Below, in pieces: positions 1 to 61,064 of a stretch of 61,064 nucleotides of DNA. The stretch is taken from NCBI GenBank assembly GCA_025054775.1, contig JANWZA010000046.1:1-61064 (forward strand), written 5' to 3'. The position numbers and the translations under genes are program-made. Numbering within the stretch: the stretch's first letter is position 1; each line of letters starts with the position of its first letter. The notes under the pieces were generated by a model that made no database searches, was not told the DNA's origin, and saw nothing but the letters and a program-made list of their open reading frames with translations. This DNA comes from Microscillaceae bacterium. Its GTDB lineage: Bacteria; Bacteroidota; Bacteroidia; Cytophagales; Microscillaceae.

Positions 1-1
1 A

Positions 2-679
2 GTATGGCTTTTTTCAAGTATAACCTTTGCCCAAAAAAGCAAAATTGATGTTAAGTATGAATTAAAACAAATCAACTACGAGAATGATTTTGTTAAAACA
101 TTATTTTTGGTGCAAGAGATTAGTTGGAAAAAGCCCAAAGGCGGTACTTGGAAAGTAAAACGTAAGAATAACAACTTGAAAGAATGGGAAATTACCGAGA
201 ACAACAGCAAAGGGCAGGTATCCTTTGTAAGAAATGTAAAAAGCACCGAAGAGTCTACCTTTGAGTGGCATTATAAGCACAACAAAAAAGAGGTGAAAGT
301 AATTATTACTAGTGCTGGGAATACAGATAAATATAGCGTACTAAACGACTACCTAAACTTAAACGACCCGCGTGAGATAATCATTCTTTATGAAGATAAA
401 CAATATGTTTTGCAAAACGGAGAACCTGACTGCAATAGTGTTTTTTACCTTTGGGAAGAAAATGAATACAAAAAATATAATGAAAGATATGAAAGCAAAG
501 AGCGGGAGTATCTACTCAAATTGGATGGTAAAAAACCCTGTAAGGACACACAATGGCATTTGATAGTGCATAACTCCCAAACTCCCACTACTTTGCAGCA
601 AATTGCCATGTTTGTAGCGGTTATGAGTCAGACTTGCCGTTACTTTTATGACTTGAAACAGCAGAATTTGATAGATTAA
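2..679 (+). CDS. Secreted protein of unknown function, 5' end cut by window edge
   Basis: The frame is open from base 2 to the TAA at 677-679, giving 225 residues with no start inside the window, so the gene begins upstream. The first visible residues (VWLFSSITFAQ) look like the end of a signal peptide with a typical Bacteroidota cleavage site after Ala-Gln. The mature part is rich in Lys, Glu, Tyr and Trp and has no transmembrane helix. A TTG at 107 could formally start a shorter protein, but that would discard the signal peptide. I recognise no family; an exported or periplasmic protein is the only supported statement. Confidence 0.6.
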   Translation, partial: VWLFSSITFAQKSKIDVKYELKQINYENDFVKTLFLVQEISWKKPKGGTWKVKRKNNNLKEWEITENNSKGQVSFVRNVKSTEESTFEWHYKHNKKEVKVIITSAGNTDKYSVLNDYLNLNDPREIIILYEDKQYVLQNGEPDCNSVFYLWEENEYKKYNERYESKEREYLLKLDGKKPCKDTQWHLIVHNSQTPTTLQQIAMFVAVMSQTCRYFYDLKQQNLID

Positions 680-767
680 ACAAGTGAATACAAGTAAAGT
701 GTTTTAACTTGCTTACTTATACATTGTTTGTAACAGATTCAAATTCAAACTATTGAAATTTACATAA

Positions 768-1448
768 ATGAACATTTGCACTTTTGCTTTTATCAAATTA
801 ACTTCAATTATTAGCTTGCTCTGCTTATGTATTAGCCTCACCGCTTGTGGGCAAGCTAATTCTAATACGAAACAAAAAAATAAAGCAACCAACATGGAAA
901 CAACTGACAAAAATACGGCTATTGCCACCTTCGGGGCAGGCTGTTTTTGGTGCGTAGAAGCCGTTTTTCAGCGTTTAGAGGGCGTAGAAGCCGTTTATTC
1001 AGGCTATATGGGCGGACACGTAGAAAATCCTACCTACAAACAAGTTTGCACAGGTACAACAGGACACGCTGAAGTTTGCCGTATTGTCTATAATCCCGAA
1101 AAGGTTTCTTACGAAACTTTATTAGAAGTGTTTTGGGCAATACATGACCCCACTACACTCAACAGACAGGGTAATGATATAGGCACTCAGTATCGCTCTG
1201 TTATTTTTTACCATAATGATGAGCAGAAACGTTTAGCTGAAAAAGCTAAACGTGAGCTTGAAGCCGCTAAAATATTTGATAATCCAATCGTAACCGAAAT
1301 TACGCCCGCCAGCACCTTTTACAAAGCCGAAGACTATCACCAAAATTATTACAACCTTAATAGCTCACAACCCTATTGCGTGTATGTAGCAAAACCTAAA
1401 ATTGATAAATTTTACAAACTATTCAAAGATAAGGCAAAAAAGAACTAA
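768..1448 (+). CDS. msrA: Peptide methionine-(S)-S-oxide reductase MsrA, lipoprotein form
   Basis: MsrA reduces methionine-S-sulfoxide in oxidised proteins. The signature GCFWC is at residues 58-62, with C59 the catalytic cysteine by family knowledge, and conserved TGTTGHAE and [10 protein letters not shown] segments follow. The first 27 residues form a lipoprotein signal peptide with the lipobox LTAC at 24-27, so the enzyme is probably anchored in the envelope and repairs exported proteins rather than being cytosolic. Its 226 residues equal the usual MsrA core plus signal and linker. kdsA follows 43 bases later on the same strand but is functionally unrelated. No MsrB domain is fused or adjacent. 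Confidence 0.93.
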
Positions 1449-1491
1449 CTTTATACTTTTCAAAGTTTTTGTTCACATCTTTAATAGTATT

Positions 1492-2328
1492 ATGTCAATT
1501 AAAAAAGTACAAGTAGGAGATATTACTTGTGGCAATGGTGAGTTGTTTCTCATCTCGGGTCCTTGCGTGATTGAGGACGAAACCATTATGATGCAAACCG
1601 CTGAGAAACTCAAAGAAGTTTCTGAGCGGTTGAAAATCAAGGTGATATACAAATCAAGTTTTCAGAAAGATAACCGCAGTTCTGTTAAATATTATGACGG
1701 ACCCGGTTTAGAGGAAGGGCTGAAATTATTGCAAAAAATCAAGACGCAGTTCGGTTTTCCTATTATCTCCGATATTCACTACCCTGACCAAGCCGCACCC
1801 GCAGGCGAAGTATTAGATATTATTCAAATCCCTGCTTATTTGTGTATGCAAACCACTTTGGTAGTAGCTGCTGCCAAAACAGGTAAGGTAATTAACCTAA
1901 AACATGGACAATTTTTAGCCCCCGATAACATGAAATATCCTGTAGCTAAAATTACAAGTACAGGCAACGAACAGATTTTACTCACAGAGCGAGGCTATAC
2001 CTTTGGCTATAATGACTTAGTTGTGGATCCACGTAGCTTTTATCACTTACGGCAAATAGGTTATCCTGTTATTTTTGATGTTACGCACTCTATCCGAAAG
2101 TACGGCATACCCAGTGCCGATAGCAAAGGAGGCGCAAGAGAATTTTTACCTACTTTGGCACGTGCAGGCGTAGCCGCAGGTATTGATGGCTTATTTATAG
2201 AAACACACCCCGAGCCTACCAAAGCCCTCTGCGACGCTGCCAGCCAACTTTGCGTATTTGATTTAGAGGAGTTTTTGAAACCTTTGTTAGAAATTTATCA
2301 TATTACCCAAAAATATCCTATCGCCTAA
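1492..2328 (+). CDS. kdsA: 3-deoxy-8-phosphooctulonate synthase (KDO-8-P synthase)
   Basis: KdsA condenses phosphoenolpyruvate with arabinose-5-phosphate to KDO-8-phosphate, the first committed step of the LPS inner-core sugar KDO, in the cytosol. The family pattern is clear: LISGPCVIE near the N-terminus, KSSFQKDNRSS, the PAYLCMQT stretch, NLKHGQFLAP, DVTHS and the C-terminal GLFIETHPEP. The ATG at 1492 was chosen because the upstream extension to 1402 overlaps msrA and encodes no conserved sequence; it gives 278 residues, normal for KdsA. A 12-bp hairpin follows the stop. The gene shows that the organism makes KDO-containing LPS. Confidence 0.96.
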   Translation: MSIKKVQVGDITCGNGELFLISGPCVIEDETIMMQTAEKLKEVSERLKIKVIYKSSFQKDNRSSVKYYDGPGLEEGLKLLQKIKTQFGFPIISDIHYPDQAAPAGEVLDIIQIPAYLCMQTTLVVAAAKTGKVINLKHGQFLAPDNMKYPVAKITSTGNEQILLTERGYTFGYNDLVVDPRSFYHLRQIGYPVIFDVTHSIRKYGIPSADSKGGAREFLPTLARAGVAAGIDGLFIETHPEPTKALCDAASQLCVFDLEEFLKPLLEIYHITQKYPIA

Positions 2329-2339
2329 ATTTCATATAA

Positions 2340-2370
2340 GGGCAATTTTAGAAAACGGCTAAAATTGCCC
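2340..2370. terminator. 12-bp perfect hairpin between kdsA and the methyltransferase
   Basis: Bases 2340-2351 pair perfectly with 2359-2370 around a 7-base loop. The stem starts 12 bases after the kdsA stop. There is no T-run after it on the plus strand (an A-rich stretch follows), so it is a terminator or mRNA 3'-end stabiliser by position rather than a textbook intrinsic terminator. Confidence 0.55.
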
Positions 2371-2392
2371 TAAAAAATAAGCCCTAAAACCT

Positions 2393-4693
2393 ATGGACGA
2401 GATAATCAAACACCCTATAAAACCTGAGAAACAAAAAGCATGGCATTGGCGAATGCACCAATATTTCACCAAGCAAGCGGCAAATGTAGTAGCTACATAC
2501 ATTGAACACCACACCCGCGAAGGCGATACCGTGCTTGACCCGTTTGGCGGTACAGGAGTAACGGCTATTGAAGCCTTGCGTTTGCGTAGAAAAGTAGTGA
2601 TTTTGGACATCAACCCGCTTGCTTGTTTTATTACTCGTCAAACTTGCGAACAGATTGATATTCAGTTATTTAAGCAAACTTTTGAGCAATTAGAACAAAC
2701 AGTAAAACCTCAAATTGAGGCTTTTTACCGAATACCTAACGAGGATTTGGCAAAACAAGCACCCCAACATTGGTATCCTAAAAATATCCCTTTGCCCAAA
2801 AATGCCGATTTTGAGTTCGTTCACCAACTCTACACTCCAAGACAACTACACTCCTACGCGCTGCTTTTTGCTGAAATCCTAAAAATTGAAAATCCGCAAG
2901 TGAGAAATATGATGAAATATGTTTTTACCGCAACTATGGCAAAGGTAAATGTAAGCTACCTACAAAATGACCGAGGATTAGAGGGGGGTGCTTCAAGTAT
3001 TTTAGTAACTTATCGCTATCATAAGCCTAAAAAATTAGTAGAATTAGATGTTTGGAAAAATTTTTCTATGAAATTTGGGTATATTTACCAAGGCAAAGAG
3101 AAATGGAACGAACTAACGAAGGGCTTTAATGTTGCGGAGAATTTAGAGGTAATTCACGGTTCGGTATTAGAACTTTCACAATATTTGCCCGAGCAAAGCA
3201 TAGACTACATTTATACAGACCCGCCCTACGGTGGCAATATTGCGTATTTAGACCTCTCTACTATGTGGAACGCTTGGCTCTTCCCTGAAATTTTTGAAAC
3301 TCAAAAAATAGAAACTTTGAAACAAAACGAAGTCATTGAAGGTGGGGATTTAGAAAAAACGCAGCAAAATTATACCGAACTCCTTGCCAAAAGTTTTGAG
3401 GAGATGAGCAAAGTATTAAAAAAAGATGGTTGGTTGAGTTGTGTATTTGCTCATAAAAAGTTAGAATTTTGGAATGTAATCGTAGAAAGTTGCGAAGCGA
3501 ATGGTATGGAATTTAGAGGCAGTACCTATCAGCCTACCAATAATTCCTCAATGCACTACAAGAAAAATCCTGCTAATGTACTTTGCAGCCAACGCATTGC
3601 CAACTTCAAGAAAACTTTTGTGAAACGCACACGCGAAAAGCCTGACGATTTGCAACAATTTATTTTGAACGAAGTAGAACGCACTTGTCTTGAAATGAAC
3701 GGCGCTACGCTGGATATGATTTACAACCGCGTTTTAGACAAATTGCTCAATAACTTATTAGGCATTGAGGCAAAAAAGCGAAGTTATATCAATTCAAATA
3801 AAATTCTGAATTTATTACAAGATGCTGACCGCTTTACTTTCAACGAAACTGAAAACCTTTACTACGTAAAAGGCAAAGAACATGACGACGATATCAGAGA
3901 ACAATATTTTGCGCGCAGAAATGAATTACGTATTTTTTTGCGAGAATTGCTCACCTTGAAAAAAGGGCTAACTATTGACGAAATACACAAAGAAATTTTT
4001 GAAATCTTTGCTGATGATAAAAAATTTCCTATTGAGAAAGATTTACCCTCACTTTTAGAGGAGATTGCAGTAAAAAGCCCCAAAACTAATAAATGGCTCT
4101 TGAAACAAGGGGAGGTAATGAGTTTGGATTTTGGACAACCCGCAGTGAGCAAATTAGTCAAAGTGAACTCAACAAATCATACGCATAGTGAAATCATTTT
4201 TCGTTTGGTGAAAATCGGTGAGTATTTGGGCTTTCGCTCTTGGGTGGGCAAGCGCGAGCAATCAATAGAAAGTTTTCAAGGTATAAAGTTGAGCGAAATT
4301 TCTTTGTCTGAATTTCCTTTGCAAGCCATAAATGCAGACCAAAAAGCCAAAATTGAGCAAATAGATGTTATTTGGTTTGATAAGTTAGGTTTTCCACGAT
4401 ATGGCTTTGAGGTAGAGGAAAGTACAAGCATTCTGTCAGGTTTTGAGCGATTTATGAATTTGTTGGAAGTTCAGCCTGATATTTCACAAAAATTATACAT
4501 TGTCTGTCCTAAATCGCGAGCCAAAAAATTGCAAGATGTGTTCAAAAAATCTACCTATGTAGGGCATCCGCTGTATCTGGAAAACAAAGTGGGCTATATT
4601 TACTGCGAAAATTTGGTAAAATTCTACGACAAACATATAGAAAAGCCCTTCAAAGAGAAAGACCTGAAAATATTGTACGAATTTATGAAATAA
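2393..4693 (+). CDS. DNA methyltransferase (N4/N6 type) with C-terminal nuclease-like domain
   Basis: The N-terminal part is a SAM-dependent DNA amino-methyltransferase. SAM motif I (DPFGGTG, residues 49-55) precedes the catalytic DPPYGG at about 275-280, the reverse of the usual order in beta-class N4/N6 enzymes. A long central region (about 400-600) looks helical. The last 130 residues hold an IDVIWFD segment followed by GFEVEEST at about 670-677, a D...ExE-type pattern seen in some PD-(D/E)XK-like domains. At 766 residues it is much longer than a simple methylase. It may therefore be a single-polypeptide restriction-modification or defence enzyme, but nuclease activity is inference. No specificity subunit or separate endonuclease is adjacent; the neighbours are housekeeping genes. 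Confidence 0.8.
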   Translation: MDEIIKHPIKPEKQKAWHWRMHQYFTKQAANVVATYIEHHTREGDTVLDPFGGTGVTAIEALRLRRKVVILDINPLACFITRQTCEQIDIQLFKQTFEQLEQTVKPQIEAFYRIPNEDLAKQAPQHWYPKNIPLPKNADFEFVHQLYTPRQLHSYALLFAEILKIENPQVRNMMKYVFTATMAKVNVSYLQNDRGLEGGASSILVTYRYHKPKKLVELDVWKNFSMKFGYIYQGKEKWNELTKGFNVAENLEVIHGSVLELSQYLPEQSIDYIYTDPPYGGNIAYLDLSTMWNAWLFPEIFETQKIETLKQNEVIEGGDLEKTQQNYTELLAKSFEEMSKVLKKDGWLSCVFAHKKLEFWNVIVESCEANGMEFRGSTYQPTNNSSMHYKKNPANVLCSQRIANFKKTFVKRTREKPDDLQQFILNEVERTCLEMNGATLDMIYNRVLDKLLNNLLGIEAKKRSYINSNKILNLLQDADRFTFNETENLYYVKGKEHDDDIREQYFARRNELRIFLRELLTLKKGLTIDEIHKEIFEIFADDKKFPIEKDLPSLLEEIAVKSPKTNKWLLKQGEVMSLDFGQPAVSKLVKVNSTNHTHSEIIFRLVKIGEYLGFRSWVGKREQSIESFQGIKLSEISLSEFPLQAINADQKAKIEQIDVIWFDKLGFPRYGFEVEESTSILSGFERFMNLLEVQPDISQKLYIVCPKSRAKKLQDVFKKSTYVGHPLYLENKVGYIYCENLVKFYDKHIEKPFKEKDLKILYEFMK

Positions 4694-4847
4694 CCATTAT
4701 TGCATAATATATGATTTATCTATACTATTTTAACACTGCCTTATAGTTTATTCCCTCATAGTCAAGAGAGAATAGACTGAAAAGTAAAAGTTGTTCATGA
4801 TAGCACAGTATAAGGCAATCAAGTACGTTTGGTGATTAAGAGTAAAA

Positions 4848-5603
4848 TTATAACATCCTAGGTACAGGGTTAAGTATTTCCTTTATTTGGTTCTCAATTT
4901 CTGTAAGCATAGTAGCTAAACTCTCAAAATTTTCTCTTTGCAAAGGCAGGAGCGTACTCACTTTTACCTTAATACCCGTTGGAATTGGCAGCATACCATA
5001 TTGTACAATCTTATAGGTGTTTTTTATTATTACAGGCACTACCCACGCCGAGGGAGCATTCTCCATCAAGGTAATAAATCCGCCTTTCTTAAACTCTTTC
5101 AAAATCCCATTTCTTGAGCGCGTTCCTTCAGGATAAATGCAAGCTGCCTCTTTGCGTGCCTCAATGTGTTTACCCAAACGCGCAATTTGTTGTATAGCAC
5201 TTTCACTATCTTTTCTATCTATCAAGACAGAGCCTCCGTTTCGTAAGTGAAATGAAACCGTAGGAATATTTTTACCTAATTCCTTTTTAGCTACAAAATT
5301 GACATGAAACTTGTGAAAAGCGAGAATTATACAAGGAATGTCAAACATGGATTGATGATTAGAAACTATTACAACAGGTGTATCTTGCGGTAAAAGAGCT
5401 AAAGACTGAAGGTTGAATTTAATCCTAAAACCTGTAACATAAAGCGTATAAATCACTAAATATTGCATGCTCTTTATAACCCAACTATACAATTGAAAAG
5501 AAAGTAAAAACGAAATGCGTGCAAAAAGTTCATAGATAAGCAAATAGAATAAAAAAAATGGTAGGTAGATAAGGGTCGTAATCCAATTAAATACTGTTTT
5601 CAT
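4848..5603 (-). CDS. 1-acyl-sn-glycerol-3-phosphate acyltransferase (PlsC-like)
   Basis: Enzymes of this family transfer an acyl chain to lysophosphatidic acid at the inner membrane during phospholipid synthesis. Acyltransferase block I is seen as NHQSMFD (NHxxxxD), block III as YPEGTRSRNG. A hydrophobic N-terminus (FNWITTLIYLPFFLFYLLIY) provides the membrane anchor. The frame is open to an ATG at 5663, but the ATG at 5603 is preferred because the extra 20 residues are unlike the family and the hydrophobic anchor follows this Met directly. It gives 251 residues, typical of PlsC. Other acyltransferases of the family, for example for ornithine lipids, cannot be excluded. Confidence 0.88.
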   Translation of the reverse strand: MKTVFNWITTLIYLPFFLFYLLIYELFARISFLLSFQLYSWVIKSMQYLVIYTLYVTGFRIKFNLQSLALLPQDTPVVIVSNHQSMFDIPCIILAFHKFHVNFVAKKELGKNIPTVSFHLRNGGSVLIDRKDSESAIQQIARLGKHIEARKEAACIYPEGTRSRNGILKEFKKGGFITLMENAPSAWVVPVIIKNTYKIVQYGMLPIPTGIKVKVSTLLPLQRENFESLATMLTEIENQIKEILNPVPRML

Positions 5604-5770
5604 AATTTTACTCAAGAGCAAGGGTGGGTTATTGATACAACAAAAATAAGAATAAATTAACAAAATTGAATGTAATGACGCTCTCTCTTAGGCCAAGAGC
5701 TCCTTAAAAACTTAACAAAATTAACATTTGCCATAAAAAAATTAAGTTAAGTTACTTTTACGAAATAGAA

Positions 5771-5828
5771 ATTTGCGGGTAAATAGCCTCTTACTGAGTT
5801 TTTTTGTGTTCTGCAAATCTATTTACCC
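5771..5828. repeat. Inverted repeat with two competing pairings in the divergent intergenic region
   Basis: The 300-base gap between the divergent plsC-like and patatin genes (5604-5903) holds a 10-bp perfect inverted repeat, 5777-5786 with 5819-5828. ATTTGC just before the left arm (5771-5776) can pair with GCAAAT just before the right arm (5813-5818), which is topologically incompatible with a simple extended hairpin. It could be a regulatory leader or operator of the patatin gene. The rest of the gap is AT-rich without other recognisable sites. Confidence 0.35.
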
Positions 5829-5903
5829 TACCTAACATTTTACTTTGTGAATAGGTTATATTTTTAAGGTTTAACTTATTTCTCAAATTAGTTACCACAA
5901 CTT

Positions 5904-6674
5904 ATGGATATTGGCATTACCCTTTCGGGTGGCGGGGCGCGAGGCATAGCCCATTTAGGGGTATTGCAAGCCCTTACCGAAATGAACATTTTCCCCAAGC
6001 AAGTAGTAGGAGTAAGTGCAGGAGCTATTGTAGGGGCATTTTATTGTGCAGGCTATACTCCAGCCGAAGTGTTAGATTTTTTGGCACACACCAACCTATT
6101 TTGGTTTTTGCGTCCTACTTTTTTTAGGAAAGCAGGGTTAATAGATATGGATAAATTAGAAGCCCTGTATCGCAAATATTTCAAAGAAGATAATTTTGCA
6201 GCATTGAAAATTCCGCTTACAATTGCCGCTACTGATTTGAATTTAGGACAGACTACCTTCTTTTCAGAAGGTGAGCTGATTAGGCCTATTTTAGCCTCTT
6301 CATGCATTCCCGTGGTATTTTCACCTATTAGTTTTCGTGGTTCGGTATATGTAGATGGTGGTGTTTTGAACAATATGCCTATAGAACCTCTGCAAAATTG
6401 CAAAGTAATTATTGGCGTACATACTAACCCTTACGACCCTACCCAGCCCCTTAACAGTGCGCGGTTGGTATTAGAACGGTGCTTGTTGCTTGCCGTTCAC
6501 CAATCGGCAAGACGAAATTTTGATAAATGCGATATTTTAATTGAACCCGAGGGGCTAAAACGTTTCAATCCTTTACAATTATGGCAGTTTAGAGAAATTT
6601 ACCAAATTGGTTACAAATATACGCTTAAACAAGCTCCTGAAATAGAAAAAAAATTAGCAGCTCTGCTTGTGTAG
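5904..6674 (+). CDS. Patatin-like phospholipase (RssA/YchK type)
   Basis: Patatin-family lipid acyl hydrolases use a Ser-Asp dyad. The oxyanion-hole motif GGGARG lies at residues 9-14, the nucleophile elbow GVSAG near residue 37 and the catalytic Asp in VDGGV near residue 150. There is no signal peptide, so it is cytosolic or peripheral, unlike the large patatin-like outer-membrane proteins. The 256-residue length matches the RssA/YchK single-domain group. It stands alone after the promoter region and is followed 109 bases later by an alpha/beta hydrolase on the same strand. Substrate unknown. Confidence 0.9.
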   Translation: MDIGITLSGGGARGIAHLGVLQALTEMNIFPKQVVGVSAGAIVGAFYCAGYTPAEVLDFLAHTNLFWFLRPTFFRKAGLIDMDKLEALYRKYFKEDNFAALKIPLTIAATDLNLGQTTFFSEGELIRPILASSCIPVVFSPISFRGSVYVDGGVLNNMPIEPLQNCKVIIGVHTNPYDPTQPLNSARLVLERCLLLAVHQSARRNFDKCDILIEPEGLKRFNPLQLWQFREIYQIGYKYTLKQAPEIEKKLAALLV

Positions 6675-6783
6675 TGTATTTTTTGGCTCAATTTGTGAAC
6701 GAAAATAAATAGGTCGTTTTATTAAGATTTCTAATGACTGCCAAACTGATTAGTCAAACCTTTTCACCTTATAGCTAAAACTT

Positions 6784-7572
6784 ATGCAAACACTTTTATC
6801 TCACACTGTTCAGGGTAAGGGCAAACCCGTATTACTTTTGCACGGCTTCTGCGAGTCGCAAGCCATTTGGAACGGTTTTATACCTGCTTTGAGCGAACAA
6901 TACACCGTTATCACGGTCGATTTAGGTGGATTCGGGGAAAGTACTGCTCTGCTTCCTAAACAGCCCACTATAGAAGCCTTGGCTGAGCAAGTGTATCGTC
7001 TTGTAGATAAGCTGAGAATTAAGCGTTTATCCGTAGTAGCCCACTCGCTAGGTGGGTATGTTGCTCTCGCTTTGGCAGAGGCTCACCCTAAACGCTTAAA
7101 GGGTTTATGCTTGTTTCATTCTACGGCTTTACCTGATACACCTGAAAAGCAAAGTATTCGGAATAATGTAATAGAATTCGTGCAAAAAAATGGCGTAGAA
7201 CCCTTTATTCAAAATTTTGTTTCACCTTTATTTTATTCTCAACGGCATCATGAACTAGAAAGCGAAATAAACTTTGTGAAAAATATTGCTCTAAAAACCC
7301 CTAAAGAAACTATTATTACTATCACCCAAGCTATGCGCGATCGCAAAGACCGTACCCATGTCTTGGCAAGTGCAAACTATCCTATTGGCTTTGTTATTGG
7401 CAAACAAGACCAAGCCGTTTTGTATGAAACTTACCTCTCACAAATCGGATTAGCCAAGCATACATGGGTGCAAATCTTGGATGATACGGCTCATATGGGC
7501 ATGCTCGAAAGACCCAAAGAAACCCTACAATTTGTGCAAAATTTCTTAGCTTACTGTACACAAAAATCCTAA
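6784..7572 (+). CDS. Alpha/beta hydrolase
   Basis: Alpha/beta hydrolase fold protein with the oxyanion segment LLLHGFCES, the nucleophile elbow AHSLGG near residue 86-91, a cap region around 130-200 and a C-terminal His in TAHMGMLERP. No signal peptide is present, so it is cytosolic. Its 262 residues are normal for the esterase/lipase/C-C hydrolase group, but the substrate cannot be deduced from the sequence. It lies between the patatin gene and the small-GTPase module, with 156 bases and a hairpin separating it from the latter. Confidence 0.88.
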   Translation: MQTLLSHTVQGKGKPVLLLHGFCESQAIWNGFIPALSEQYTVITVDLGGFGESTALLPKQPTIEALAEQVYRLVDKLRIKRLSVVAHSLGGYVALALAEAHPKRLKGLCLFHSTALPDTPEKQSIRNNVIEFVQKNGVEPFIQNFVSPLFYSQRHHELESEINFVKNIALKTPKETIITITQAMRDRKDRTHVLASANYPIGFVIGKQDQAVLYETYLSQIGLAKHTWVQILDDTAHMGMLERPKETLQFVQNFLAYCTQKS

Positions 7573-7587
7573 AATTTATTAGGATTT
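7564..7587 (+). terminator. 9-bp hairpin spanning the hydrolase stop codon
   Basis: AAATCCTAA (7564-7572) pairs with TTAGGATTT (7579-7587) around six bases. The left arm contains the stop codon. No clear T-run follows, so terminator function is moderate inference. Confidence 0.4.
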
Positions 7588-7728
7588 GCTAAATTCAAAT
7601 TAGTTCCTTACTGAAACCTTATACTCATTGAAATTGCGTTAAATTCCTAAAAAATCACAAAAATTTGTATTTCCAAGAGAAAAAACATATTTTTGGGGTA
7701 AAAGGAACTCTACACTAGCAAAAGTACT

Positions 7729-8532
7729 ATGCAAGATCAACTAATGCTCAAAATTAAAGACTTGCTTCTTGCTGACGAGATGAAAAAAACTCGTGCCTTG
7801 GAGGAGGAGATAAAACGCTTGAAACAAGAATTAGAAACTCTACAACCTAAAATTATTTCCAAAGTAGAGCAAAATATTGCCGAAATTTCACAACCTATCA
7901 TAGAAACCAAAGTAAAACGTGAGCTGCGTGAGTCCACAGATACACTAATTGAAGCCATTTATCCTCTTTTGGGCAAGTTGATAAAAAAATATATTCAAGT
8001 AGAATTAGAAAAATTAGCTGATAGCATAGATAAACAACTTGATCGCACTTTTTCTCTAGAAAATATAAAGAAACAATTAATTGCTCTTTGGGAGGGAGTA
8101 AGCTATAAGCAGATTGTATTGAGAGAGGCCGCTGTTCAAAGGGTGGAAGTACAGGAGGTTTATATCATAGAGCAGGAGTCGGGTATTCTTGTAGGCAAAT
8201 ATTCAGTAGGGAAAATCATAGACCAAGACCTGATAGCAGGTATGCTTACTGCCATCAAAGCCTTCATAGAAGATGCTTTCAACCAAAAAACAGGAAGTTT
8301 GGATATGATAGAATATGGTACATTCAAAATTATTATCCAAAATTCATATAAATTCTATTTAGCGGCAGTAGTGGCAGGTACAGTGGACTCCAAAGTAAAA
8401 GCCGATCTATTAGATATTTTACTTAATTTTGCCTCCAAACATTTGGCAAAACCCCGAGAGGAGCTTACAGAGGAGCATCTATCAAAAGAATTGGCTAAAA
8501 TTTTCAACCAGTACAATGAAAAAAATAAGTAA
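7729..8532 (+). CDS. Coiled-coil protein with longin/roadblock-like C-terminal half, GTPase partner candidate
   Basis: Residues 1-65 are charged heptad-like helix (EEEIKRLKQELETL), 66-140 are amphipathic helices containing YPLLGKLIKKY and FSLENIKKQLIALWEGVSYKQIVLR, and 141-245 is a compact alpha/beta domain (VYIIEQESGILVGKYS, then DLIAGMLTAIKAFIEDAF). The last segments resemble what I recall of the N-terminal regions of some bacterial OmpA-family proteins and of longin/roadblock-like sensor domains. No OmpA domain, signal peptide or membrane helix is present. The gene overlaps the next Rab-like GTPase by 17 bases, implying translational coupling. A role as regulator or scaffold of the GTPases, analogous to MglB with MglA, is inference. 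Confidence 0.7.
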   Translation: MQDQLMLKIKDLLLADEMKKTRALEEEIKRLKQELETLQPKIISKVEQNIAEISQPIIETKVKRELRESTDTLIEAIYPLLGKLIKKYIQVELEKLADSIDKQLDRTFSLENIKKQLIALWEGVSYKQIVLREAAVQRVEVQEVYIIEQESGILVGKYSVGKIIDQDLIAGMLTAIKAFIEDAFNQKTGSLDMIEYGTFKIIIQNSYKFYLAAVVAGTVDSKVKADLLDILLNFASKHLAKPREELTEEHLSKELAKIFNQYNEKNK

Positions 8533-9016
8533 GAAAGTTGTACTAGCAGGAAACTTTGGTGTAGGCAAAACATCGCTAGTCCGAAAATTTGTTTATCAAA
8601 AATTCTCTGACGAGTATTTAAGCACCTTAGGCGTAAAAATAGACCGCAAAGTACTACATATAGGCGATACAGAACTTACTTTGGTTATTTGGGATATTGC
8701 AGGTGAAGTAAACGGAAGTAAAATTCCTACAAGTTATTTTTTAGGAGCTAGTGGGCTAATCTATGTTATAGACCTGAGCCGACCTTCCACCTACGCCAAC
8801 GTACAAGAGGAGATAACCTATTTAGAAGGACTAATGGAAGATGTCAGTATTTGCCTAATAGCTAACAAGCTAGACCTAGTAGAAGCTAAGGACCTAACCC
8901 ATACACAACAAGTGGTAAAGCGAACCATTGACTTCTTTACCAGTGCCAAAACAGGTGAAAATGTGAACGAAATGTTTTATTTTTTGGCTCGTAAACTACT
9001 GCAAGTTCCTACTTAA
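8516..9016 (+). CDS. Rab/Ras-like small GTPase 1
   Basis: A 166-residue single-domain GTPase with all five G motifs: G1 GNFGVGKT (12-19), switch-I Thr37 in STLGV, G3 DIAG (60-63), G4 NKLD (117-120) and G5 SAK (143-145). Phe and Trp around switch I/II (WDIAGE) resemble eukaryotic Rab proteins. The Gln of the Rab WDTAGQ motif is replaced by Glu64, so intrinsic hydrolysis may be slow and need a partner. No C-terminal prenylation cysteine exists. The ATG at 8516 lies inside the end of the upstream coiled-coil gene; the longer frame from 8429 is rejected because it would add 29 non-homologous residues. Likely a cytosolic molecular switch. Confidence 0.9.
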   Translation: MKKISKKVVLAGNFGVGKTSLVRKFVYQKFSDEYLSTLGVKIDRKVLHIGDTELTLVIWDIAGEVNGSKIPTSYFLGASGLIYVIDLSRPSTYANVQEEITYLEGLMEDVSICLIANKLDLVEAKDLTHTQQVVKRTIDFFTSAKTGENVNEMFYFLARKLLQVPT

Positions 9017-9150
9017 CCCAATAGTATTTAGTAAGCGTGTCATCTTTAATTACTATTATACTATTCCAAGTTGAAGACTAAATACCAGCAGAAATCTATT
9101 TTTTACTCTAACTTTACATTTATTTTTTCAATACTCAAGCCACTTTTCTT

Positions 9151-9648
9151 ATGCAACAAGTATCCAAAAAAGTGATTCTAATTGGCAATTTCGGAGTGGG
9201 TAAAACTTCATTGGTAAGGCGCTTTGTTTATCAGAAATTTTCTGAGGAGTATCTTACGACTTTGGGAGTAAAAATAGATAAAAAAAGTGTAGAGATAAAA
9301 GAAAAAAATACAATAGCTAATTTGATCATTTGGGATATTGCAGGAGAAGTCTCACAGACTCAAGTGCCACAGTCTTATTATTTAGGTTCGCATGGTGTAA
9401 TTTATGTGCTAGACATTACACGCCCCTCTACTTATACACGTATTCAAGAAGATCTTGACTATGTCAAACGTTTGCTACCTAAGGCTCCTATTTGCATAGT
9501 GGGCAATAAAGTAGATTTAGTAAGCGCGCAGGATATTGAAAAATTTAAGTCAAGTGTTATGATACCTGTTCACTTTCTTACAAGTGCCAAAGATGGCTCA
9601 AATGTAGAAAGTATGTTCCTTTGGATTGCCTCGCAAATGATTGGATAA
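9151..9648 (+). CDS. Rab/Ras-like small GTPase 2
   Basis: Close paralogue of the preceding GTPase: G1 GNFGVGKT (12-19), Thr37 in TTLGV, G3 DIAG (62-65), G4 NKVD (119-122) and G5 SAK (145-147) are all present in 165 residues. Again the Rab Gln is a Glu (E66). Similarity in the first 42 residues is very high and the C-terminal halves have drifted, so the pair arose by tandem duplication and may recognise different partners. It lies 134 bases downstream of the first copy and 53 bases upstream of the pseudophosphatase gene on the same strand. Confidence 0.9.
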   Translation: MQQVSKKVILIGNFGVGKTSLVRRFVYQKFSEEYLTTLGVKIDKKSVEIKEKNTIANLIIWDIAGEVSQTQVPQSYYLGSHGVIYVLDITRPSTYTRIQEDLDYVKRLLPKAPICIVGNKVDLVSAQDIEKFKSSVMIPVHFLTSAKDGSNVESMFLWIASQMIG

Positions 9649-9701
9649 ATTATCAAGGTGAAAATACTACAAGGTGGAAATACTAAGAATAATAATACAA
9701 A

Positions 9702-10979
9702 ATGAGAGGAAAGACTATGCGTTCCTTCAAATACATAGATCGGTATAAGCAAAATTACAAAAACAAACGTATTCAATTTGTATTGTTTGACTTGCAAGGT
9801 AATATTATTGAAAGTTGTGATACTTTAGTAAATATCTCTCTTTATCAAGATGTATCTATTTTTGATTTGAGTCCATTTTTAGAGAGTATCAAAGATGTTC
9901 TTGCTTCCCTTATTCTAAATCCTGATAAAATTGAGCTGCCGCTCACTTATCCACGTTTAGAAATCCCCTTACTCACCCGTGAGGGCGTTTTTGATTATAG
10001 CTTTGAGACCTTCACTCATCCTGAAACAAAAGAAAAATATATAGTTTGGATAATAGAAGACAACACCGACCTTTACCAGTACCTCTGGAAAGTACAACAG
10101 GAACGTAATGAAACGGCTATCCGCAAAGAATTGATAGTAATACAAACACAAAAAATTATTCAGCTTCACCGCTCTTTGCAAGAAAAAACCCACGAACTCC
10201 ACGTAAAAGAGTATGAACTGAAAAATCAGTTAGTTTACACGCAAAAAGTACAGCAAACCCTATTAGCTAATAGCAATAAGTTAAATACTTGGTTTGCAGA
10301 CCACTTTGTACTTTTTTTACCTAAAAATACAGCTACTTCAAGCCTCTATTATGCTAATCAAATTAAGCATAATCAGCAGACCCTACAATTTGTGAGCCTA
10401 CTGCACTGTACGGCAAGTGGTATCACCGGGAGCTTCTTAACTACTACCGCTATCTTTTTCTTGCGCGAAATTATAGAGATAGAGCAGCTAATCCAACCTC
10501 ACCTTGTTCTTGATAGCTTACGTAGCAAACTACTCAATATTTTTCAAATAGAAAATAAACAATTCATAGAAAATTTAGAAATAGCACTCCTTTGCATAGA
10601 TACCGCTCAGGAACAAATTTCTTTTGCAAGTGCTAAAACCCCCCTTTGGCTCATACAACAATCTAACCTACAAAAGCATGAAGGGAGTAATTTCCTACTA
10701 TTATGTCCTGATGATCAGTTTACTCCTTTTGAACAAAGTGTTTTACCTTTGTATCCCTGTACCAAACTCTATCTTACCACGCAAGGCTATCTAGCACAAA
10801 CTAATATAGAGCAACTTCCTATTGGAGTAAGCCATTTTGAAAATCTCATCTTACAACATGCTGAACAATCTATGGCAGAGCAAAAACAAATTTTACATGC
10901 TTTTTTTGAACAATGGAAAATCCACCAAGAGCAAACCGATGACGTACTAGTGATAGGGCTACAACCGATAGGAGTTTGA
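9702..10979 (+). CDS. SpoIIE-fold pseudophosphatase with N-terminal PAS-like region
   Basis: Residues 23-125 look like a PAS-type sensor (FVLFDLQGNIIES to YIVWIIEDNTDLYQYL), 130-195 form a coiled coil and 200-425 show the PP2C/SpoIIE order. The metal ligands are gone: compared with the intact proteins at 11248 and 46409, the SGD Asp is Ser214, the ADCTGHG Asp is His235 (LHCTASG) and the SDGY Asp is Gln (TTQGY). Only the terminal DDVLVIG remains. It is therefore probably catalytically dead and acts as a binding or sensing domain. No signal peptide or membrane helix is seen. Position directly behind two GTPases suggests it is an effector or regulator. An ATG at 9717 is an alternative start. Confidence 0.75.
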   Translation: MRGKTMRSFKYIDRYKQNYKNKRIQFVLFDLQGNIIESCDTLVNISLYQDVSIFDLSPFLESIKDVLASLILNPDKIELPLTYPRLEIPLLTREGVFDYSFETFTHPETKEKYIVWIIEDNTDLYQYLWKVQQERNETAIRKELIVIQTQKIIQLHRSLQEKTHELHVKEYELKNQLVYTQKVQQTLLANSNKLNTWFADHFVLFLPKNTATSSLYYANQIKHNQQTLQFVSLLHCTASGITGSFLTTTAIFFLREIIEIEQLIQPHLVLDSLRSKLLNIFQIENKQFIENLEIALLCIDTAQEQISFASAKTPLWLIQQSNLQKHEGSNFLLLCPDDQFTPFEQSVLPLYPCTKLYLTTQGYLAQTNIEQLPIGVSHFENLILQHAEQSMAEQKQILHAFFEQWKIHQEQTDDVLVIGLQPIGV

Positions 10980-11128
10980 ATATAAACTCCAAAGTTCAAC
11001 AATAATAGAGCCTGAATACTCCTTAGGTAGTTATGGGTTTAGCCTGTTCAAAATTATCGGTATTTTTACCTCAACTATGTAACACAATAGTACGAAATTT
11101 GCTAACGTTTGCCCAGGTATTTTTAGCC

Positions 11129-11157
11129 TTTGTCTAACTGCCTTTACATTAATTTTG
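11129..11157 (+). promoter_or_regulatory. Bacteroidota-type promoter of the TPR-SpoIIE gene
   Basis: TTTG (11129-11132), 17-base spacer, TAATTTTG (11150-11157). This matches the -33/-7 consensus TTTG/TAnnTTTG of Bacteroidota and implies a leader of about 85 bases before the ATG at 11248. Confidence 0.55.
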
Positions 11158-11247
11158 CAAAAAAATACTTACCTTTAAGCCGAAATTACAAGAGAAGTGT
11201 AATTATTAAGGTAATGTAATTTCCTGAAAACGGTTGAAAGACTTGGC

Positions 11248-13683
11248 ATGACTCTGTTCCCAATCAATATATCAAATATACTTTTCTCCCTCTCGTGTAT
11301 AATCAGTTTTACTCTTGGCAGTAGCCTGCTTGTGAAAAGCCAAAACATGCCTGACGTAAACGTATGGACGGAGCAGTTAGCCAAAGCCAAAGATACCGCA
11401 AAGCTAAACCTGCTTGATAAACTGTACCAATACTACAAATCAAAGCAAATGGTACGTGCTATTAGCTATGCCAAACAAGCCCAAGATTTAGCCCGTAGTT
11501 ACCCTAATTATCCTATTTATCAAGGAATTGCCCTGAAAAATGATGCAGAAATACAGTTCTTACAAAGCAAGTACAAAGAAGCATTGGCTTTGGCACAACA
11601 AGCGGAGAGTATCTTTGAGGAATTAGGTCATAAAAAAGAGCGTGTACTAGTAAAAAATTTGATTGGAAGTATCTACCGAATACAGGGAGAGTACATACAA
11701 GCCACTAACCACTTTGTTAATGCCTTGCAAATAGCTGAAAAAAGCAAATATCAAGAAGGCATCGCATTATCGGTAAATAATTTAGGAGTGGTCTATGAAA
11801 ATAATGGCAACTTACCCAAAGCTATTGAAAATTATCAAAAGGCGTTACAAATCTATGAGCAAATAGCACACGAAGAAGGAAAAAGTGAGTGTTATAAAAA
11901 TTTGGGAAGAGTTTATTTCGCTAAAAGAGATTTTGATAAAGCATTAGAATATTTTGATAAATCGTTAAAAATTAGTGAAAAATTACAAAATGACCGTCTT
12001 ATTGCAGATGCAGAGCAAGGAATAGCCAAAGTGTATTTTGAAAGACAAGAATACGAAAAAACACTCACTAAATTGCAAAAAGTGCTCAAAATTAGAGAAA
12101 ACCTAAGCGATAAGAAAGCTATCGCTCAAACTCAAAAAGACTTGGCAAAGGTATATCAAGAAATGCAACAACTAGATAAAGCCCTAGAACTTGCCCAAAA
12201 AAGTATCAAAATTGCCCAAACTATCGACCTAAAAGAAGATATCATGGAAGCAAGTCAAATCCTATCTCATATCTATTATGAAAAACAAGATTACCAACGT
12301 GCTTATGAATACCAACTACAATACATCGGACTGAAAGATACCATTTTTAGTCGAGAGACTAATAAGATAATTGCTAACTTGCAAAGTAGTTATGAATTAG
12401 AAAAAAAACAAAACGAACTCGCATTACTAGCACGCGAGCGAGAAATGGAACGGCAAATGTTCTTGCAAAAAGAAAAACAAAAACAAATAGAACAAGAATT
12501 GCTTCGGCAAAAAAATAGAGAAGAAACAGAACGACTACTCATAAACATACGACAAGGAAAAAAAAATGAAGAAAGACTCAGAAGAGAAAAAGAACGCCAA
12601 GCCCAAGAATACAAGCGAAACGAAGAGATGCGTAAGGCACAAATCGCTCTCATGAAAGAGAGCGAGGCAAGAGAGAGACAAGTCCGTTATTTCTTAATCG
12701 CATTACTTATTTTGGCAGGCTTTTTTGGATATTATTTCTATGTCAATAACAGGCAGAAAAAAATTATCAACCAACGTCTCCAATTGCAAAACGAGGAAAT
12801 CAGGATACAACGTGAGGAGTTGAACTTAAAGAAAGATATTTTAGAAGCCCAAAATGAAATTATTGAAAGTAAAAATCGGGATATTCAAAGTAGCATCTTG
12901 TATGCTAAACGAATTCAAGATGCTATTTTGCCTACCGAAGAGCAAATAACCAAACATATTTCTGAATACTTTATATTATTTAAGCCACGCGATATTGTTT
13001 CAGGGGATTTTTATTGGTTTGGGGATGTAACCGATGGAGTTACAGGACAGTATAAGGTAATTATCGCTGCTGCCGATTGCACAGGACACGGCGTGCCTGG
13101 AGCTTTTATGAGTATGATCGGTGATGTGCTACTTTCACAAATTGTCTTGGAAAAGCATATTACCGAACCTGACCTTATTCTTAATGAAATGAACGCTGGT
13201 ATCCGTAAAGCACTTAAACAAAAGCAACTTAAGCCCGACGAGGCAGATCATACAGTTACGCAAGACGGCATGGATATTGCCTTGTGTGTATGGAATAAGC
13301 AACTCAACTTATTAGAATATGCAGGGGCAAGAAGCCCTATGTATTTGGTAGAAAATGGACAAATGAAAGAATTTAAGCCTGATAAAATGCCCATAGGTGG
13401 TTACCCAATGGGCGAGGAAGTGCTGTTTAGTAAACAAACACATAGACTTACTACTAATTGCTGGGTATACATGGCTTCTGATGGTTACCAAGATCAATTT
13501 AACGGCAGGACAGGTAAGAAATTTAAGAGCAACCGATTCAAAGAATTGCTACTTCAAAATCATCATTTACCTGCTGCAGAACAAAAAAATATTCTTGACC
13601 AAACCATAGAAGACTGGCGCGAAGGAAGTGAGCAACTAGACGATATTTTGGTAGTAGGATTCCATTTTCAGATAAATACATAA
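11248..13683 (+). CDS. TPR sensor with SpoIIE-type PP2C phosphatase output
   Basis: The order is a signal peptide (1-31), about seven TPR units (50-370), a long basic/acidic coiled coil, one membrane helix near 480-498 (FLIALLILAGFFGYYFYV), a second coiled coil and a SpoIIE phosphatase domain (about 560-811). The TPRs should be periplasmic and the phosphatase cytosolic. Active-site Asp587 (SGDFYW) and Asp610 (ADCTGHG) are intact, as are MDIAL, SDGYQDQ and DDILVVG. Such phosphatases usually dephosphorylate anti-sigma-factor antagonists; no anti-sigma pair is adjacent. Paralogue of the protein at 46409-48463. Confidence 0.9.
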   Translation: MTLFPINISNILFSLSCIISFTLGSSLLVKSQNMPDVNVWTEQLAKAKDTAKLNLLDKLYQYYKSKQMVRAISYAKQAQDLARSYPNYPIYQGIALKNDAEIQFLQSKYKEALALAQQAESIFEELGHKKERVLVKNLIGSIYRIQGEYIQATNHFVNALQIAEKSKYQEGIALSVNNLGVVYENNGNLPKAIENYQKALQIYEQIAHEEGKSECYKNLGRVYFAKRDFDKALEYFDKSLKISEKLQNDRLIADAEQGIAKVYFERQEYEKTLTKLQKVLKIRENLSDKKAIAQTQKDLAKVYQEMQQLDKALELAQKSIKIAQTIDLKEDIMEASQILSHIYYEKQDYQRAYEYQLQYIGLKDTIFSRETNKIIANLQSSYELEKKQNELALLAREREMERQMFLQKEKQKQIEQELLRQKNREETERLLINIRQGKKNEERLRREKERQAQEYKRNEEMRKAQIALMKESEARERQVRYFLIALLILAGFFGYYFYVNNRQKKIINQRLQLQNEEIRIQREELNLKKDILEAQNEIIESKNRDIQSSILYAKRIQDAILPTEEQITKHISEYFILFKPRDIVSGDFYWFGDVTDGVTGQYKVIIAAADCTGHGVPGAFMSMIGDVLLSQIVLEKHITEPDLILNEMNAGIRKALKQKQLKPDEADHTVTQDGMDIALCVWNKQLNLLEYAGARSPMYLVENGQMKEFKPDKMPIGGYPMGEEVLFSKQTHRLTTNCWVYMASDGYQDQFNGRTGKKFKSNRFKELLLQNHHLPAAEQKNILDQTIEDWREGSEQLDDILVVGFHFQINT

Positions 13684-13862
13684 CTTCTTTTCAAATACCC
13701 CCTAATAAAAATGTGGTGTCAAAATATCTGTTATCAAACAATAGGATTACTAACTTGCATCTCTATGCGACTTTGAGAACGAAAAAGAGATAAACCCCAC
13801 TGAAACTCCGCCTCCAAAGATTGGACAAAGTTGGTAAGTTAAATAAAAAGTTATTCTTGACT

Positions 13863-16800
13863 TTAATCTACCAGAGGTAGCTCCACAAAAAAAGTTGTAC
13901 CTACGTTATCTTCTGTTTCAAACCAAATCCTGCCACCCGCATGCTCTATGCCACGCTTAGAGATAGCTAGCCCAATCCCCGAGCCTGTATTTTTAGTGCT
14001 AAAATTAGGTAAAAATATTTTGTTACGCAAATCTTTGGGAATCCCTGTACCATTATCTACTACCTTTACTACTACTCTTTTTTGGGCTACTGTTTCTAAA
14101 ATTAGTTTGATTTGAGGTTCACGATCCTCAGGAATGGCTTCTATGGCATTTTTTACCAAATTAGTAAAAATACGTAACATTAGCTTACGATCATTGATAA
14201 CATAAAAATTACCTGCTGGAATTTGCAAACTCAATTTGATTTTATCATCATTAGCATACAAATTTTCTACCTCGCGTAGTACAGCGGCAAGCTCAAATCT
14301 TTCGCTTTCAGGTACAGGCATACGTGCAAAAGATGAGAAGGAGGTAGCAATATCATCTAATACATCTACTTGTGTGAGTAAGGTTTCAAAAGATCGCTCA
14401 AAAAAGGCTTGTATTTTTTCAGGCTGATTTTGTAAACGCATCTGCATGTGTTGAATAGTCAATTTGATAGGTGTGAGCGGGTTCTTAATCTCGTGGGCTA
14501 CTTGTTGAGCTATTTCGCGCCAAGCATTTTCCATTTGTACGCGTTCTAGTGCTTCACGGCTGGCGTCAAGTTTTTTGAGCATTTTATTAAACTCCTCTAC
14601 GAAAAGTCCAATCTCATCATTAGAATTCCATTCCAGAGGTTGATTATATTCACTAAAGGTTGTTTTACGGATACGCTGTGTAATAAGCCGAAGTGGTACG
14701 GTGAGAATTTGTGAGGCAAAATAAGAGATTGCCAAAAAAATTAAGAAAATAGACGTGAAAATATTAACAATAATTGCCAAAGACTCGCGTTTTTTAGTCT
14801 CTAATTGAAATTTAGAATCAAAAAAAGGAATACTCAACACTCCTTCAATCGTGCCTTTCTGGTAAGATTTAATAGGGACGTATACTGACTTGAAATTAAG
14901 TAATCCTACCTGCTCAGCAAGTAAAATATTTTTCTTTTTCTCTAAGATAATTGCTTTGTATGCCCAAGGGTTGATGTATCTAGAAAGCAAGCCATTGTTT
15001 TCATAAATAGCTGATTGGCTAGAAATCACTAAAATCCCCCGCTCATCAAAAATATTCATGTCAGCCTCTACATATTGAGCTACCTGAGAAAATATTTCTG
15101 AAAATTTATCGCTTCGCATAACTCCATTTTTGTAATTTTCATAATGCCAAGCAATATTATTCGTTACCGATTCAGTCTTTTGCACGAACTGCTCCTCAAA
15201 ATCTTTTTGGTAGGTATTGCTAATCACATTCAAGGTAGTAATACTTACTATAATAAGTGGCAAGAAAAATGCTAGATTCAGATAAAACTGAATACGTGTG
15301 GCAAAATTTACCTTAATACCTTTGAATTTGTGAATGGCGGCTGAACCTAAGAGCAGAAGGGCAATTGCAAAAACTAATATTAGGAACAGAAATGAAAAGT
15401 TAGTAAAAATAGCTTGAAATGTGTAGTAAGGCGACGATACCACCACGCGTTTTTTCATGCCTCCCACTAAGGCAAAATGATTAAAATCTCTAAAACTCAC
15501 ACCCTTTTCAAAAATTTCGGGCTTGTTAAAAAGCAAAGTATCAAATTGAGTTTCATAGTTACATTCTCCTGCACTGTAATTGAGTTTGTTACCTGAAAAG
15601 ATAGCATAGCTATATGACCTAATTGCCACAGGTTGCACAAATTTTTTATCTACTAAAAGGGTTGGATATACATTGTTAGGAATAGATTTTTTTTGAGTAA
15701 AATCTAAGACTAATGCTCCTACTTTTTGCTTCTTCGGATTGGAGACTTCTATAAAAACTACATACTGTCTTTGCAAATTGCCCGTAAGGTTGTCAATAAA
15801 ATAAACTTGTGGAACATCCGTTTGATAATATGATTTAGCGTAGCGGTTTCGGTAAGTGGCATAGTTGAGGGTGCTATCTTGGGGAGAGTCTATCAATCTT
15901 CCTTGTTTATTAAAAAGTAGGGTAGTTATTTGATAATTCTCAAAATTTCGCTTAAAATAGAGATTAGATAGCCTATTTTCTATAATGTTTTTTTGCAAAG
16001 TACTATCTCTAAATAAGGTAGGTAAGATGCTATCTCTTTGAATTTGAGTTACCAAATCTTTTAACCGACTTTCTAATACAGCATCTGCTTCGCCTAAAAG
16101 TTGAATAGCAAACTTGCGTTTGCTTGCTATTGTTTTTATCTCTTCAGTAGAGAATACCACCAAACTGCTTAAAAAAGCATATAGAATTGCTAAAACAAAG
16201 AAATAAATTGTAGAAAGATATTTGAAACTATACAAAAATTTGGGTAATCGCCAGAAATAAGTTACCAAAATGAAGATAGAAACGAATAGTGCTGAATAAA
16301 AATGTATATACTGCTGAGTACCAAATATGAATAAGCTATATGCCAAGATAGCAATAAACAAGGCATATAAAAAATTAGAATAGTTATCAAAAAATTGAAT
16401 AATTAACCTTAAAAAGGTATGAACAAGTAAGGCAAAGGTATAAGAAATTCCTATCAAAAGAAGCACATAAAGTAAGCGTATAGCATCAAAATCAATACTT
16501 TTGGTGAAATCCAAACTAACTTGTTGATGGATAAAAATTTGGCTTAAAATATTAAAATAAGCATATTCTAAAAGATACACGCCTGCAAGTAGCCCTGTGC
16601 CTATGGCGTATTGTACGTTTTGTGGGCTATGCAATACCCATCGCACAAAGGCAAAATTACGATAGTAATTCAGCCAATAAACCACTACCAATAACCCCCA
16701 GGTAGTAGCTCCCACAAGTAGTTGGTGGGTATCAGCCCAATGGAAATACCATAGTGCTCCGTAGAGCAATCCTAAATAAATGAGCCAAAAGATGTAAGGT

Positions 16801-17522
16801 AAGCCTAAGGTTTTGGCATAGGGAAGGTTGTTGATGATACCAAAATGAACCAACAAACCTAATGAAAGCAAGCTAAAGCAGGCACTCACTATAAAAGCAT
16901 ACCATAGAAAGTAGTTAATATTGATATGTTTGGTTGGCTTAAGGCAAAACAGAAACTCCCCACTTAATGCGGTTACCTTGAAAGGGTTTTCAGGTTTGTT
17001 GATTTCAGAAATAATAATATTAGGATAGGGTAAAATGTCAGAATTGTAGTGCGGTTTGAGGTATTGGTTTTCAATTTTATATTGCCGATAGACAGGAATA
17101 AGACTGTAAATTTCTGCCTTGTTCGGTAAAATATCTAATTGAGCTTTGAAAGAAATGAATAAATTTTGCCTTAAATTAAGCAACCGAAAGCGGTAATTGC
17201 CTTCCAACTCAGTATATTCAGGTACGAAGCCATTATCAGACCAATAAATTAGTTTCTTTTCCTCAAAGATAAAGAAGGGATATTTGGTTTTATAGTTAAT
17301 TTGCTCAAAGGGGCGTAGCGGAAGTTGATTGAGCGATTTATTGATTTGACTCCAATCATATTCTACGATTTGCATCTCATGGTAAACCTGCTTTTTTATC
17401 TTCTCGTATTGTTGCAGGCTAATTTCACTAGTTTGCGGAATAGAGTAAAACAAATAAGCCATGAGAGCAATGATGCTCCAAACTATCCAACTTGCAAAGA
17501 ATATTTGATTTTTAATTTTCAC
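13863..17522 (-). CDS. Large membrane sensor histidine kinase (NtrY-like core)
   Basis: A 1219-residue kinase: one N-terminal helix (9-27), an extracytoplasmic loop to about 200, a block of roughly eight membrane helices (200-450), a second large extracytoplasmic part, further helices, a HAMP domain near 945-1000, then HisKA with phospho-acceptor His near 1010 (AHEIKNPLTPIKL) and an HATPase_c domain ending at the C-terminus (NLVKNAIEA, DNGTGIP, GSGIGLAISK). The core resembles NtrY-type kinases. The start is GTG at 17522; no in-frame ATG lies upstream and the first helix follows it. No response regulator is adjacent, so the partner is encoded elsewhere. It converges with the SpoIIE gene. Confidence 0.9.
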   Translation of the reverse strand: MKIKNQIFFASWIVWSIIALMAYLFYSIPQTSEISLQQYEKIKKQVYHEMQIVEYDWSQINKSLNQLPLRPFEQINYKTKYPFFIFEEKKLIYWSDNGFVPEYTELEGNYRFRLLNLRQNLFISFKAQLDILPNKAEIYSLIPVYRQYKIENQYLKPHYNSDILPYPNIIISEINKPENPFKVTALSGEFLFCLKPTKHININYFLWYAFIVSACFSLLSLGLLVHFGIINNLPYAKTLGLPYIFWLIYLGLLYGALWYFHWADTHQLLVGATTWGLLVVVYWLNYYRNFAFVRWVLHSPQNVQYAIGTGLLAGVYLLEYAYFNILSQIFIHQQVSLDFTKSIDFDAIRLLYVLLLIGISYTFALLVHTFLRLIIQFFDNYSNFLYALFIAILAYSLFIFGTQQYIHFYSALFVSIFILVTYFWRLPKFLYSFKYLSTIYFFVLAILYAFLSSLVVFSTEEIKTIASKRKFAIQLLGEADAVLESRLKDLVTQIQRDSILPTLFRDSTLQKNIIENRLSNLYFKRNFENYQITTLLFNKQGRLIDSPQDSTLNYATYRNRYAKSYYQTDVPQVYFIDNLTGNLQRQYVVFIEVSNPKKQKVGALVLDFTQKKSIPNNVYPTLLVDKKFVQPVAIRSYSYAIFSGNKLNYSAGECNYETQFDTLLFNKPEIFEKGVSFRDFNHFALVGGMKKRVVVSSPYYTFQAIFTNFSFLFLILVFAIALLLLGSAAIHKFKGIKVNFATRIQFYLNLAFFLPLIIVSITTLNVISNTYQKDFEEQFVQKTESVTNNIAWHYENYKNGVMRSDKFSEIFSQVAQYVEADMNIFDERGILVISSQSAIYENNGLLSRYINPWAYKAIILEKKKNILLAEQVGLLNFKSVYVPIKSYQKGTIEGVLSIPFFDSKFQLETKKRESLAIIVNIFTSIFLIFLAISYFASQILTVPLRLITQRIRKTTFSEYNQPLEWNSNDEIGLFVEEFNKMLKKLDASREALERVQMENAWREIAQQVAHEIKNPLTPIKLTIQHMQMRLQNQPEKIQAFFERSFETLLTQVDVLDDIATSFSSFARMPVPESERFELAAVLREVENLYANDDKIKLSLQIPAGNFYVINDRKLMLRIFTNLVKNAIEAIPEDREPQIKLILETVAQKRVVVKVVDNGTGIPKDLRNKIFLPNFSTKNTGSGIGLAISKRGIEHAGGRIWFETEDNVGTTFFVELPLVD

Positions 17523-17631
17523 AACTAACAGCTCTTACGCATTATGTTATTTTTGAGTTTTGGCTTATGTATAGCAAAAATTTTGCAAAATTGGTTAGAT
17601 ATTCTCCTTTTGCAAAAAAATGCGTAATATT

Positions 17632-19323
17632 TTACCTTCCTAAAAAACCCACGCGTCCTTTCTCACGTCCGAAATATTCCATTTCGCAGAGCTCTTTCAA
17701 GTCGTTAAGATCGGGAGGTTCATCATTAAGTATATGTTCTAGAAGATATTTTTTAGAAATGTTATCAATTTGTCCGCCTGTTAGGATATAGCTATCTGCT
17801 AGAATAGCCACGTCTTCAGCAGAGAGTTCAGGCATTTTGGCTTGCCAAATTTGTTTACGTACTTCGGAGTCGGGTTTTTGGAAACGAATTTTATATAAAA
17901 ACCTTCGCTCAAAAGCACTATCCAAATTCATACTTAGATTAGAAGTAGCTATCAGAATGCCCTCAAAATCTTCTAATTCTTGCAAAATAATATTTTGCAT
18001 ACTGTTATTCATTTGGTCAATGCTGGAATTGATTTCATAACGTTTACTAATCAAAGCATCGGACTCGTTGAAAAACAGAATAGGACAAAGGTCATAAATT
18101 TCGCGCGCTTGTCTGTAAGTTCTAAATACTTGTTTTATGCGTTTTTCTGACTCTCCTACATATTTATCACGAATTGAGGAGATATCAACCATGAGCCCGA
18201 TTCTACCTGTTTTGTGTACTAAGTTATACACAACTTGGGTTTTGCCTGTGCCTGGATCGCCGTAGAGTAAAATTGTAACACCTGAATGTAAATTGTGAGC
18301 TTTGAATTTTTGTATAGCTTTTTGGTAATTAGGTTCTTCTAGTAGCTTTTCTATCAGTTCGATATATTTTTTTTCTTCCTCGTTAAAAAAAAGAGGAGTG
18401 GTACGAATTTTATCAGGTTTAAGTAAGAAGCAATTTTTAGGATTAAAAGTTTTTGACCTGTCGATTGTTCCCTCCTCGTCGCCAAAAAGGAGTTCAATAG
18501 CTTTGTCTGTAAGCATAATTTCTTTGCCGCCGTAGAAGCTATTGTCATTAAATGAAACCAAGTTACGTTCTACTAAAGGGGAACTTTCAGCATAAAATAG
18601 TTTCTTTGCTCTAATTTTTGCGCCCATGCTATCATACACACTGTAAATAAAGCGTTCTAAATCTGCTTCGTTGGTTTCGTTGGCATAAGAGGCACAAAGG
18701 TAGAGCAAAAGCAGTGTGTAATCTGTATTGAGGTTAAGGCTTCGTATTTTTTTGATAAGCGGAAAGTGTTTTTCTTTTTCTAATAGGTTTTCTACTTCAT
18801 TAAATAAATCAGCTGTGGGGATATTATTTCGCTCACGGTCGAAAATCATTTCATTAACACGTTCAATCAACTCATAGACATCGCTAAAGTTGTTAGACTC
18901 AGGCAGGGGTTTATTGTTGGAAATGGCACTAAATACAAAGTTAGATACTAAGAAACGAGTGCCTGTAATCCGCATGTCATAACTTGAATTTTTAATCAGC
19001 AGACGCTTAGCTACCAAGCTATCCAAACTAGGGGTAAGTGTAAAGATAAAGAAGGGATTACACCGTAAATATACAGAGAGGCTCTCTAGGTCGGTGTCTC
19101 GTCCACTGATAGATAGGGCGAATATTACGCAAAAGATCCAAGTTTCCTCTTCGTTGCAGTGTAGGAAATTTCCTAAACACTTAATCTCCTCGCTCAAATT
19201 GGCGAGTATTTTTCGTTTATTTTTTTCGGTGAGTTCGGAGTCCTTGAAAGCTGTAGCTACTTTTTCAATACTTTTGAGGATATAGTTCGTATCAATGGTA
19301 GCTGTTTTCTCTTCTGTGTTCAT
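17632..19323 (-). CDS. AAA ATPase with atypical Walker B (FFNESD)
   Basis: The C-terminal half is an AAA module: Walker A GDPGTGKT near residue 350, Walker B ILFFNESDALI, sensor ATSN and arginine finger FERRF. The first Walker B acid is Asn rather than Asp, while the catalytic Glu is kept. The N-terminal 300 residues are helical without recognised motifs (LLEKEKHFPLIKKI and similar), probably a substrate or partner domain. There is no signal peptide, protease domain or membrane helix. At 563 residues it is a stand-alone cytosolic remodelling ATPase of unknown substrate. A consensus promoter lies 67 bases upstream. It could work with the upstream-oriented kinase gene but is not clearly co-transcribed. 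Confidence 0.85.
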   Translation of the reverse strand: MNTEEKTATIDTNYILKSIEKVATAFKDSELTEKNKRKILANLSEEIKCLGNFLHCNEEETWIFCVIFALSISGRDTDLESLSVYLRCNPFFIFTLTPSLDSLVAKRLLIKNSSYDMRITGTRFLVSNFVFSAISNNKPLPESNNFSDVYELIERVNEMIFDRERNNIPTADLFNEVENLLEKEKHFPLIKKIRSLNLNTDYTLLLLYLCASYANETNEADLERFIYSVYDSMGAKIRAKKLFYAESSPLVERNLVSFNDNSFYGGKEIMLTDKAIELLFGDEEGTIDRSKTFNPKNCFLLKPDKIRTTPLFFNEEEKKYIELIEKLLEEPNYQKAIQKFKAHNLHSGVTILLYGDPGTGKTQVVYNLVHKTGRIGLMVDISSIRDKYVGESEKRIKQVFRTYRQAREIYDLCPILFFNESDALISKRYEINSSIDQMNNSMQNIILQELEDFEGILIATSNLSMNLDSAFERRFLYKIRFQKPDSEVRKQIWQAKMPELSAEDVAILADSYILTGGQIDNISKKYLLEHILNDEPPDLNDLKELCEMEYFGREKGRVGFLGR

Positions 19324-19389
19324 GTATGTAACTGTCCCAACAAGGCGGCTTAAATAGCAGAGTGTTCTATCTTTATTTCAATCAACATA

Positions 19390-19421
19390 CAAAGTTAAGA
19401 TTTTTTTATTAAAAAAGCAAA
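19390..19421 (-). promoter_or_regulatory. Promoter of the AAA ATPase gene (minus strand)
   Basis: On the minus strand TTTG (19421-19418), 20-base spacer, TAACTTTG (19397-19390). It matches the Bacteroidota consensus and lies 67 bases before the start codon. Confidence 0.55.
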
Positions 19422-19550
19422 AATACCAAATTGAACAGGATGGGTGAACAGGTAGCTTTCTTGCTAGAACAGAATAACCTCTAAAAATTATTATTTTTGC
19501 ACTCTACAATGGTTGAGGCATGTTTTTCACTACAAATCTATGTCTAATCT

Positions 19551-20066
19551 ATGTCTAAAATCTTATCGCTTGTCAAAAACGTATCGCTTTTCGGTGCGTT
19601 GTTAGTACTTGTTTTAGCATATTCCGATTTGAGCAGAAATGAAGTAATACACTTATATTTCAATTTATACGATGTATCGCAAATGAGTGTGAGCAAAGAT
19701 GTTTTTTTTTATGTACCTACTTCCTTTATTGTAGTTTTTAATCTTTTGCTGATTATTCTCACCAAAGTGATAAAGCAAGCTCCTGTGCGAATGCTACCTG
19801 TGGCTCACAAATCGTTTTGGCTCAAAGATACTCAGTCTCAATTTTATTGCCGTGAAATGTTTATGAGTTGGCTGTTGAGTTTAGGCTTTTGGGTAAATAT
19901 TGGTATCATTTTTTTTATAGTACGTGTTTGGAAAATTAATCGGGCTATGAAAGGTATAGAGAGCGATTACGCCTCTTTGTTCTATGGGAGTATAGTTGTA
20001 CTAGTAATTTGGTTGATAGCTTTCTTAATTCGCATCAATTTGAAAAAGTATGAATTGATAGAATAG
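19551..20066 (+). CDS. Small integral membrane protein of unknown function
   Basis: A 171-residue protein with four predicted membrane helices at about 8-26, 49-70, 106-126 and 143-163 and short charged connections. A DNA-level repeat ATCTATGTCTAA straddles the start, so a second ATG-like site sits just upstream, but the ATG at 19551 opens the frame. I recognise no family. It is divergent from the AAA ATPase gene and followed by the large 588-base gap. Confidence 0.7.
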   Translation: MSKILSLVKNVSLFGALLVLVLAYSDLSRNEVIHLYFNLYDVSQMSVSKDVFFYVPTSFIVVFNLLLIILTKVIKQAPVRMLPVAHKSFWLKDTQSQFYCREMFMSWLLSLGFWVNIGIIFFIVRVWKINRAMKGIESDYASLFYGSIVVLVIWLIAFLIRINLKKYELIE

Positions 20067-20161
20067 AGTAGGGATTACTTTCTAAAACTAAATCTGTTTT
20101 AAACTTATATGATTTTGCGTAGAGGTTGAGATCTAAAATCTATGATAAAAATTTAGCTAAT

Positions 20162-20399
20162 GTAGAGCAGAGACGCCAGACACGAGAAATAGCACATGCT
20201 ATGCCTCTGAAGGTATGAAGTATTCGTTTACTAGATAGGAAAAAGGAATGCCTTGATTAGGAAACTCTATAAAACATTAACATATTTACAATAATGCGCA
20301 TTGTACCTATGACCAGAAGGTATTAAGTGTTTGATAAAGAGGATCGTCAGCTTTGTTAAAGCTTATCCTAAGAGACAGAAAGCACAAATATTGCTCTAC
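20162..20399 (+). ncRNA. Candidate structured RNA in the 588-base gap before pdxA
   Basis: The gap 20067-20654 contains no convincing ORF. Eight bases GTAGAGCA (20162-20169) are complementary to TGCTCTAC (20392-20399), which would close a 238-nt domain. Inside are a 6-bp hairpin AGCTTT/AAAGCT with a GTT loop (20349-20363) extended by GGAT/ATCC (20341-20344 with 20365-20368), and a GTACCT/AGGTAT hairpin near 20291-20310. The stretch is less AT-rich than its flanks. No terminator with a T-run is obvious; strand is assumed from the neighbouring genes. It does not match tmRNA, RNase P or SRP RNA signatures that I know. Confidence 0.3.
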
Positions 20400-20654
20400 G
20401 AGCCAGTAACAGACGACCAGTCCCAAGAACTACCTACTTCTCTAAAAAAAGCCCCTCATTAAGATAATTATGTTTCAGTACAAAAATTATCAACGTCATA
20501 TACTCTAAGCTCCGCCTACTTTTATTTTCGTTTTTTTCTACTAACTTTGTAATTTATTCATATAATTTGCAAACTTTGTAAAGTTGTAAAACATTTTGCA
20601 ATTTTTGCAAACTAGTAATTATACTTTATTACAAGAAACCACGCCGCACTAATT

Positions 20655-21755
20655 ATGGATCAAGACAACAAGCCTGTTATAGGAATTACATTTGGAGATT
20701 TTAATGGCATAAGTGTTGAAGTTATTTTGAAGGCTCTAGAAGACAGCCGAATTTGTAAGATATGCACCCCTGTTATTTATGGCTCAATGCGAATTATTAG
20801 CAAATACCGCAAATTACTCAATCTAGAGGAATGGGCTATTTACACTACTACTACCCTACAACAAATTAGCCATAAAAAAGTAAATCTTATCTCTATTGCC
20901 AAAGACAAAAATTTTGAAATTGAACCAGGAAAGATGACTCAAGAGGCAGGGCGCTTCGCCTTAGAATCGCTCAGAGCTGCTACCAATGACCTTAAACAAG
21001 GATTACTCGACGCCATAGTTACTGCACCTATCAATAAATACAATATCCAGGCTGACGATTTTCAATTTGTAGGGCATACTGAATACTTTACCCAAGAGTT
21101 TGAGCAAAAGGATAGCCTTATGTTCATGATAAGCCCTTACCTTCGTATGGGATTACTTACCGAACACGTACCTTTAGCAGAGGTAAGTAATTTGATTACT
21201 CGTGAACGTATTTTTACAAAAACTAATCTTATGCTTCAATCACTCAAAAATGATTTCGGTATTATTAAACCACGCATTGCCCTCTTGGGTTTCAATCCGC
21301 ATGCAGGTGAGGAGGGATTGATAGGAATAGAAGAACAGCAAGTTATCAAACCTGCTATTCTAGAACTCAAAAAGAGAGGAAATTTAGTCTTCGGCCCCTA
21401 CCCTGCTGACGGCTTCTTTGCCTCAGGGGATTACAAGAAATTTGATGCTATATTGGCGATGTATCACGATCAAGGGCTTATTCCCTTCAAAAGTCTTGCT
21501 TTTGACGAAGGTGTAAATTTTACAGCAGGCTTGCCCATTGTACGTACTTCCCCTGACCACGGCACCGCTTACAGCATTGCAGGCAAAGGAATTGCTAACG
21601 AAGGCTCTATGCGTGCTGCTATCTTTTTGGCAGTAGATATTGTTAAATATCGTAAAGAAATGCAAGCTATCTATGAAGACCGCAAACAACGTGAAGCCCA
21701 AAGCAAAGTAATAGAAATTAGCAAAAAAATTACCTCTGAGTCTGAGCATCAGTAA
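20655..21755 (+). CDS. pdxA: 4-hydroxythreonine-4-phosphate dehydrogenase PdxA
   Basis: PdxA oxidises 4-phosphohydroxy-L-threonine to 3-amino-2-oxopropyl phosphate in the DXP-dependent vitamin B6 pathway. The N-terminal GITFGDFNGIS corresponds to the family GDPxGIG segment, with Asp kept and Pro replaced by Phe. The metal-binding His motifs are visible as VGHTEYF and MYHDQGLIPFK, and RTSPDHGTAYSIAGKG marks the C-terminal active site. 366 residues is slightly longer than the typical 330. It starts a four-gene run on the plus strand with a small membrane protein (10 bases on), a glycosyltransferase and a secreted protein. Confidence 0.95.
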   Translation: MDQDNKPVIGITFGDFNGISVEVILKALEDSRICKICTPVIYGSMRIISKYRKLLNLEEWAIYTTTTLQQISHKKVNLISIAKDKNFEIEPGKMTQEAGRFALESLRAATNDLKQGLLDAIVTAPINKYNIQADDFQFVGHTEYFTQEFEQKDSLMFMISPYLRMGLLTEHVPLAEVSNLITRERIFTKTNLMLQSLKNDFGIIKPRIALLGFNPHAGEEGLIGIEEQQVIKPAILELKKRGNLVFGPYPADGFFASGDYKKFDAILAMYHDQGLIPFKSLAFDEGVNFTAGLPIVRTSPDHGTAYSIAGKGIANEGSMRAAIFLAVDIVKYRKEMQAIYEDRKQREAQSKVIEISKKITSESEHQ

Positions 21756-21764
21756 GTTAAATAC

Positions 21765-22277
21765 ATGATAAAACTCATAGAAAATACACCTCAAAAACTT
21801 ATCTTTGTAAGTCAAGCAGGTTATTTAGGGCTAAATTACCGCAAATTAGGCTATATAAGTATTTTTTTGGGGGCAGTTTTAGGAACATTAGCAGGAGGGC
21901 TCCCTTTTTACTATGTAAAGCACCAAGCCAGTAGCCAACAGATATTTTTATTTTTTGTTACTCTCTTTATCTTTTTAACAATCTGTATTACAGGAGCTTT
22001 GTACGTATTAGACCCTCTCGGGGCAGATACCGAATATGTGTTTGACAATACACAACGCTTGCTTACCATTATCGAAAAGCGTTGGTATGGGGCAAGTTCG
22101 CAAAGTTTTAGTTATCAAGATATTGCTTTTTGGGAGATTATTCCGCGACCTATTAATCCTGAAATTGGAGATTTGTACCTATATTTTGATGAGAAAACGC
22201 GTTACTGGTTAGCTTTTGGTAAAATTGATAATCTAAAAACTATTCTCAACTTGATGCAGAAAGCCGTAGAAACTTAA
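21765..22277 (+). CDS. Two-helix membrane protein of unknown function
   Basis: 170 residues with two strong membrane helices at about 25-48 and 58-82, then a cytosolic C-terminal region (FDNTQRLLTIIEKRWYG to FGKIDNLKTIL) that reads like a PH-like beta domain often found in small membrane proteins of Bacteroidota. It begins 10 bases after the pdxA stop and ends 15 bases before the glycosyltransferase, so it is in the same operon. Function unknown. Confidence 0.7.
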   Translation: MIKLIENTPQKLIFVSQAGYLGLNYRKLGYISIFLGAVLGTLAGGLPFYYVKHQASSQQIFLFFVTLFIFLTICITGALYVLDPLGADTEYVFDNTQRLLTIIEKRWYGASSQSFSYQDIAFWEIIPRPINPEIGDLYLYFDEKTRYWLAFGKIDNLKTILNLMQKAVET

Positions 22278-22292
22278 ATAACCCCTTGATTT

Positions 22293-23510
22293 ATGCCTAA
22301 AATTCTATTCCTTTCCTATGATGGTTTGACCGATGCCTTAGGGCAGTCGCAAGTACTACCCTACTTATTAGGTTTAAGTCAGCAAGGGTTTGCTATTAGT
22401 ATTATTAGTGCCGAAAAACAAGACAATTACGCATTACGAAGGGAAGTAATTACTCAAATAATTGAAAAAAATAACCAAACTACACAAAGTATTATCACAT
22501 GGCAACCTATTTTTTATACTAAAAAGCCGCCTGTTTTTTCTACTCTCTATGATATTTGGAAAATGCAACGCAAAGCCCAAGCTTTGCACAAACAACAACA
22601 ATTTGATATAATTCACTGCAGAAGTTACATCCCTGCCTTGATAGGTTTGCGGTTGAAACATCGCTTGGGTTTGCCTTTTATCTTTGATATGCGCGGTTTT
22701 TGGGCTGACGAGCGGGTAGATGGGGGCTTATGGAACTTAAAAAATCCTCTTTTTAGGCAAATTTATACCTACTTTAAGCAAAAAGAAAAACAATTTTTGC
22801 AACAAGCTGCCTACACAATTAGCCTTACTGAAAAGGCCAAACAAGAAATTTTATCATGGAGCCTGCCCCAAGTTAGTCCTATTGAGGTAATACCTTGTTG
22901 TGCCGATTTGCAACACTTTTACCCGCAGAACCAAACGCAACAAACTAACAGCCAGGGACTTACTATTTCCTATTTAGGTTCAATAGGTACGTGGTATATG
23001 CTCTCTGAAATGCTAGCTTTTTACAAACAACTTTTGCAAACCTATCCGCAAGCTGAGTTTTTGTTCATTACCCCTGACTCGCCTGCACACATTCGCCAAG
23101 AAGCCCAAAAATTAGGTTTACCTTTGGAACAGATTCGCATACAAAAAGCAGAAAGAAAAGACATACCAACACTCTTAGCACAAAGTCAAATTTCTTTATT
23201 CTTTATCAAACCTGCTTTTTCCAAAAAAGCCTCTTCCCCTACCAAAACTGCCGAAATTTTGGGTATGGGCATACCTATTATTGCCAACCAAGGCGTAGGA
23301 GACAATGATTTTCTATTCCAAAATTATACCTGTGGCACGCTTATAGCCGATTTTTCAGAGCAAAGTTTCGCCCAAGCTATTGCCCAAATTCCAAAATTAT
23401 TACAAATTCCCAAAGAAAAATTACGACAAACCGCTTTGGATTATTTTAGTTTAGAGAAAGGTGTAAAGCAGTATGCAAAAATCTACAAGCAAATTTTAGC
23501 TAAGAAATGA
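22293..23510 (+). CDS. Glycosyltransferase family 4 protein
   Basis: A GT-B fold glycosyltransferase of 405 residues. It opens with the acceptor-side segment MPKILFLSYDGLTDALGQSQ, has FDMRGFWADERVDGG in the middle and a GT4-type donor-binding stretch (SSPTKTAEILGMGIPIIANQGVGDND) near 310-340. There is no signal peptide; it acts at the cytosolic face of the membrane. The nucleotide-sugar and acceptor cannot be read from the sequence. It overlaps the following gene by 4 bases (ATGA). Its partner polysaccharide genes may be the cluster at 30-34 kb or elsewhere. Confidence 0.88.
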   Translation: MPKILFLSYDGLTDALGQSQVLPYLLGLSQQGFAISIISAEKQDNYALRREVITQIIEKNNQTTQSIITWQPIFYTKKPPVFSTLYDIWKMQRKAQALHKQQQFDIIHCRSYIPALIGLRLKHRLGLPFIFDMRGFWADERVDGGLWNLKNPLFRQIYTYFKQKEKQFLQQAAYTISLTEKAKQEILSWSLPQVSPIEVIPCCADLQHFYPQNQTQQTNSQGLTISYLGSIGTWYMLSEMLAFYKQLLQTYPQAEFLFITPDSPAHIRQEAQKLGLPLEQIRIQKAERKDIPTLLAQSQISLFFIKPAFSKKASSPTKTAEILGMGIPIIANQGVGDNDFLFQNYTCGTLIADFSEQSFAQAIAQIPKLLQIPKEKLRQTALDYFSLEKGVKQYAKIYKQILAKK

Positions 23511-24052
23511 AGAAAAATTGGACTTTTTCAGCATATTTTTTGCTCTTAACGTTAGCAAGTTTTAAGTCAATTTTAGCACAAACTACTTATGTAGTCCCTA
23601 ATTTTCGGATAGAAAAGCCTGAGGACTGCCCTGCTTACAACTTAGAAATTCAAAAAGCGACGGCTTGGATATTAGCTACGCCATGGAACGAACAACAAGA
23701 GGAAAAAAAACACATCTTTAAGCAATTTATTTTTCCTTGGGTAAATTTTTCCCCTGATGTTCACGTAGAAATCTACGGATATGTTATAGATATCTTTCGC
23801 AAAAATCCTGACTTTTGGATACCTTATACCTGTGCTTGGATACAAGCTGAGCTAGCCCAACCCTTACCCAAACCCGTAAAAACACCTATTAGCTTTGCCC
23901 AAACCCAGATTTATCACGAAAAAGCCTTACAAATTGTTATAGAAATCTACCAAAAAAGTAAAGTAAATCCTGATGAAAAAATTGATTTTTTAGTGGAACT
24001 AGCCAAAAAAAATAAGCTAAATACTTGGATAACTGAAAATTGGAATAAGTAA
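23507..24052 (+). CDS. Secreted protein of unknown function
   Basis: 181 residues with a signal peptide (1-25, ending ILAQ) and a mostly helical mature part containing the hydrophobic stretch FWIPYTCAWIQAELAQ. Its ATG overlaps the glycosyltransferase stop by 4 bases, showing translational coupling. The pattern of a helical periplasmic protein resembles uncharacterised Bacteroidota proteins, but I recognise no named family. Confidence 0.65.
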   Translation: MKKNWTFSAYFLLLTLASFKSILAQTTYVVPNFRIEKPEDCPAYNLEIQKATAWILATPWNEQQEEKKHIFKQFIFPWVNFSPDVHVEIYGYVIDIFRKNPDFWIPYTCAWIQAELAQPLPKPVKTPISFAQTQIYHEKALQIVIEIYQKSKVNPDEKIDFLVELAKKNKLNTWITENWNK

Positions 24053-24147
24053 ATCCTGAATAAAGAGTATTTTTTGGCAACATGCAATACATTTTCATTT
24101 TTTTACCTTACCTTTGACCATTCTTAATTAGCCCTCAAAGAAAGGAT

Positions 24148-25032
24148 ATGATAATCTCTATGACAGGTTTCGGAAATGCCCAAGTGAGTAATCCTAACCT
24201 ACAAGTTTCAGTCGAGGTAAAGTCGCTCAATTCCAAATCCTTAGACCTAAATGTAAGGTTACCTCGTAATTTCCCTTCCGAAAAAGAATTAGAAATTCGC
24301 AATATCATTAAAGACAAACTAGAACGCGGTAAAGTTTCGGTATATGTAGAAATGCAATATTTGAGCGAGCCTGCAATCACGGCACAGATTAACACTTTGT
24401 TAGTAAAAGCTTACTTGCATCAACTTTTACCTATCGCCAAAGAATTAAATTTGGATACGCAAGGACTAATGAGTGCTGTCTTAACTTTTCCCGATGTTCT
24501 TATTCCTACTCATAAAGACGAGGAGAAAATGCACCAAGAATGGCAATGCATAGAGCAAGCATTGAACGAGGCTTTGCAAAAATGCTACGAGTTTCGCTTG
24601 CAAGAGGGCAAAATGCTGGAACATGATTTTAGAGAAAGTATTGAGCAAATTCAGAATTTGTTAGCACAAGTAGAGCAATATGATAGCACACGCATTGCAC
24701 AAATTCGTATGCGTATTCAAAACCGCATGACCGAGTTGCTCAACCATGAGAAATTTGATATGAATCGCTTTGAGCAAGAAATGATTTATTATATTGAAAA
24801 ATTAGATATTAGCGAAGAGAAAGCCCGTTTGCGAAATCACCTTACATATTTTTTGCAAATAATAGATAGCCCTGAGCCTAGCGGAAGAAAACTTAACTTT
24901 ATTGCCCAAGAGATAGGACGCGAAATAAACACAATGGGTGCAAAAGCCAATGACTCACAACTGCAACAGTGGGTAGTACTTATGAAAGAGGAATTAGAAA
25001 AAATTAAGGAACAGGTGCAAAATATCCTCTAA
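24148..25032 (+). CDS. YicC-family endoribonuclease
   Basis: The N-terminal MTGFGNAQ, preceded by MIIS, and the region SVEVKSLNSKSLDLNVRLP are the YicC hallmarks, with the C-terminal DUF1732 part (EEKARLRNHLTYF, GRKLNFIAQEIGREINTMGAKANDS). Work on E. coli YicC shows endoribonuclease activity; the catalytic Glu residues of EIGREINT are kept. 294 residues is the normal length. An AAAGAAAGGA stretch just before the ATG supports this start. It is separate from the preceding operon by 95 bases and converges with amtB. Confidence 0.93.
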   Translation: MIISMTGFGNAQVSNPNLQVSVEVKSLNSKSLDLNVRLPRNFPSEKELEIRNIIKDKLERGKVSVYVEMQYLSEPAITAQINTLLVKAYLHQLLPIAKELNLDTQGLMSAVLTFPDVLIPTHKDEEKMHQEWQCIEQALNEALQKCYEFRLQEGKMLEHDFRESIEQIQNLLAQVEQYDSTRIAQIRMRIQNRMTELLNHEKFDMNRFEQEMIYYIEKLDISEEKARLRNHLTYFLQIIDSPEPSGRKLNFIAQEIGREINTMGAKANDSQLQQWVVLMKEELEKIKEQVQNIL

Positions 25033-25117
25033 GGAAATACAAATAGCACAGCATAAAATACACCGTGCTATTCCAAAAACCAATGATTTATGTCTTTTTC
25101 TTATGCTCAAACCTGCT

Positions 25118-26437
25118 TTATTCGGCTTCAGCAGTTTCGTGATATTCCTCATATTGGAAGCTAAATCCTTTTTCACCATGGTAAGCTTCATCAATGCCTT
25201 GCATTTCAATATGTTCAGCAACACGCGCACCTTTGGTAATAAAAGAGCATAAGTAAAATACTGCAGCAGTAGCTATAGCAGAGTAAGCAATAGTAACAAG
25301 CACTGCCACTAATTGTACCCAAACTTGTTTCGGATTACCGTAAACTAACCCTACTCCTGTGTTAATTGCAGGATTTGCAAAAATCCCTGTAGCTATCGCT
25401 CCCCAAATTCCTACTAAACCATGAATACCGAAGGCATCTAGTGTATCATCATATTTAAGTAATTTTTTCAACTTAAACACACCGAAGTAACCAATCCACC
25501 CGGAAACTAGTCCAATCACCAAGGCAGCAGAAACATTTACATATCCGCAGGCGGGTGTAATGCCTACCAAACCTGAAATTGCCCCTGAGGCTACCCCCAA
25601 GAGCGTAGGTCGGCGGTTGAAGGCGCGCTCCATGATTATCCAAGCTAACCCTCCCATGCTTGCTGCTACATTAGTAACTAACAAAGCATTAGCCGCTACA
25701 AAATTTGCTCCTAAGGCACTTCCTGCATTAAACCCGAACCAACCAAACCATAATAAAGCCGAACCTAATACGGTTAATTTTACCGAAGTAGGTTGGTCTG
25801 ACTGGCTTATGCCTTTACGTTTGCCTAAAATAAGTGCTAAAATCAAACCCGCTACTCCCGCATTAATGTGAATTACCGTACCTCCAGCAAAATCTAATTC
25901 TCCATTTTGACTCAAAAAGCCTCCTCCCCATACCCAGTGGGCTATTGGAGCATAAACTAACAACACCCACAGGAACGAAAACACTACCCAAGTAGAGAAT
26001 TTCACTCGTTCTACTACCGAACCGCTCACAATAGCTACAGCAATTGCTGCAAATGTACCCTGAAATACTACAAATAACAGCATAGGGATAGTCCCCTGTA
26101 AATCAGTAATTTTTATATTTTCTAAAAACCAGTGTTTTATTGAACCGATTAGCAGGTTATTCTGTCCGAAGGCAAGCGAATAGCCGATTATTACCCATAT
26201 TATTGAAGCTGCACAAAACGAAACATAACTCATACCTACGGTATTGAGTACAAACTTGTTGCGTGATAAGCCACCATAAAATAATGCCAAGCCTGCAGGA
26301 GTCATAAGCATGACTAGTGCGGTAGCTATGAGCATCCAGGCAGTATCACCCGTGTCTAATTTAGAGGTTTCGCCTGCTGCAAAAGTGCTAATTGTGAATA
26401 ATGAGAATACAATCAAAAGTAATATTTTTTTAACCAT
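25118..26437 (-). CDS. amtB: Ammonium transporter AmtB
   Basis: AmtB conducts ammonia/ammonium across the inner membrane. A signal peptide (1-21) precedes 11 membrane helices. The family segments DTAWMLIATALVMLMTPAG and FYGGLSRNK, the first pore His in HINAGVAGL and the second in FGIHGLVGIWGA, are present. 439 residues is typical, ending with a short acidic tail rich in Glu. The usual PII partner glnK is not adjacent; the neighbours are YicC (convergent) and an SDR gene (divergent). A consensus promoter lies 28 bases upstream. Confidence 0.96.
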   Translation of the reverse strand: MVKKILLLIVFSLFTISTFAAGETSKLDTGDTAWMLIATALVMLMTPAGLALFYGGLSRNKFVLNTVGMSYVSFCAASIIWVIIGYSLAFGQNNLLIGSIKHWFLENIKITDLQGTIPMLLFVVFQGTFAAIAVAIVSGSVVERVKFSTWVVFSFLWVLLVYAPIAHWVWGGGFLSQNGELDFAGGTVIHINAGVAGLILALILGKRKGISQSDQPTSVKLTVLGSALLWFGWFGFNAGSALGANFVAANALLVTNVAASMGGLAWIIMERAFNRRPTLLGVASGAISGLVGITPACGYVNVSAALVIGLVSGWIGYFGVFKLKKLLKYDDTLDAFGIHGLVGIWGAIATGIFANPAINTGVGLVYGNPKQVWVQLVAVLVTIAYSAIATAAVFYLCSFITKGARVAEHIEMQGIDEAYHGEKGFSFQYEEYHETAEAE

Positions 26438-26903
26438 AGTCGTTTTTGATTACGTTTTTTGAAACAAACCTAGCGCTAAATTAGCAATAATTCAAATAAA
26501 AAATCATTTTTTTTCAAAAAAATGAAAAAAAAAGCCCTAAAAAAATAAAAAATTTCACTTTAACAAGATTTTATTAAAAAATTCTAATCTATTTTTACTT
26601 TTTGAGCAAAAATATTAGAAGCTTGCTACTATTAAAAATAACCTTTGGATTTTGAGGGAAAATCAAAATATGTTTCGGATAATGTTTTTTTAACGAAATG
26701 AAATTGAAAAAGTAAATAAGTAAAGAGATATTGTAAAAAAGCGAATACCCGAAAACCAAAAATATATCTTGTAGGTTATTAAACTTGCTACCAAAACTTA
26801 AAGCCTTAAAAATATCTGCTCATAAAAAATTCAAAAAAAAATTGTATCTTTACTTTTTCAAGTTTTTTCTGTTCTTCGAATAATTTTTTCAAATTTTAAC
26901 GAT
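26438..26903. other. AT-rich divergent intergenic region
   Basis: 466 bases between the divergent amtB and SDR genes, extremely AT-rich with A-tracts. Apart from the amtB promoter near 26465-26496 I see no ORF, RNA structure or repeat in it; the SDR promoter must lie near 26850 but only a partial match (TATCTTTA) is visible. Confidence 0.5.
26465..26496 (-). promoter_or_regulatory. Promoter of amtB (minus strand)
   Basis: On the minus strand TTTG (26496-26493), 20-base spacer, TAGGTTTG (26472-26465), just upstream of the amtB start codon. Short leader of about 20 bases. Confidence 0.55.
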
Positions 26904-27689
26904 ATGACGCAACGAGCAAATAAAAATATAGATTCGCTTTTTAGTTTAGAAGGTAAAGTAGCATTAGTAACAGGTTCAAGCAAAGGGATTGGTGAGGCAA
27001 TGCTTCGCACTTTTGCTCAATATGGTGCTAAGGTAGTGGTAAGTAGCCGAAAGATACACGACATAGAAGCCATAGCCCATGACATAAACAAGAAAGGCGG
27101 TGAAGCTATTGCAATTGCTGCTAATATGAGCAATCCTCAGGATATAGACAATCTAGTACGAAAAATTGAGATACAATTTGGTAGAATTGACATCGTAGTA
27201 AATAATGCCGCTGCTAATCCTGTTTACGGTCCTGTAGAAGATTGCAGCATTGAGGCTTTTGACAAAATTATGAACGTGAACGTAAAAGGTCCCTTTTTAC
27301 TTTGCAAAGCCGCTTTACCCCTCATGAAAAAGAATGGAGGGGGAAGTATTATCAACATAAGTAGTATTGGTGGAATAAGCCCTGAAGAATTTTTAGGGAT
27401 TTACAGCACTAGCAAAGCCGCTTTGATTATGCTTACCAAAGTAATGGCAAAAGAATGGGGTAAGTACGGAATAAGAGCAAATGCAATATGCCCAGGGTTA
27501 ATTGAAACCAAATTTAGCCAAGCTATGATAGAGGATGAACGTACAATAAAGCGTTTTCTCAATTCATTACCTATTGCCCGCATTGGTCAGCCTGAGGATA
27601 TTTCAGGGTTGGCTCTGTATCTTGCCTCAGAGGCCTCCTCTTACACCACAGGAGCGGTTTTCGTCGCTGATGGAGGAGTTTTGATTTAA
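26904..27689 (+). CDS. SDR-family oxidoreductase
   Basis: Classical short-chain dehydrogenase/reductase: cofactor motif TGSSKGIG (Rossmann loop), NNAA, catalytic Ser in ISSIGG and the YxxxK pair in YSTSKAAL, plus the C-terminal PGLIETKF and YTTGAVFVADGG. 261 residues is normal. An Arg-rich pair (SSRK) after beta-strand 2 suggests NADP preference. The substrate is not evident; many relatives are 3-oxoacyl-ACP reductase-like or dehydrogenase/reductase 4-like. Monocistronic, convergent with the aldo/keto reductase across a structured inverted repeat. Confidence 0.9.
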   Translation: MTQRANKNIDSLFSLEGKVALVTGSSKGIGEAMLRTFAQYGAKVVVSSRKIHDIEAIAHDINKKGGEAIAIAANMSNPQDIDNLVRKIEIQFGRIDIVVNNAAANPVYGPVEDCSIEAFDKIMNVNVKGPFLLCKAALPLMKKNGGGSIINISSIGGISPEEFLGIYSTSKAALIMLTKVMAKEWGKYGIRANAICPGLIETKFSQAMIEDERTIKRFLNSLPIARIGQPEDISGLALYLASEASSYTTGAVFVADGGVLI

Positions 27690-27711
27690 GTAAAAATAAA
27701 TTAATACAAAC

Positions 27712-27809
27712 AGTAATGCACTCTTTTTTGAAAATCCCTAATTACAAGAATAGGTACTAAGTTAAGACTTCGCGTTAGTACAAAGGTGAAGTCAAGAGTG
27801 CATATTACT
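27712..27809. repeat. Large imperfect inverted repeat with internal pseudoknot potential
   Basis: The outer arms 27712-27725 and 27794-27809 pair over 14 bp with a two-base bulge. Inside, GTACTAA (27754-27760) pairs with TTAGTAC (27775-27781), and GACTTC within that hairpin loop (27766-27771) pairs with GAAGTC (27788-27793) directly next to the outer stem, an H-type pseudoknot arrangement. It sits between convergent genes, so it may be a shared terminator, but it is more elaborate than needed for that. Confidence 0.5.
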
Positions 27810-27837
27810 CAAGGCTGTATCAGGCTTAATTCAAGTT

Positions 27838-28875
27838 TTAGTAGTTTTCAGGTCTTTTAATAATTTTAGCTTCCATACCCGCAGTAAGCAAATCTCTTAC
27901 TACCTCACCACGAAGGAATTGGTGTGGGAAGCCTAAAGGCACAGCGGATTTTTCATCTAAAAGTTGAATTGCTTCTGTGGGTAGCTTTACGTGCAAGCAA
28001 CCTAAAGCATCTTGAAGTTGCTCTGCTGTTCTTGCCCCTAATATAGGTATGAAATGATAGCCTTTTTGCAAAATCCAAGCTAAAGCAACTTGTGTAGGTG
28101 TATAGCCTAATTCTTGGGCTACCTGCGAAACTAAGCGAGCAATTTCTAAATTTCTTGCATTGTATTTTACACTTTTTTCGCTCAAACGTACTTTTTCTGT
28201 AGGAAATCCTTGATTATATTTTCCTGTAAGAATACCTGCTCCTAAGGGCGACCACGGCATAATAGCTAACCCAAAATATTTTGCCATAGGTATCAAATCG
28301 CGTTCTACGGTGCGTTCTATGAGGCTGTATTCTATTTGCAAAGCTTCGAATTTAGCCCAACTGCGCGCTTGTGCCAAGGTATTGCAATGAGCTACTACCC
28401 AAGCGGGTGCGTCGGAGATACCAACGTAATGCACTTTCCCTGCACGTACTAAATCGTCTAGTCCACGCATTACTTCTTCGGCAGGTGTCATAAAATCCCA
28501 AGCGTGAACCCAAAACAAGTCAATATAATCGGTTCGTAATCGTTTGAGGCTTGCTTCTAAGGTGCGTATCATATTTTTGCGTTGGTTACCTGCGGCATTT
28601 ACGTCTCCTCGCTTTTCTAGGAGAGAGTATTTAGTAGCTATTACAAAATAGTCGCGGTCATGAGCAATAAAATCTGCCAAAAATTTTTCGCTTGTGCCTT
28701 CGGTGTAGCGGTTGGCAGTGTCAATAAAGTTGCCACCTTGTTGGGCAAAAAGGTCAAATATTTTTTTGCTCTCTTCGTAGTCTGCTCCTGTGCCCCATTC
28801 TGTGCCAAAAGTCATAGCACCAAGGCAGAGTTCGGATACGCGAAGCCCTGTGCTTCCCAAGAGTTTGTAATTCAT
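27838..28875 (-). CDS. Aldo/keto reductase
   Basis: NADPH-dependent oxidoreductase with TIM-barrel fold. The catalytic tetrad is visible: Asp and Tyr in FIDTANRYTEG, Lys in FVIATKYS and His in FWVHAWD. The N-terminal LGSTGLRVSELCLGAMTFG and the C-terminal GARTAEQLQDAL are typical of the YajO/GSP69-like group. 345 residues is normal. No signal peptide. Substrate unknown; such enzymes act on aldehydes or sugars. Nearest partner on its strand is tsf, separated by a terminator hairpin, so it is its own unit. Confidence 0.92.
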   Translation of the reverse strand: MNYKLLGSTGLRVSELCLGAMTFGTEWGTGADYEESKKIFDLFAQQGGNFIDTANRYTEGTSEKFLADFIAHDRDYFVIATKYSLLEKRGDVNAAGNQRKNMIRTLEASLKRLRTDYIDLFWVHAWDFMTPAEEVMRGLDDLVRAGKVHYVGISDAPAWVVAHCNTLAQARSWAKFEALQIEYSLIERTVERDLIPMAKYFGLAIMPWSPLGAGILTGKYNQGFPTEKVRLSEKSVKYNARNLEIARLVSQVAQELGYTPTQVALAWILQKGYHFIPILGARTAEQLQDALGCLHVKLPTEAIQLLDEKSAVPLGFPHQFLRGEVVRDLLTAGMEAKIIKRPENY

Positions 28876-28986
28876 AAAAGATTTGTAGAGAGGTATTTAG
28901 GTAAAAAGTATTTGATTATTGATATTTATGAATTAAATTTCTAAAAAAGCATGAAGTCAAAAGAGTGCTTATTTTTTTAAGGATAA

Positions 28987-29022
28987 AACTATTGGCAGTG
29001 GTTGAAGCTACTGCCAATAGTT
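28987..29022 (-). terminator. Terminator of tsf, 13-bp perfect stem
   Basis: 28987-28999 pairs perfectly with 29010-29022 around a 10-base loop. It starts 10 bases after the tsf stop on the minus strand. A TTTTA run completes it, although the T-run is weak. Confidence 0.65.
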
Positions 29023-29031
29023 CTACGAAGA

Positions 29032-29862
29032 TTATGCTACTGAAACACGCTTAAAAGCAGCAACTTTGAGGTTAGCACTGTGCTCTTTCAAAAGTTGTGC
29101 GATGGTTTTGGAGTTATCTTTTACAAAGGTTTGGTTTAGTAAGGTATTTTCTTTATAGAAACTTTGTAAATAACCTTGTGCAATTTTATCTAGAATATGC
29201 TCGGGCTTGCCTTCGTTGCGGGCTTTTTCCTTAGCAATTTCTAATTCTTTTTCAATGATTGCAGGGTTTATATCTTCCTTATCAATAGCTATGGGCTTCA
29301 TAGAGGCAATTTGTAAGGCAATATCTTTGCCTAATTCAGAAACATCAGTACCATTTACACCCGTAAGTGCCACTAATACTCCTAATTTAGAACCTAAATG
29401 CACATAACTTATTACTTTCTCTCCTTGCACAACTTCGTAAGAGGAGATTTCTATTTTTTCTCCAACTTTACCAACGAGGTCTATAATGAGGTCATTTATT
29501 GTTCTGCCTTCAATTTCAAGGGCTAAAAGTTGCTCTTTATTAGCAGGTTTGTGGGCAAGGGCTGCTTGGGCTATTTTCTGCCCTAACTGCTGAAATTCGT
29601 CATTTTTAGCTACAAAGTCAGTTTCGCAATTCAGAGCAATGATTATACCTTCATTACCTTGGGCATTGACAAGTGGGAAAACGGCTCCTTCGGAGGCTTC
29701 CTTGTCAGCACGAGAAGCTGAAACTTTTTGCCCTTTTTTTCTCAAAATGATAATGGCTTCTTCAAAATTTCCATTGGCTTCGGTGAGGGCTTTTTTACAA
29801 TCCATCATACCTGCCCCCGTCATTTGACGCAGTTTGTTTACGTCTTGTGCAGAGATGTTCAT
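29032..29862 (-). CDS. tsf: Elongation factor Ts
   Basis: EF-Ts exchanges GDP for GTP on EF-Tu during translation elongation. The N-terminal UBA-like part (LRQMTGAGMMDCKKALTEANG) and the TDFVAKN motif of the core are present, and the 276-residue length is standard for Bacteroidota. In most bacteria tsf follows rpsB; here the upstream neighbour is an O-antigen polymerase-like gene 254 bases away and tsf has its own consensus promoter, so the rpsB-tsf operon is broken. A perfect hairpin terminates it. Confidence 0.97.
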   Translation of the reverse strand: MNISAQDVNKLRQMTGAGMMDCKKALTEANGNFEEAIIILRKKGQKVSASRADKEASEGAVFPLVNAQGNEGIIIALNCETDFVAKNDEFQQLGQKIAQAALAHKPANKEQLLALEIEGRTINDLIIDLVGKVGEKIEISSYEVVQGEKVISYVHLGSKLGVLVALTGVNGTDVSELGKDIALQIASMKPIAIDKEDINPAIIEKELEIAKEKARNEGKPEHILDKIAQGYLQSFYKENTLLNQTFVKDNSKTIAQLLKEHSANLKVAAFKRVSVA

Positions 29863-29929
29863 GGTTTAAGTTTAAGTGTGTTTGGGAATGAATAATGAAG
29901 AATTTTTTCTATTTTTCTAAATTTAAGTG

Positions 29930-29960
29930 CAAAGGTAGTTATTTTTTGCTGAAAAGCAAA
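29930..29960 (-). promoter_or_regulatory. Promoter of tsf (minus strand)
   Basis: On the minus strand TTTG (29960-29957), 19-base spacer, TACCTTTG (29937-29930). A full match to the Bacteroidota consensus 68 bases before the start codon, consistent with tsf being transcribed alone. Confidence 0.65.
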
Positions 29961-30115
29961 CAAGTAACACATCTAGGATTATTGCAAACCGCTATGAGCA
30001 TCAAAGAAGTTTATAGAGTTCATCACAAGCCTTTTGAAAAAAGTAAGAAGTAAAAGTTTATCTTTTCAATTTCAACTCTTAACGTATTTTTTCATTTTTC
30101 CTTTTTATTTTTTAC

Positions 30116-31309
30116 CTATGCAAATGCTAATTTTCGCTTTTCTATTGCATGGGCTACAAAACCTAATAAACCCCAATATAAAGATGCACCTGTGGGGCTT
30201 TCCAAAACTAAATTAAACAAGCCTACTATGCTTACTGAAAAGAAACTTATCATAAGCCAATAATCAGTAGTTTGGCTGAGATAGTACTTTCTGTAAAAAT
30301 AAAACTCTCGGAATATTTGCCGATAAATTAGCAATAAAAAGAGCCAAAAAGCTAAACCTAAACGTGTAGCCACCGTAAGGTAGGTATTGTGCGCCCCTGT
30401 TACGTGAATATCATGCTCATCATCGTAGTTACTCTCTACTGTGTCCATTCCTTTCTTGTAAGGTAAAAGTGGTGTACCAAAGCCAATTCCTATTAAATTA
30501 TTAGGAAATTTCTCTACGATAAGTCTGTACCAAAATACGGCTCTCCAAGTAGAATTACCATCTAGTTGAAGTAAAAAATGCTGTTTAGCTACTTTTTTTA
30601 TATCTCCAAACAAGGAATATCTGCTTGCTTTGTACTGCTGAAAAGCAGGAATAAACGCCACAAAACAGACCGCAAATATAATAGCTCCACTCAAAACAAT
30701 AGCTTTGAAATAAACATACCGTTGTATGAGAAGCAGCACAAATAGGAGAAAAGTCAAAATAATAACTGTAAGCGATTCGTAACGAATAGCTAGTAAAATA
30801 TCTAAAATAAAGACTGCAAACAAGGTAAAAATTGTATTTCTTTTGAACAGAAAAGGAAAAAATGCCGTACCCATGAATCGTTCTAAGAGAGCTATTGAGG
30901 GTTTGTAAAGTGCATAAGCCACGTATATTTGCAAACCTGCTCGTACGCCTTGCACAAATGAACTGAGGTAAGGATAAAGATAGTAGCACAAAAAAAATGT
31001 AAAAATAGAATAGATTATTACGCTATTTCGGAGGTAAAAATACCAACTTGTTTTAGTAAATAGTGAAATAAAAAGCTGAAAAACTCCTAAAAGAATAATA
31101 AAAAGTACAACCTTGTAAATCGGTGAACGAGGTATGCTAACCTTGCCATGTTTAGCCACTAAAACCACCTTTTTTAAGAATAACAATAACCCTAAAAAAG
31201 ACAAGATTTCATTGAAAAAAAAACGTCTCTCAAATATGAAATTATTGATACCATACAAAAAAAACATCAATAAAATAAGGTAAGCTATGTATCTTTTATG
31301 AATTTTCAT
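30116..31309 (-). CDS. O-antigen ligase/polymerase family membrane protein
   Basis: 397 residues with about ten membrane helices, and a large extracytoplasmic loop before the family motif HNTYLTVATRLG near residue 300, typical of Wzy/WaaL-like proteins that join or polymerise lipid-linked polysaccharide units on the periplasmic face. It overlaps the following-upstream GT2 gene by 14 bases, so the two are translationally coupled. With GT2 and the flippase it forms a minimal surface-polysaccharide set. Ligase and polymerase cannot be told apart by sequence alone. Confidence 0.82.
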   Translation of the reverse strand: MKIHKRYIAYLILLMFFLYGINNFIFERRFFFNEILSFLGLLLFLKKVVLVAKHGKVSIPRSPIYKVVLFIILLGVFQLFISLFTKTSWYFYLRNSVIIYSIFTFFLCYYLYPYLSSFVQGVRAGLQIYVAYALYKPSIALLERFMGTAFFPFLFKRNTIFTLFAVFILDILLAIRYESLTVIILTFLLFVLLLIQRYVYFKAIVLSGAIIFAVCFVAFIPAFQQYKASRYSLFGDIKKVAKQHFLLQLDGNSTWRAVFWYRLIVEKFPNNLIGIGFGTPLLPYKKGMDTVESNYDDEHDIHVTGAHNTYLTVATRLGLAFWLFLLLIYRQIFREFYFYRKYYLSQTTDYWLMISFFSVSIVGLFNLVLESPTGASLYWGLLGFVAHAIEKRKLAFA

Positions 31310-32357
31310 ACATCTTTTTAGGATTTAGCATAACTCCCAAAATCATTCTTATTCTATCATATTGTCCGCGTATTAGCCTATTAAATAAAACTATCCCAAA
31401 GCTGAGGTAAACTGTAAACAGGCACAAACCTTGGTGGAATTTACGAGTAAATAGAATTTTACTACGGGCATAATAAAAATCAGAAAGTTTGCTAATTGCT
31501 TTGATATTCAATTGGTTACCACCCACAGTGCTACCTTCTTTATGATATATAACTGCCTTGTGCGTATATCCTAGGCGAAAGCCTGCTCTTTTAGCACGCT
31601 CTGCCCAGTCTTGCTCTTCAAAGTATAGGAAGTAATCCTCCCCTAATAAGCCAACTTTTTCTATGAAATGCTTGCTTACGAACATGCAGGCTCCTATCAC
31701 AAGGTCAAAGCGAAAATTCGTATTGTCAAACTGTCCCTTGTCTTTTTGCCCCGTGCCAATCTGCTTTCCGTAGGCTAGCCATTTGTTATAAGTTGCTCCT
31801 GCTGCGCATTGAAGTGTATCAGGAAAATGGTAATACCGTACTTTACCTCCTAATATGCCTAGTTTAGTATGTTTATTTGCCTCGTAAGTAGCTACAAGAT
31901 GCGTTAGTGCTTCTTTTTCTACAACTGTATCATTATTTAATATCCAAATATAGTCAAAATCATTTTGTTGCAAGCAATACCGAATAGCTATGTTATTTCC
32001 TACGGCAAAGCCTCTATTTTCTTGGGCTTGTATCAAGATGAGTTGAGGTTTTTTAGTATTTTCATTAAATTTAGGTAGTATGTCTACCTCTTTTTCTTGA
32101 ATAGTCATAACCTCAATAGGTTTGCTTACAGGAGGGCAAACCAAATGCTGCAAAGGGCTATTGCTAAAATCAATTACTAGCTCACCTCTTGCCCATTGTT
32201 GTATATTTGCTAACGAATTATTGTGTGGGTTTGTAGGATTATCTACCACAACTACCTGAAAATTAGGGTATTCTAATCTAAATAAACTTTCTAAACACTC
32301 TATCGTGTCTTTCCACAATTTGTAGTTAAGTAATATAATATAGACTTTTGGAAGCAT
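31296..32357 (-). CDS. Glycosyltransferase family 2 (rhamnosyltransferase-like)
   Basis: GT-A fold enzyme: IILLNYKLWKDTIECLESL at the N-terminus, ENRGFAVGNNIAIR, the DxD-like WILNNDTVV, and the C-terminal GEDYFLYFEEQDWAERAKRAGF. These match the WbbL-like group of GT2 enzymes that add rhamnose or related sugars to lipid-linked intermediates. An insertion of about 50 residues between the first strand block and ENRGFA is unusual. 353 residues. It lies in the polysaccharide group between flippase and polymerase genes. Confidence 0.9.
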   Translation of the reverse strand: MLPKVYIILLNYKLWKDTIECLESLFRLEYPNFQVVVVDNPTNPHNNSLANIQQWARGELVIDFSNSPLQHLVCPPVSKPIEVMTIQEKEVDILPKFNENTKKPQLILIQAQENRGFAVGNNIAIRYCLQQNDFDYIWILNNDTVVEKEALTHLVATYEANKHTKLGILGGKVRYYHFPDTLQCAAGATYNKWLAYGKQIGTGQKDKGQFDNTNFRFDLVIGACMFVSKHFIEKVGLLGEDYFLYFEEQDWAERAKRAGFRLGYTHKAVIYHKEGSTVGGNQLNIKAISKLSDFYYARSKILFTRKFHQGLCLFTVYLSFGIVLFNRLIRGQYDRIRMILGVMLNPKKMYENS

Positions 32358-32433
32358 AGATTATCATTTTTAGCAAATTTTTTCAGTAAAATTACAAATT
32401 TTTCAAAAGCAGCGTGAGTCTAAAATTTGTATG

Positions 32434-33747
32434 CTATACTTGTAAGTTCTTACATTTCCTAATCAAATTTACATTTCCTAGTAGGTTTTCGGCTGGGTGC
32501 TTATAGTGTAGAACAAAGTGCAATCCTATGGTAATAAAAGTTTCGGTCAAGATAACCGAAAGAGCAGTACCTTCAGCTTTGAGTAACCAAGCTAGTAACA
32601 GATTAAGCAAAATATTGAGCAAAGAGCCTATCCCTAACACAAGCATATAGCTTTGCTGGTGTTGGTAAGCTAACAAAGTTTGGTTAGCAGGGATATTGAG
32701 TGCTACTATAAAAGGGACACAACAAAGTAATTGCAGTAAAAAGATTGCCTCAGGTAAAGATTTTTTAGCCAAAATAAGCACTAACCAATCAGAAAAAAAG
32801 AAAACTGCAATACAAAAAATAAGATAAAGTGCAACAAAAGGTATAAATATTTTTTTGAATAACTGTCGTAACTTTTGGATACTCTCTTGGGCTAATTGGC
32901 ACACTTGCGGATAAATAGCTTGTGAGAATACCACCAAAATCTGTCGCATAGCTAGTATAATTTTTTCGGCAATGCTGTAAATTCCTGTAATATAATCGTT
33001 GGCAAAAAGTCCTAGAATAAATAAATTACTATGAATGTAACTAATAACTGAAAGATTAGCCATAAATAAACTTGTGCCTGTTTTTATCTCATGGGCTATG
33101 GTGCTAAAAGAAGGAATTATTAAGTGAAAATTTTTCAATTCCTTGAAAATCAACCATATACCTATTACACCTGAAATCACATTACCCAGCCCGAAAAATA
33201 ATAATACCCAACTTGTATGCTCTGGATACTTGACAAACATAAAAATTAAAATAGTAAATAGCATTTTAGCTACAAGGTTAAGGTAAGTAAGATAGTTCAT
33301 TTTCTCTATCCCCTGAAAAAACCAAACAGGCATAAGTGCTTGCCCAAGTACAATAGAAAAACCTAATAGGTAGGCTTGTATATTCTCTTGGAATTTGGGT
33401 ACAAGGAGTAACAGAATAAGTAGAAATAGAAAAGCAAAAAAGGTGAGTAATAATTTGATTATCAATACTTTACTAACAATTATTTGCATCCTATGGCTAT
33501 TGCCCTTATAGATAGCAATTTCGCGTGTGGCTGAGAGATTAAAGCCAAAATCGGCAAAAGTCGCTAAAAAAATCATAACTGTTTGCACAAAACTTACCAC
33601 ACCAAATTTTTCTATACCAATTGTAGCATTGAGGTGAGGCATTAGAACAAGGGGCAGAAGAAAATTTGTACCTTGAACAAGGGCTAAAGCAATAAAATTC
33701 TTGAGAATGCGTCGGTAATTTTCTTTTATTTTCATAGATTGAGTCAT
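32434..33747 (-). CDS. Polysaccharide flippase (Wzx/MOP family)
   Basis: 437 residues with about 12-14 membrane helices; the N-terminal LVQGTNFLLPLVLMPHL and GIEKFGVVSFVQT are typical of O-antigen flippases that move lipid-linked oligosaccharides to the periplasm. It precedes GT2 and the polymerase on the minus strand with a 76-base gap. An alternative start at Met5 (33735) is possible. The substrate is presumably the glycan made by neighbouring or distant glycosyltransferases. Confidence 0.88.
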   Translation of the reverse strand: MTQSMKIKENYRRILKNFIALALVQGTNFLLPLVLMPHLNATIGIEKFGVVSFVQTVMIFLATFADFGFNLSATREIAIYKGNSHRMQIIVSKVLIIKLLLTFFAFLFLLILLLLVPKFQENIQAYLLGFSIVLGQALMPVWFFQGIEKMNYLTYLNLVAKMLFTILIFMFVKYPEHTSWVLLFFGLGNVISGVIGIWLIFKELKNFHLIIPSFSTIAHEIKTGTSLFMANLSVISYIHSNLFILGLFANDYITGIYSIAEKIILAMRQILVVFSQAIYPQVCQLAQESIQKLRQLFKKIFIPFVALYLIFCIAVFFFSDWLVLILAKKSLPEAIFLLQLLCCVPFIVALNIPANQTLLAYQHQQSYMLVLGIGSLLNILLNLLLAWLLKAEGTALSVILTETFITIGLHFVLHYKHPAENLLGNVNLIRKCKNLQV

Positions 33748-33917
33748 AAAACAAATCTAACAATTGGCTTTGGTATTGTATATTACAATTTCTTTTAGAT
33801 CTTACTTAATCCCATTTTTTGAAAGTAGCTGTTTTAGGTTAATCTCCAGGTTTTATCTAATTTTAGCCCTTATTTGAAATAATTTGATGCAGAAATGCTG
33901 AAATTTACGAGTATACT

Positions 33918-34484
33918 TTATGAATGTTCTACCTTAAAACCTGCTTTTTGAAATAACTTTACCCAAAGCCACGCAAAACTTGTTCCTACCCCAGCCCCAA
34001 CTAAAATATCCAAAGGATAATGCACACCTAAATAAATACGACTATACGAAACTACACTTGCCCACAGAAAAAGCCATCGATAGCGCCTTTGTTTGGGAAA
34101 AAGCAAATACATCGCCATTGCTAACCCAAAGGTATTTGCCGCATGAGAAGATGCCATACCATACAATCCACCTTTGTAGTCATAAACTATGTGTACTTTC
34201 CCTTTCAAACTCGGCTCATGACTGGGGCGTAACCGCTTACAATACGGTTTCAGGACGCGTGAGGTAAAACTATCAGCAGAAACAATTACTAAACATATCA
34301 AAATGAGCGTTCTTAGCGTCTTGTGTCTGTATTTCAGAAAAATTAAGATTACCAGAACACAATAGAGTGGCAGCCAAATATCACTACGGCTTAAAGCAAA
34401 CATCACCCCGTCCCAAAAAGGTGAATGAAAAGCATTAAGCCATAAAAAAAGCCATGAGTCAAATGTTAGTAGGTACTCTATCAC
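33918..34484 (-). CDS. PAP2-family membrane phosphatase
   Basis: Acid phosphatase superfamily motifs are complete: K-x6-RP in KPYCKRLRP, the SSHAAN variant of PSGH, and SRxxxxxHxxxD in SRIYLGVHYPLD. About five membrane helices. Such enzymes dephosphorylate undecaprenyl-pyrophosphate, lipid A or phosphatidate at the periplasmic face. The start is GTG at 34484, which overlaps the stop of the ABC ATPase gene by 4 bases (GTGA), so the two are co-translated. Given the nearby polysaccharide genes, undecaprenyl carrier recycling is a plausible role. Confidence 0.9.
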   Translation of the reverse strand: MIEYLLTFDSWLFLWLNAFHSPFWDGVMFALSRSDIWLPLYCVLVILIFLKYRHKTLRTLILICLVIVSADSFTSRVLKPYCKRLRPSHEPSLKGKVHIVYDYKGGLYGMASSHAANTFGLAMAMYLLFPKQRRYRWLFLWASVVSYSRIYLGVHYPLDILVGAGVGTSFAWLWVKLFQKAGFKVEHS

Positions 34485-35443
34485 ACTTTTTCAGAAAACT
34501 GGTCAATAGACTTGGTAGTTTGAAAGCCAATTGGTTCACCTGTTACAATGGAGATAAAAATCTCCTCAATAGTAGGGATTTTTTGGGCAAAGCTTTTGAT
34601 TTCTACCTGTTCAATCAATTCAGCAAGGAGGGCTTTCGTACCTATGTTAGCTTTGTCTTTAATAAAACTTCTGAATTGATTTTCACCGAGCTTTTCTTGG
34701 TTCATTACCTCAAAACTAGGCGAAATTTGATGTAGAACTCCTGCATATTCTATGGTGTAGATATTAGTATGATAGCTTTGCTTAATCTCTTGGGTTTTGC
34801 CGTCAAGCATTTTTTTAGATTTGTTAATAAGTGCCAAGTAATCACACAAGGACTCTACGCTATCCATGCGGTGAGTAGAAAAGATAATAGTACAACCTTT
34901 TTGCCGAAGTTCTAAGATTTCTTCTTTAATGAGGTTAGCATTCACGGGGTCAAAACCTGAAAAGGGTTCATCTAGGATAAGGAGTTCGGGTTCGTGTAGC
35001 ACGGTAGCTATGAATTGGATTTTTTGTTGCATACCTTTTGACAAATCCTCTACATTCTTGTTCCACCAAGATTTAATGTCGAATTTTGTAAACCAAATTT
35101 TTAGCCGTTCTAGGGCTTCTTTTTTGCTTAATCCTTTTAGTTGGGCTAAATAGAGGAGTTGTTCTCCCACTTTCATTTTTTTGTAAAGTCCTCGCTCTTC
35201 AGGCATATATCCTATGCGCGAGGTATGAGCAGGTGTAAGAGGTTGATTATCAAATAATATTGTGCCTTCGTCAAGGCTAATAATTTGAGTAACGATGCGA
35301 ATAAAAGTAGTTTTACCTGCTCCATTTGGACCTAAAAGCCCAAAAACTGCCCCTCTAGGGATGTGAATACTCACTTTATCCAAAGCAGTGTGTCCTGCAT
35401 AATGCTTGGAAATGTTATCTGCTTGCAAAATGTACGGAGTCAT
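34481..35443 (-). CDS. ABC transporter ATP-binding protein (NatA-like, with C-terminal extension)
   Basis: Walker A GPNGAGKTT, signature LSKGMQQK, Walker B LLILDEPFSGFDP and the H-loop FSTHRMDS are intact. The C-terminal 90 residues correspond to the DUF4162-type extension seen in NatA-like exporters. 320 residues. Its membrane permease would be expected next to it but the downstream gene is a PAP2 phosphatase and the upstream region is empty, so the partner is elsewhere. Substrate unknown. Confidence 0.9.
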   Translation of the reverse strand: MTPYILQADNISKHYAGHTALDKVSIHIPRGAVFGLLGPNGAGKTTFIRIVTQIISLDEGTILFDNQPLTPAHTSRIGYMPEERGLYKKMKVGEQLLYLAQLKGLSKKEALERLKIWFTKFDIKSWWNKNVEDLSKGMQQKIQFIATVLHEPELLILDEPFSGFDPVNANLIKEEILELRQKGCTIIFSTHRMDSVESLCDYLALINKSKKMLDGKTQEIKQSYHTNIYTIEYAGVLHQISPSFEVMNQEKLGENQFRSFIKDKANIGTKALLAELIEQVEIKSFAQKIPTIEEIFISIVTGEPIGFQTTKSIDQFSEKV

Positions 35444-35804
35444 AAAAAAGTACGAAAATATAAATTAAGTAATTTGGTTGAATAACTGTTTTTAAGGGTA
35501 TCCAAGTATTGTAAACTTAGTTACATTTTCCTGACATACGTCTTGTGTCTACGGCATGGTAAAGTAATGCTTCATTATCTCAAATTGCTTGCGATGCTGA
35601 AGATGCGGATAGTAATAAAAATTTACTTGTATAAAAAGATATTGTATGTGCGCAAAGTTAGGCAAAATAAATGGTTCGTGAAATGTTTTTAGTAAAAGGT
35701 AAAAAAAATAGACTAATAAAGGGGTAAATTAAGCGAAAAATTAGTAGTTTTGTCAAACCAAACCTTACAAAAATGGTTTTGCCAACAAATAGAAACCAGT
35801 TCCT
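35444..35804. other. Divergent intergenic region, no gene seen
   Basis: 361 bases between the ABC ATPase and the barrel protein. It holds -7-like boxes on both strands (TAACTTTG on the minus strand at 35660-35653, TAGTTTTG on the plus strand at 35745-35752) but no proper -33 box for either. No ORF or structured element is apparent. Confidence 0.45.
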
Positions 35805-36551
35805 ATGAGACATTTTTTTGCAAAAATGTATCATTTTTTAGTACTTTGTTTAGCCTTGTTAGGCTTGGTAGCCCTGCAGGTAGGTTATGCCCAAACTTCT
35901 GAGGAAGAGGAGGAGTTGAACAATGAATTTACGTATGGTATAAATTTTCATACTAACGGTGGCTTTATTGGTGGATTTAATTTCAAATATGCTAAAAAAC
36001 TGACTGCGAACCGATGGGCTACATGGGGCGTAGAGTTGGTAGGTGTAAAACACCCTCAAGAGCAACGCGTAACTTACTTGTATAGTCCTTTCATCTTAAA
36101 TAAACAAAATTACTTATATTCTCTTCGGTTGCTTTATGGTCGCGACATTGTATTGTTTCACAAAGCTCCTGAAGAGGGTGCCAAAGTGTCGTTGTGTTCA
36201 GCAGGAGGGCTAACTTTAGGCATCGTGAAACCTTATTACATACAGTACTACCCTCGTAATACGAATATACCTCAATCAGTTCCATACAATCCAAGTATTC
36301 ATAGTCAAGGGCAAATTGGTGGAGCTGGCGGTGTATTTGAAGGGATAAGTGAGTCTAAAATTGTTCCAGGAATATACCTTAAAACAGGGCTCGCCTTTGA
36401 GTTTGGAACCTTCCGCAATACAATCTCAGGCTTTGAAGCAGGGCTAAATTTTGAGGCTTTTTCTCAAAAAATTATTATCTTACCCACTAATCCTAACTAC
36501 AACGTATTTACCGCAGCATACCTTATGTTCTTTTTTGGAACGCGAAGGTAA
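35805..36551 (+). CDS. Probable outer-membrane beta-barrel protein
   Basis: Signal peptide (1-29, ending VGYAQ) followed by an acidic linker and alternating beta strands with Gly/aromatic pattern (YGINFHTNGGFIGGFNFKYA, GLAFEFGTF), ending in FFFGTRR, a typical barrel end. 248 residues. The nearest description is the conserved Bacteroidota family of small outer-membrane barrels of unknown cargo. A second Met at residue 8 could be the start. Standalone gene. Confidence 0.7.
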   Translation: MRHFFAKMYHFLVLCLALLGLVALQVGYAQTSEEEEELNNEFTYGINFHTNGGFIGGFNFKYAKKLTANRWATWGVELVGVKHPQEQRVTYLYSPFILNKQNYLYSLRLLYGRDIVLFHKAPEEGAKVSLCSAGGLTLGIVKPYYIQYYPRNTNIPQSVPYNPSIHSQGQIGGAGGVFEGISESKIVPGIYLKTGLAFEFGTFRNTISGFEAGLNFEAFSQKIIILPTNPNYNVFTAAYLMFFFGTRR

Positions 36552-36695
36552 AGCATTTTTTTCTAAGAGGTAACAGATTTAGCAAAAATTAAAATTAAGG
36601 TTCCAACAATTAGAATGTTCTAAATTAAAGAAAAGTATAAGAAAGTAGTAAAGCTTTGTATCCTTTTATTTTACACCTTCTATTTTGCGATTACC

Positions 36696-37115
36696 TTAGT
36701 TGCCTTCGTTGTTATTTCCGATGCCTTGCCGTCTGTTTTGTCTATTTCGCATACGCTCTTGCATTTGATTAAACTTTTTCACTTGCTCTTTTTTCAATAC
36801 TTTACGAATTTCATAGGCACGGTTTTCATTTTGTATTCTCATCTCCTGAAAACGCTCCATTTGGTCGGCTAATGAGTCAAGCAATAGTTTTTGAGTTTTT
36901 TGAGCATACTTCAAATTGATAGCTTGTACTTTTTTTTCCTGTTCAGCATCTAACCCTAAGCTATCTTTCAAGATTTTAGTTTGTCTTTCTGCAACCTCCT
37001 CAGGCTTGAAATCTCGTGGATCCCAATTTCGTCCTCCTTGCCTTTGGGCAAATGATAAAGTAACGTAGAATAACGAAGAAACTGCAAATAGAAATAACTT
37101 ATTTTTCATATTCAT
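36696..37115 (-). CDS. Periplasmic Spy/CpxP-like helical protein
   Basis: 139 residues: signal peptide (1-23, ending SFAQ), then an all-helical, Gln/Glu/Arg-rich part with repeated hydrophobic spacing (LGLDAEQEKKVQAI, LKKEQVKKFNQM) resembling the LTxxQ repeats of Spy/CpxP-type envelope stress chaperones. The tail is rich in Asn, Arg and Gln. Start could also be Met3. It converges with the barrel gene. Function in periplasmic stress or metal sensing is by family analogy only. Confidence 0.65.
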   Translation of the reverse strand: MNMKNKLFLFAVSSLFYVTLSFAQRQGGRNWDPRDFKPEEVAERQTKILKDSLGLDAEQEKKVQAINLKYAQKTQKLLLDSLADQMERFQEMRIQNENRAYEIRKVLKKEQVKKFNQMQERMRNRQNRRQGIGNNNEGN

Positions 37116-37535
37116 ATTGATTTGTGAAAAAGGTTTTTGCTTGCAAACAAAGTTAGAAATTGACCAAGAGTTGCTTATTTTTGTAAAAACTCACTACTTT
37201 TTTACGAATAAAGCATCAACTTAATCTCTACCTTCAAAGTTCAAAGGTAAGAAAAAACAGTAAAATTTTTACAATGTAAAAATTTTTTATGCTAAAATTC
37301 TTCCTGAAGTTTATTCTTTTTAATGCTTTTTCCCTAAGTTCCCTATCTCTTTTACTATCAATTAGAAAAATTAAGTTTATCACTAACTTTTTAACATTTT
37401 TTACGTAGGTAATAACAGGCTGTTTATGCTAAAAATACTACTCATTGCCAAAAATGAAAACCCTCTTTCATTTTGGGTAAATAACAACAGTTGCTAACCT
37501 TTTTAGTGCTATCTTATTGCTATTCCATATAAATC
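37116..37535. other. Divergent intergenic region with one AT-rich hairpin
   Basis: 420 bases between the Spy-like gene and the pseudouridine synthase. It contains a 10-bp hairpin with a 3-base loop at 37263-37285 followed by TTTAT and a minus-strand -7 box TAACTTTG (37155-37148). No ORF or RNA gene is visible. Confidence 0.45.
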
Positions 37536-38264
37536 ATGATCGCAGAGAATATACCTATTATTTATGAAGATAACCATCTCCTGATTGTTAATAAGCCGAA
37601 CAATTTATTAGTACAAGGCGACCAGACAGGTGATGTTACCCTATCCGATTTAGCAAAGCAGTACATTAAAGAAAAATATAAAAAACCTGGCGAGGTTTTT
37701 TTAGGTGTTCCGCACAGATTAGACCGCCCTGTAAGTGGGGTAGTTATCTTGTGCCGAACCTCCAAAAGTCTTGAGCGTATGACTGAATTGTTTAGAAAAC
37801 GTGAAATCCAAAAAACTTACTGGGCAGTGGTGAAAAATAAACCACCTAAAAAGAAAGGACGATTGACCCACTGGCTTGTAAAAGATGAGAAAAAAAATAT
37901 AGTAACAGCTTACGAACAAAAAGTACCTAATAGCCAAAAAGCAGAGCTTCGCTATCGTTTATTAGGTAAACTGAACGACCATTATCTTTTAGAAGTAGAG
38001 CCCCTCACAGGCAGACCGCACCAAATTAGGGTGCAATTAGCCCAAATGGGCTGCCCTATCCGAGGAGATGTAAAGTATGGTTTTCACAAATCTAACCAAG
38101 ACCAAAGCATTAACCTTCACGCAAGGCGGGTATATTTCATTCACCCTGTAAAAAAAGAACCAATTACTTGTATTGCTTCTCTACCTGAAAATGATTTTTG
38201 GGAACAGTTTTTAGTACTTGATGACTTTGAGGTGAAAGACAAAAATTTAGACAATACCTTTTGA
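37536..38264 (+). CDS. RluA-family pseudouridine synthase
   Basis: Isomerises uridine to pseudouridine in rRNA or tRNA. The catalytic Asp is in HRLDRPVSG, and the RluA pattern continues with KTYWAVV, LEVEPLTGRPHQIRVQL and the C-terminal LHARRVYFIHP. No S4 RNA-binding domain is present at the N-terminus, so it belongs to the short RluA/RluC-like single-domain group (242 residues). The exact RNA target is not decided by sequence. Confidence 0.93.
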   Translation: MIAENIPIIYEDNHLLIVNKPNNLLVQGDQTGDVTLSDLAKQYIKEKYKKPGEVFLGVPHRLDRPVSGVVILCRTSKSLERMTELFRKREIQKTYWAVVKNKPPKKKGRLTHWLVKDEKKNIVTAYEQKVPNSQKAELRYRLLGKLNDHYLLEVEPLTGRPHQIRVQLAQMGCPIRGDVKYGFHKSNQDQSINLHARRVYFIHPVKKEPITCIASLPENDFWEQFLVLDDFEVKDKNLDNTF

Positions 38265-38446
38265 ATATGCTATATGCTCAAAATAGATTTTTTTGTTTTG
38301 AGAGAAATAAGTCCTTGAAAATCAAGATATTCAATCAATAAAATTACTTAAATTTGCAATAAAATACACATCAAGTTTAACATCTTGCCTTAAATAAAAA
38401 TGATATAAATATCGTTTTGCTTAATGTACTTTTTAGAAAAGCTACA

Positions 38447-40339
38447 ATGTTGGGTAATTTCTACTCCTTGCGAAATAAATTACTTTTTGTTTTTTCACTT
38501 TTTGTTTTCTTTATCATTTTAATTGCTGCAAGTGCTTTTTATTCTTATGTTTCTACACGAAATTATAGCAATTTGGCTAACCAATTAGATGCCTTAGTTA
38601 TTCAAACGCTTAAAATGATAAAAAATCAACAAGATTTTTTTTACTATGAAGCCCATAACGAGTACTTCTTTCGTACTAAGAAAAGCAAGTATCTTCAAGA
38701 GCATGAACAACTTTTTCAAAAAATAATACAAAAAATCTATGATATTGAGCAGATAGAAGCAGAAATTAACAGTACTAATTCAACAATTGCAAAGAACATA
38801 CAAATTATACAAAGAGATTTACAAGCATACAACCAATTATTTGCAGAATGTACTAAACTGCTCTTTAAGAAAGGATACAAAACCTTCGGTACTGAGGGCG
38901 AAATGCATGCCTACATGCACGAAATAGAGAAAAAATATGCTAACTACATAGATAAAAATCTGATTTACAATATACGCCGCTACGAAAAAGATTATACTAT
39001 TCGAAGGGAAAATATTTACATTGAGGCCTTAGAAAACCTTTGTAACCAATTACAAGAGCAGACACAAACTACCCCCTTTATACCTCCCAAGGTTAAAGAT
39101 AAAATTATCCTATTCCTTGCCTCATATCAACGAAGTTTTAGAAGTTTAGTGTATTACGACCAAAGGCTTTACCACCCACAATCAGGTAAGATAGCTATTA
39201 TGCGAAATAAAGCCTCTATAATAGAACAAACCGTACTACAATTACAACAAGAAGTAGAAAACCAATTGAGAGATATTCGTAATTTTTTTGCCTTTACTTT
39301 TTATGCTACCCTTGTGCTAACCGTGCTTATTAGCATTGTTTTGAGTTACTACGTAGCTAACGCTATTGCTCATCCTATCAAGTATCTAATGCAAGCTATT
39401 GACACAGCAACGCAAAATGATTTTCAAGGTATAAAGCCTATCTTTATTACCTACAAAGATGAAATTGGGCATCTTACCCATAAATTCAATGAAATGTTAG
39501 CGGCTATTCAACAACAAATGGCAAGTATTAAGCAAGCAAATGAGCGACTTGCTGTGCAAAATACCGAACTTACTGCTCTCAATGAATCACTCTCACAATC
39601 AGAACAGGCACAAAAGCGAATCAATGAGGTAAAGAACAAACTGCTCTCTATTATTTCGCATGACCTCCGTAGTCCGCTCAATACTATGAAAGGTTTTTTG
39701 CAAACAATGGTACAATTTGCTGATGCCTTTACCCCAGCAGAAATACAAAAACTCTCGCAAGAAACCCTCTATTCATTAGAAAATATACTCAATTTACTTA
39801 ATAATCTTTTGCAATGGTCGCTTTCATGTACAGGCGAGTTGGAATGTAAACCCAGACTTATCAATTTAGCTGAAACTGCTAATTCTGTTAAAGATTTATA
39901 CCAACAAATTGCTCAAAATAAAAATATTCAACTCCAAACTACAATTAGCGAAGATTTGTACGTATGGGCAGATAGTAATATGTTAGAATTTATACTACGT
40001 AATCTACTTTCTAATGCTATCAAATTCTCACATAATAATAGCCAAGTAACTATTTTAGCTCACCGAGCTAACGGGCTATGCTATGTACAGGTAAAAGATC
40101 AGGGTGTAGGTATTCCCAAAGATGCACTGCATAAAATTTTTAGTAAAGAACAATATTATTCTACCACAGGCACTGCCAAAGAAAAAGGTACAGGTTTTGG
40201 ATTATTGCTTTGTAAAGATTTCATAGAACGAAACCAAGGAAAAATGCACATAGAAACTGAAGTGGGTAAAGGTACTACTATTCAGTTCAGCCTACCTGCT
40301 AGAGAACCCATTACTATTGAAGCTACTACCACTACCTAA
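38447..40339 (+). CDS. HAMP-domain sensor histidine kinase
   Basis: 630 residues: N-terminal membrane helix (about 13-33), a helical periplasmic region to about 275, a second membrane helix (about 278-300), HAMP linker (PIKYLMQAIDTATQND), coiled coil, HisKA with ISHDLRSPLN and an HATPase_c domain (NLLSNAIKF, DQGVGIP, GTGFGLLLCK). The ATG at 38447 is preferred over the upstream TTG at 38417 because it places the helix correctly. No response regulator is adjacent. Its 3' end overlaps the convergent barrel gene by 8 bases. Confidence 0.92.
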   Translation: MLGNFYSLRNKLLFVFSLFVFFIILIAASAFYSYVSTRNYSNLANQLDALVIQTLKMIKNQQDFFYYEAHNEYFFRTKKSKYLQEHEQLFQKIIQKIYDIEQIEAEINSTNSTIAKNIQIIQRDLQAYNQLFAECTKLLFKKGYKTFGTEGEMHAYMHEIEKKYANYIDKNLIYNIRRYEKDYTIRRENIYIEALENLCNQLQEQTQTTPFIPPKVKDKIILFLASYQRSFRSLVYYDQRLYHPQSGKIAIMRNKASIIEQTVLQLQQEVENQLRDIRNFFAFTFYATLVLTVLISIVLSYYVANAIAHPIKYLMQAIDTATQNDFQGIKPIFITYKDEIGHLTHKFNEMLAAIQQQMASIKQANERLAVQNTELTALNESLSQSEQAQKRINEVKNKLLSIISHDLRSPLNTMKGFLQTMVQFADAFTPAEIQKLSQETLYSLENILNLLNNLLQWSLSCTGELECKPRLINLAETANSVKDLYQQIAQNKNIQLQTTISEDLYVWADSNMLEFILRNLLSNAIKFSHNNSQVTILAHRANGLCYVQVKDQGVGIPKDALHKIFSKEQYYSTTGTAKEKGTGFGLLLCKDFIERNQGKMHIETEVGKGTTIQFSLPAREPITIEATTTT

Positions 40340-41189
40340 TCTTATACTGCAAAGCTAATTGATGAATAAGACCGAGCGGATTATTTGTAAGCAAGGCGTA
40401 ATCAAAGTGTAATTTTTTAGTGTGATACCCTAACCCAAAATGATTAGTATATGGACGTATATTGATACCTGTACGAAGGAAAAAATTTGCCACAATTTGA
40501 TATTCTACTCCTGCCTTGAAAGTAGCAGGAAATTGTAAATTCTTTTCACTTTCCACTGCAATAAGCAGAGGCTTGATAGGTGTATAAGCCAACCCTGCTT
40601 TCATAATTACAGGAAGCCGCTCATCAGGGGCAAAGTTAGAACGTAGTACACTTTGATTGAAGTTGAAAATATGGGCTGCAAAACTAAATTGTGAGCTTAA
40701 AGCCGCCCTGCCTCCAAATTCAAACTGAAAAGTACCTTTACTTCCTAAATCCTGAAAAGCTACCTGAGTATAGTTCACTTTCAAGCCCAAACTCACTTGC
40801 TCTATTTCGTGAGCATAGCCCAACCCTATACGTTGCACATTAAATAGCTCATCTCCGAAACGGCTAATGCTCAGCCCTATCGTTCCCCAATGCTTGCCGT
40901 CGTTAGTATTTCTACCTGTAAAAATAGGATTAACAAATGCCAGCGAAAACGTATTGAAACTACTCATGCCAAAGCGATTCTCAAAGGCTCCTAAAATGCT
41001 CATATTCTCTACTTTGGCAATCCCTGCTATGTTGTTGAAAAATGCCCAACTATCCACTAAGTTAGCAGAAGCATTTCCTATTGCCGCCGCACGACCACCC
41101 ATGGCCTGATTCTCTAAAATAGGTTGTTGGGCATACCCTACAGCAAGCCAACCTAATAAGCACAATGAAAAAAATAATTGCATTTTCAT
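40332..41189 (-). CDS. PorV/PorQ-like outer-membrane beta-barrel protein
   Basis: Signal peptide (1-20, ending VGYAQ) then a barrel-like pattern; the segment AMGGRAAAIGNASANLVDSWAFFNNIAGIA resembles the FadL-like PorV/PorQ group of type IX secretion-associated proteins. 285 residues from the ATG at 41189; the longer frame to 41225 would put 12 charged residues before the signal peptide. It converges with the histidine kinase and overlaps its end by 8 bases. T9SS link is by family analogy. Confidence 0.78.
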   Translation of the reverse strand: MKMQLFFSLCLLGWLAVGYAQQPILENQAMGGRAAAIGNASANLVDSWAFFNNIAGIAKVENMSILGAFENRFGMSSFNTFSLAFVNPIFTGRNTNDGKHWGTIGLSISRFGDELFNVQRIGLGYAHEIEQVSLGLKVNYTQVAFQDLGSKGTFQFEFGGRAALSSQFSFAAHIFNFNQSVLRSNFAPDERLPVIMKAGLAYTPIKPLLIAVESEKNLQFPATFKAGVEYQIVANFFLRTGINIRPYTNHFGLGYHTKKLHFDYALLTNNPLGLIHQLALQYKIR

Positions 41190-41378
41190 GCCCACAAAAT
41201 AAGATTTTTTATGTGGGCTTTCCAAGAAATGCTTGTTAATTTATTATTAAGTTTTCTGAATTATATCAACACCTCTAAAATAGAACAGAGTAGGTTAGCA
41301 CTTTCAGAAAAAAAATATTTGAAAGTTACTTATATACTACTTGCAAGGTTAGTTTAACTAATTCTTAAAAACAACTAC

Positions 41379-41684
41379 TTAATTTGATATCAAGAATTTA
41401 TCCAAAACTTTTTGCATCTGTGCAGCAGTCATATAACCTGACTGGCGCCATTTAAGTTCTCCTTTTTGAAAAATCATAAGAGTAGGTACTCCTGAAATTT
41501 GAAGATTTTGAGCTAATGTCGGATTTTTGTCTATATCTATTTTTAAGACCCTAGCTTTACCTTCTACTTGTTTTGCTAATTTTTCCAACTCAGGAGCAAG
41601 CATTTTGCAAGGACCGCACCACTCTGCCGAAAAGTCAATAAGAACAGGCTTTTCTGAATTGATTAATTCTGAAAACTTTACCAT
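41379..41684 (-). CDS. Thioredoxin
   Basis: 101 residues, cytosolic, with active site WCGPCKM and cis-Pro GVPTLM. It is the last gene of the ArsR-led operon at 41379-43047. In that context it probably recycles disulfides or persulfides produced by the rhodanese partner, rather than being the general housekeeping thioredoxin; that role is inference. Confidence 0.93.
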   Translation of the reverse strand: MVKFSELINSEKPVLIDFSAEWCGPCKMLAPELEKLAKQVEGKARVLKIDIDKNPTLAQNLQISGVPTLMIFQKGELKWRQSGYMTAAQMQKVLDKFLISN

Positions 41685-41726
41685 AATTGAAACTGAATTT
41701 TTGAATATTGATGAAATAATATAAAG

Positions 41727-41924
41727 CTAATTTTTTTCTGTGAAAATACGTACTAAGAGTACTCCAAAGACTGCCCCATAAGCGCTACTCATATACCATG
41801 TAGAGCTGATTATGCATGTATCCCCTGCACAACCTACATGCCGCCAATACATAAAACCTGCAATAGCTCCTAAAATTCCGAACACAAGTTGCCAAAAAAA
41901 CTTGCTTTTGAGAAAAGTTATCAT
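41727..41924 (-). CDS. Small membrane protein (DUF6132-like)
   Basis: 65 residues with two membrane helices around a loop with RHVGCAGDTCIISS. The CxxxxC spacing and the GxxxGxxYW pattern match my recollection of the DUF6132 family, often found next to rhodanese and thioredoxin genes. It lies between the rhodanese-thioredoxin and thioredoxin genes with short spacers (27 and 42 bases). It could carry or export a sulfur compound; unproven. Confidence 0.75.
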   Translation of the reverse strand: MITFLKSKFFWQLVFGILGAIAGFMYWRHVGCAGDTCIISSTWYMSSAYGAVFGVLLVRIFTEKN

Positions 41925-41951
41925 ATTAGTTTATCAATTTTATCTCTTGTG

Positions 41952-42698
41952 CTAATTTTTTACATGCTTTTGCAGTAATTTTCTCAACTCTTCTTTTGAG
42001 GTAAAGCCTTCTTTTTGCCAAAGTTTTTGGGCTTTTTGGTAGAGCAGGAGCGTAGGTAGGTTTTCTACGTTAAGCTGTTTAGCTAAATTTTCATTTTGGT
42101 CAAAATCAATTACTACGATACTCGCTCTCCCTGCAAACTCTTGATTTAGCTCATCTAAAAATGGCTTCATTTTACGGCAAGGAGCGCACCAAGAGGCCGA
42201 AAAATCAACTAAAATAGGTTTTTCACTTTGCGTAAGAGCTTCAAATTGGGCTAAACTCATACCACTTTTTGTGGCTTCCTTTTCATTTTTTACTATTGCT
42301 TTATTTGCATTTTGCCAACGAATAATTCCTCCTTGCATCTCATACACTTCCTTAAAACCTTGCTCTCGTAAAAAACCTGCCGCAGCACGACTCCTACCTC
42401 CTGAAAGGCAATATACAAATACAGGGCGATTCTTATCCAAATAAGTTATTTTTTCGGCAAAATCACTTCCGTTGTAATTGATATTTAAAGCATTAGCTAT
42501 GTGAGCTGTTGCAAATTCTTGGGGCGTTCTTACATCTAAAAGTTGAGCTTGTGGATTCGCTTTCAGTTTTTGCTCGAATTGTTCTACATCTAACAAGTAG
42601 CTATCGCTTTGTCCTTGTGAGCAGTTAGTCAAACAACCTCCAAGCAAGGCTATCCAAGCTAACCAAACAGAACTATATTTTTTTCTTAGCATAATCAT
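41952..42698 (-). CDS. Rhodanese-thioredoxin fusion lipoprotein
   Basis: Lipoprotein signal with lipobox LGGC (Cys22), a rhodanese domain (LLDVRTPQEFATAHI, active-site Cys in VYCLSGGRSR) and a C-terminal thioredoxin domain with WCAPCRK. The fusion suggests transfer of sulfane sulfur from rhodanese to thioredoxin in the envelope. ATG at 42698 is used; 42692 is an alternative and the longer frame from 42755 runs into arsR and is rejected. It follows arsR by 10 bases. Subcellular side is inferred from the lipobox. Confidence 0.88.
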   Translation of the reverse strand: MIMLRKKYSSVWLAWIALLGGCLTNCSQGQSDSYLLDVEQFEQKLKANPQAQLLDVRTPQEFATAHIANALNINYNGSDFAEKITYLDKNRPVFVYCLSGGRSRAAAGFLREQGFKEVYEMQGGIIRWQNANKAIVKNEKEATKSGMSLAQFEALTQSEKPILVDFSASWCAPCRKMKPFLDELNQEFAGRASIVVIDFDQNENLAKQLNVENLPTLLLYQKAQKLWQKEGFTSKEELRKLLQKHVKN

Positions 42699-42708
42699 TG
42701 CTGAAAGG

Positions 42709-43047
42709 CTATAATTTATTAGAACAGTTTTGAATACAATGAACAATATTAACAATGTTACGGTCTTTCAGAGCATAAAACATATTTTTACCTTCACGTC
42801 TTACTGTTAATACGCCTTTGTCTCGCATTTTGCCCAAGTGGTGTGAAAGTAGAGCTTGTTCTATATTCAATTTACTCTGCATGTCAGACACACTCATACC
42901 CGCCTCGCATTGGTCAAGTAAATCTATAATTGCAATACGAATAGGGTGCGAAACAGCTCGCAAAATGTAAGCAGATTTCTCTAACTTCTCACTTTCTATG
43001 CGCAGTCTCACTAAATTAAGTGGTATTTTTTCTTGTATATTTTCCAT
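42709..43047 (-). CDS. ArsR-family transcriptional regulator, candidate persulfide sensor
   Basis: 112-residue winged helix repressor (SHPIRIAIIDLL, SVSDMQSKLNIEQALLSHHLGKMRDKGVL, recognition helix and beta-wing REGKNMFYAL). Three Cys residues are seen: C47 in LLDQCEAG and C104/C108 in the C-terminal helix (VHCIQNC). A similarly placed pair is used by SqrR/BigR regulators to sense persulfides; metal-binding ELCVCD-type motif of ArsR is missing. As first gene of the rhodanese/thioredoxin operon, sulfur-stress control is likely, but the effector is inferred. Confidence 0.85.
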   Translation of the reverse strand: MENIQEKIPLNLVRLRIESEKLEKSAYILRAVSHPIRIAIIDLLDQCEAGMSVSDMQSKLNIEQALLSHHLGKMRDKGVLTVRREGKNMFYALKDRNIVNIVHCIQNCSNKL

Positions 43048-43303
43048 GAATTTGAAAAAGTAAGATAAATGTTAAAACTTGATATAAAAATATGTTTATC
43101 TTTTTTTTGTAAGGATAGTACAAATTAAATTTACAATAAGTTCCTGCTTTTGAAAATTTATATAGATTAGTCTCTCTTTTTTATTTTATAGAACAACCGA
43201 AGAATTTATAAGTATCTTTAATTTTGAACAAGTCTAATAAAATGATATTTTTAAGGCATTTTTCATAGAAAAAAAATATTTTTATATTTTTTTTTCTAAA
43301 AAA

Positions 43304-43335
43304 TTTGCAAAATTCAAAAAGACGTTTTATCTTTG
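43304..43335 (+). promoter_or_regulatory. Promoter of the tRNA-like RNA unit
   Basis: TTTG (43304-43307), 20-base spacer, TATCTTTG (43328-43335), an exact match to the Bacteroidota consensus. The tRNA-like domain starts 37 bases downstream at 43372. This is one of the best promoter matches in the window. Confidence 0.7.
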
Positions 43336-43371
43336 CAAAGTCAAAACACAAGGTAAGTTTTGAAACTAATT

Positions 43372-43494
43372 TGTAGGGTGATGAAACTTTTGGCAGCCAT
43401 ACCCTCCTGTCTCGAGGGCGAAGATAAGGGAAAAATTTAGGTATAATATACCTAAACTAACCGCTTCGTGAAGGTTCGAATCCTTCCCCTACAG
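43372..43494 (+). tRNA. tRNA-like RNA with apparent GUC anticodon and oversized variable arm
   Basis: A cloverleaf can be drawn: acceptor TGTAGGG (43372-43378) with CCCTACA (43487-43493), T8, a short D stem ATG/CAT (43381-43383, 43398-43400) with GG in the loop, anticodon stem CCCTC/GAGGG (43402-43406, 43414-43418), loop CTGTCTC with anticodon GTC at 43409-43411, T arm GAAGG-TTCGAAT-CCTTC (43470-43486) and discriminator G at 43494. The variable region is 51 nt (43419-43469) with a CGAAG/CTTCG stem and a TTTAGGTA/TACCTAAA hairpin. G34, U35, C36, C38, G73 and G2-C71 match known AspRS identity elements, although ordinary tRNA-Asp has a short variable loop. A21 is missing and position 37 is T. 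No CCA is encoded. Decoding function is uncertain. Confidence 0.6.
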
Positions 43495-43530
43495 CTAAGA
43501 TAATAAGTTGAGTTTTAGGTAATTCATTTG

Positions 43531-43564
43531 AAAAAAGGTGGCACTCTGTTGGGCTACCTTTTTT
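43531..43564 (+). terminator. Intrinsic terminator of the tRNA-like RNA unit
   Basis: AAAAAAGGT (43531-43539) pairs with ACCTTTTTT (43556-43564) around a GC-containing loop; the T-run continues with GTTTTTTG. With the promoter at 43304 it delimits a transcript of roughly 220 nt. Confidence 0.8.
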
Positions 43565-43738
43565 GTTTTTTGTTACTTTATGAATTTGAAAGGTAATTAT
43601 TGTATTTATTCAGGCTATACTCTTTTAGATTAGCTTTACTAATGTTTGACCTCCTGAGATTTGATTTTACTTTTCAGGTACTAAAAACCACTTTTTTTGA
43701 TTTCGGTTATAGCTTGCCTGTATTAGGTGCAAAAATTA

Positions 43739-44761
43739 TTATGCCCAAATCTTTGTACCTTCAGTACAATTCTTACACATTGCTATTGCAGAGCGTGCTT
43801 CAAGTAAAGATTGCCGAAATTGCGTGTATTTCTCACTTCGCCATACTTTAGTAAAAGAGGTTTGCGATACATCGCCCAATCGATAGTGAGCATCCTTATC
43901 AAAACAACAAGGCACAACGTAACCATTCCAAGTAATGACGCAGGAGTGCCACATTTTCCAGCAGTGATTAAGTAGTTGATTTTTAATATGATACTTCCCA
44001 TCACTACCCAAGCGGTACCGAGAGTACTTATCAATAGTTGGGATAAGGTCAGAGCCGTTTTCGTAGTCATAGATTTGAGCTGTTTTTAGCCCTACGGCAT
44101 CTACACCGAGTTGTCTGGCTAATTCCTTTACCTCATCAATTTGATGTTGATTAGGTCTGACTACCAAGAACTGAAATAAGATGTAGGGTGTTTGTGATTT
44201 AAGTTCGCGTTTCCATTTAATTACATTCTTCGTACCTTCAATCACTTTGGCAAGTTTTCCACCAATTCTATATGCTTGGTAAGTTTCTTGGGTAGTGCCG
44301 TCAATAGAAATAATAAGCCTACTTAATCCTGATTCTACAGTTTTGCGGGCTTGGATATCGTTCAAATAGTGAGCGTTGGTAGAGGTAGCTGTATAAATTC
44401 CTTTTTGTGAAGCGTATTGCACCATTTCTAAAAATTGTGGGTGTAGGTAAGGTTCTCCTTGAAAGTAAAAAATTAAGTAAAGTAAAGTTTGCTCTAATTC
44501 ATCAATGGTTCTTTTATACATTTCTATTGGGAGCATACCCGTTGGGCGCGTAAAACTTCGCAAGCCACTGGGGCATTCAGGACAACGTAAATTGCAAGAA
44601 GTGGTAGGTTCAAAAGCTATACTTATAGGCAACCCCCAGTGCACAGGCTTTTTAGTTAGTTTGGCATACCAATAACTACTTACTACTTTGGCAATATTAA
44701 AGGCTTTTCGGGGCGTAAGTTTAGAAAGTAAATGTAAGCTATCTTTCCAGTGGATTATCAT
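43739..44761 (-). CDS. Radical SAM/SPASM domain protein
   Basis: 340 residues. The radical SAM cluster motif CNLRCPECP lies near residue 53-61, and a C-terminal SPASM region with CWKMWHSC, VPCCFD and CKNC provides ligands for auxiliary iron-sulfur clusters. The family modifies peptides, sugars or other small molecules. The neighbours (tRNA-like RNA, ClpX) give no substrate hint, and no small precursor peptide gene was found nearby. Glycan- or lipid-linked roles occur in related SPASM proteins of Bacteroidota. No signal peptide. Confidence 0.9.
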   Translation of the reverse strand: MIIHWKDSLHLLSKLTPRKAFNIAKVVSSYWYAKLTKKPVHWGLPISIAFEPTTSCNLRCPECPSGLRSFTRPTGMLPIEMYKRTIDELEQTLLYLIFYFQGEPYLHPQFLEMVQYASQKGIYTATSTNAHYLNDIQARKTVESGLSRLIISIDGTTQETYQAYRIGGKLAKVIEGTKNVIKWKRELKSQTPYILFQFLVVRPNQHQIDEVKELARQLGVDAVGLKTAQIYDYENGSDLIPTIDKYSRYRLGSDGKYHIKNQLLNHCWKMWHSCVITWNGYVVPCCFDKDAHYRLGDVSQTSFTKVWRSEKYTQFRQSLLEARSAIAMCKNCTEGTKIWA

Positions 44762-45033
44762 AACACAAAAATAGCTATTAAGATTTTAATTTGAAAAGTT
44801 TGAGGAAAATTGTGTTCAGTTTTTTAACTTATATTTCCCTATATACCTTATGTATGTAAGGGTAAAGTTGAAAATCTGCTTTGCTTAAAAGTTCTCAAAT
44901 GTATTTTCAACGCACTCTTATTGTTTCTAGTGTTGCTTATTAAGATTATTATACCTGAAAAAGTATTATCTTTGCAGTTATTTTGAAATATATTTTGTTT
45001 TTTTCAACTTCATTTTACGAATATTCTTACACA

Positions 45034-46284
45034 ATGGCACAACAAATGTGTTCTTTTTGTGGGCGGGGCCCGCGTGAAGTAAATATGCTTATTTCAGGGC
45101 TAAAAGCCCATATTTGCGACGACTGCATTACACGCGCTCACGAGGTAGTATTGGAAGAGAGAAATAAATCCAAAATCAGGAATAGAAAACCTCTAGGGCT
45201 TACTCTTATGAAACCCAAAGAAATGAAGGCCTACCTTGATCAATTTGTGGTAGGGCAAGATGAGGCAAAAAAAATCCTTACAGTAGCCGTGTATAACCAT
45301 TATAAGCGATTATTGTATAAATATAACAAACCCGCAAAAAATGCTCAAGACGATGATGTAGTTATTGAAAAATCTAATATCATTATGGTAGGTGAAACAG
45401 GTACAGGTAAAACCTATTTGGCACGTACCATTGCTAAATTGTTAGACGTACCTTTTGTTATTGCTGATGCTACCGTACTTACCGAAGCAGGCTATGTGGG
45501 AGAAGATGTAGAAAGTATTTTATCCAGTCTATTACAAGTTGCTAACTACGATGCCGAATTAGCAGAGCGCGGTATTGTGTATATTGATGAAATTGACAAA
45601 ATTGCTCGCAAAGGCGATAATCCATCTATTAGCCGTGATGTGAGTGGAGAAGGTGTGCAACAAGCCTTACTCAAAATTTTAGAAGGTTCTATTGTAAACG
45701 TACCCCCCGAAGGAGGAAGGAAACACCCTGAACAGAAGTTTGTAAAAATTAACACTGAAAACATTCTGTTTATTTGCGGAGGAGCCTTTGAAGGGATTCA
45801 CCGAATAATTGCCAGCCGTATCAAGACGCGTGCTATCGGCTTTGGAGAAGAGACGAGAGAGGCACAAATCAACCAAGATAATTTGTTGCAATACGTAACT
45901 TCACAAGACTTAAAAACCTTTGGGCTGATTCCCGAACTAGTAGGGCGGTTGCCAATAATTACTCACTTAAATCCTTTGGACAGAGAAACCATAAAACGCA
46001 TTCTAATCGAGCCTAAAAACGCTCTTATAAAGCAATACCGAAAGCTCTTTCAATTAGAAGGTATTGAGTTAGAATTTGAACCTGAAGCCATAGATTATAT
46101 CGTAGATAAAGCTATGCAATCTAAACTTGGAGCGCGGGGGCTACGTGGCGTCTGTGAAATTATAATGACCGATGCTATGTTTGAGTTTCCTTCAGAGGCT
46201 AAAACAGACAAGCTAGTTATTACATTGGGCTATGCCAAAGAAAAATTTGAGAAGTCTAAATATAATCAGTTCAAGGCAGCGTAA
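45034..46284 (+). CDS. clpX: ATP-dependent Clp protease ATP-binding subunit ClpX
   Basis: ClpX unfolds tagged substrates and feeds them to ClpP. The zinc-binding C4 domain (CSFCG, CDDC) at the N-terminus, Walker A GETGTGKT, Walker [11 protein letters not shown], and the C-terminal [12 protein letters not shown] are present. The ATG at 45034 ([10 protein letters not shown]) is the start; the upstream TTG at 44983 adds 17 unlike residues. 416 residues is standard. clpP is not adjacent, unlike in many genomes. A TATCTTTG -7 box lies at 44967-44974, but without a well-spaced -33 box. Confidence 0.97.
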
Positions 46285-46408
46285 TACATAATTGATATTC
46301 AAGTTTTTACAAAAAAAGCATTCTCTGTTTTGAAGCAAAAATTTGATTTATTTGTTGTATATTTGTTTTTCAAAATGACACGATTTTCATACTTTTTCGG
46401 AGATAGAT

Positions 46409-48463
46409 TTGAGAACGAACTGCCAAATCCTCGCTTTTATTCTAACTACTTGGGGAATAATCGCTTTGCACTGCCCGCGTAGTATAGCCCAACAGCAGGT
46501 GTCTTATCGGGTATCTGAAGTGGATAGTTTGCGTGCTATCATTCAGACTCAAAGGCAAAAACCTGATACTAATTTGGTAAAAAGCTATCTTCAACTTTCG
46601 GCTTTGTTGCAAAGCAAATCTATTCAAGAAGCCGAGAGGTGGGCAAAGGAAGCTATAGCTATTGCCGAAAAATTGAAAGAACCTAAATTTTTAGGACGTA
46701 GCTATACACAATTAGGGGTTTGCTATCGCTTACAATCGCAATATGATAGGTCTTATATTTTGCAAATCCAAGCCTCGCCTCTGTTAGAAAAATGCAATGA
46801 TAAAGATGGATTAAGCCAAACACTTAAAGAAATTGGAGTAGTGCATTATTACGAGCAGGAATACGAAAAAGCCTTAGAGTTTTTCAAAAAATCACTTTTA
46901 CTCAAAAAAGAACTTAAACAAAACTTATCACTCTCTTACAATAATATAGGAGCAGCCTACGAAAGTTTAGGGCAATTTGCAAAAGCTATTGAACATTACG
47001 AACTTGCTCTTGTGTATGCTGCAACTAATGATTGGAAAAGTATAGCATATACTAAAACTAATTTGAGTAATGCTCTTGTTAAAATTAAACAATATGAAAA
47101 AGCCCTTCGTAATGCCACTGAAGCCTTACAAATGTTAGAAAAATTAGGTGATAAACAAGCCCTTGCAGAGTGTTTTGTCAATATTGGCTCTATTTACCTC
47201 AAAATGAATCAACCTCGCCAAGCGGAGGCTTTTTTGAAAGAAGGCCTTGTTCTAGCTGAACAAATGAAACTTAAAAACATAAGCATTGAGGCGTTTCGGC
47301 TTTTGGCTGAGAAAGAAAAAAAATTAAAAAATTTTGAGCGGGCTTTGTATTATTACAGCAATTATATGACCTTAAAGGATAGCCTGTATAGTAAAGAAAA
47401 AGCACGCGAACTTGCTAAAATGCAAGCCAAATACCACACCTTACAGACAGAACGCGAAAACTTGAAACTAAAACAACACGAAATAGAACAAAAAAACACT
47501 ATTACAAGACAATATTACATTACCTTAGCTATTAGCGTCGTTTTACTCCTTGTAGGAATTATTGCTGGGTTAGTTTTTCGCAACTATCAAAAAGGGAAAA
47601 GGATAAATCAAGAACTTGAACGGCAAAAAGAAGAAATTCAATCACAAAGAGATATTTTAGAGAGCCAGCACAAAGCCTTAGAAGAGAAAAATGCACAAAT
47701 CCAAAAAAGCATCCAAGCAGCTCTTACTATACAGCAAGCCGCATTGCCTGATTTAGAAAAATTCGCTAACTTTTTTAGTGATTTTTTTGTATTTTTTAAG
47801 CCAAGGGATGTAGTTTCAGGGGATTTTTATTGGTTGGAACGCATAGATCAAACTACTATTATTGCCGTAGCAGATTGCACAGGGCACGGCGTTTCGGGTG
47901 CTTTTATGTCTTTGATTGGAAAAATCTTGTTAGATAAAATTATTCTCCAAGAAAAAATACTTAACCCCGCACTCATTCTCACCAAACTGCACGAAGAGGT
48001 ACAAAAATCGCTTAGGCAAAAAGAAACACATAACCAAGAAGGTATGGATATTGCTCTAGCTACCTTTATGCCACTACCTGACCAAAGAGTTGAGCTTCAC
48101 TTTGCAGCAGCACGCAGCAGCATCTATTACACTGAGCAGGTAAATGAAAATTCACTAGAAATTATGCGACTAAAAGGTACGAAACAATCTATCGGAGGCA
48201 TACAAAATTTGCGTAAACCTTTCGAAAATCTTACACTTGTTTTACCTAAAAAAACAATCATTTATCTTTCCTCTGATGGATATATTGACCAAAATAACAA
48301 GCAACAACAAAAATTCGGAAAAGAAAATTTTAGAAACCTCTTAGCCCAAATTTGCCACCTGCCTTTGCAAGAGCAACAACAACGCTTACAACAAGTACTA
48401 GAAACACATCAACATAATACCCCTCAAAGGGACGACATACTCGTCGTAGGAGTTCAGTTGTAA
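46409..48463 (+). CDS. TPR sensor with SpoIIE-type PP2C phosphatase output (second copy)
   Basis: Signal peptide (1-28, ending SIAQQ), TPR repeats (about 45-330), a coiled coil, one membrane helix near 370-390, a second coiled coil and a SpoIIE domain (about 455-684) with intact ligands Asp472 (SGDFYW) and Asp489 (ADCTGHG), MDIAL, SDGYIDQ and DDILVVG. Architecture equals that of 11248-13683 with fewer repeats. The start is a TTG at 46409; no in-frame ATG exists after the TGA at 46376, so either TTG is used or a sequencing or frame error hides the ATG at 46375. Follows clpX. Confidence 0.87.
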   Translation: MRTNCQILAFILTTWGIIALHCPRSIAQQQVSYRVSEVDSLRAIIQTQRQKPDTNLVKSYLQLSALLQSKSIQEAERWAKEAIAIAEKLKEPKFLGRSYTQLGVCYRLQSQYDRSYILQIQASPLLEKCNDKDGLSQTLKEIGVVHYYEQEYEKALEFFKKSLLLKKELKQNLSLSYNNIGAAYESLGQFAKAIEHYELALVYAATNDWKSIAYTKTNLSNALVKIKQYEKALRNATEALQMLEKLGDKQALAECFVNIGSIYLKMNQPRQAEAFLKEGLVLAEQMKLKNISIEAFRLLAEKEKKLKNFERALYYYSNYMTLKDSLYSKEKARELAKMQAKYHTLQTERENLKLKQHEIEQKNTITRQYYITLAISVVLLLVGIIAGLVFRNYQKGKRINQELERQKEEIQSQRDILESQHKALEEKNAQIQKSIQAALTIQQAALPDLEKFANFFSDFFVFFKPRDVVSGDFYWLERIDQTTIIAVADCTGHGVSGAFMSLIGKILLDKIILQEKILNPALILTKLHEEVQKSLRQKETHNQEGMDIALATFMPLPDQRVELHFAAARSSIYYTEQVNENSLEIMRLKGTKQSIGGIQNLRKPFENLTLVLPKKTIIYLSSDGYIDQNNKQQQKFGKENFRNLLAQICHLPLQEQQQRLQQVLETHQHNTPQRDDILVVGVQL

Positions 48464-48612
48464 GGTAAAATGCTTAAAGACAAAGGTTTGAGATCAATCA
48501 GATTTTAAGTAATTTAGCTATTTTCATTTGAAAAAGCATCATTCTTCAAAAAACCGTATCTTTGTTTGCTTTTTAAGGAAAAATATATTTTCTAAGATAA
48601 CCCAATTTGGCT

Positions 48613-49467
48613 ATGGCAATAGAAGACCCTGAAATTTCAAGACTAAACAAAATAGCTAGCCAAGTGCGACGCGATATTGTAAGAATGGTACATGGAGCAG
48701 GTTCAGGACACCCAGGCGGTTCGTTAGGTTGTGCAGATTTAATGGTGGCTCTTTATTTCAAAATATTGCGCTACAAATTACCATTCAATAAAACAGGGCA
48801 AGGAGAGGATATGTTTTTCCTATCTAACGGGCATATTTCGCCCGTATGGTACAGTGTATTAGCGAGAGCAGGTTTCTTTGATGTGAAAGAATTAGCCACT
48901 TTTCGTAAAATAAACTCCCGTTTACAAGGGCACCCTGCTACTCACGAAGGATTAGAAGGCATACGCATAGCGTCAGGCTCTTTGGGGCAGGGGCTTTCCG
49001 TAGCTATCGGAGCAGCACAAGCCAAAAAATTAAATCAAGATAACCATTTGGTGTATGTACTCATGGGGGATGGAGAACAGCAAGAAGGGCAAATTTGGGA
49101 AGCAGCTATGTATGCTGCACACCACGAGGTGGATAATCTTATCGGTATAATCGATGTAAATGGGCAACAAATAGACGGCCCTGTAGAGCAAGTAATGTCA
49201 TTGAAAGATTTAGGGGCAAAGTGGCGCGCCTTTGGCTGGCGCGTATTAGAAATGCGTGGCAATGATATGGAAGAGGTAGTAAAAAGTTTGATTCATGCAC
49301 GTGGACTAACTAGTCGCCAACAGCCCGTAGTTATTTTGATGCATACTACTATGGGTTATGGCGTAGATTTTATGATGAACTCGCACAAATGGCACGGCAC
49401 TGCCCCTAACGATGAGCAGTTAGCCAGAGCCTTGGCGCAATTAGAAGAAACTTTAGGGGATTATTAA
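48613..49467 (+). CDS. Transketolase N-terminal subunit
   Basis: Thiamine-pyrophosphate-binding half of a split transketolase of the pentose phosphate pathway: GHPGGSLGCADLMVALYF, GSLGQGLSVAIGAA, the TPP motif MGDGEQQEGQIWEA...DVNGQQIDGP and HTTMGYGVDFM. 284 residues from the ATG at 48613 (the TTG at 48607 would add two residues). The C-terminal subunit normally follows directly, but here the next gene is gldA on the opposite strand, so the other half is elsewhere. A TATCTTTG box at 48557-48564 lies upstream. Confidence 0.93.
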   Translation: MAIEDPEISRLNKIASQVRRDIVRMVHGAGSGHPGGSLGCADLMVALYFKILRYKLPFNKTGQGEDMFFLSNGHISPVWYSVLARAGFFDVKELATFRKINSRLQGHPATHEGLEGIRIASGSLGQGLSVAIGAAQAKKLNQDNHLVYVLMGDGEQQEGQIWEAAMYAAHHEVDNLIGIIDVNGQQIDGPVEQVMSLKDLGAKWRAFGWRVLEMRGNDMEEVVKSLIHARGLTSRQQPVVILMHTTMGYGVDFMMNSHKWHGTAPNDEQLARALAQLEETLGDY

Positions 49468-49505
49468 CATTAGGAATTTACTTCAATTCAAAATTAGGTC
49501 CCTTG

Positions 49506-50411
49506 TTACTTGGTAAGTGCCTGAAAAACAGCTTCTAGACTTGTTTCCTGTTGTTGCAAACCAACTAAAATCCACTGCTTTTCAGCAGCTAATTGAAAAA
49601 TTTTGGGTCTAATATCTATGTTATTTTGTACTTGAATTTGGTATTTGTTTGCTCCCAAACTTTGCACGGAGAGTACATTTTCCAAGTCCGCAAGGGCTTG
49701 TTTATCAATACTTTGGGCAAATTCGGCAATAATGGTAGTTTGCCCAGTTGTAAGATTTTTTAATTCATTAATAGAAGCATTAGCTACAATTTTCCCTACA
49801 TGAATAATCATAGCTCGCTGACATACGGCTTGCACTTCTTGCATAAGATGCGTAGAGAAAATTACTGTTTTTTGTTTACCTACATTTTTTATCAATTCTC
49901 TGATTTCTACAATTTGATTAGGATCTAAGCCTGTAGTGGGTTCGTCAAGAATAAGTACACTTGGGTTGTGGATAAGGGCTTGTGCTAGGCCTACCCTCTG
50001 GCGATAGCCTTTGGAAAGCGAACCTATTTTCTTATGTTGTTCACGTACCAACCCGCAAAGTTCAATCATTTCGCTAATGCGTTGTTTTTTTTGCTTAATA
50101 TGGTGTAATTCAGCTACAAAGCCCAAATACTCCTTTACATACATATCCAAGTAAAGCGGATTATGCTCAGGCAAGTAGCCAATACTTTGCTTTACAAGCA
50201 TGGTTTCTTTCTGCACATCAAAGCCATTCACTTTGATTGTCCCACTAGTAGGGGTAAGATAGCCCGTAGCCATTTTCATAGTGGTAGATTTTCCTGCTCC
50301 GTTCGGACCTAGGAAACCTACAATTTCACCTGTTTTTACCTCAAAACTAATATTATCTACGGCTTTCTGTTTACCAAAATGTTTGCTTAAATTTTCCACA
50401 ATAATAGACAT
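49506..50411 (-). CDS. gldA: Gliding-motility-type ABC transporter ATPase GldA
   Basis: 301-residue ABC ATPase with Walker A GPNGAGKST, signature LSKGYRQRVGLAQ, Walker B LILDEPTTGLDP and H-loop STHLMQEV. Full-length similarity, including YLPEHNPLYLDMYVKEYLGF and the C-terminal 80 residues ending in SLEAVFQALTK, is characteristic of GldA, which with GldF/GldG supports gliding motility in Bacteroidota. gldF and gldG are not in the window. The gene converges with the transketolase half and follows the LysE gene. Confidence 0.9.
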   Translation of the reverse strand: MSIIVENLSKHFGKQKAVDNISFEVKTGEIVGFLGPNGAGKSTTMKMATGYLTPTSGTIKVNGFDVQKETMLVKQSIGYLPEHNPLYLDMYVKEYLGFVAELHHIKQKKQRISEMIELCGLVREQHKKIGSLSKGYRQRVGLAQALIHNPSVLILDEPTTGLDPNQIVEIRELIKNVGKQKTVIFSTHLMQEVQAVCQRAMIIHVGKIVANASINELKNLTTGQTTIIAEFAQSIDKQALADLENVLSVQSLGANKYQIQVQNNIDIRPKIFQLAAEKQWILVGLQQQETSLEAVFQALTK

Positions 50412-50460
50412 AGTTCTTTACTTATGCTGAATTCTACTTATTTACTTTACCTTTTCCTAT

Positions 50461-51099
50461 TTATACATACCACACCACGTGAGTAATAGTGTACCAAATC
50501 ATATAGGCTCCGAAGCCGAGTAAAATAGTGCCTGTGGCTTTATCCACAAGGCTAAGTGTGTGGCGGTTGAGGTAGCCACTAATTTTATTAGCGATGTAGG
50601 CTTTCAAGGTGTCAGTCAGAAAAACTATTCCCAAAGCAATACCAAAAAAAGTGAAAGCCTGTGTATTAGCATAATTTTTAGGTAAAATGACTAAGGTTAC
50701 AATCCCTGCCCAAAATAAATAAACCGAAGGATTAAGTGCATTAAGAATAAAACCCGAAAAAATATACCACACCCCACGCCCACTATTGATAAAACGTGTA
50801 TTAACTAACTTCTTTTTCTTAATAGTATTAAAAAAAGATATAATGCCCATAATTATGAGCACTACCCCTCCTATTAAACCTATCCAAAGGCGAAAAGTAG
50901 CACTATTAGAAAGTTCAGAAAGCCCTAAATATACTAAAACAATGGTAGTAAAATCACTTAACGCTACACCCAAAGCTAAGAGTACTCCCGACCTGAAGCC
51001 TTTTTCTATACTCACTTTAACAAGAGCAAAAAAGGTAGGACCTATTAAAAAAGCTAATCCAACGCCACAGCCGATAGCTTCAAGAACAAATGATACCAT
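50461..51099 (-). CDS. LysE-family translocator
   Basis: 212 residues with six membrane helices and the family start (LAFLIGPTFFALVKVSIEKGFRSGVLLALGVALSDF). LysE/RhtB proteins export amino acids or related small solutes. The gene ends 49 bases before gldA on the same strand and might be co-transcribed with it. Substrate not predictable. Confidence 0.9.
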   Translation of the reverse strand: MVSFVLEAIGCGVGLAFLIGPTFFALVKVSIEKGFRSGVLLALGVALSDFTTIVLVYLGLSELSNSATFRLWIGLIGGVVLIIMGIISFFNTIKKKKLVNTRFINSGRGVWYIFSGFILNALNPSVYLFWAGIVTLVILPKNYANTQAFTFFGIALGIVFLTDTLKAYIANKISGYLNRHTLSLVDKATGTILLGFGAYMIWYTITHVVWYV

Positions 51100-51200
51100 T
51101 CAAAGAAAAATAAATTTTTAGAACAAGCCTCACAAGCTAATATACAAAAATACAGATTTAGCACCACAAAAACATTTTTTTACAAAAAAAGTTATACTCT

Positions 51201-51231
51201 TTTGAGTATCGGCAAAAAAGCGTTATTTTTG
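51201..51231 (+). promoter_or_regulatory. Promoter of the TPR-adenylate cyclase gene
   Basis: TTTG (51201-51204), 19-base spacer, TATTTTTG (51224-51231). Full match to the consensus, 60 bases before the ATG at 51291. Confidence 0.65.
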
Positions 51232-51290
51232 CAAGTTATTAAAACCTACATTTGTAGCATAGTAATTTCGCTTGATAACGCAGTGTATAA

Positions 51291-53795
51291 ATGTTTCCTT
51301 TTTACCCCCAAAAAACACATGTTTTTTTTATAGCTTGCGTAGCAGTAGCTCTCGCAAGTATATTCATACGAGGGCAAGGATTAGCTCAAAAAAAGAATAA
51401 TAAAATAGATAGCCTCTTATCCCTTTCAGCTAAGCTTAAGGACAGCCCCCAAAAAGTAGAGGTACTAAGAAACTTGGCTTGGGAATATAGAAATAACAAC
51501 TTCAAGGAAGGGCTATTTCTTTCTAAACAAGCTATTGATTTAGCAATAGCACTGCAATACGGCGAAGGGCTAGCAAAATCCTATAATACACAAGGAGTTA
51601 TTTACAGAAATATCGGTGATTATGACAAAGCCCTAGAATGCTTTTTCAAAGCCCTCAAAGTAGCTGAAAATATAAAAAACATCGAGCAGATAGCTTATTC
51701 AAACAACAATTTAGGAGATATTTACAAAAATAAAAAAGATTACAAAAAAGCTATCAACTATATCCAAAAAGCTATTCTCCTTTTTGAACAAATCAAAGAT
51801 AAACGTGGACTTGCCTACGGATATATCCGCCTTGGCGATACCTACAACAGCCAAAAAATGTATAATAAGGCCTTAGAATATTATGAAAAGTGCCTTTCCA
51901 TTCGTTTGGAACTCAATGAAAAAGACGGTTATGCAAGTATTCTTAATAGAATTGGTGTGAACTACCAAAATAGAAAGGATTACGTAAGAGCCCTCGAATA
52001 TTTCTATAAATCAGCTAAAATAGACTCTGCTATCAATAACCAAAAGGGCATTTCGGCAAATGTTACAGAAATAGCACGCACATACCTACTCATGGGGCAG
52101 TATGATAAAGCTCTTGACATTGCTAAAAAATCGCTAGAGGCTTCGCAGAAAATTAAAAACTTTGAACAGGCACGTACCTCTGCTGAAATCATCTGCCAAG
52201 TGTACTTAAAAAGACAAAATTACAAAGAAGCCTTTGAGTATCAAGTAATTCACGAGATAATGGAAGATAGCCTTTCACTAGAAAATTTAGACAAGCAAGC
52301 CGCTAAGTTAGAAGCAGATTATGAACTCGAAAAGAGACAATCACAGTTAGATATTTTAGAACGCGATAAGATAATCAAAAAGCAAACAGAACGGGTACAA
52401 AGTATTATTCTTGGAGTAAGCATTCTTGGTTTCACTGCTTTTTCGGTTTTAGCAATCTTCTTGTATAGAAGCTACCGAAAGCAAAAAGTAACTAATATAC
52501 ACCTTAAACAAATTCAAGAAGAGTTAAGACTAGCTACTGAAATCCTAGAACAGGACAAACGCCAAATTATGCGCCAGAAAGAAATATTAGAGCAAAACCG
52601 TGAAGTACTTATCAAACTTACAAGAAATAATGCTGTTCAGTCAGGTAATTGGCATATTGCTTTACAGATTATTGCTAAAACTACTGCCGAAACCCTAGAC
52701 GTGCAGCAAGTAGGAATATGGCTTTATGAAAACAAACCCAAAGAGCATTTAGATTGTGCTAATATATATGATAGAGAAAAACGTACCCATTCAGAAGAAG
52801 GACGCTTAGATATTGAAGGCTTTGAAGAATATTTTCATCAAATTAAGAAAGGAGAAATTATTGTTGCTGAAAATGTGGCAACTCACCCTATACTCCAAAT
52901 TCTAAACAAGACCTATTACGAACCCAATAACATCAAGAGTAGTTTGGTAATTCCCTTTTTTAGTAAGTCAGGGTTTGCAGGAGTTGTTACAATTGAAGCT
53001 AAACACCAAACAAAAGCATGGGCAGAAGAGGAAATATTTTTCGCTAAATCAATCTCTGACGTGCTTACCATTGCCCACAAGGCGTATCACCGAAAATTAG
53101 CCGAAGAGCAAATTCTAATACAAAACGAAATAATACAAGAAGAACACGAAAAATCAGAACGCTTACTGCTTAATATTCTCCCTGAAGAAACCGCCAAAGA
53201 ACTAAAAGCCACAGGCAAAGCCACCCCTAAAAGCTATGAAAAAGTAACCGTAATGTTTACTGATTTCAAAGGTTTTACACAAGTTGTAGAAAAACTTACT
53301 CCTCAAGAAGTAATTCAAGAACTAGAATATTGCTTCAATAAATTTGACGAAATTATAGAAAAATATAACCTTGAACGTATAAAAACCATCGGGGATAGCT
53401 ACATGGCTGCAGGCGGAGTTCCCGTTCCAGATGATGACAACCCTATCAATGCCGTAAAAGCAGGGTTAGAGATACAAGAGTTTATGGAATGCTATAAAGA
53501 AGAGCGTATAAGCCTAGGATTACCTTATTTTGAAGCCCGACTCGGAATGCATACAGGCGAAGTAATTGCAGGAGTAGTAGGGCAAAAAAAGTTTGCTTTT
53601 GATATTTGGGGAGATACCGTAAACCTCGCCTCACGCATGGAAAGTAGTGGAGAAGTGGGAAAGGTAAATATTTCAGAAGCAACTTATCGCTATGTAAAAG
53701 ATTATTTTGAAGTAGAATATAGAGGCAAAATAAAAGCCAAAAATAAAGGCGAGGTTAATATGTATTTTGTAAAAGGGGAAAAGACGCTCACTTAA
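51291..53795 (+). CDS. TPR-GAF-adenylate cyclase membrane sensor
   Basis: 834 residues: signal sequence (about 10-31), TPR units (55-330), coiled coil, membrane helix near 375-398, coiled coil, GAF domain (about 440-600) and a class III nucleotide cyclase domain (about 640-834). Metal ligands Asp658 (FTDFKGF) and Asp702 (IGDSYM) are intact, and the adenine-specifying pair Lys698 and Asp771 (FDIWG) points to ATP rather than GTP as substrate. The chassis matches the two TPR-SpoIIE proteins, with the output swapped. It probably makes cAMP in response to periplasmic TPR and cytosolic GAF input. Confidence 0.92.
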   Translation: MFPFYPQKTHVFFIACVAVALASIFIRGQGLAQKKNNKIDSLLSLSAKLKDSPQKVEVLRNLAWEYRNNNFKEGLFLSKQAIDLAIALQYGEGLAKSYNTQGVIYRNIGDYDKALECFFKALKVAENIKNIEQIAYSNNNLGDIYKNKKDYKKAINYIQKAILLFEQIKDKRGLAYGYIRLGDTYNSQKMYNKALEYYEKCLSIRLELNEKDGYASILNRIGVNYQNRKDYVRALEYFYKSAKIDSAINNQKGISANVTEIARTYLLMGQYDKALDIAKKSLEASQKIKNFEQARTSAEIICQVYLKRQNYKEAFEYQVIHEIMEDSLSLENLDKQAAKLEADYELEKRQSQLDILERDKIIKKQTERVQSIILGVSILGFTAFSVLAIFLYRSYRKQKVTNIHLKQIQEELRLATEILEQDKRQIMRQKEILEQNREVLIKLTRNNAVQSGNWHIALQIIAKTTAETLDVQQVGIWLYENKPKEHLDCANIYDREKRTHSEEGRLDIEGFEEYFHQIKKGEIIVAENVATHPILQILNKTYYEPNNIKSSLVIPFFSKSGFAGVVTIEAKHQTKAWAEEEIFFAKSISDVLTIAHKAYHRKLAEEQILIQNEIIQEEHEKSERLLLNILPEETAKELKATGKATPKSYEKVTVMFTDFKGFTQVVEKLTPQEVIQELEYCFNKFDEIIEKYNLERIKTIGDSYMAAGGVPVPDDDNPINAVKAGLEIQEFMECYKEERISLGLPYFEARLGMHTGEVIAGVVGQKKFAFDIWGDTVNLASRMESSGEVGKVNISEATYRYVKDYFEVEYRGKIKAKNKGEVNMYFVKGEKTLT

Positions 53796-53871
53796 TTCAA
53801 TTTCAATTTGACTGATTTGATTAAATTCAAAAAAATGACCAACTTTTATTATTTACCGCTTATCTAACAAA

Positions 53872-54606
53872 ATGAAAAAGATTATTATTGCTATTGATGG
53901 CTTCTCAGGATGTGGTAAAAGCACGACTGCCAAAAAAGTAGCTCAGGAATTACAATATACATACGTAGATTCAGGAGCAATGTATCGTACACTCACTCTG
54001 TACTGTATCCAAAATCAAATCAATGTTCAAGATATTGCCTCTCAATTGGAAACAATATTGCCTCAAATAGATATAAAATTTGTCTATAATGAAGTTACTC
54101 AAAAAAATCATATATGGCTTAATGACAAAGACGTAGAGAATGAAATCCGAAAAATGTACGTCTCTGACAAAGTAAGCCAAGTGAGTGCTATCCCCCAAGT
54201 ACGAAAAGCTCTCGTAAAGATGCAACAAAAATTAGGAGAACGAAAAGGAATTGTTATGGACGGACGCGATATTGGCACTACCGTCTTCCCTCATGCAGAC
54301 CTCAAAATTTTTATGAATGCAGATATATTAGTACGTGCTGAAAGAAGACAAAAAGAACTATTAGCCCAAAATCAAATCGTGGAACTCCAAGATATTATTA
54401 AAAACCTTCAAGAACGCGACCTCCAAGATACTACCCGACAAGAAAGCCCGCTCCGTAAAGCCGAAGATGCTTACTATTTAGATACCACCCACATTAGCTT
54501 TGAGCAACAAGTGGATTTTATTCTTCAACTAGCCCAACAAAAAATTGCACAAATAAATGCAACAGATAAAGAAAATGAAAACACAGAGAAGCTTCTCCAC
54601 AGCTAA
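53872..54606 (+). CDS. cmk: Cytidylate kinase
   Basis: CMP/dCMP kinase for nucleotide synthesis: P-loop GFSGCGKST, the CMP-binding DSGAMYR, MDGRDIGTTVFP and RxxxRE-like LQERDLQDTTRQESPL. 244 residues is slightly longer than E. coli Cmk because of an acidic C-terminal tail. Follows the adenylate cyclase by 76 bases on the same strand; probably co-transcribed but functionally separate. Confidence 0.95.
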   Translation: MKKIIIAIDGFSGCGKSTTAKKVAQELQYTYVDSGAMYRTLTLYCIQNQINVQDIASQLETILPQIDIKFVYNEVTQKNHIWLNDKDVENEIRKMYVSDKVSQVSAIPQVRKALVKMQQKLGERKGIVMDGRDIGTTVFPHADLKIFMNADILVRAERRQKELLAQNQIVELQDIIKNLQERDLQDTTRQESPLRKAEDAYYLDTTHISFEQQVDFILQLAQQKIAQINATDKENENTEKLLHS

Positions 54607-54693
54607 TTCTCCTCTCTCTTGGCTACTCCGTGAAGGCAGTTGGTATTATTTTTCGAAGTACAGTTAAAATTGTGGAGTAAGTGTAGTGGTTTT

Positions 54694-54724
54694 TTTGCTA
54701 AAACATTTATTTATGCTAACTTTG
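54694..54724 (+). promoter_or_regulatory. Promoter of the kinase-like gene pair
   Basis: TTTG (54694-54697), 19-base spacer, TAACTTTG (54717-54724), 80 bases before the ATG at 54805. Full consensus match; it would drive both kinase-fold genes. Confidence 0.65.
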
Positions 54725-54804
54725 CTATGTACTATATAGTAGAACTAAAGTAGCTCACTTTAAGGCTTATCGTATTCTGAAATACTTTTTTACTATCTAC
54801 ATAA

Positions 54805-56190
54805 ATGACCACGGGTGAAAAACTTTTGCATTACTCCATACAAACCCTGACCGAAGAAAACCAATTTTTTAGGGCATTTACTGCCAAACATACATACCTT
54901 GACAAGCAAGTACTAATACGAAGTTTCAAAAACTTTGCCTACGCCCAGGAAAAGCAAGCCTTTATCGCCGAAATACAAAAATTAGCTCAAATTCAGCACC
55001 CTAACATCATTACCCTTTACGATTTGATAGAAACTGACAACGAAATTTATCTCATCTTTGAAACTGCCGAAGGCAAAACCCTCGCTGAGTATATTCAAAA
55101 TGTTACAGGACCTATCCCCGAAGAAAAGGCTAAAACTCTCTTTCTCAAAATTGTAGAGGCATTTCAATTCGCACATAAGTATGGTGTATGGAACGGAGCT
55201 ATTACTCCACAACACATTATCATTACACCACAAGAAGAAGTAAAAATTCTTGATTTAGCTTTGAGTCCTTTTTTCTTACATTTTTTGAGAAATCAAGATA
55301 AAGAAGCTATCGCCTACCTTAGCCCCGAGCAAATCAAAAACCTTCCTACAGACAAACGAAGTGATATCTACGTTTTAGGGCTTATTCTTTTCCAAATGCT
55401 CACAGGAAAAAATATTTACGAGGGACTACCTACTACTGAAATCAAAACTAAAATCATTACCGAGCCTTTACCCGATGCAAGGCAGTTCTATCCAATGATT
55501 AGTGATAACATTCAACAAGTTATTCAAAAAGCTACTGAAAAAGATCCTCAAAAACGATATGCCTCTTGCGACGAGTTGAAAGCCGCTATTCAAGCTATTG
55601 ACCAACAGCCCACTCCAGAACAATCAATACCCGCTCTTTGGAAAAACGAGTATGCTAATGCCCCGTTTGTTAATATTCCTTTATATGCACTCATCACACT
55701 AGTAGCGCTTACTTTGCTTATGCTTTGGCGATTCAATACCTATCAACAAAATTACTCTGAATTGATTAGCAATATCCAAGATACCCTTTCTATCAAAGCT
55801 AAAAGAGACTCCATTTACAAAGCTAAAATACAAAAAAATATTGAGGATAGCCTGCGTATTTTAGACCGCAAGAATCCCAAAGATAGTGCAAAATTATATT
55901 ACCACCGCGTAAAAGCAGGAGAAAATCTACAATTCATTGCTGGTAAATATTTTATGCCCTTAGAAGAGTTGAAAAAAATAAATGACCTGAAAGGCGACGA
56001 AACTCTTAACCCGAGAATTGCCCTCAAAGTATGGATAAAAGCTAAACATATCTATAAAGCAGGTGAAAAAATATCAGATATTGCTTTGAAATATAAAATT
56101 TCGGAATATGCTATACGACGAACTAACGACATTGCCAATGAGGCTGACCTCAAAGATGGCAGAGAGTTGGTTATCCCGTGGATTCGTTAA
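54805..56190 (+). CDS. Pseudokinase with membrane helix and C-terminal LysM-like repeats
   Basis: Residues 1-265 have the Ser/Thr kinase fold (NIITLYDLIETDNEIYLIFE, YLSPEQIKN, SDIYVLGLILFQMLTG), but the catalytic centre is lost: the ATP-binding Lys is Arg39, HRD is Asn-Gly-Ala with Ala132 in place of Asp, and the following Lys and Asn are Thr134 and His137. Asp150 of the DFG site stays (DLA). A membrane helix lies at about 290-310, then a coiled region, and residues 365-461 contain two LysM-like segments (YHRVKAGENLQFIAGKYF; IYKAGEKISDIALKY). So a cytosolic pseudokinase is linked to a cell-wall-binding exterior. It is 26 bases upstream of an active-looking kinase. Confidence 0.82.
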   Translation: MTTGEKLLHYSIQTLTEENQFFRAFTAKHTYLDKQVLIRSFKNFAYAQEKQAFIAEIQKLAQIQHPNIITLYDLIETDNEIYLIFETAEGKTLAEYIQNVTGPIPEEKAKTLFLKIVEAFQFAHKYGVWNGAITPQHIIITPQEEVKILDLALSPFFLHFLRNQDKEAIAYLSPEQIKNLPTDKRSDIYVLGLILFQMLTGKNIYEGLPTTEIKTKIITEPLPDARQFYPMISDNIQQVIQKATEKDPQKRYASCDELKAAIQAIDQQPTPEQSIPALWKNEYANAPFVNIPLYALITLVALTLLMLWRFNTYQQNYSELISNIQDTLSIKAKRDSIYKAKIQKNIEDSLRILDRKNPKDSAKLYYHRVKAGENLQFIAGKYFMPLEELKKINDLKGDETLNPRIALKVWIKAKHIYKAGEKISDIALKYKISEYAIRRTNDIANEADLKDGRELVIPWIR

Positions 56191-56216
56191 AAGCTTTTTT
56201 GTTTTTAATTAAAAAT

Positions 56217-57800
56217 ATGACTACTACCAAAATTCACAACTATCAAATAGCAAGTATCTGTTTTGAAGGTAGTACGGCCTATGTATACGTGGGTATACAC
56301 ACCACACTTGGGCGAAAAGTGATTATTAAAGCCTTCAAACCTGAATATACTCCCCTTGAAGTGCAAGCAAAATTACGAAATTTAGCTCAACAACTTACCT
56401 CCATAAAACATATTTACTTAACAACTCTATATGATTATTTTGAACAAGAAGGGCAATCATTTTTTATTAGTGAGTATGCCCAAGGGCAATCACTTAAAGA
56501 ATATCTCGCCCTTCAAGTTAAACCTATGGACGAGAACAAGGCTATTTTTTTTATGAGTAAAATCTTGGAAGCTATACAATATGCTCACAATCAAGGAATC
56601 ATCCATAAAGATTTACATCCTAATAACATATTCATCACACCTGACGCACAAATTAAAATTACAGATCTAGGATTAGCAAGTATTTTCAAAGAAAAATATA
56701 ATCACTTATACTCTGATAATCAATCAGTTGGCAATATTTGTTATCTTAGTCCAGAGCAAGTAGAAGGAAAATTAAGCACTGAAAAAACAGATATCTACAC
56801 CTTAGGAATTATCCTTTGGGAAATGCTTACGGGTAAATCATTAGCCATGCTTTACGAAAAAGCAGATAAAAATGAAATTTATCAAAAAATCTTACACGAA
56901 AATATACTTGATTTGCCTGAAAGCAAAGCTATTTCCGAACGTTTACAAAAGGTAATTGCGAAAGCTATACAAAAAAATCCTGACCAACGCTACGCAAGCT
57001 GTGAAGCCTTTAAGCAAGATTTACGTACAGGTTTAGACAAGTCTCTCACTCTCAAAAGCACAAAAAAAATCACAGACAAGAAAAAAGAAGTAACTACTAT
57101 CCCCCAGCGGCTTTTGAAATATACTATTTACACCGCCTTAGGAATCTCAATAGGTATCTTTTTAATACAACTATTATCCGTTAACGACACAAAGCAAAAT
57201 AACTTGGCTAATACAGAGCAAAAAAATCTTAAAAAGATACATAAAACTGATAACAATAATGAAACCAAAGTAATTGAAACCGAAGATGAAAAAGAAGAAG
57301 AAGAAAAATCAGCCGAAGAGAAAGCCATAGATAGCTTAAAAAAAGAACAAAATAGCCTAAAACAGGAGCTCAAAGCAATAAAAGAAAATCGTAGGCATGA
57401 GGTCATGAAAGATTTAATTATTGATACTCAACTAGAAGATGAAAAATTAGGTGAGTTGAGTATACTTATTACTCTGAGTAATCTACGCAAAGATGTTACT
57501 TTTAGGAATATTACTTTTCATACAATTTATACTGACCATACAGGTAAAGAGCTAGAAACCGAAAAACGCGAATTAGAAATCCTAAAACCTGAGCAGACAC
57601 ATAGTATAAAAGTAACTAAAACTATCAACGCTAGCAAATTTACTACTAAACTCAAATCAACTGATATTGAAGATAATACCCCTTTACCTATAATTGATAC
57701 AATACAAGCCAAGATAAAACGCATAGAGAATGAAATTGAAAAATTGAAAGAAATTAAAGAGAAAAAACAAAAAGAGAAAGAAAGAGAAAAAAATAAGTAA
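56217..57800 (+). CDS. Ser/Thr protein kinase with membrane helix and C-terminal charged domain
   Basis: An apparently active kinase: ATP-binding Lys38 (KVIIKAF), catalytic Asp132 in HKDLHPNN, and Asp150 of DLG; YLSPEQVEG and TDIYTLGIILWEMLTG follow. The Gly-rich loop is loose (FEGSTAYVY). A membrane helix is at about 305-325, followed by a Glu/Lys-rich coiled coil and a folded exterior part (about 395-490) ending in a long basic/acidic helix. The start is the ATG at 56217; the GTG at 56178 is unlikely. It lies 26 bases after the pseudokinase gene and surely shares its transcript. Confidence 0.87.
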   Translation: MTTTKIHNYQIASICFEGSTAYVYVGIHTTLGRKVIIKAFKPEYTPLEVQAKLRNLAQQLTSIKHIYLTTLYDYFEQEGQSFFISEYAQGQSLKEYLALQVKPMDENKAIFFMSKILEAIQYAHNQGIIHKDLHPNNIFITPDAQIKITDLGLASIFKEKYNHLYSDNQSVGNICYLSPEQVEGKLSTEKTDIYTLGIILWEMLTGKSLAMLYEKADKNEIYQKILHENILDLPESKAISERLQKVIAKAIQKNPDQRYASCEAFKQDLRTGLDKSLTLKSTKKITDKKKEVTTIPQRLLKYTIYTALGISIGIFLIQLLSVNDTKQNNLANTEQKNLKKIHKTDNNNETKVIETEDEKEEEEKSAEEKAIDSLKKEQNSLKQELKAIKENRRHEVMKDLIIDTQLEDEKLGELSILITLSNLRKDVTFRNITFHTIYTDHTGKELETEKRELEILKPEQTHSIKVTKTINASKFTTKLKSTDIEDNTPLPIIDTIQAKIKRIENEIEKLKEIKEKKQKEKEREKNK

Positions 57801-57925
57801 TAAAAAGAGTTGAAAGAATTGTAACTTTCATTACAAAGAATTAGCTGCAATACTTAGTTAAAACTAGGGCTTAAAATTTGACGGTAGTTCACAATATGAG
57901 TCAGTTTCACGAATACTAACTAATA

Positions 57926-58651
57926 CTAACTTTGGCAAAAAACTGTGATTGTATTGATAAACCTTGCTTGCAAAGGCTTGTAAGGAATAGAGCTAAGTGT
58001 TTTTTTTACCCAAAAAACAATATTTCCTTTCCATTTTTGCCAAATATTTTTAGCATAAAAAGTAAATACTTTTTGCTCATAAACGCCCCACTGCTCACGT
58101 AAAATTTGAAAGTTTTCAGTTAAGAGCAAAAATTTGAGCAAACTTGGAGTGTAAAGGTTAATGTGTCCGTAACTTAAAAAGTGGTTTATTTTCTTTTCTA
58201 CGCCATACCGGTAATCGCGAGGTACTTCAATTACTTGGTGTTTGCTCACGCGTTTTATTTCTCTCAAAAGTAGCCGCTCGTGTTCTACGTGTTCTAAAAC
58301 GTGAGTGAGAATTACTAGGTCAAAGAAATGGTCAGGGTAAGGGATATGGTAGCCGTCAAAGAGTTGAGCTTCTTGCAAATGTGGGATATTTTTAGCCTGA
58401 ATTTGTGCTAATCCGCTTTCTGAGATTTCAAGGGCATAGTATTGCTGGGCAAAATTTTGTGAGGCAAGTGCTTGTAAAACACTTCCGTCACCTGCTCCTA
58501 CTTCCAGCACTTTGTACCAAGTAAAGCCTTGGGTAATGCGAATAATATTTTGAGCTTTGCCTTTTGCTCCTAATTTTCGCCAGGCTTCGGTGCTTGGGCT
58601 GTATTGATTTTTGTAAAATACTTGTAGGCTAGGCTGTACGGTGGGTTGCAT
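57926..58651 (-). CDS. Class I SAM-dependent methyltransferase
   Basis: SAM motif LEVGAGDGSVLQAL, acidic loop LEISESGL, and LVILTHVLEHVEH match the Methyltransf_11 type. 241 residues from the ATG at 58651; the longer frame to 58696 overlaps the hotdog gene and is unlikely. The C-terminal half is basic and aromatic. Small-molecule or lipid/glycan methylation is likely, but the acceptor is unknown. It is 20 bases downstream of the thioesterase gene and may be in its operon. Confidence 0.88.
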   Translation of the reverse strand: MQPTVQPSLQVFYKNQYSPSTEAWRKLGAKGKAQNIIRITQGFTWYKVLEVGAGDGSVLQALASQNFAQQYYALEISESGLAQIQAKNIPHLQEAQLFDGYHIPYPDHFFDLVILTHVLEHVEHERLLLREIKRVSKHQVIEVPRDYRYGVEKKINHFLSYGHINLYTPSLLKFLLLTENFQILREQWGVYEQKVFTFYAKNIWQKWKGNIVFWVKKTLSSIPYKPLQARFINTITVFCQS

Positions 58652-58671
58652 AATTTTTTTTAAGAGAAAAA

Positions 58672-59091
58672 CTAGTATAAAATCATTTGAGTACAACGAA
58701 AAAGGGCTAATTTTTTTCCTGTCTCTTTATGCATCACTTCTACGTCCCAAATTTGAGTACTTCTGCCCAAGTGTTCGGATTTGGCAGTGGCAATCAGCGT
58801 ACCTTCGCGGGCTGTAGCTATAAAATTAGATTTGAGTTCTATGGTTGTAAAACTTTTTGCACCTGCAGGCAGACAAGCCACACAAGAGAAACCCGCTAAT
58901 GTATCAGCGAGAGTAATGTACACACCTGCATGTAGATATTGATTAGGAGCGAGATGGTGTTTTTGAATAGCTAACTCTGCTTGAAATTTATTTTCGGCAA
59001 TACTCGTGATATGTACTCCGACAAAAGCAGGAAAAAAATTTTTGCTTGCTTCATTAAAAAAATCAGCATCAAGGTTGGTTTGGGTAATCAT
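58672..59091 (-). CDS. PaaI-type hotdog thioesterase
   Basis: 139 residues with hotdog-fold features: HLAPNQYLHAGVYITLADTLAGFSC (the LHAGV helix segment of PaaI-like enzymes) and KSNFIATAREGTLIATAKSEHLGRSTQIWDVEV. These enzymes hydrolyse acyl- or aryl-CoA thioesters in the cytosol. The first gene of a two-gene unit with the methyltransferase. Substrate unknown. Confidence 0.9.
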   Translation of the reverse strand: MITQTNLDADFFNEASKNFFPAFVGVHITSIAENKFQAELAIQKHHLAPNQYLHAGVYITLADTLAGFSCVACLPAGAKSFTTIELKSNFIATAREGTLIATAKSEHLGRSTQIWDVEVMHKETGKKLALFRCTQMILY

Positions 59092-59455
59092 AAAAAAATG
59101 AAAAAGTGGTAAAAAAAGTTAATTCCCCTGACAAAATTCTAATAGTAAAAATAATAGGGATAATTACGTTGATGTTGAGCTTTATCTAGAGCTAATTTTG
59201 TAAATATAAAAGTCCATACTTAAAGAAAGAGAACTTTCTATATCTATTTTTACAAATTCTAGTAAGCTTTTTTTCATTAAGCCAAAGTCCTATTTTGTAC
59301 ACCAGCCTGATAAGTAATTTACAAAATTGATAATAATTCATTACCCTTACCAAAGGTTTTCTCTTTATATTGAAGAGCCATATATTTTTGATTTTTCACC
59401 GCAAATATATGGCTCTCTTTTCTATTAAAGAAATTTTGTCGAGGGAGTGCGATTT
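59092..59455. other. Intergenic region before the T9SS gene terminator
   Basis: 364 bases between the thioesterase start and the T9SS cargo stop, both on the minus strand. Apart from the 14-bp hairpin at 59374-59416 it is AT-rich with no ORF, RNA or repeat I can identify; the thioesterase promoter is not evident. Confidence 0.45.
59374..59416 (-). terminator. 14-bp perfect hairpin after the T9SS cargo gene
   Basis: AGAGCCATATATTT (59374-59387) pairs with its complement at 59403-59416 around 15 bases. It lies 40 bases past the stop of the minus-strand gene. A T-rich stretch follows only on the plus strand, so it might be a bidirectional 3'-end element. Confidence 0.55.
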
Positions 59456-61064
59456 TTAGTATTTTATCAATTTTTCAGTTTGAAGATTGCCGTTTTGCCA
59501 AATTTGTAAGAAATAAATGCCTTGCGGTAGTTTTTCTAATTGCGTATTGAGTACCTTTGTTGCCTCTTGGGGGGTATCATTCACCTGACAAAGCATTTGC
59601 CCTTGAGCATTAAATAAGGTAAAGTTAGTCGCTTTCTCTTGGTCTAAACCAAAGATTTTCAACTCATTAGCTACAGGGTTAGGATAAATTTGGGCTTTGC
59701 CTATTTCAGCTTGATGGCGTATAAACATAGTTTCGCTGTAGCTATAATGTATGCCGTCGCGGTCTATTTGTTTAAGGCGATAATAAGCCGATTGATTAAA
59801 TTCATTGTCAAGGTATTGGTAATTACGCAACCTATTACTGTTACCTACTCCTTGCACAAAGGCTATGTTTGTAAAGTTAGCTCCGTCGAGGCTTTTTTCT
59901 ATCTCGAAGCCTTGGTTATCTTTCTCGAAAGCGGTTTGCCAAGTGAGTTGGGCTTGCCGTGAATTAAGTGCTTTACCTTGAAACCTTAATAAAGTAATAG
60001 GTAAAGGATGTTGAGAAGAGCCTAAACTCCAATCAGAAAAACTATTCTGCCCACTAGAGGTACATACATCTCCGCCGAAGCAACCTGTATCAGTAGAGGA
60101 GATATCTGACCACGAGCCAGAGCTCCATCGGTAAATTTGCACGAGTTGTGCTGTGGTATAATTATTAGGGTTCTCTTCAGAGGTAGGTCTGCGTAAGCCG
60201 ATGTTCGTATTTGTACCTGATATAGACCCTGACATTTTGTAAACTAAGCGAATACCTTGTCCGTTTCCAGCTGTATAATGGTAACGTCTAATGGTAACGG
60301 TATAGTCTGAGCCTGAGCTACGTCGTAGGAATACCCCTAATCCTGCCATACCACTGCTAGAAGTAGTTACGGTGCGTGTTGTTTCAATGTAGCCACCTTG
60401 TGTTCCTGTATCCGTAGTAGCTGTTGCATCACGAATGATATGACTATTAGTGATATCCTCACTTATAGAACAGGTATTACATAGTTTGATTACTCTACCT
60501 TTAATATTCAAATCTCCACTAGTCATTGTGATTGTACCACCATTTTCAATATTTATATCTTGGTCTCCTAGTGACAACAGGTTAGGACTACCTACATTCA
60601 CGGTGAGGTTTCGTAAAATAGTAGGGTTGTTTGTAAATGTACCATTAGGGATAGTAAAGTTAGAGCTTGCGTTAAAGGTCAAGTCAGTAGTGTTGTTTGT
60701 AGTAAGTGTGCCGTTTGTACGACTAATGGGGGTTGCCCCTGTTAGTGTAACACTTCTTCCTGATATATTGAAAACACCGTTAGTTAGTGTCATACTGCCA
60801 GTACTCAAATTGGCACTTAAGTCTATTGTAGGGGTTGTTCCTGTGTGGTTAATGGTAATGCTTGCTACGGTAGCTGGCAAGTCTGTACCTGTGCTAATAG
60901 AACCAGCAGTATTTCGTGAGAATACAAAATGTGCTCCTGTGCTGTAACTTTTAGTAACCCCAGTATCTACTACATCATTCAAAGAGCGATTAGTTTGAAA
61001 AGTTGCTCCAGAGGCTACGGAAAGTGTTTTCGTATTACTACCAGTTTGTCCTATGGTATTTGTA
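59456..61064 (-). CDS. T9SS-secreted cargo protein with type A sorting domain, 5' end beyond window
   Basis: The frame stays open to the right edge, so the N-terminus is missing; a TTG at 60982 is not a real start. The visible 535 residues begin with repeated Asn/Thr/Gly-rich beta strands (NGTLTTNNTTDLTFNASS, GDLNIKGRVIKLCNTC), include a Fn3-like part (ALNSRQAQLTWQTAFEKDNQGFEIEKSLDG) and end with the conserved type A sorting domain (IYPNPVANELKIFGL, LPQGIYFLQI, EKLIKY). It should be exported through the type IX system and attached to or released from the cell surface. It proves that the organism has T9SS. Function of the repeats is unknown, possibly adhesion. Confidence 0.9.
   Translation of the reverse strand, partial: TNTIGQTGSNTKTLSVASGATFQTNRSLNDVVDTGVTKSYSTGAHFVFSRNTAGSISTGTDLPATVASITINHTGTTPTIDLSANLSTGSMTLTNGVFNISGRSVTLTGATPISRTNGTLTTNNTTDLTFNASSNFTIPNGTFTNNPTILRNLTVNVGSPNLLSLGDQDINIENGGTITMTSGDLNIKGRVIKLCNTCSISEDITNSHIIRDATATTDTGTQGGYIETTRTVTTSSSGMAGLGVFLRRSSGSDYTVTIRRYHYTAGNGQGIRLVYKMSGSISGTNTNIGLRRPTSEENPNNYTTAQLVQIYRWSSGSWSDISSTDTGCFGGDVCTSSGQNSFSDWSLGSSQHPLPITLLRFQGKALNSRQAQLTWQTAFEKDNQGFEIEKSLDGANFTNIAFVQGVGNSNRLRNYQYLDNEFNQSAYYRLKQIDRDGIHYSYSETMFIRHQAEIGKAQIYPNPVANELKIFGLDQEKATNFTLFNAQGQMLCQVNDTPQEATKVLNTQLEKLPQGIYFLQIWQNGNLQTEKLIKY

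Follow-up and report, generated by a model that had tools for sequence, protein, structure and literature searches.

Does the tRNA-shaped RNA encoded on the forward strand at positions 43372-43494 of the window (the whole 61,064-nt stretch of Microscillaceae DNA that was analysed) still read codons, or has it taken on another role? A first-pass annotation had described a 123-nt cloverleaf at this site, and all structural elements that it named were found there, including the 3-bp D stem and a variable region of 51 nt with a 5-bp stem and an 8-bp hairpin. The mature part, all of whose features lie on the forward strand, matches the covariance model R1 with 122 bits and is backed by covariation. 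Its 7-bp acceptor stem, TGTAGGG/CCCTACA (43372-43378 paired with 43487-43493), begins with U1-A72. The D arm (43381-43400) consists of the stem ATG/CAT and a loop with G18G19, and the anticodon arm, CCCTC-CTGTCTC-GAGGG (43402-43418), carries a loop of the family type YNGUCUC. In the extended variable arm (43419-43468) the stem CGAAG/CTTCG is followed by the internal loop GGGAAAAA/CTAAC and the 8-bp hairpin TTTAGGTA/TACCTAAA (43436-43456). The T arm, GAAGG-TTCGAAT-CCTTC (43470-43486), is canonical, and the discriminator is G73 (43494); 87 of 89 unique rows share this G, and the remaining two are a gap and a real tRNA-Leu. CCA is not encoded by the gene; the base after G73 is C, as it is after many ordinary tRNAs of the same genome. 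The fold energy of the transcript is only mildly unusual (z -1.81; 10 of 200 shuffles were as good). The 7-bp acceptor stem, the 5-bp anticodon and T stems and the canonical T loop are traits of decoding tRNAs that the window RNA and its family share.

The presence at this locus of signals of an autonomous transcription unit, as claimed in the first-pass annotation, is supported. A -33 element, TTTG (43304-43307), and a -7 element, TATCTTTG (43328-43335, of the form TAnnTTTG), both on the forward strand and assigned by consensus, are separated by 20 nt and end 36 nt upstream of the mature RNA; together they form what we take to be a Bacteroidota-type promoter. Downstream, folding predicts a strong intrinsic terminator (43531-43564, forward strand), in which the arms AAAAAAGGTGGC (43531-43542) and GCTACCTTTTTT (43553-43564) form a 12-bp hairpin with a 10-nt loop, followed by a T-rich tract. 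A consensus terminator scanner listed none, because its loop limit of 8 is below the 10 nt found here, and a promoter scan that covers sigma-70 only, not the Bacteroidota type, did not report the promoter of the RNA. Among 137 unique 90-nt upstream regions of host loci, an exact TAnnTTTG occurs in 97 (8.7 expected from base shuffles) and is missing from 40; TTTGC occurs in 71 (9.1 expected) and a boxA-like GTTCTTT in 12 (1.2 expected). A match at 43340-43366 resembling CRISPR-DR63 was sub-threshold (E 0.19) and is taken as chance.

The RNA escapes the usual tools. ARAGORN called no gene at its position, and Rfam 15 gave no match over it at the gathering score. The Rfam tRNA model RF00005 reached 18.1 bits, compared with a gathering score of 29, on a partial and mis-registered span, and the tmRNA model RF00023 had no match in the window at the gathering score. 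For seven further loci Rfam likewise returned no match over the RNA, its 19 matches there being other tRNAs and a tmRNA, and for one phage copy (L250) there was none even at E values up to 1. No published description of this family was found among the titles and opening lines of abstracts in the open-licence part of PMC.

Homologues in related genomes identify the locus as more than a chance fold. In blastn searches against 57 relatives, matches of about 70-80% identity over about 120 nt (E down to 6e-23) appeared among many chance matches, and some relatives had several in tandem. A strict pattern found 48 copies in 27 of 39 stretches. The first-pass annotation had let its case depend on conservation of the acceptor, anticodon and T arms in relatives, and all three arms are conserved. 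In 26 aligned host copies, the 25 pairs of the cloverleaf and the first variable-arm stem are formed in 99.8% of 650 cells, and 12 of the 25 pairs show double changes; slid controls were 48-67% paired. All seven acceptor pairs are formed in every cell of the 26 sequences, four of them with double changes, and 99.2% of the cells of the variable-arm stem are paired in relatives. Four of five covariation measures were matched by none of 500 shuffles; the exception is the fifth, further pair types, with 35 shuffles reaching it. A phage-rich set of 32 copies (30 from phages and two from hosts) yielded 34 predicted pairs, 26 of them with compensatory changes. The model R1, built from the 26 sequences with the window copy among them, separated members in 395 Bacteroidota genomes (88-127 bits) from the next best matches listed (at most 59 bits), which are tRNA-sized and were not typed individually; a single member, in genome G026, scored in between (67 bits). 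Because of the blastn conservation, the covariation and this gap in R1 scores, a chance fold can be rejected, and covariation together with the spread among genomes likewise rules out a pseudogene. On this comparative evidence it is very probable indeed that the window RNA is one of a family of tRNA-like RNAs, conserved and so far apparently without a description, whose members no longer decode.

In the order to which the window belongs, the RNA is present in 140 of 193 sampled genomes (127 of 159 of good quality) in one to seven copies, some of them in tandem; genomes of the order without it include the small-genome families f8 and f21. The R1 search, whose host scope was the 395 Bacteroidota genomes, found a member at E < 1e-23 in 40 genomes, to which G026 is added. 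The carriers are the 15 genomes sampled from the window's own order, without exception, a further 23 from the class (families f23, f24 and f27) and all three genomes of one genus belonging to another class; the search showed no member in families f25, f26 and f28-f31, which belong to the class of the window. Named genomes were scanned with a pattern that matched at least 120 stretches, and the 80 listed were all Bacteroidota by title, among them Cyclobacterium, Dyadobacter, Belliella, Fulvivirga, Emticicia, Runella, Flammeovirga, Thermoflexibacter, Reichenbachiella, Marinoscillum, Portibacter, Phaeodactylibacter and various MAGs. A plasmid collection held no match for the one copy of the RNA tried.

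Copies vary considerably in size. The long variable arm, which the first-pass annotation noted as far longer than in tRNA-Asp or any ordinary class II tRNA, is real in the window copy and is no constant of the family, whose members span 76 to 199 nt. Likewise A21, reported as absent, is indeed replaced by C in the window copy and is present in many relatives. The shortest member (G026; L349 501-576, reverse strand) has 76 nt, the loop CUAUCUC and no extended variable arm, which must thus be dispensable; it retains UCUC, U1-A72 and G73. By eye, promoter-like and terminator-like sequences flank this copy. In G019 the copy (L063/L350) has a decayed variable arm without CTAAC, and no close Lrp homologue was found in that genome. 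Tandem arrays of four to six copies in one genome occur at L060, L061, L062, L157 and L209, and copies of two size classes were noted in the arrays L060-L062. As only about 45 nt lie between the copies of L062, a joint precursor is likely there. At L075 one base is inserted in the T arm.

Whether such an RNA could decode was judged from the anticodon loops of 88 unique host members, which had been found by blastn or model score and not by a loop pattern. All 88 have U35, C36 and C38, and 85 have U37. Position 34 is G in 81 members and A, C or U in the other seven, which keep 24 or 25 of the 25 pairs. The anticodon GUC of the first-pass annotation holds for the window copy (loop CTGTCTC) and not for every host. 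U33 is found in 58 members, and position 33 is not U in the remaining 30; the window copy has U33, but also U37. As a rule, decoding tRNAs carry U33 and a purine at position 37. Since the surrounding stem changes by compensation while the loop stays constant, the loop itself is under selection. The genome of the window also contains an ordinary tRNA-Asp (GUC), whose loop CTGTCAC differs from that of the RNA only at position 37, besides a tRNA-Glu (UUC), four tRNA-Leu (one read by eye) and a tmRNA. A non-decoding, tRNA-derived RNA had been among the options of the first-pass annotation, and the statistics at positions 33 and 37, with a normal tRNA-Asp encoded elsewhere, bear this option out: judged by its sequence, the RNA almost certainly does not read codons. 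An anti-Shine-Dalgarno role of the CCTCCT in the anticodon arm was considered and dropped, as the covarying stems destroy this motif.

The body of the RNA resembles tRNA-Leu, a conclusion drawn from the model ranking and the D arm. Among the ordinary tRNAs of phage stretches typed by ARAGORN, the best R1 scores belong to tRNA-Leu, and by eye the D arm with G18G19 and GGYAG, the base of the variable arm ending in CG-U48 and the T arm are all Leu-like. Global pairwise alignment to the tRNAs of the same genome placed tRNA-Ser first by score and tRNA-Leu fourth, which was judged uninformative on ancestry because of the variable arm. The family differs from tRNA-Leu in having G73 instead of the A73 discriminator, U1-A72, the loop YNGUCUC, no decoding function and, in most members, a structured variable-arm domain. 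With tRNA-Asp it shares the loop CTGTC-C, G73 and G2-C71, but it differs by U37, a free position 33, U1-A72 in place of G1-C72 and the long variable arm. Bacterial Asp identity comprises G73, G34, U35, C36 and C38, with G1-C72 and G2-C71 strictly conserved (PMC9976931), and position 37 lies outside this set. The window copy has G73, G34, U35, C36 and C38. The AspRS identity set that the first-pass annotation had recognised is accordingly retained at G73, U35, C36, C38 and G2-C71, but G34 is lost in 7 of 88 members, and the window copy, like 85 of 89 unique rows, has U1-A72 as its first pair; the remaining rows are three with a gap and one real tRNA-Leu. Charging by SerRS is also possible, because G73 of E. 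coli tRNA-Ser acts as an antideterminant against LeuRS and a change from A73 to G73 can switch Leu to Ser identity (both from PMC9976931). Two traits of tRNA-Ser, the long variable arm and G73, are combined in the window copy; the arm is lost in the member of G026. In the genome of the window, the tRNA-Ser with anticodon UGA (L023) has A at the discriminator, as read by eye, and two other tRNA-Ser genes have G.

A second line of evidence comes from the gene neighbourhood. In the window itself the divergent neighbour encodes an ArsR-type HTH regulator (42709-43047, reverse strand; Pfam PF12840/PF01022); a radical SAM/SPASM protein (43739-44761) and a rhodanese-thioredoxin fusion (41952-42755), both on the reverse strand, lie nearby. 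When the neighbouring ORFs of 39 loci were clustered, a gene of the Lrp/AsnC family was the most frequent (26 loci). Further clusters in at least four loci, with names assigned by eye for all but Lrp, were suf-type genes (8, 5 and 4 loci), a fasciclin-like protein (4) and a probably spurious ORF (4), and a large ATPase-like signalling protein is encoded near the RNA in six of the 39 loci, the window included. No transferase, aaRS or toxin gene was recognised by eye among the clusters present in at least four of the 39 loci. The Lrp gene reads away from the RNA, with its start side towards the promoter of the RNA, and the one tested by Pfam combines an HTH_AsnC-type domain with AsnC_trans_reg. 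In 75 of 148 loci (not deduplicated) an Lrp-matching open frame of 49-73% identity lies 46-304 nt away; 58 loci have no adjacent Lrp gene and 15 more are too near the edge of the locus. Linkage was also seen in the genus of another class (L125) and in Flavobacteriales MAGs (L135, L201), and 64 unique intergenic sequences between Lrp gene and RNA were extracted. Regulators of the Lrp type are amino-acid-responsive by family.

The association extends to gene content. Among the 57 relatives, a close Lrp homologue (E at most 1e-40, orthology being judged by score alone) is encoded by 39 of 41 RNA carriers versus 4 of 16 non-carriers (Fisher p 2e-7, kinship ignored). Without genomes under 2 Mb the proportions are 39/41 and 2/10 (p 3e-6, kinship again ignored). 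The carriers include truncated contig-end copies (G004, G005) and the decayed copy of G019; if G004 and G005 are not counted as carriers, the homologue is found in 38 of 39 versus 5 of 18 genomes, kinship ignored here too. Linkage is not universal: at least ten carriers with an Lrp homologue (G000, G005, G009, G026, G031, G034, G046, G047, G049 and G055) have the gene and the RNA on separate contigs or at a great distance from each other. In the genome of the window, the Lrp homologue (69% identity) is located on contig C54 and not beside the RNA.

The RNA is also carried by phages. A pattern based on the loop matched 23 IMG/VR contigs, all of which R1 confirmed at 79.7 bits or more. A second pattern, based on the distal domain of the variable arm, matched 85 contigs, and 66 of the 80 listed were new; of these 66 stretches, 63 scored at least 79.7 bits, two with altered 5' ends reached 70 and 62 bits, and one that has lost its 5' half reached 34 bits. 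With both patterns together, R1 confirms the RNA in 86 of 89 fetched viral stretches. One protein from each of eight viral stretches was assigned, giving a terminase, a portal protein, Sak4, RusA, PhoH, a helicase and two unknown PHROG families. In the 636-kb public phage record LR756504.1 the RNA lies inside a tRNA array. Of the 83 fetched viral stretches scanned with ARAGORN, 33 have one or more further tRNA or tmRNA genes and 50 have none, and the ORFs of 23 viral stretches include no Lrp gene. A public phage collection gave one match for the copy L266, none for L250 and, for the window copy, only two at E 0.8.

In the phage-rich set of 30 phage and two host copies, the variable arm folds into a consensus domain that consists of a proximal stem, a strongly covarying 3-bp stem, the internal loop GAUAAA/CUAA and, beyond it, a distal stem, GG-N-U-N-GACCAC and an apical part. 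CTAA is found in 170 and GACCAC in 58 of 176 unique host copies. All 63 unique phage copies have both motifs, a figure biased by the second phage pattern, which required GACCAC and CTAA; among the 23 viral stretches retrieved with the loop pattern alone, GACCAC is likewise present in all. Apical palindromes of at least 8 nt occur in 11 of 25 unique regions and of at least 6 nt in 17, compared with 1.1 and 4.5, respectively, expected from base shuffles, and several can also be read as small hairpins. The sequences invite the suggestion that the RNA may dimerise via the apical palindrome. The window copy lacks GACCAC; a plain hairpin takes its place, with no palindrome recognisable by eye.

How might such an RNA work? 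The reading that we favour, at a probability of roughly 0.4, is that of a tRNA-derived and tRNA-processed but non-decoding RNA that is part of an Lrp-type circuit and acts on a tRNA-handling partner. The transcript would be cut by RNase P, trimmed and provided with CCA in the manner of a tRNA, while an Lrp-type regulator would control its transcription from the shared intergenic region. Taken by itself, the Lrp circuit is rather probable. The link may be plain synteny around a shared promoter, however, and GatB also co-occurs with the RNA, although less sharply (39/41 carriers versus 9/16 non-carriers, p 0.001; 39/41 versus 7/10, p 0.046, without genomes under 2 Mb). As no Lrp gene was found in the 23 viral stretches, phage copies would have to work without a regulator of their own. 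The RNA might engage its partner as a tRNA mimic, through the UCUC loop and the tRNA body. AspRS would be the single most likely partner, either aspartylating the RNA or being titrated by it, and its candidacy is tentative: the invariant U35, C36 and C38 and the near-invariant G73 fit, but U1-A72, the seven of 88 members without G34 and the unexplained conservation of U37 speak against it. Next in line would be a tRNA-targeting enzyme for which the RNA serves as a decoy. Phages would carry the RNA to impose the same effect during infection.

In a more far-reaching scenario, which we consider doubtful, a tRNA-Leu-like lineage would have become, early in Bacteroidota, a signal RNA without decoding function that is governed by the Lrp/AsnC regulator and whose charge state adjusts amino-acid metabolism or translation. 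The charged or uncharged state would be read via the invariant UCUC loop and, in many members, the folded variable-arm domain, which comprises the internal loop GAUAAA/CUAA, the element GGGUUGACCAC and a palindromic loop and could serve for dimerisation or ligand binding. Phages would then have captured the RNA to hijack host control.

The alternative that survives best, albeit as an unlikely one, makes the RNA an aminoacyl donor: it would be charged with Asp by AspRS, or with Ser by SerRS, since its body is a Leu-type class II one that has G73 and G2-C71, and the amino acid would be passed to a non-ribosomal acceptor such as a lipid, a peptide or a protein end, with U1-A72 marking the RNA for the transferase. 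The acceptor and T arms are intact and under selection, G73 and U1-A72 are nearly invariant, and the A73-to-G73 switch would direct a Leu-type body towards Ser. U1-A72 is the mark by which amidotransferases choose Asp-tRNA-Asn (PMC9976931), and the co-occurrence of GatB, whose enzyme reads this pair, is in line with a donor. The neighbour clusters recurring in at least four of the 39 loci, in contrast, comprise no transferase or aaRS recognisable by eye, and no second AspRS was seen in the 57 genomes, where 54 have one match over the cut-off, with others far below, and three (G013, G035 and G050) have none. No GatB turned up in two genomes of genus g8 that carry the RNA (G013 and G014; 79% and 91% complete), and GatCAB as the user of U1-A72 was set aside on this ground: either it is not needed or the assemblies miss GatB. 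The leucyl/phenylalanyl transferase Aat, present in 32 of 41 carriers and 9 of 16 non-carriers (p 0.11), has no clear link to the RNA and is absent from nine carriers. A benefit of a donor to phages is hard to see.

The RNA might also be a sponge for an enzyme that cleaves or modifies tRNAs and reads the UCUC or GUC loop, for example an anticodon nuclease, a PIN toxin or a tRNA-targeting phage defence, and phages would carry it to protect their translation. The constancy of the loop within a compensating stem would be expected of such bait, as would its occurrence in phages with tRNA arrays or as the sole such gene of a fetched stretch. Presence in the chromosomes of 140 of 193 genomes of the order and the recurrent Lrp linkage look like housekeeping rather than defence, however, and no toxin gene was recognised among the recurrent neighbours of the 39 loci, which leaves this function quite unlikely. 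A regulator that merely borrows the tRNA fold for stability and processing is quite improbable as well. Its GUCUC loop would pair with GAGAC in mRNAs, or the RNA would titrate Lrp, and the conserved loop pentamer, the Lrp linkage, the promoter and terminator signals of its own and the palindromic apical element of many phage copies would suit such a role; a seed of five bases is short, though, the window copy shows no palindrome, and the conservation of acceptor, elbow and T arm goes well beyond what mere stability would seem to require. That the RNA is a diverged tRNA still decoding in the Asp/Glu codon box, as N34-U35-C36 and its placement among decoding tRNAs in some phages might suggest, is highly improbable and was ruled out on the U33 and U37 statistics, ordinary tRNA-Asp and tRNA-Glu being encoded in the same genome.

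tRNA-like RNAs that do not decode or are otherwise odd are already known; new here is a family whose anatomy, partner gene and distribution over hosts and phages are its own. The allo-tRNAs and selC* tRNA-Cys resemble it in their non-canonical cloverleaves, long variable arms and odd anticodons including GUC, and some of these irregular RNAs are not charged by E. coli aaRS; they have 8/4 or 9/3 acceptor branches and are reported from other phyla (Mukai et al., 2017, as reviewed in PMC7609411). The present family differs in its 7/5 branch, with seven acceptor and five T-stem pairs in all 26 aligned hosts, and in its occurrence in Bacteroidota and in phages. Like tmRNA, it joins a tRNA-like end to an extra domain and does not decode by an anticodon, but it keeps a full anticodon arm and no tag frame was noticed by eye; the genome has its own tmRNA elsewhere. 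Viral tRNA-like structures and the tRNA mimics in aaRS mRNAs (PMC9976931) are further cases of tRNA mimicry by non-decoding RNA, from which the family differs as a free unit that is neither the end of a viral genome nor an mRNA leader. Most sampled genomes of an order and many viral contigs thus contain an RNA class, with up to seven copies per genome, that ARAGORN does not see and that is not in Rfam 15. With this class one can study directly how a tRNA abandons decoding for another role, and its tie to one Lrp/AsnC-type regulator provides a genetic handle. Being the sole tRNA-shaped gene found on many phage stretches, it suggests a target that phages need to control.

Some phage stretches hold further irregular genes. 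Two copies (L308 7868-8025 and L319 959-1117) have an extra hairpin-like insert in the D loop, and the copy in L319 is located near a phage tmRNA gene. Five odd tRNA-like genes (L289 4588-4706 and 9980-10112, L335 5951-6099, L271 3170-3298 and L258 7214-7350) score 27-44 bits with R1 and contain long inserts at different places; four of the five share the acceptor sequence AGTCAGG. Judged by these sequences, they may be intron-bearing or represent a second tRNA-like family.
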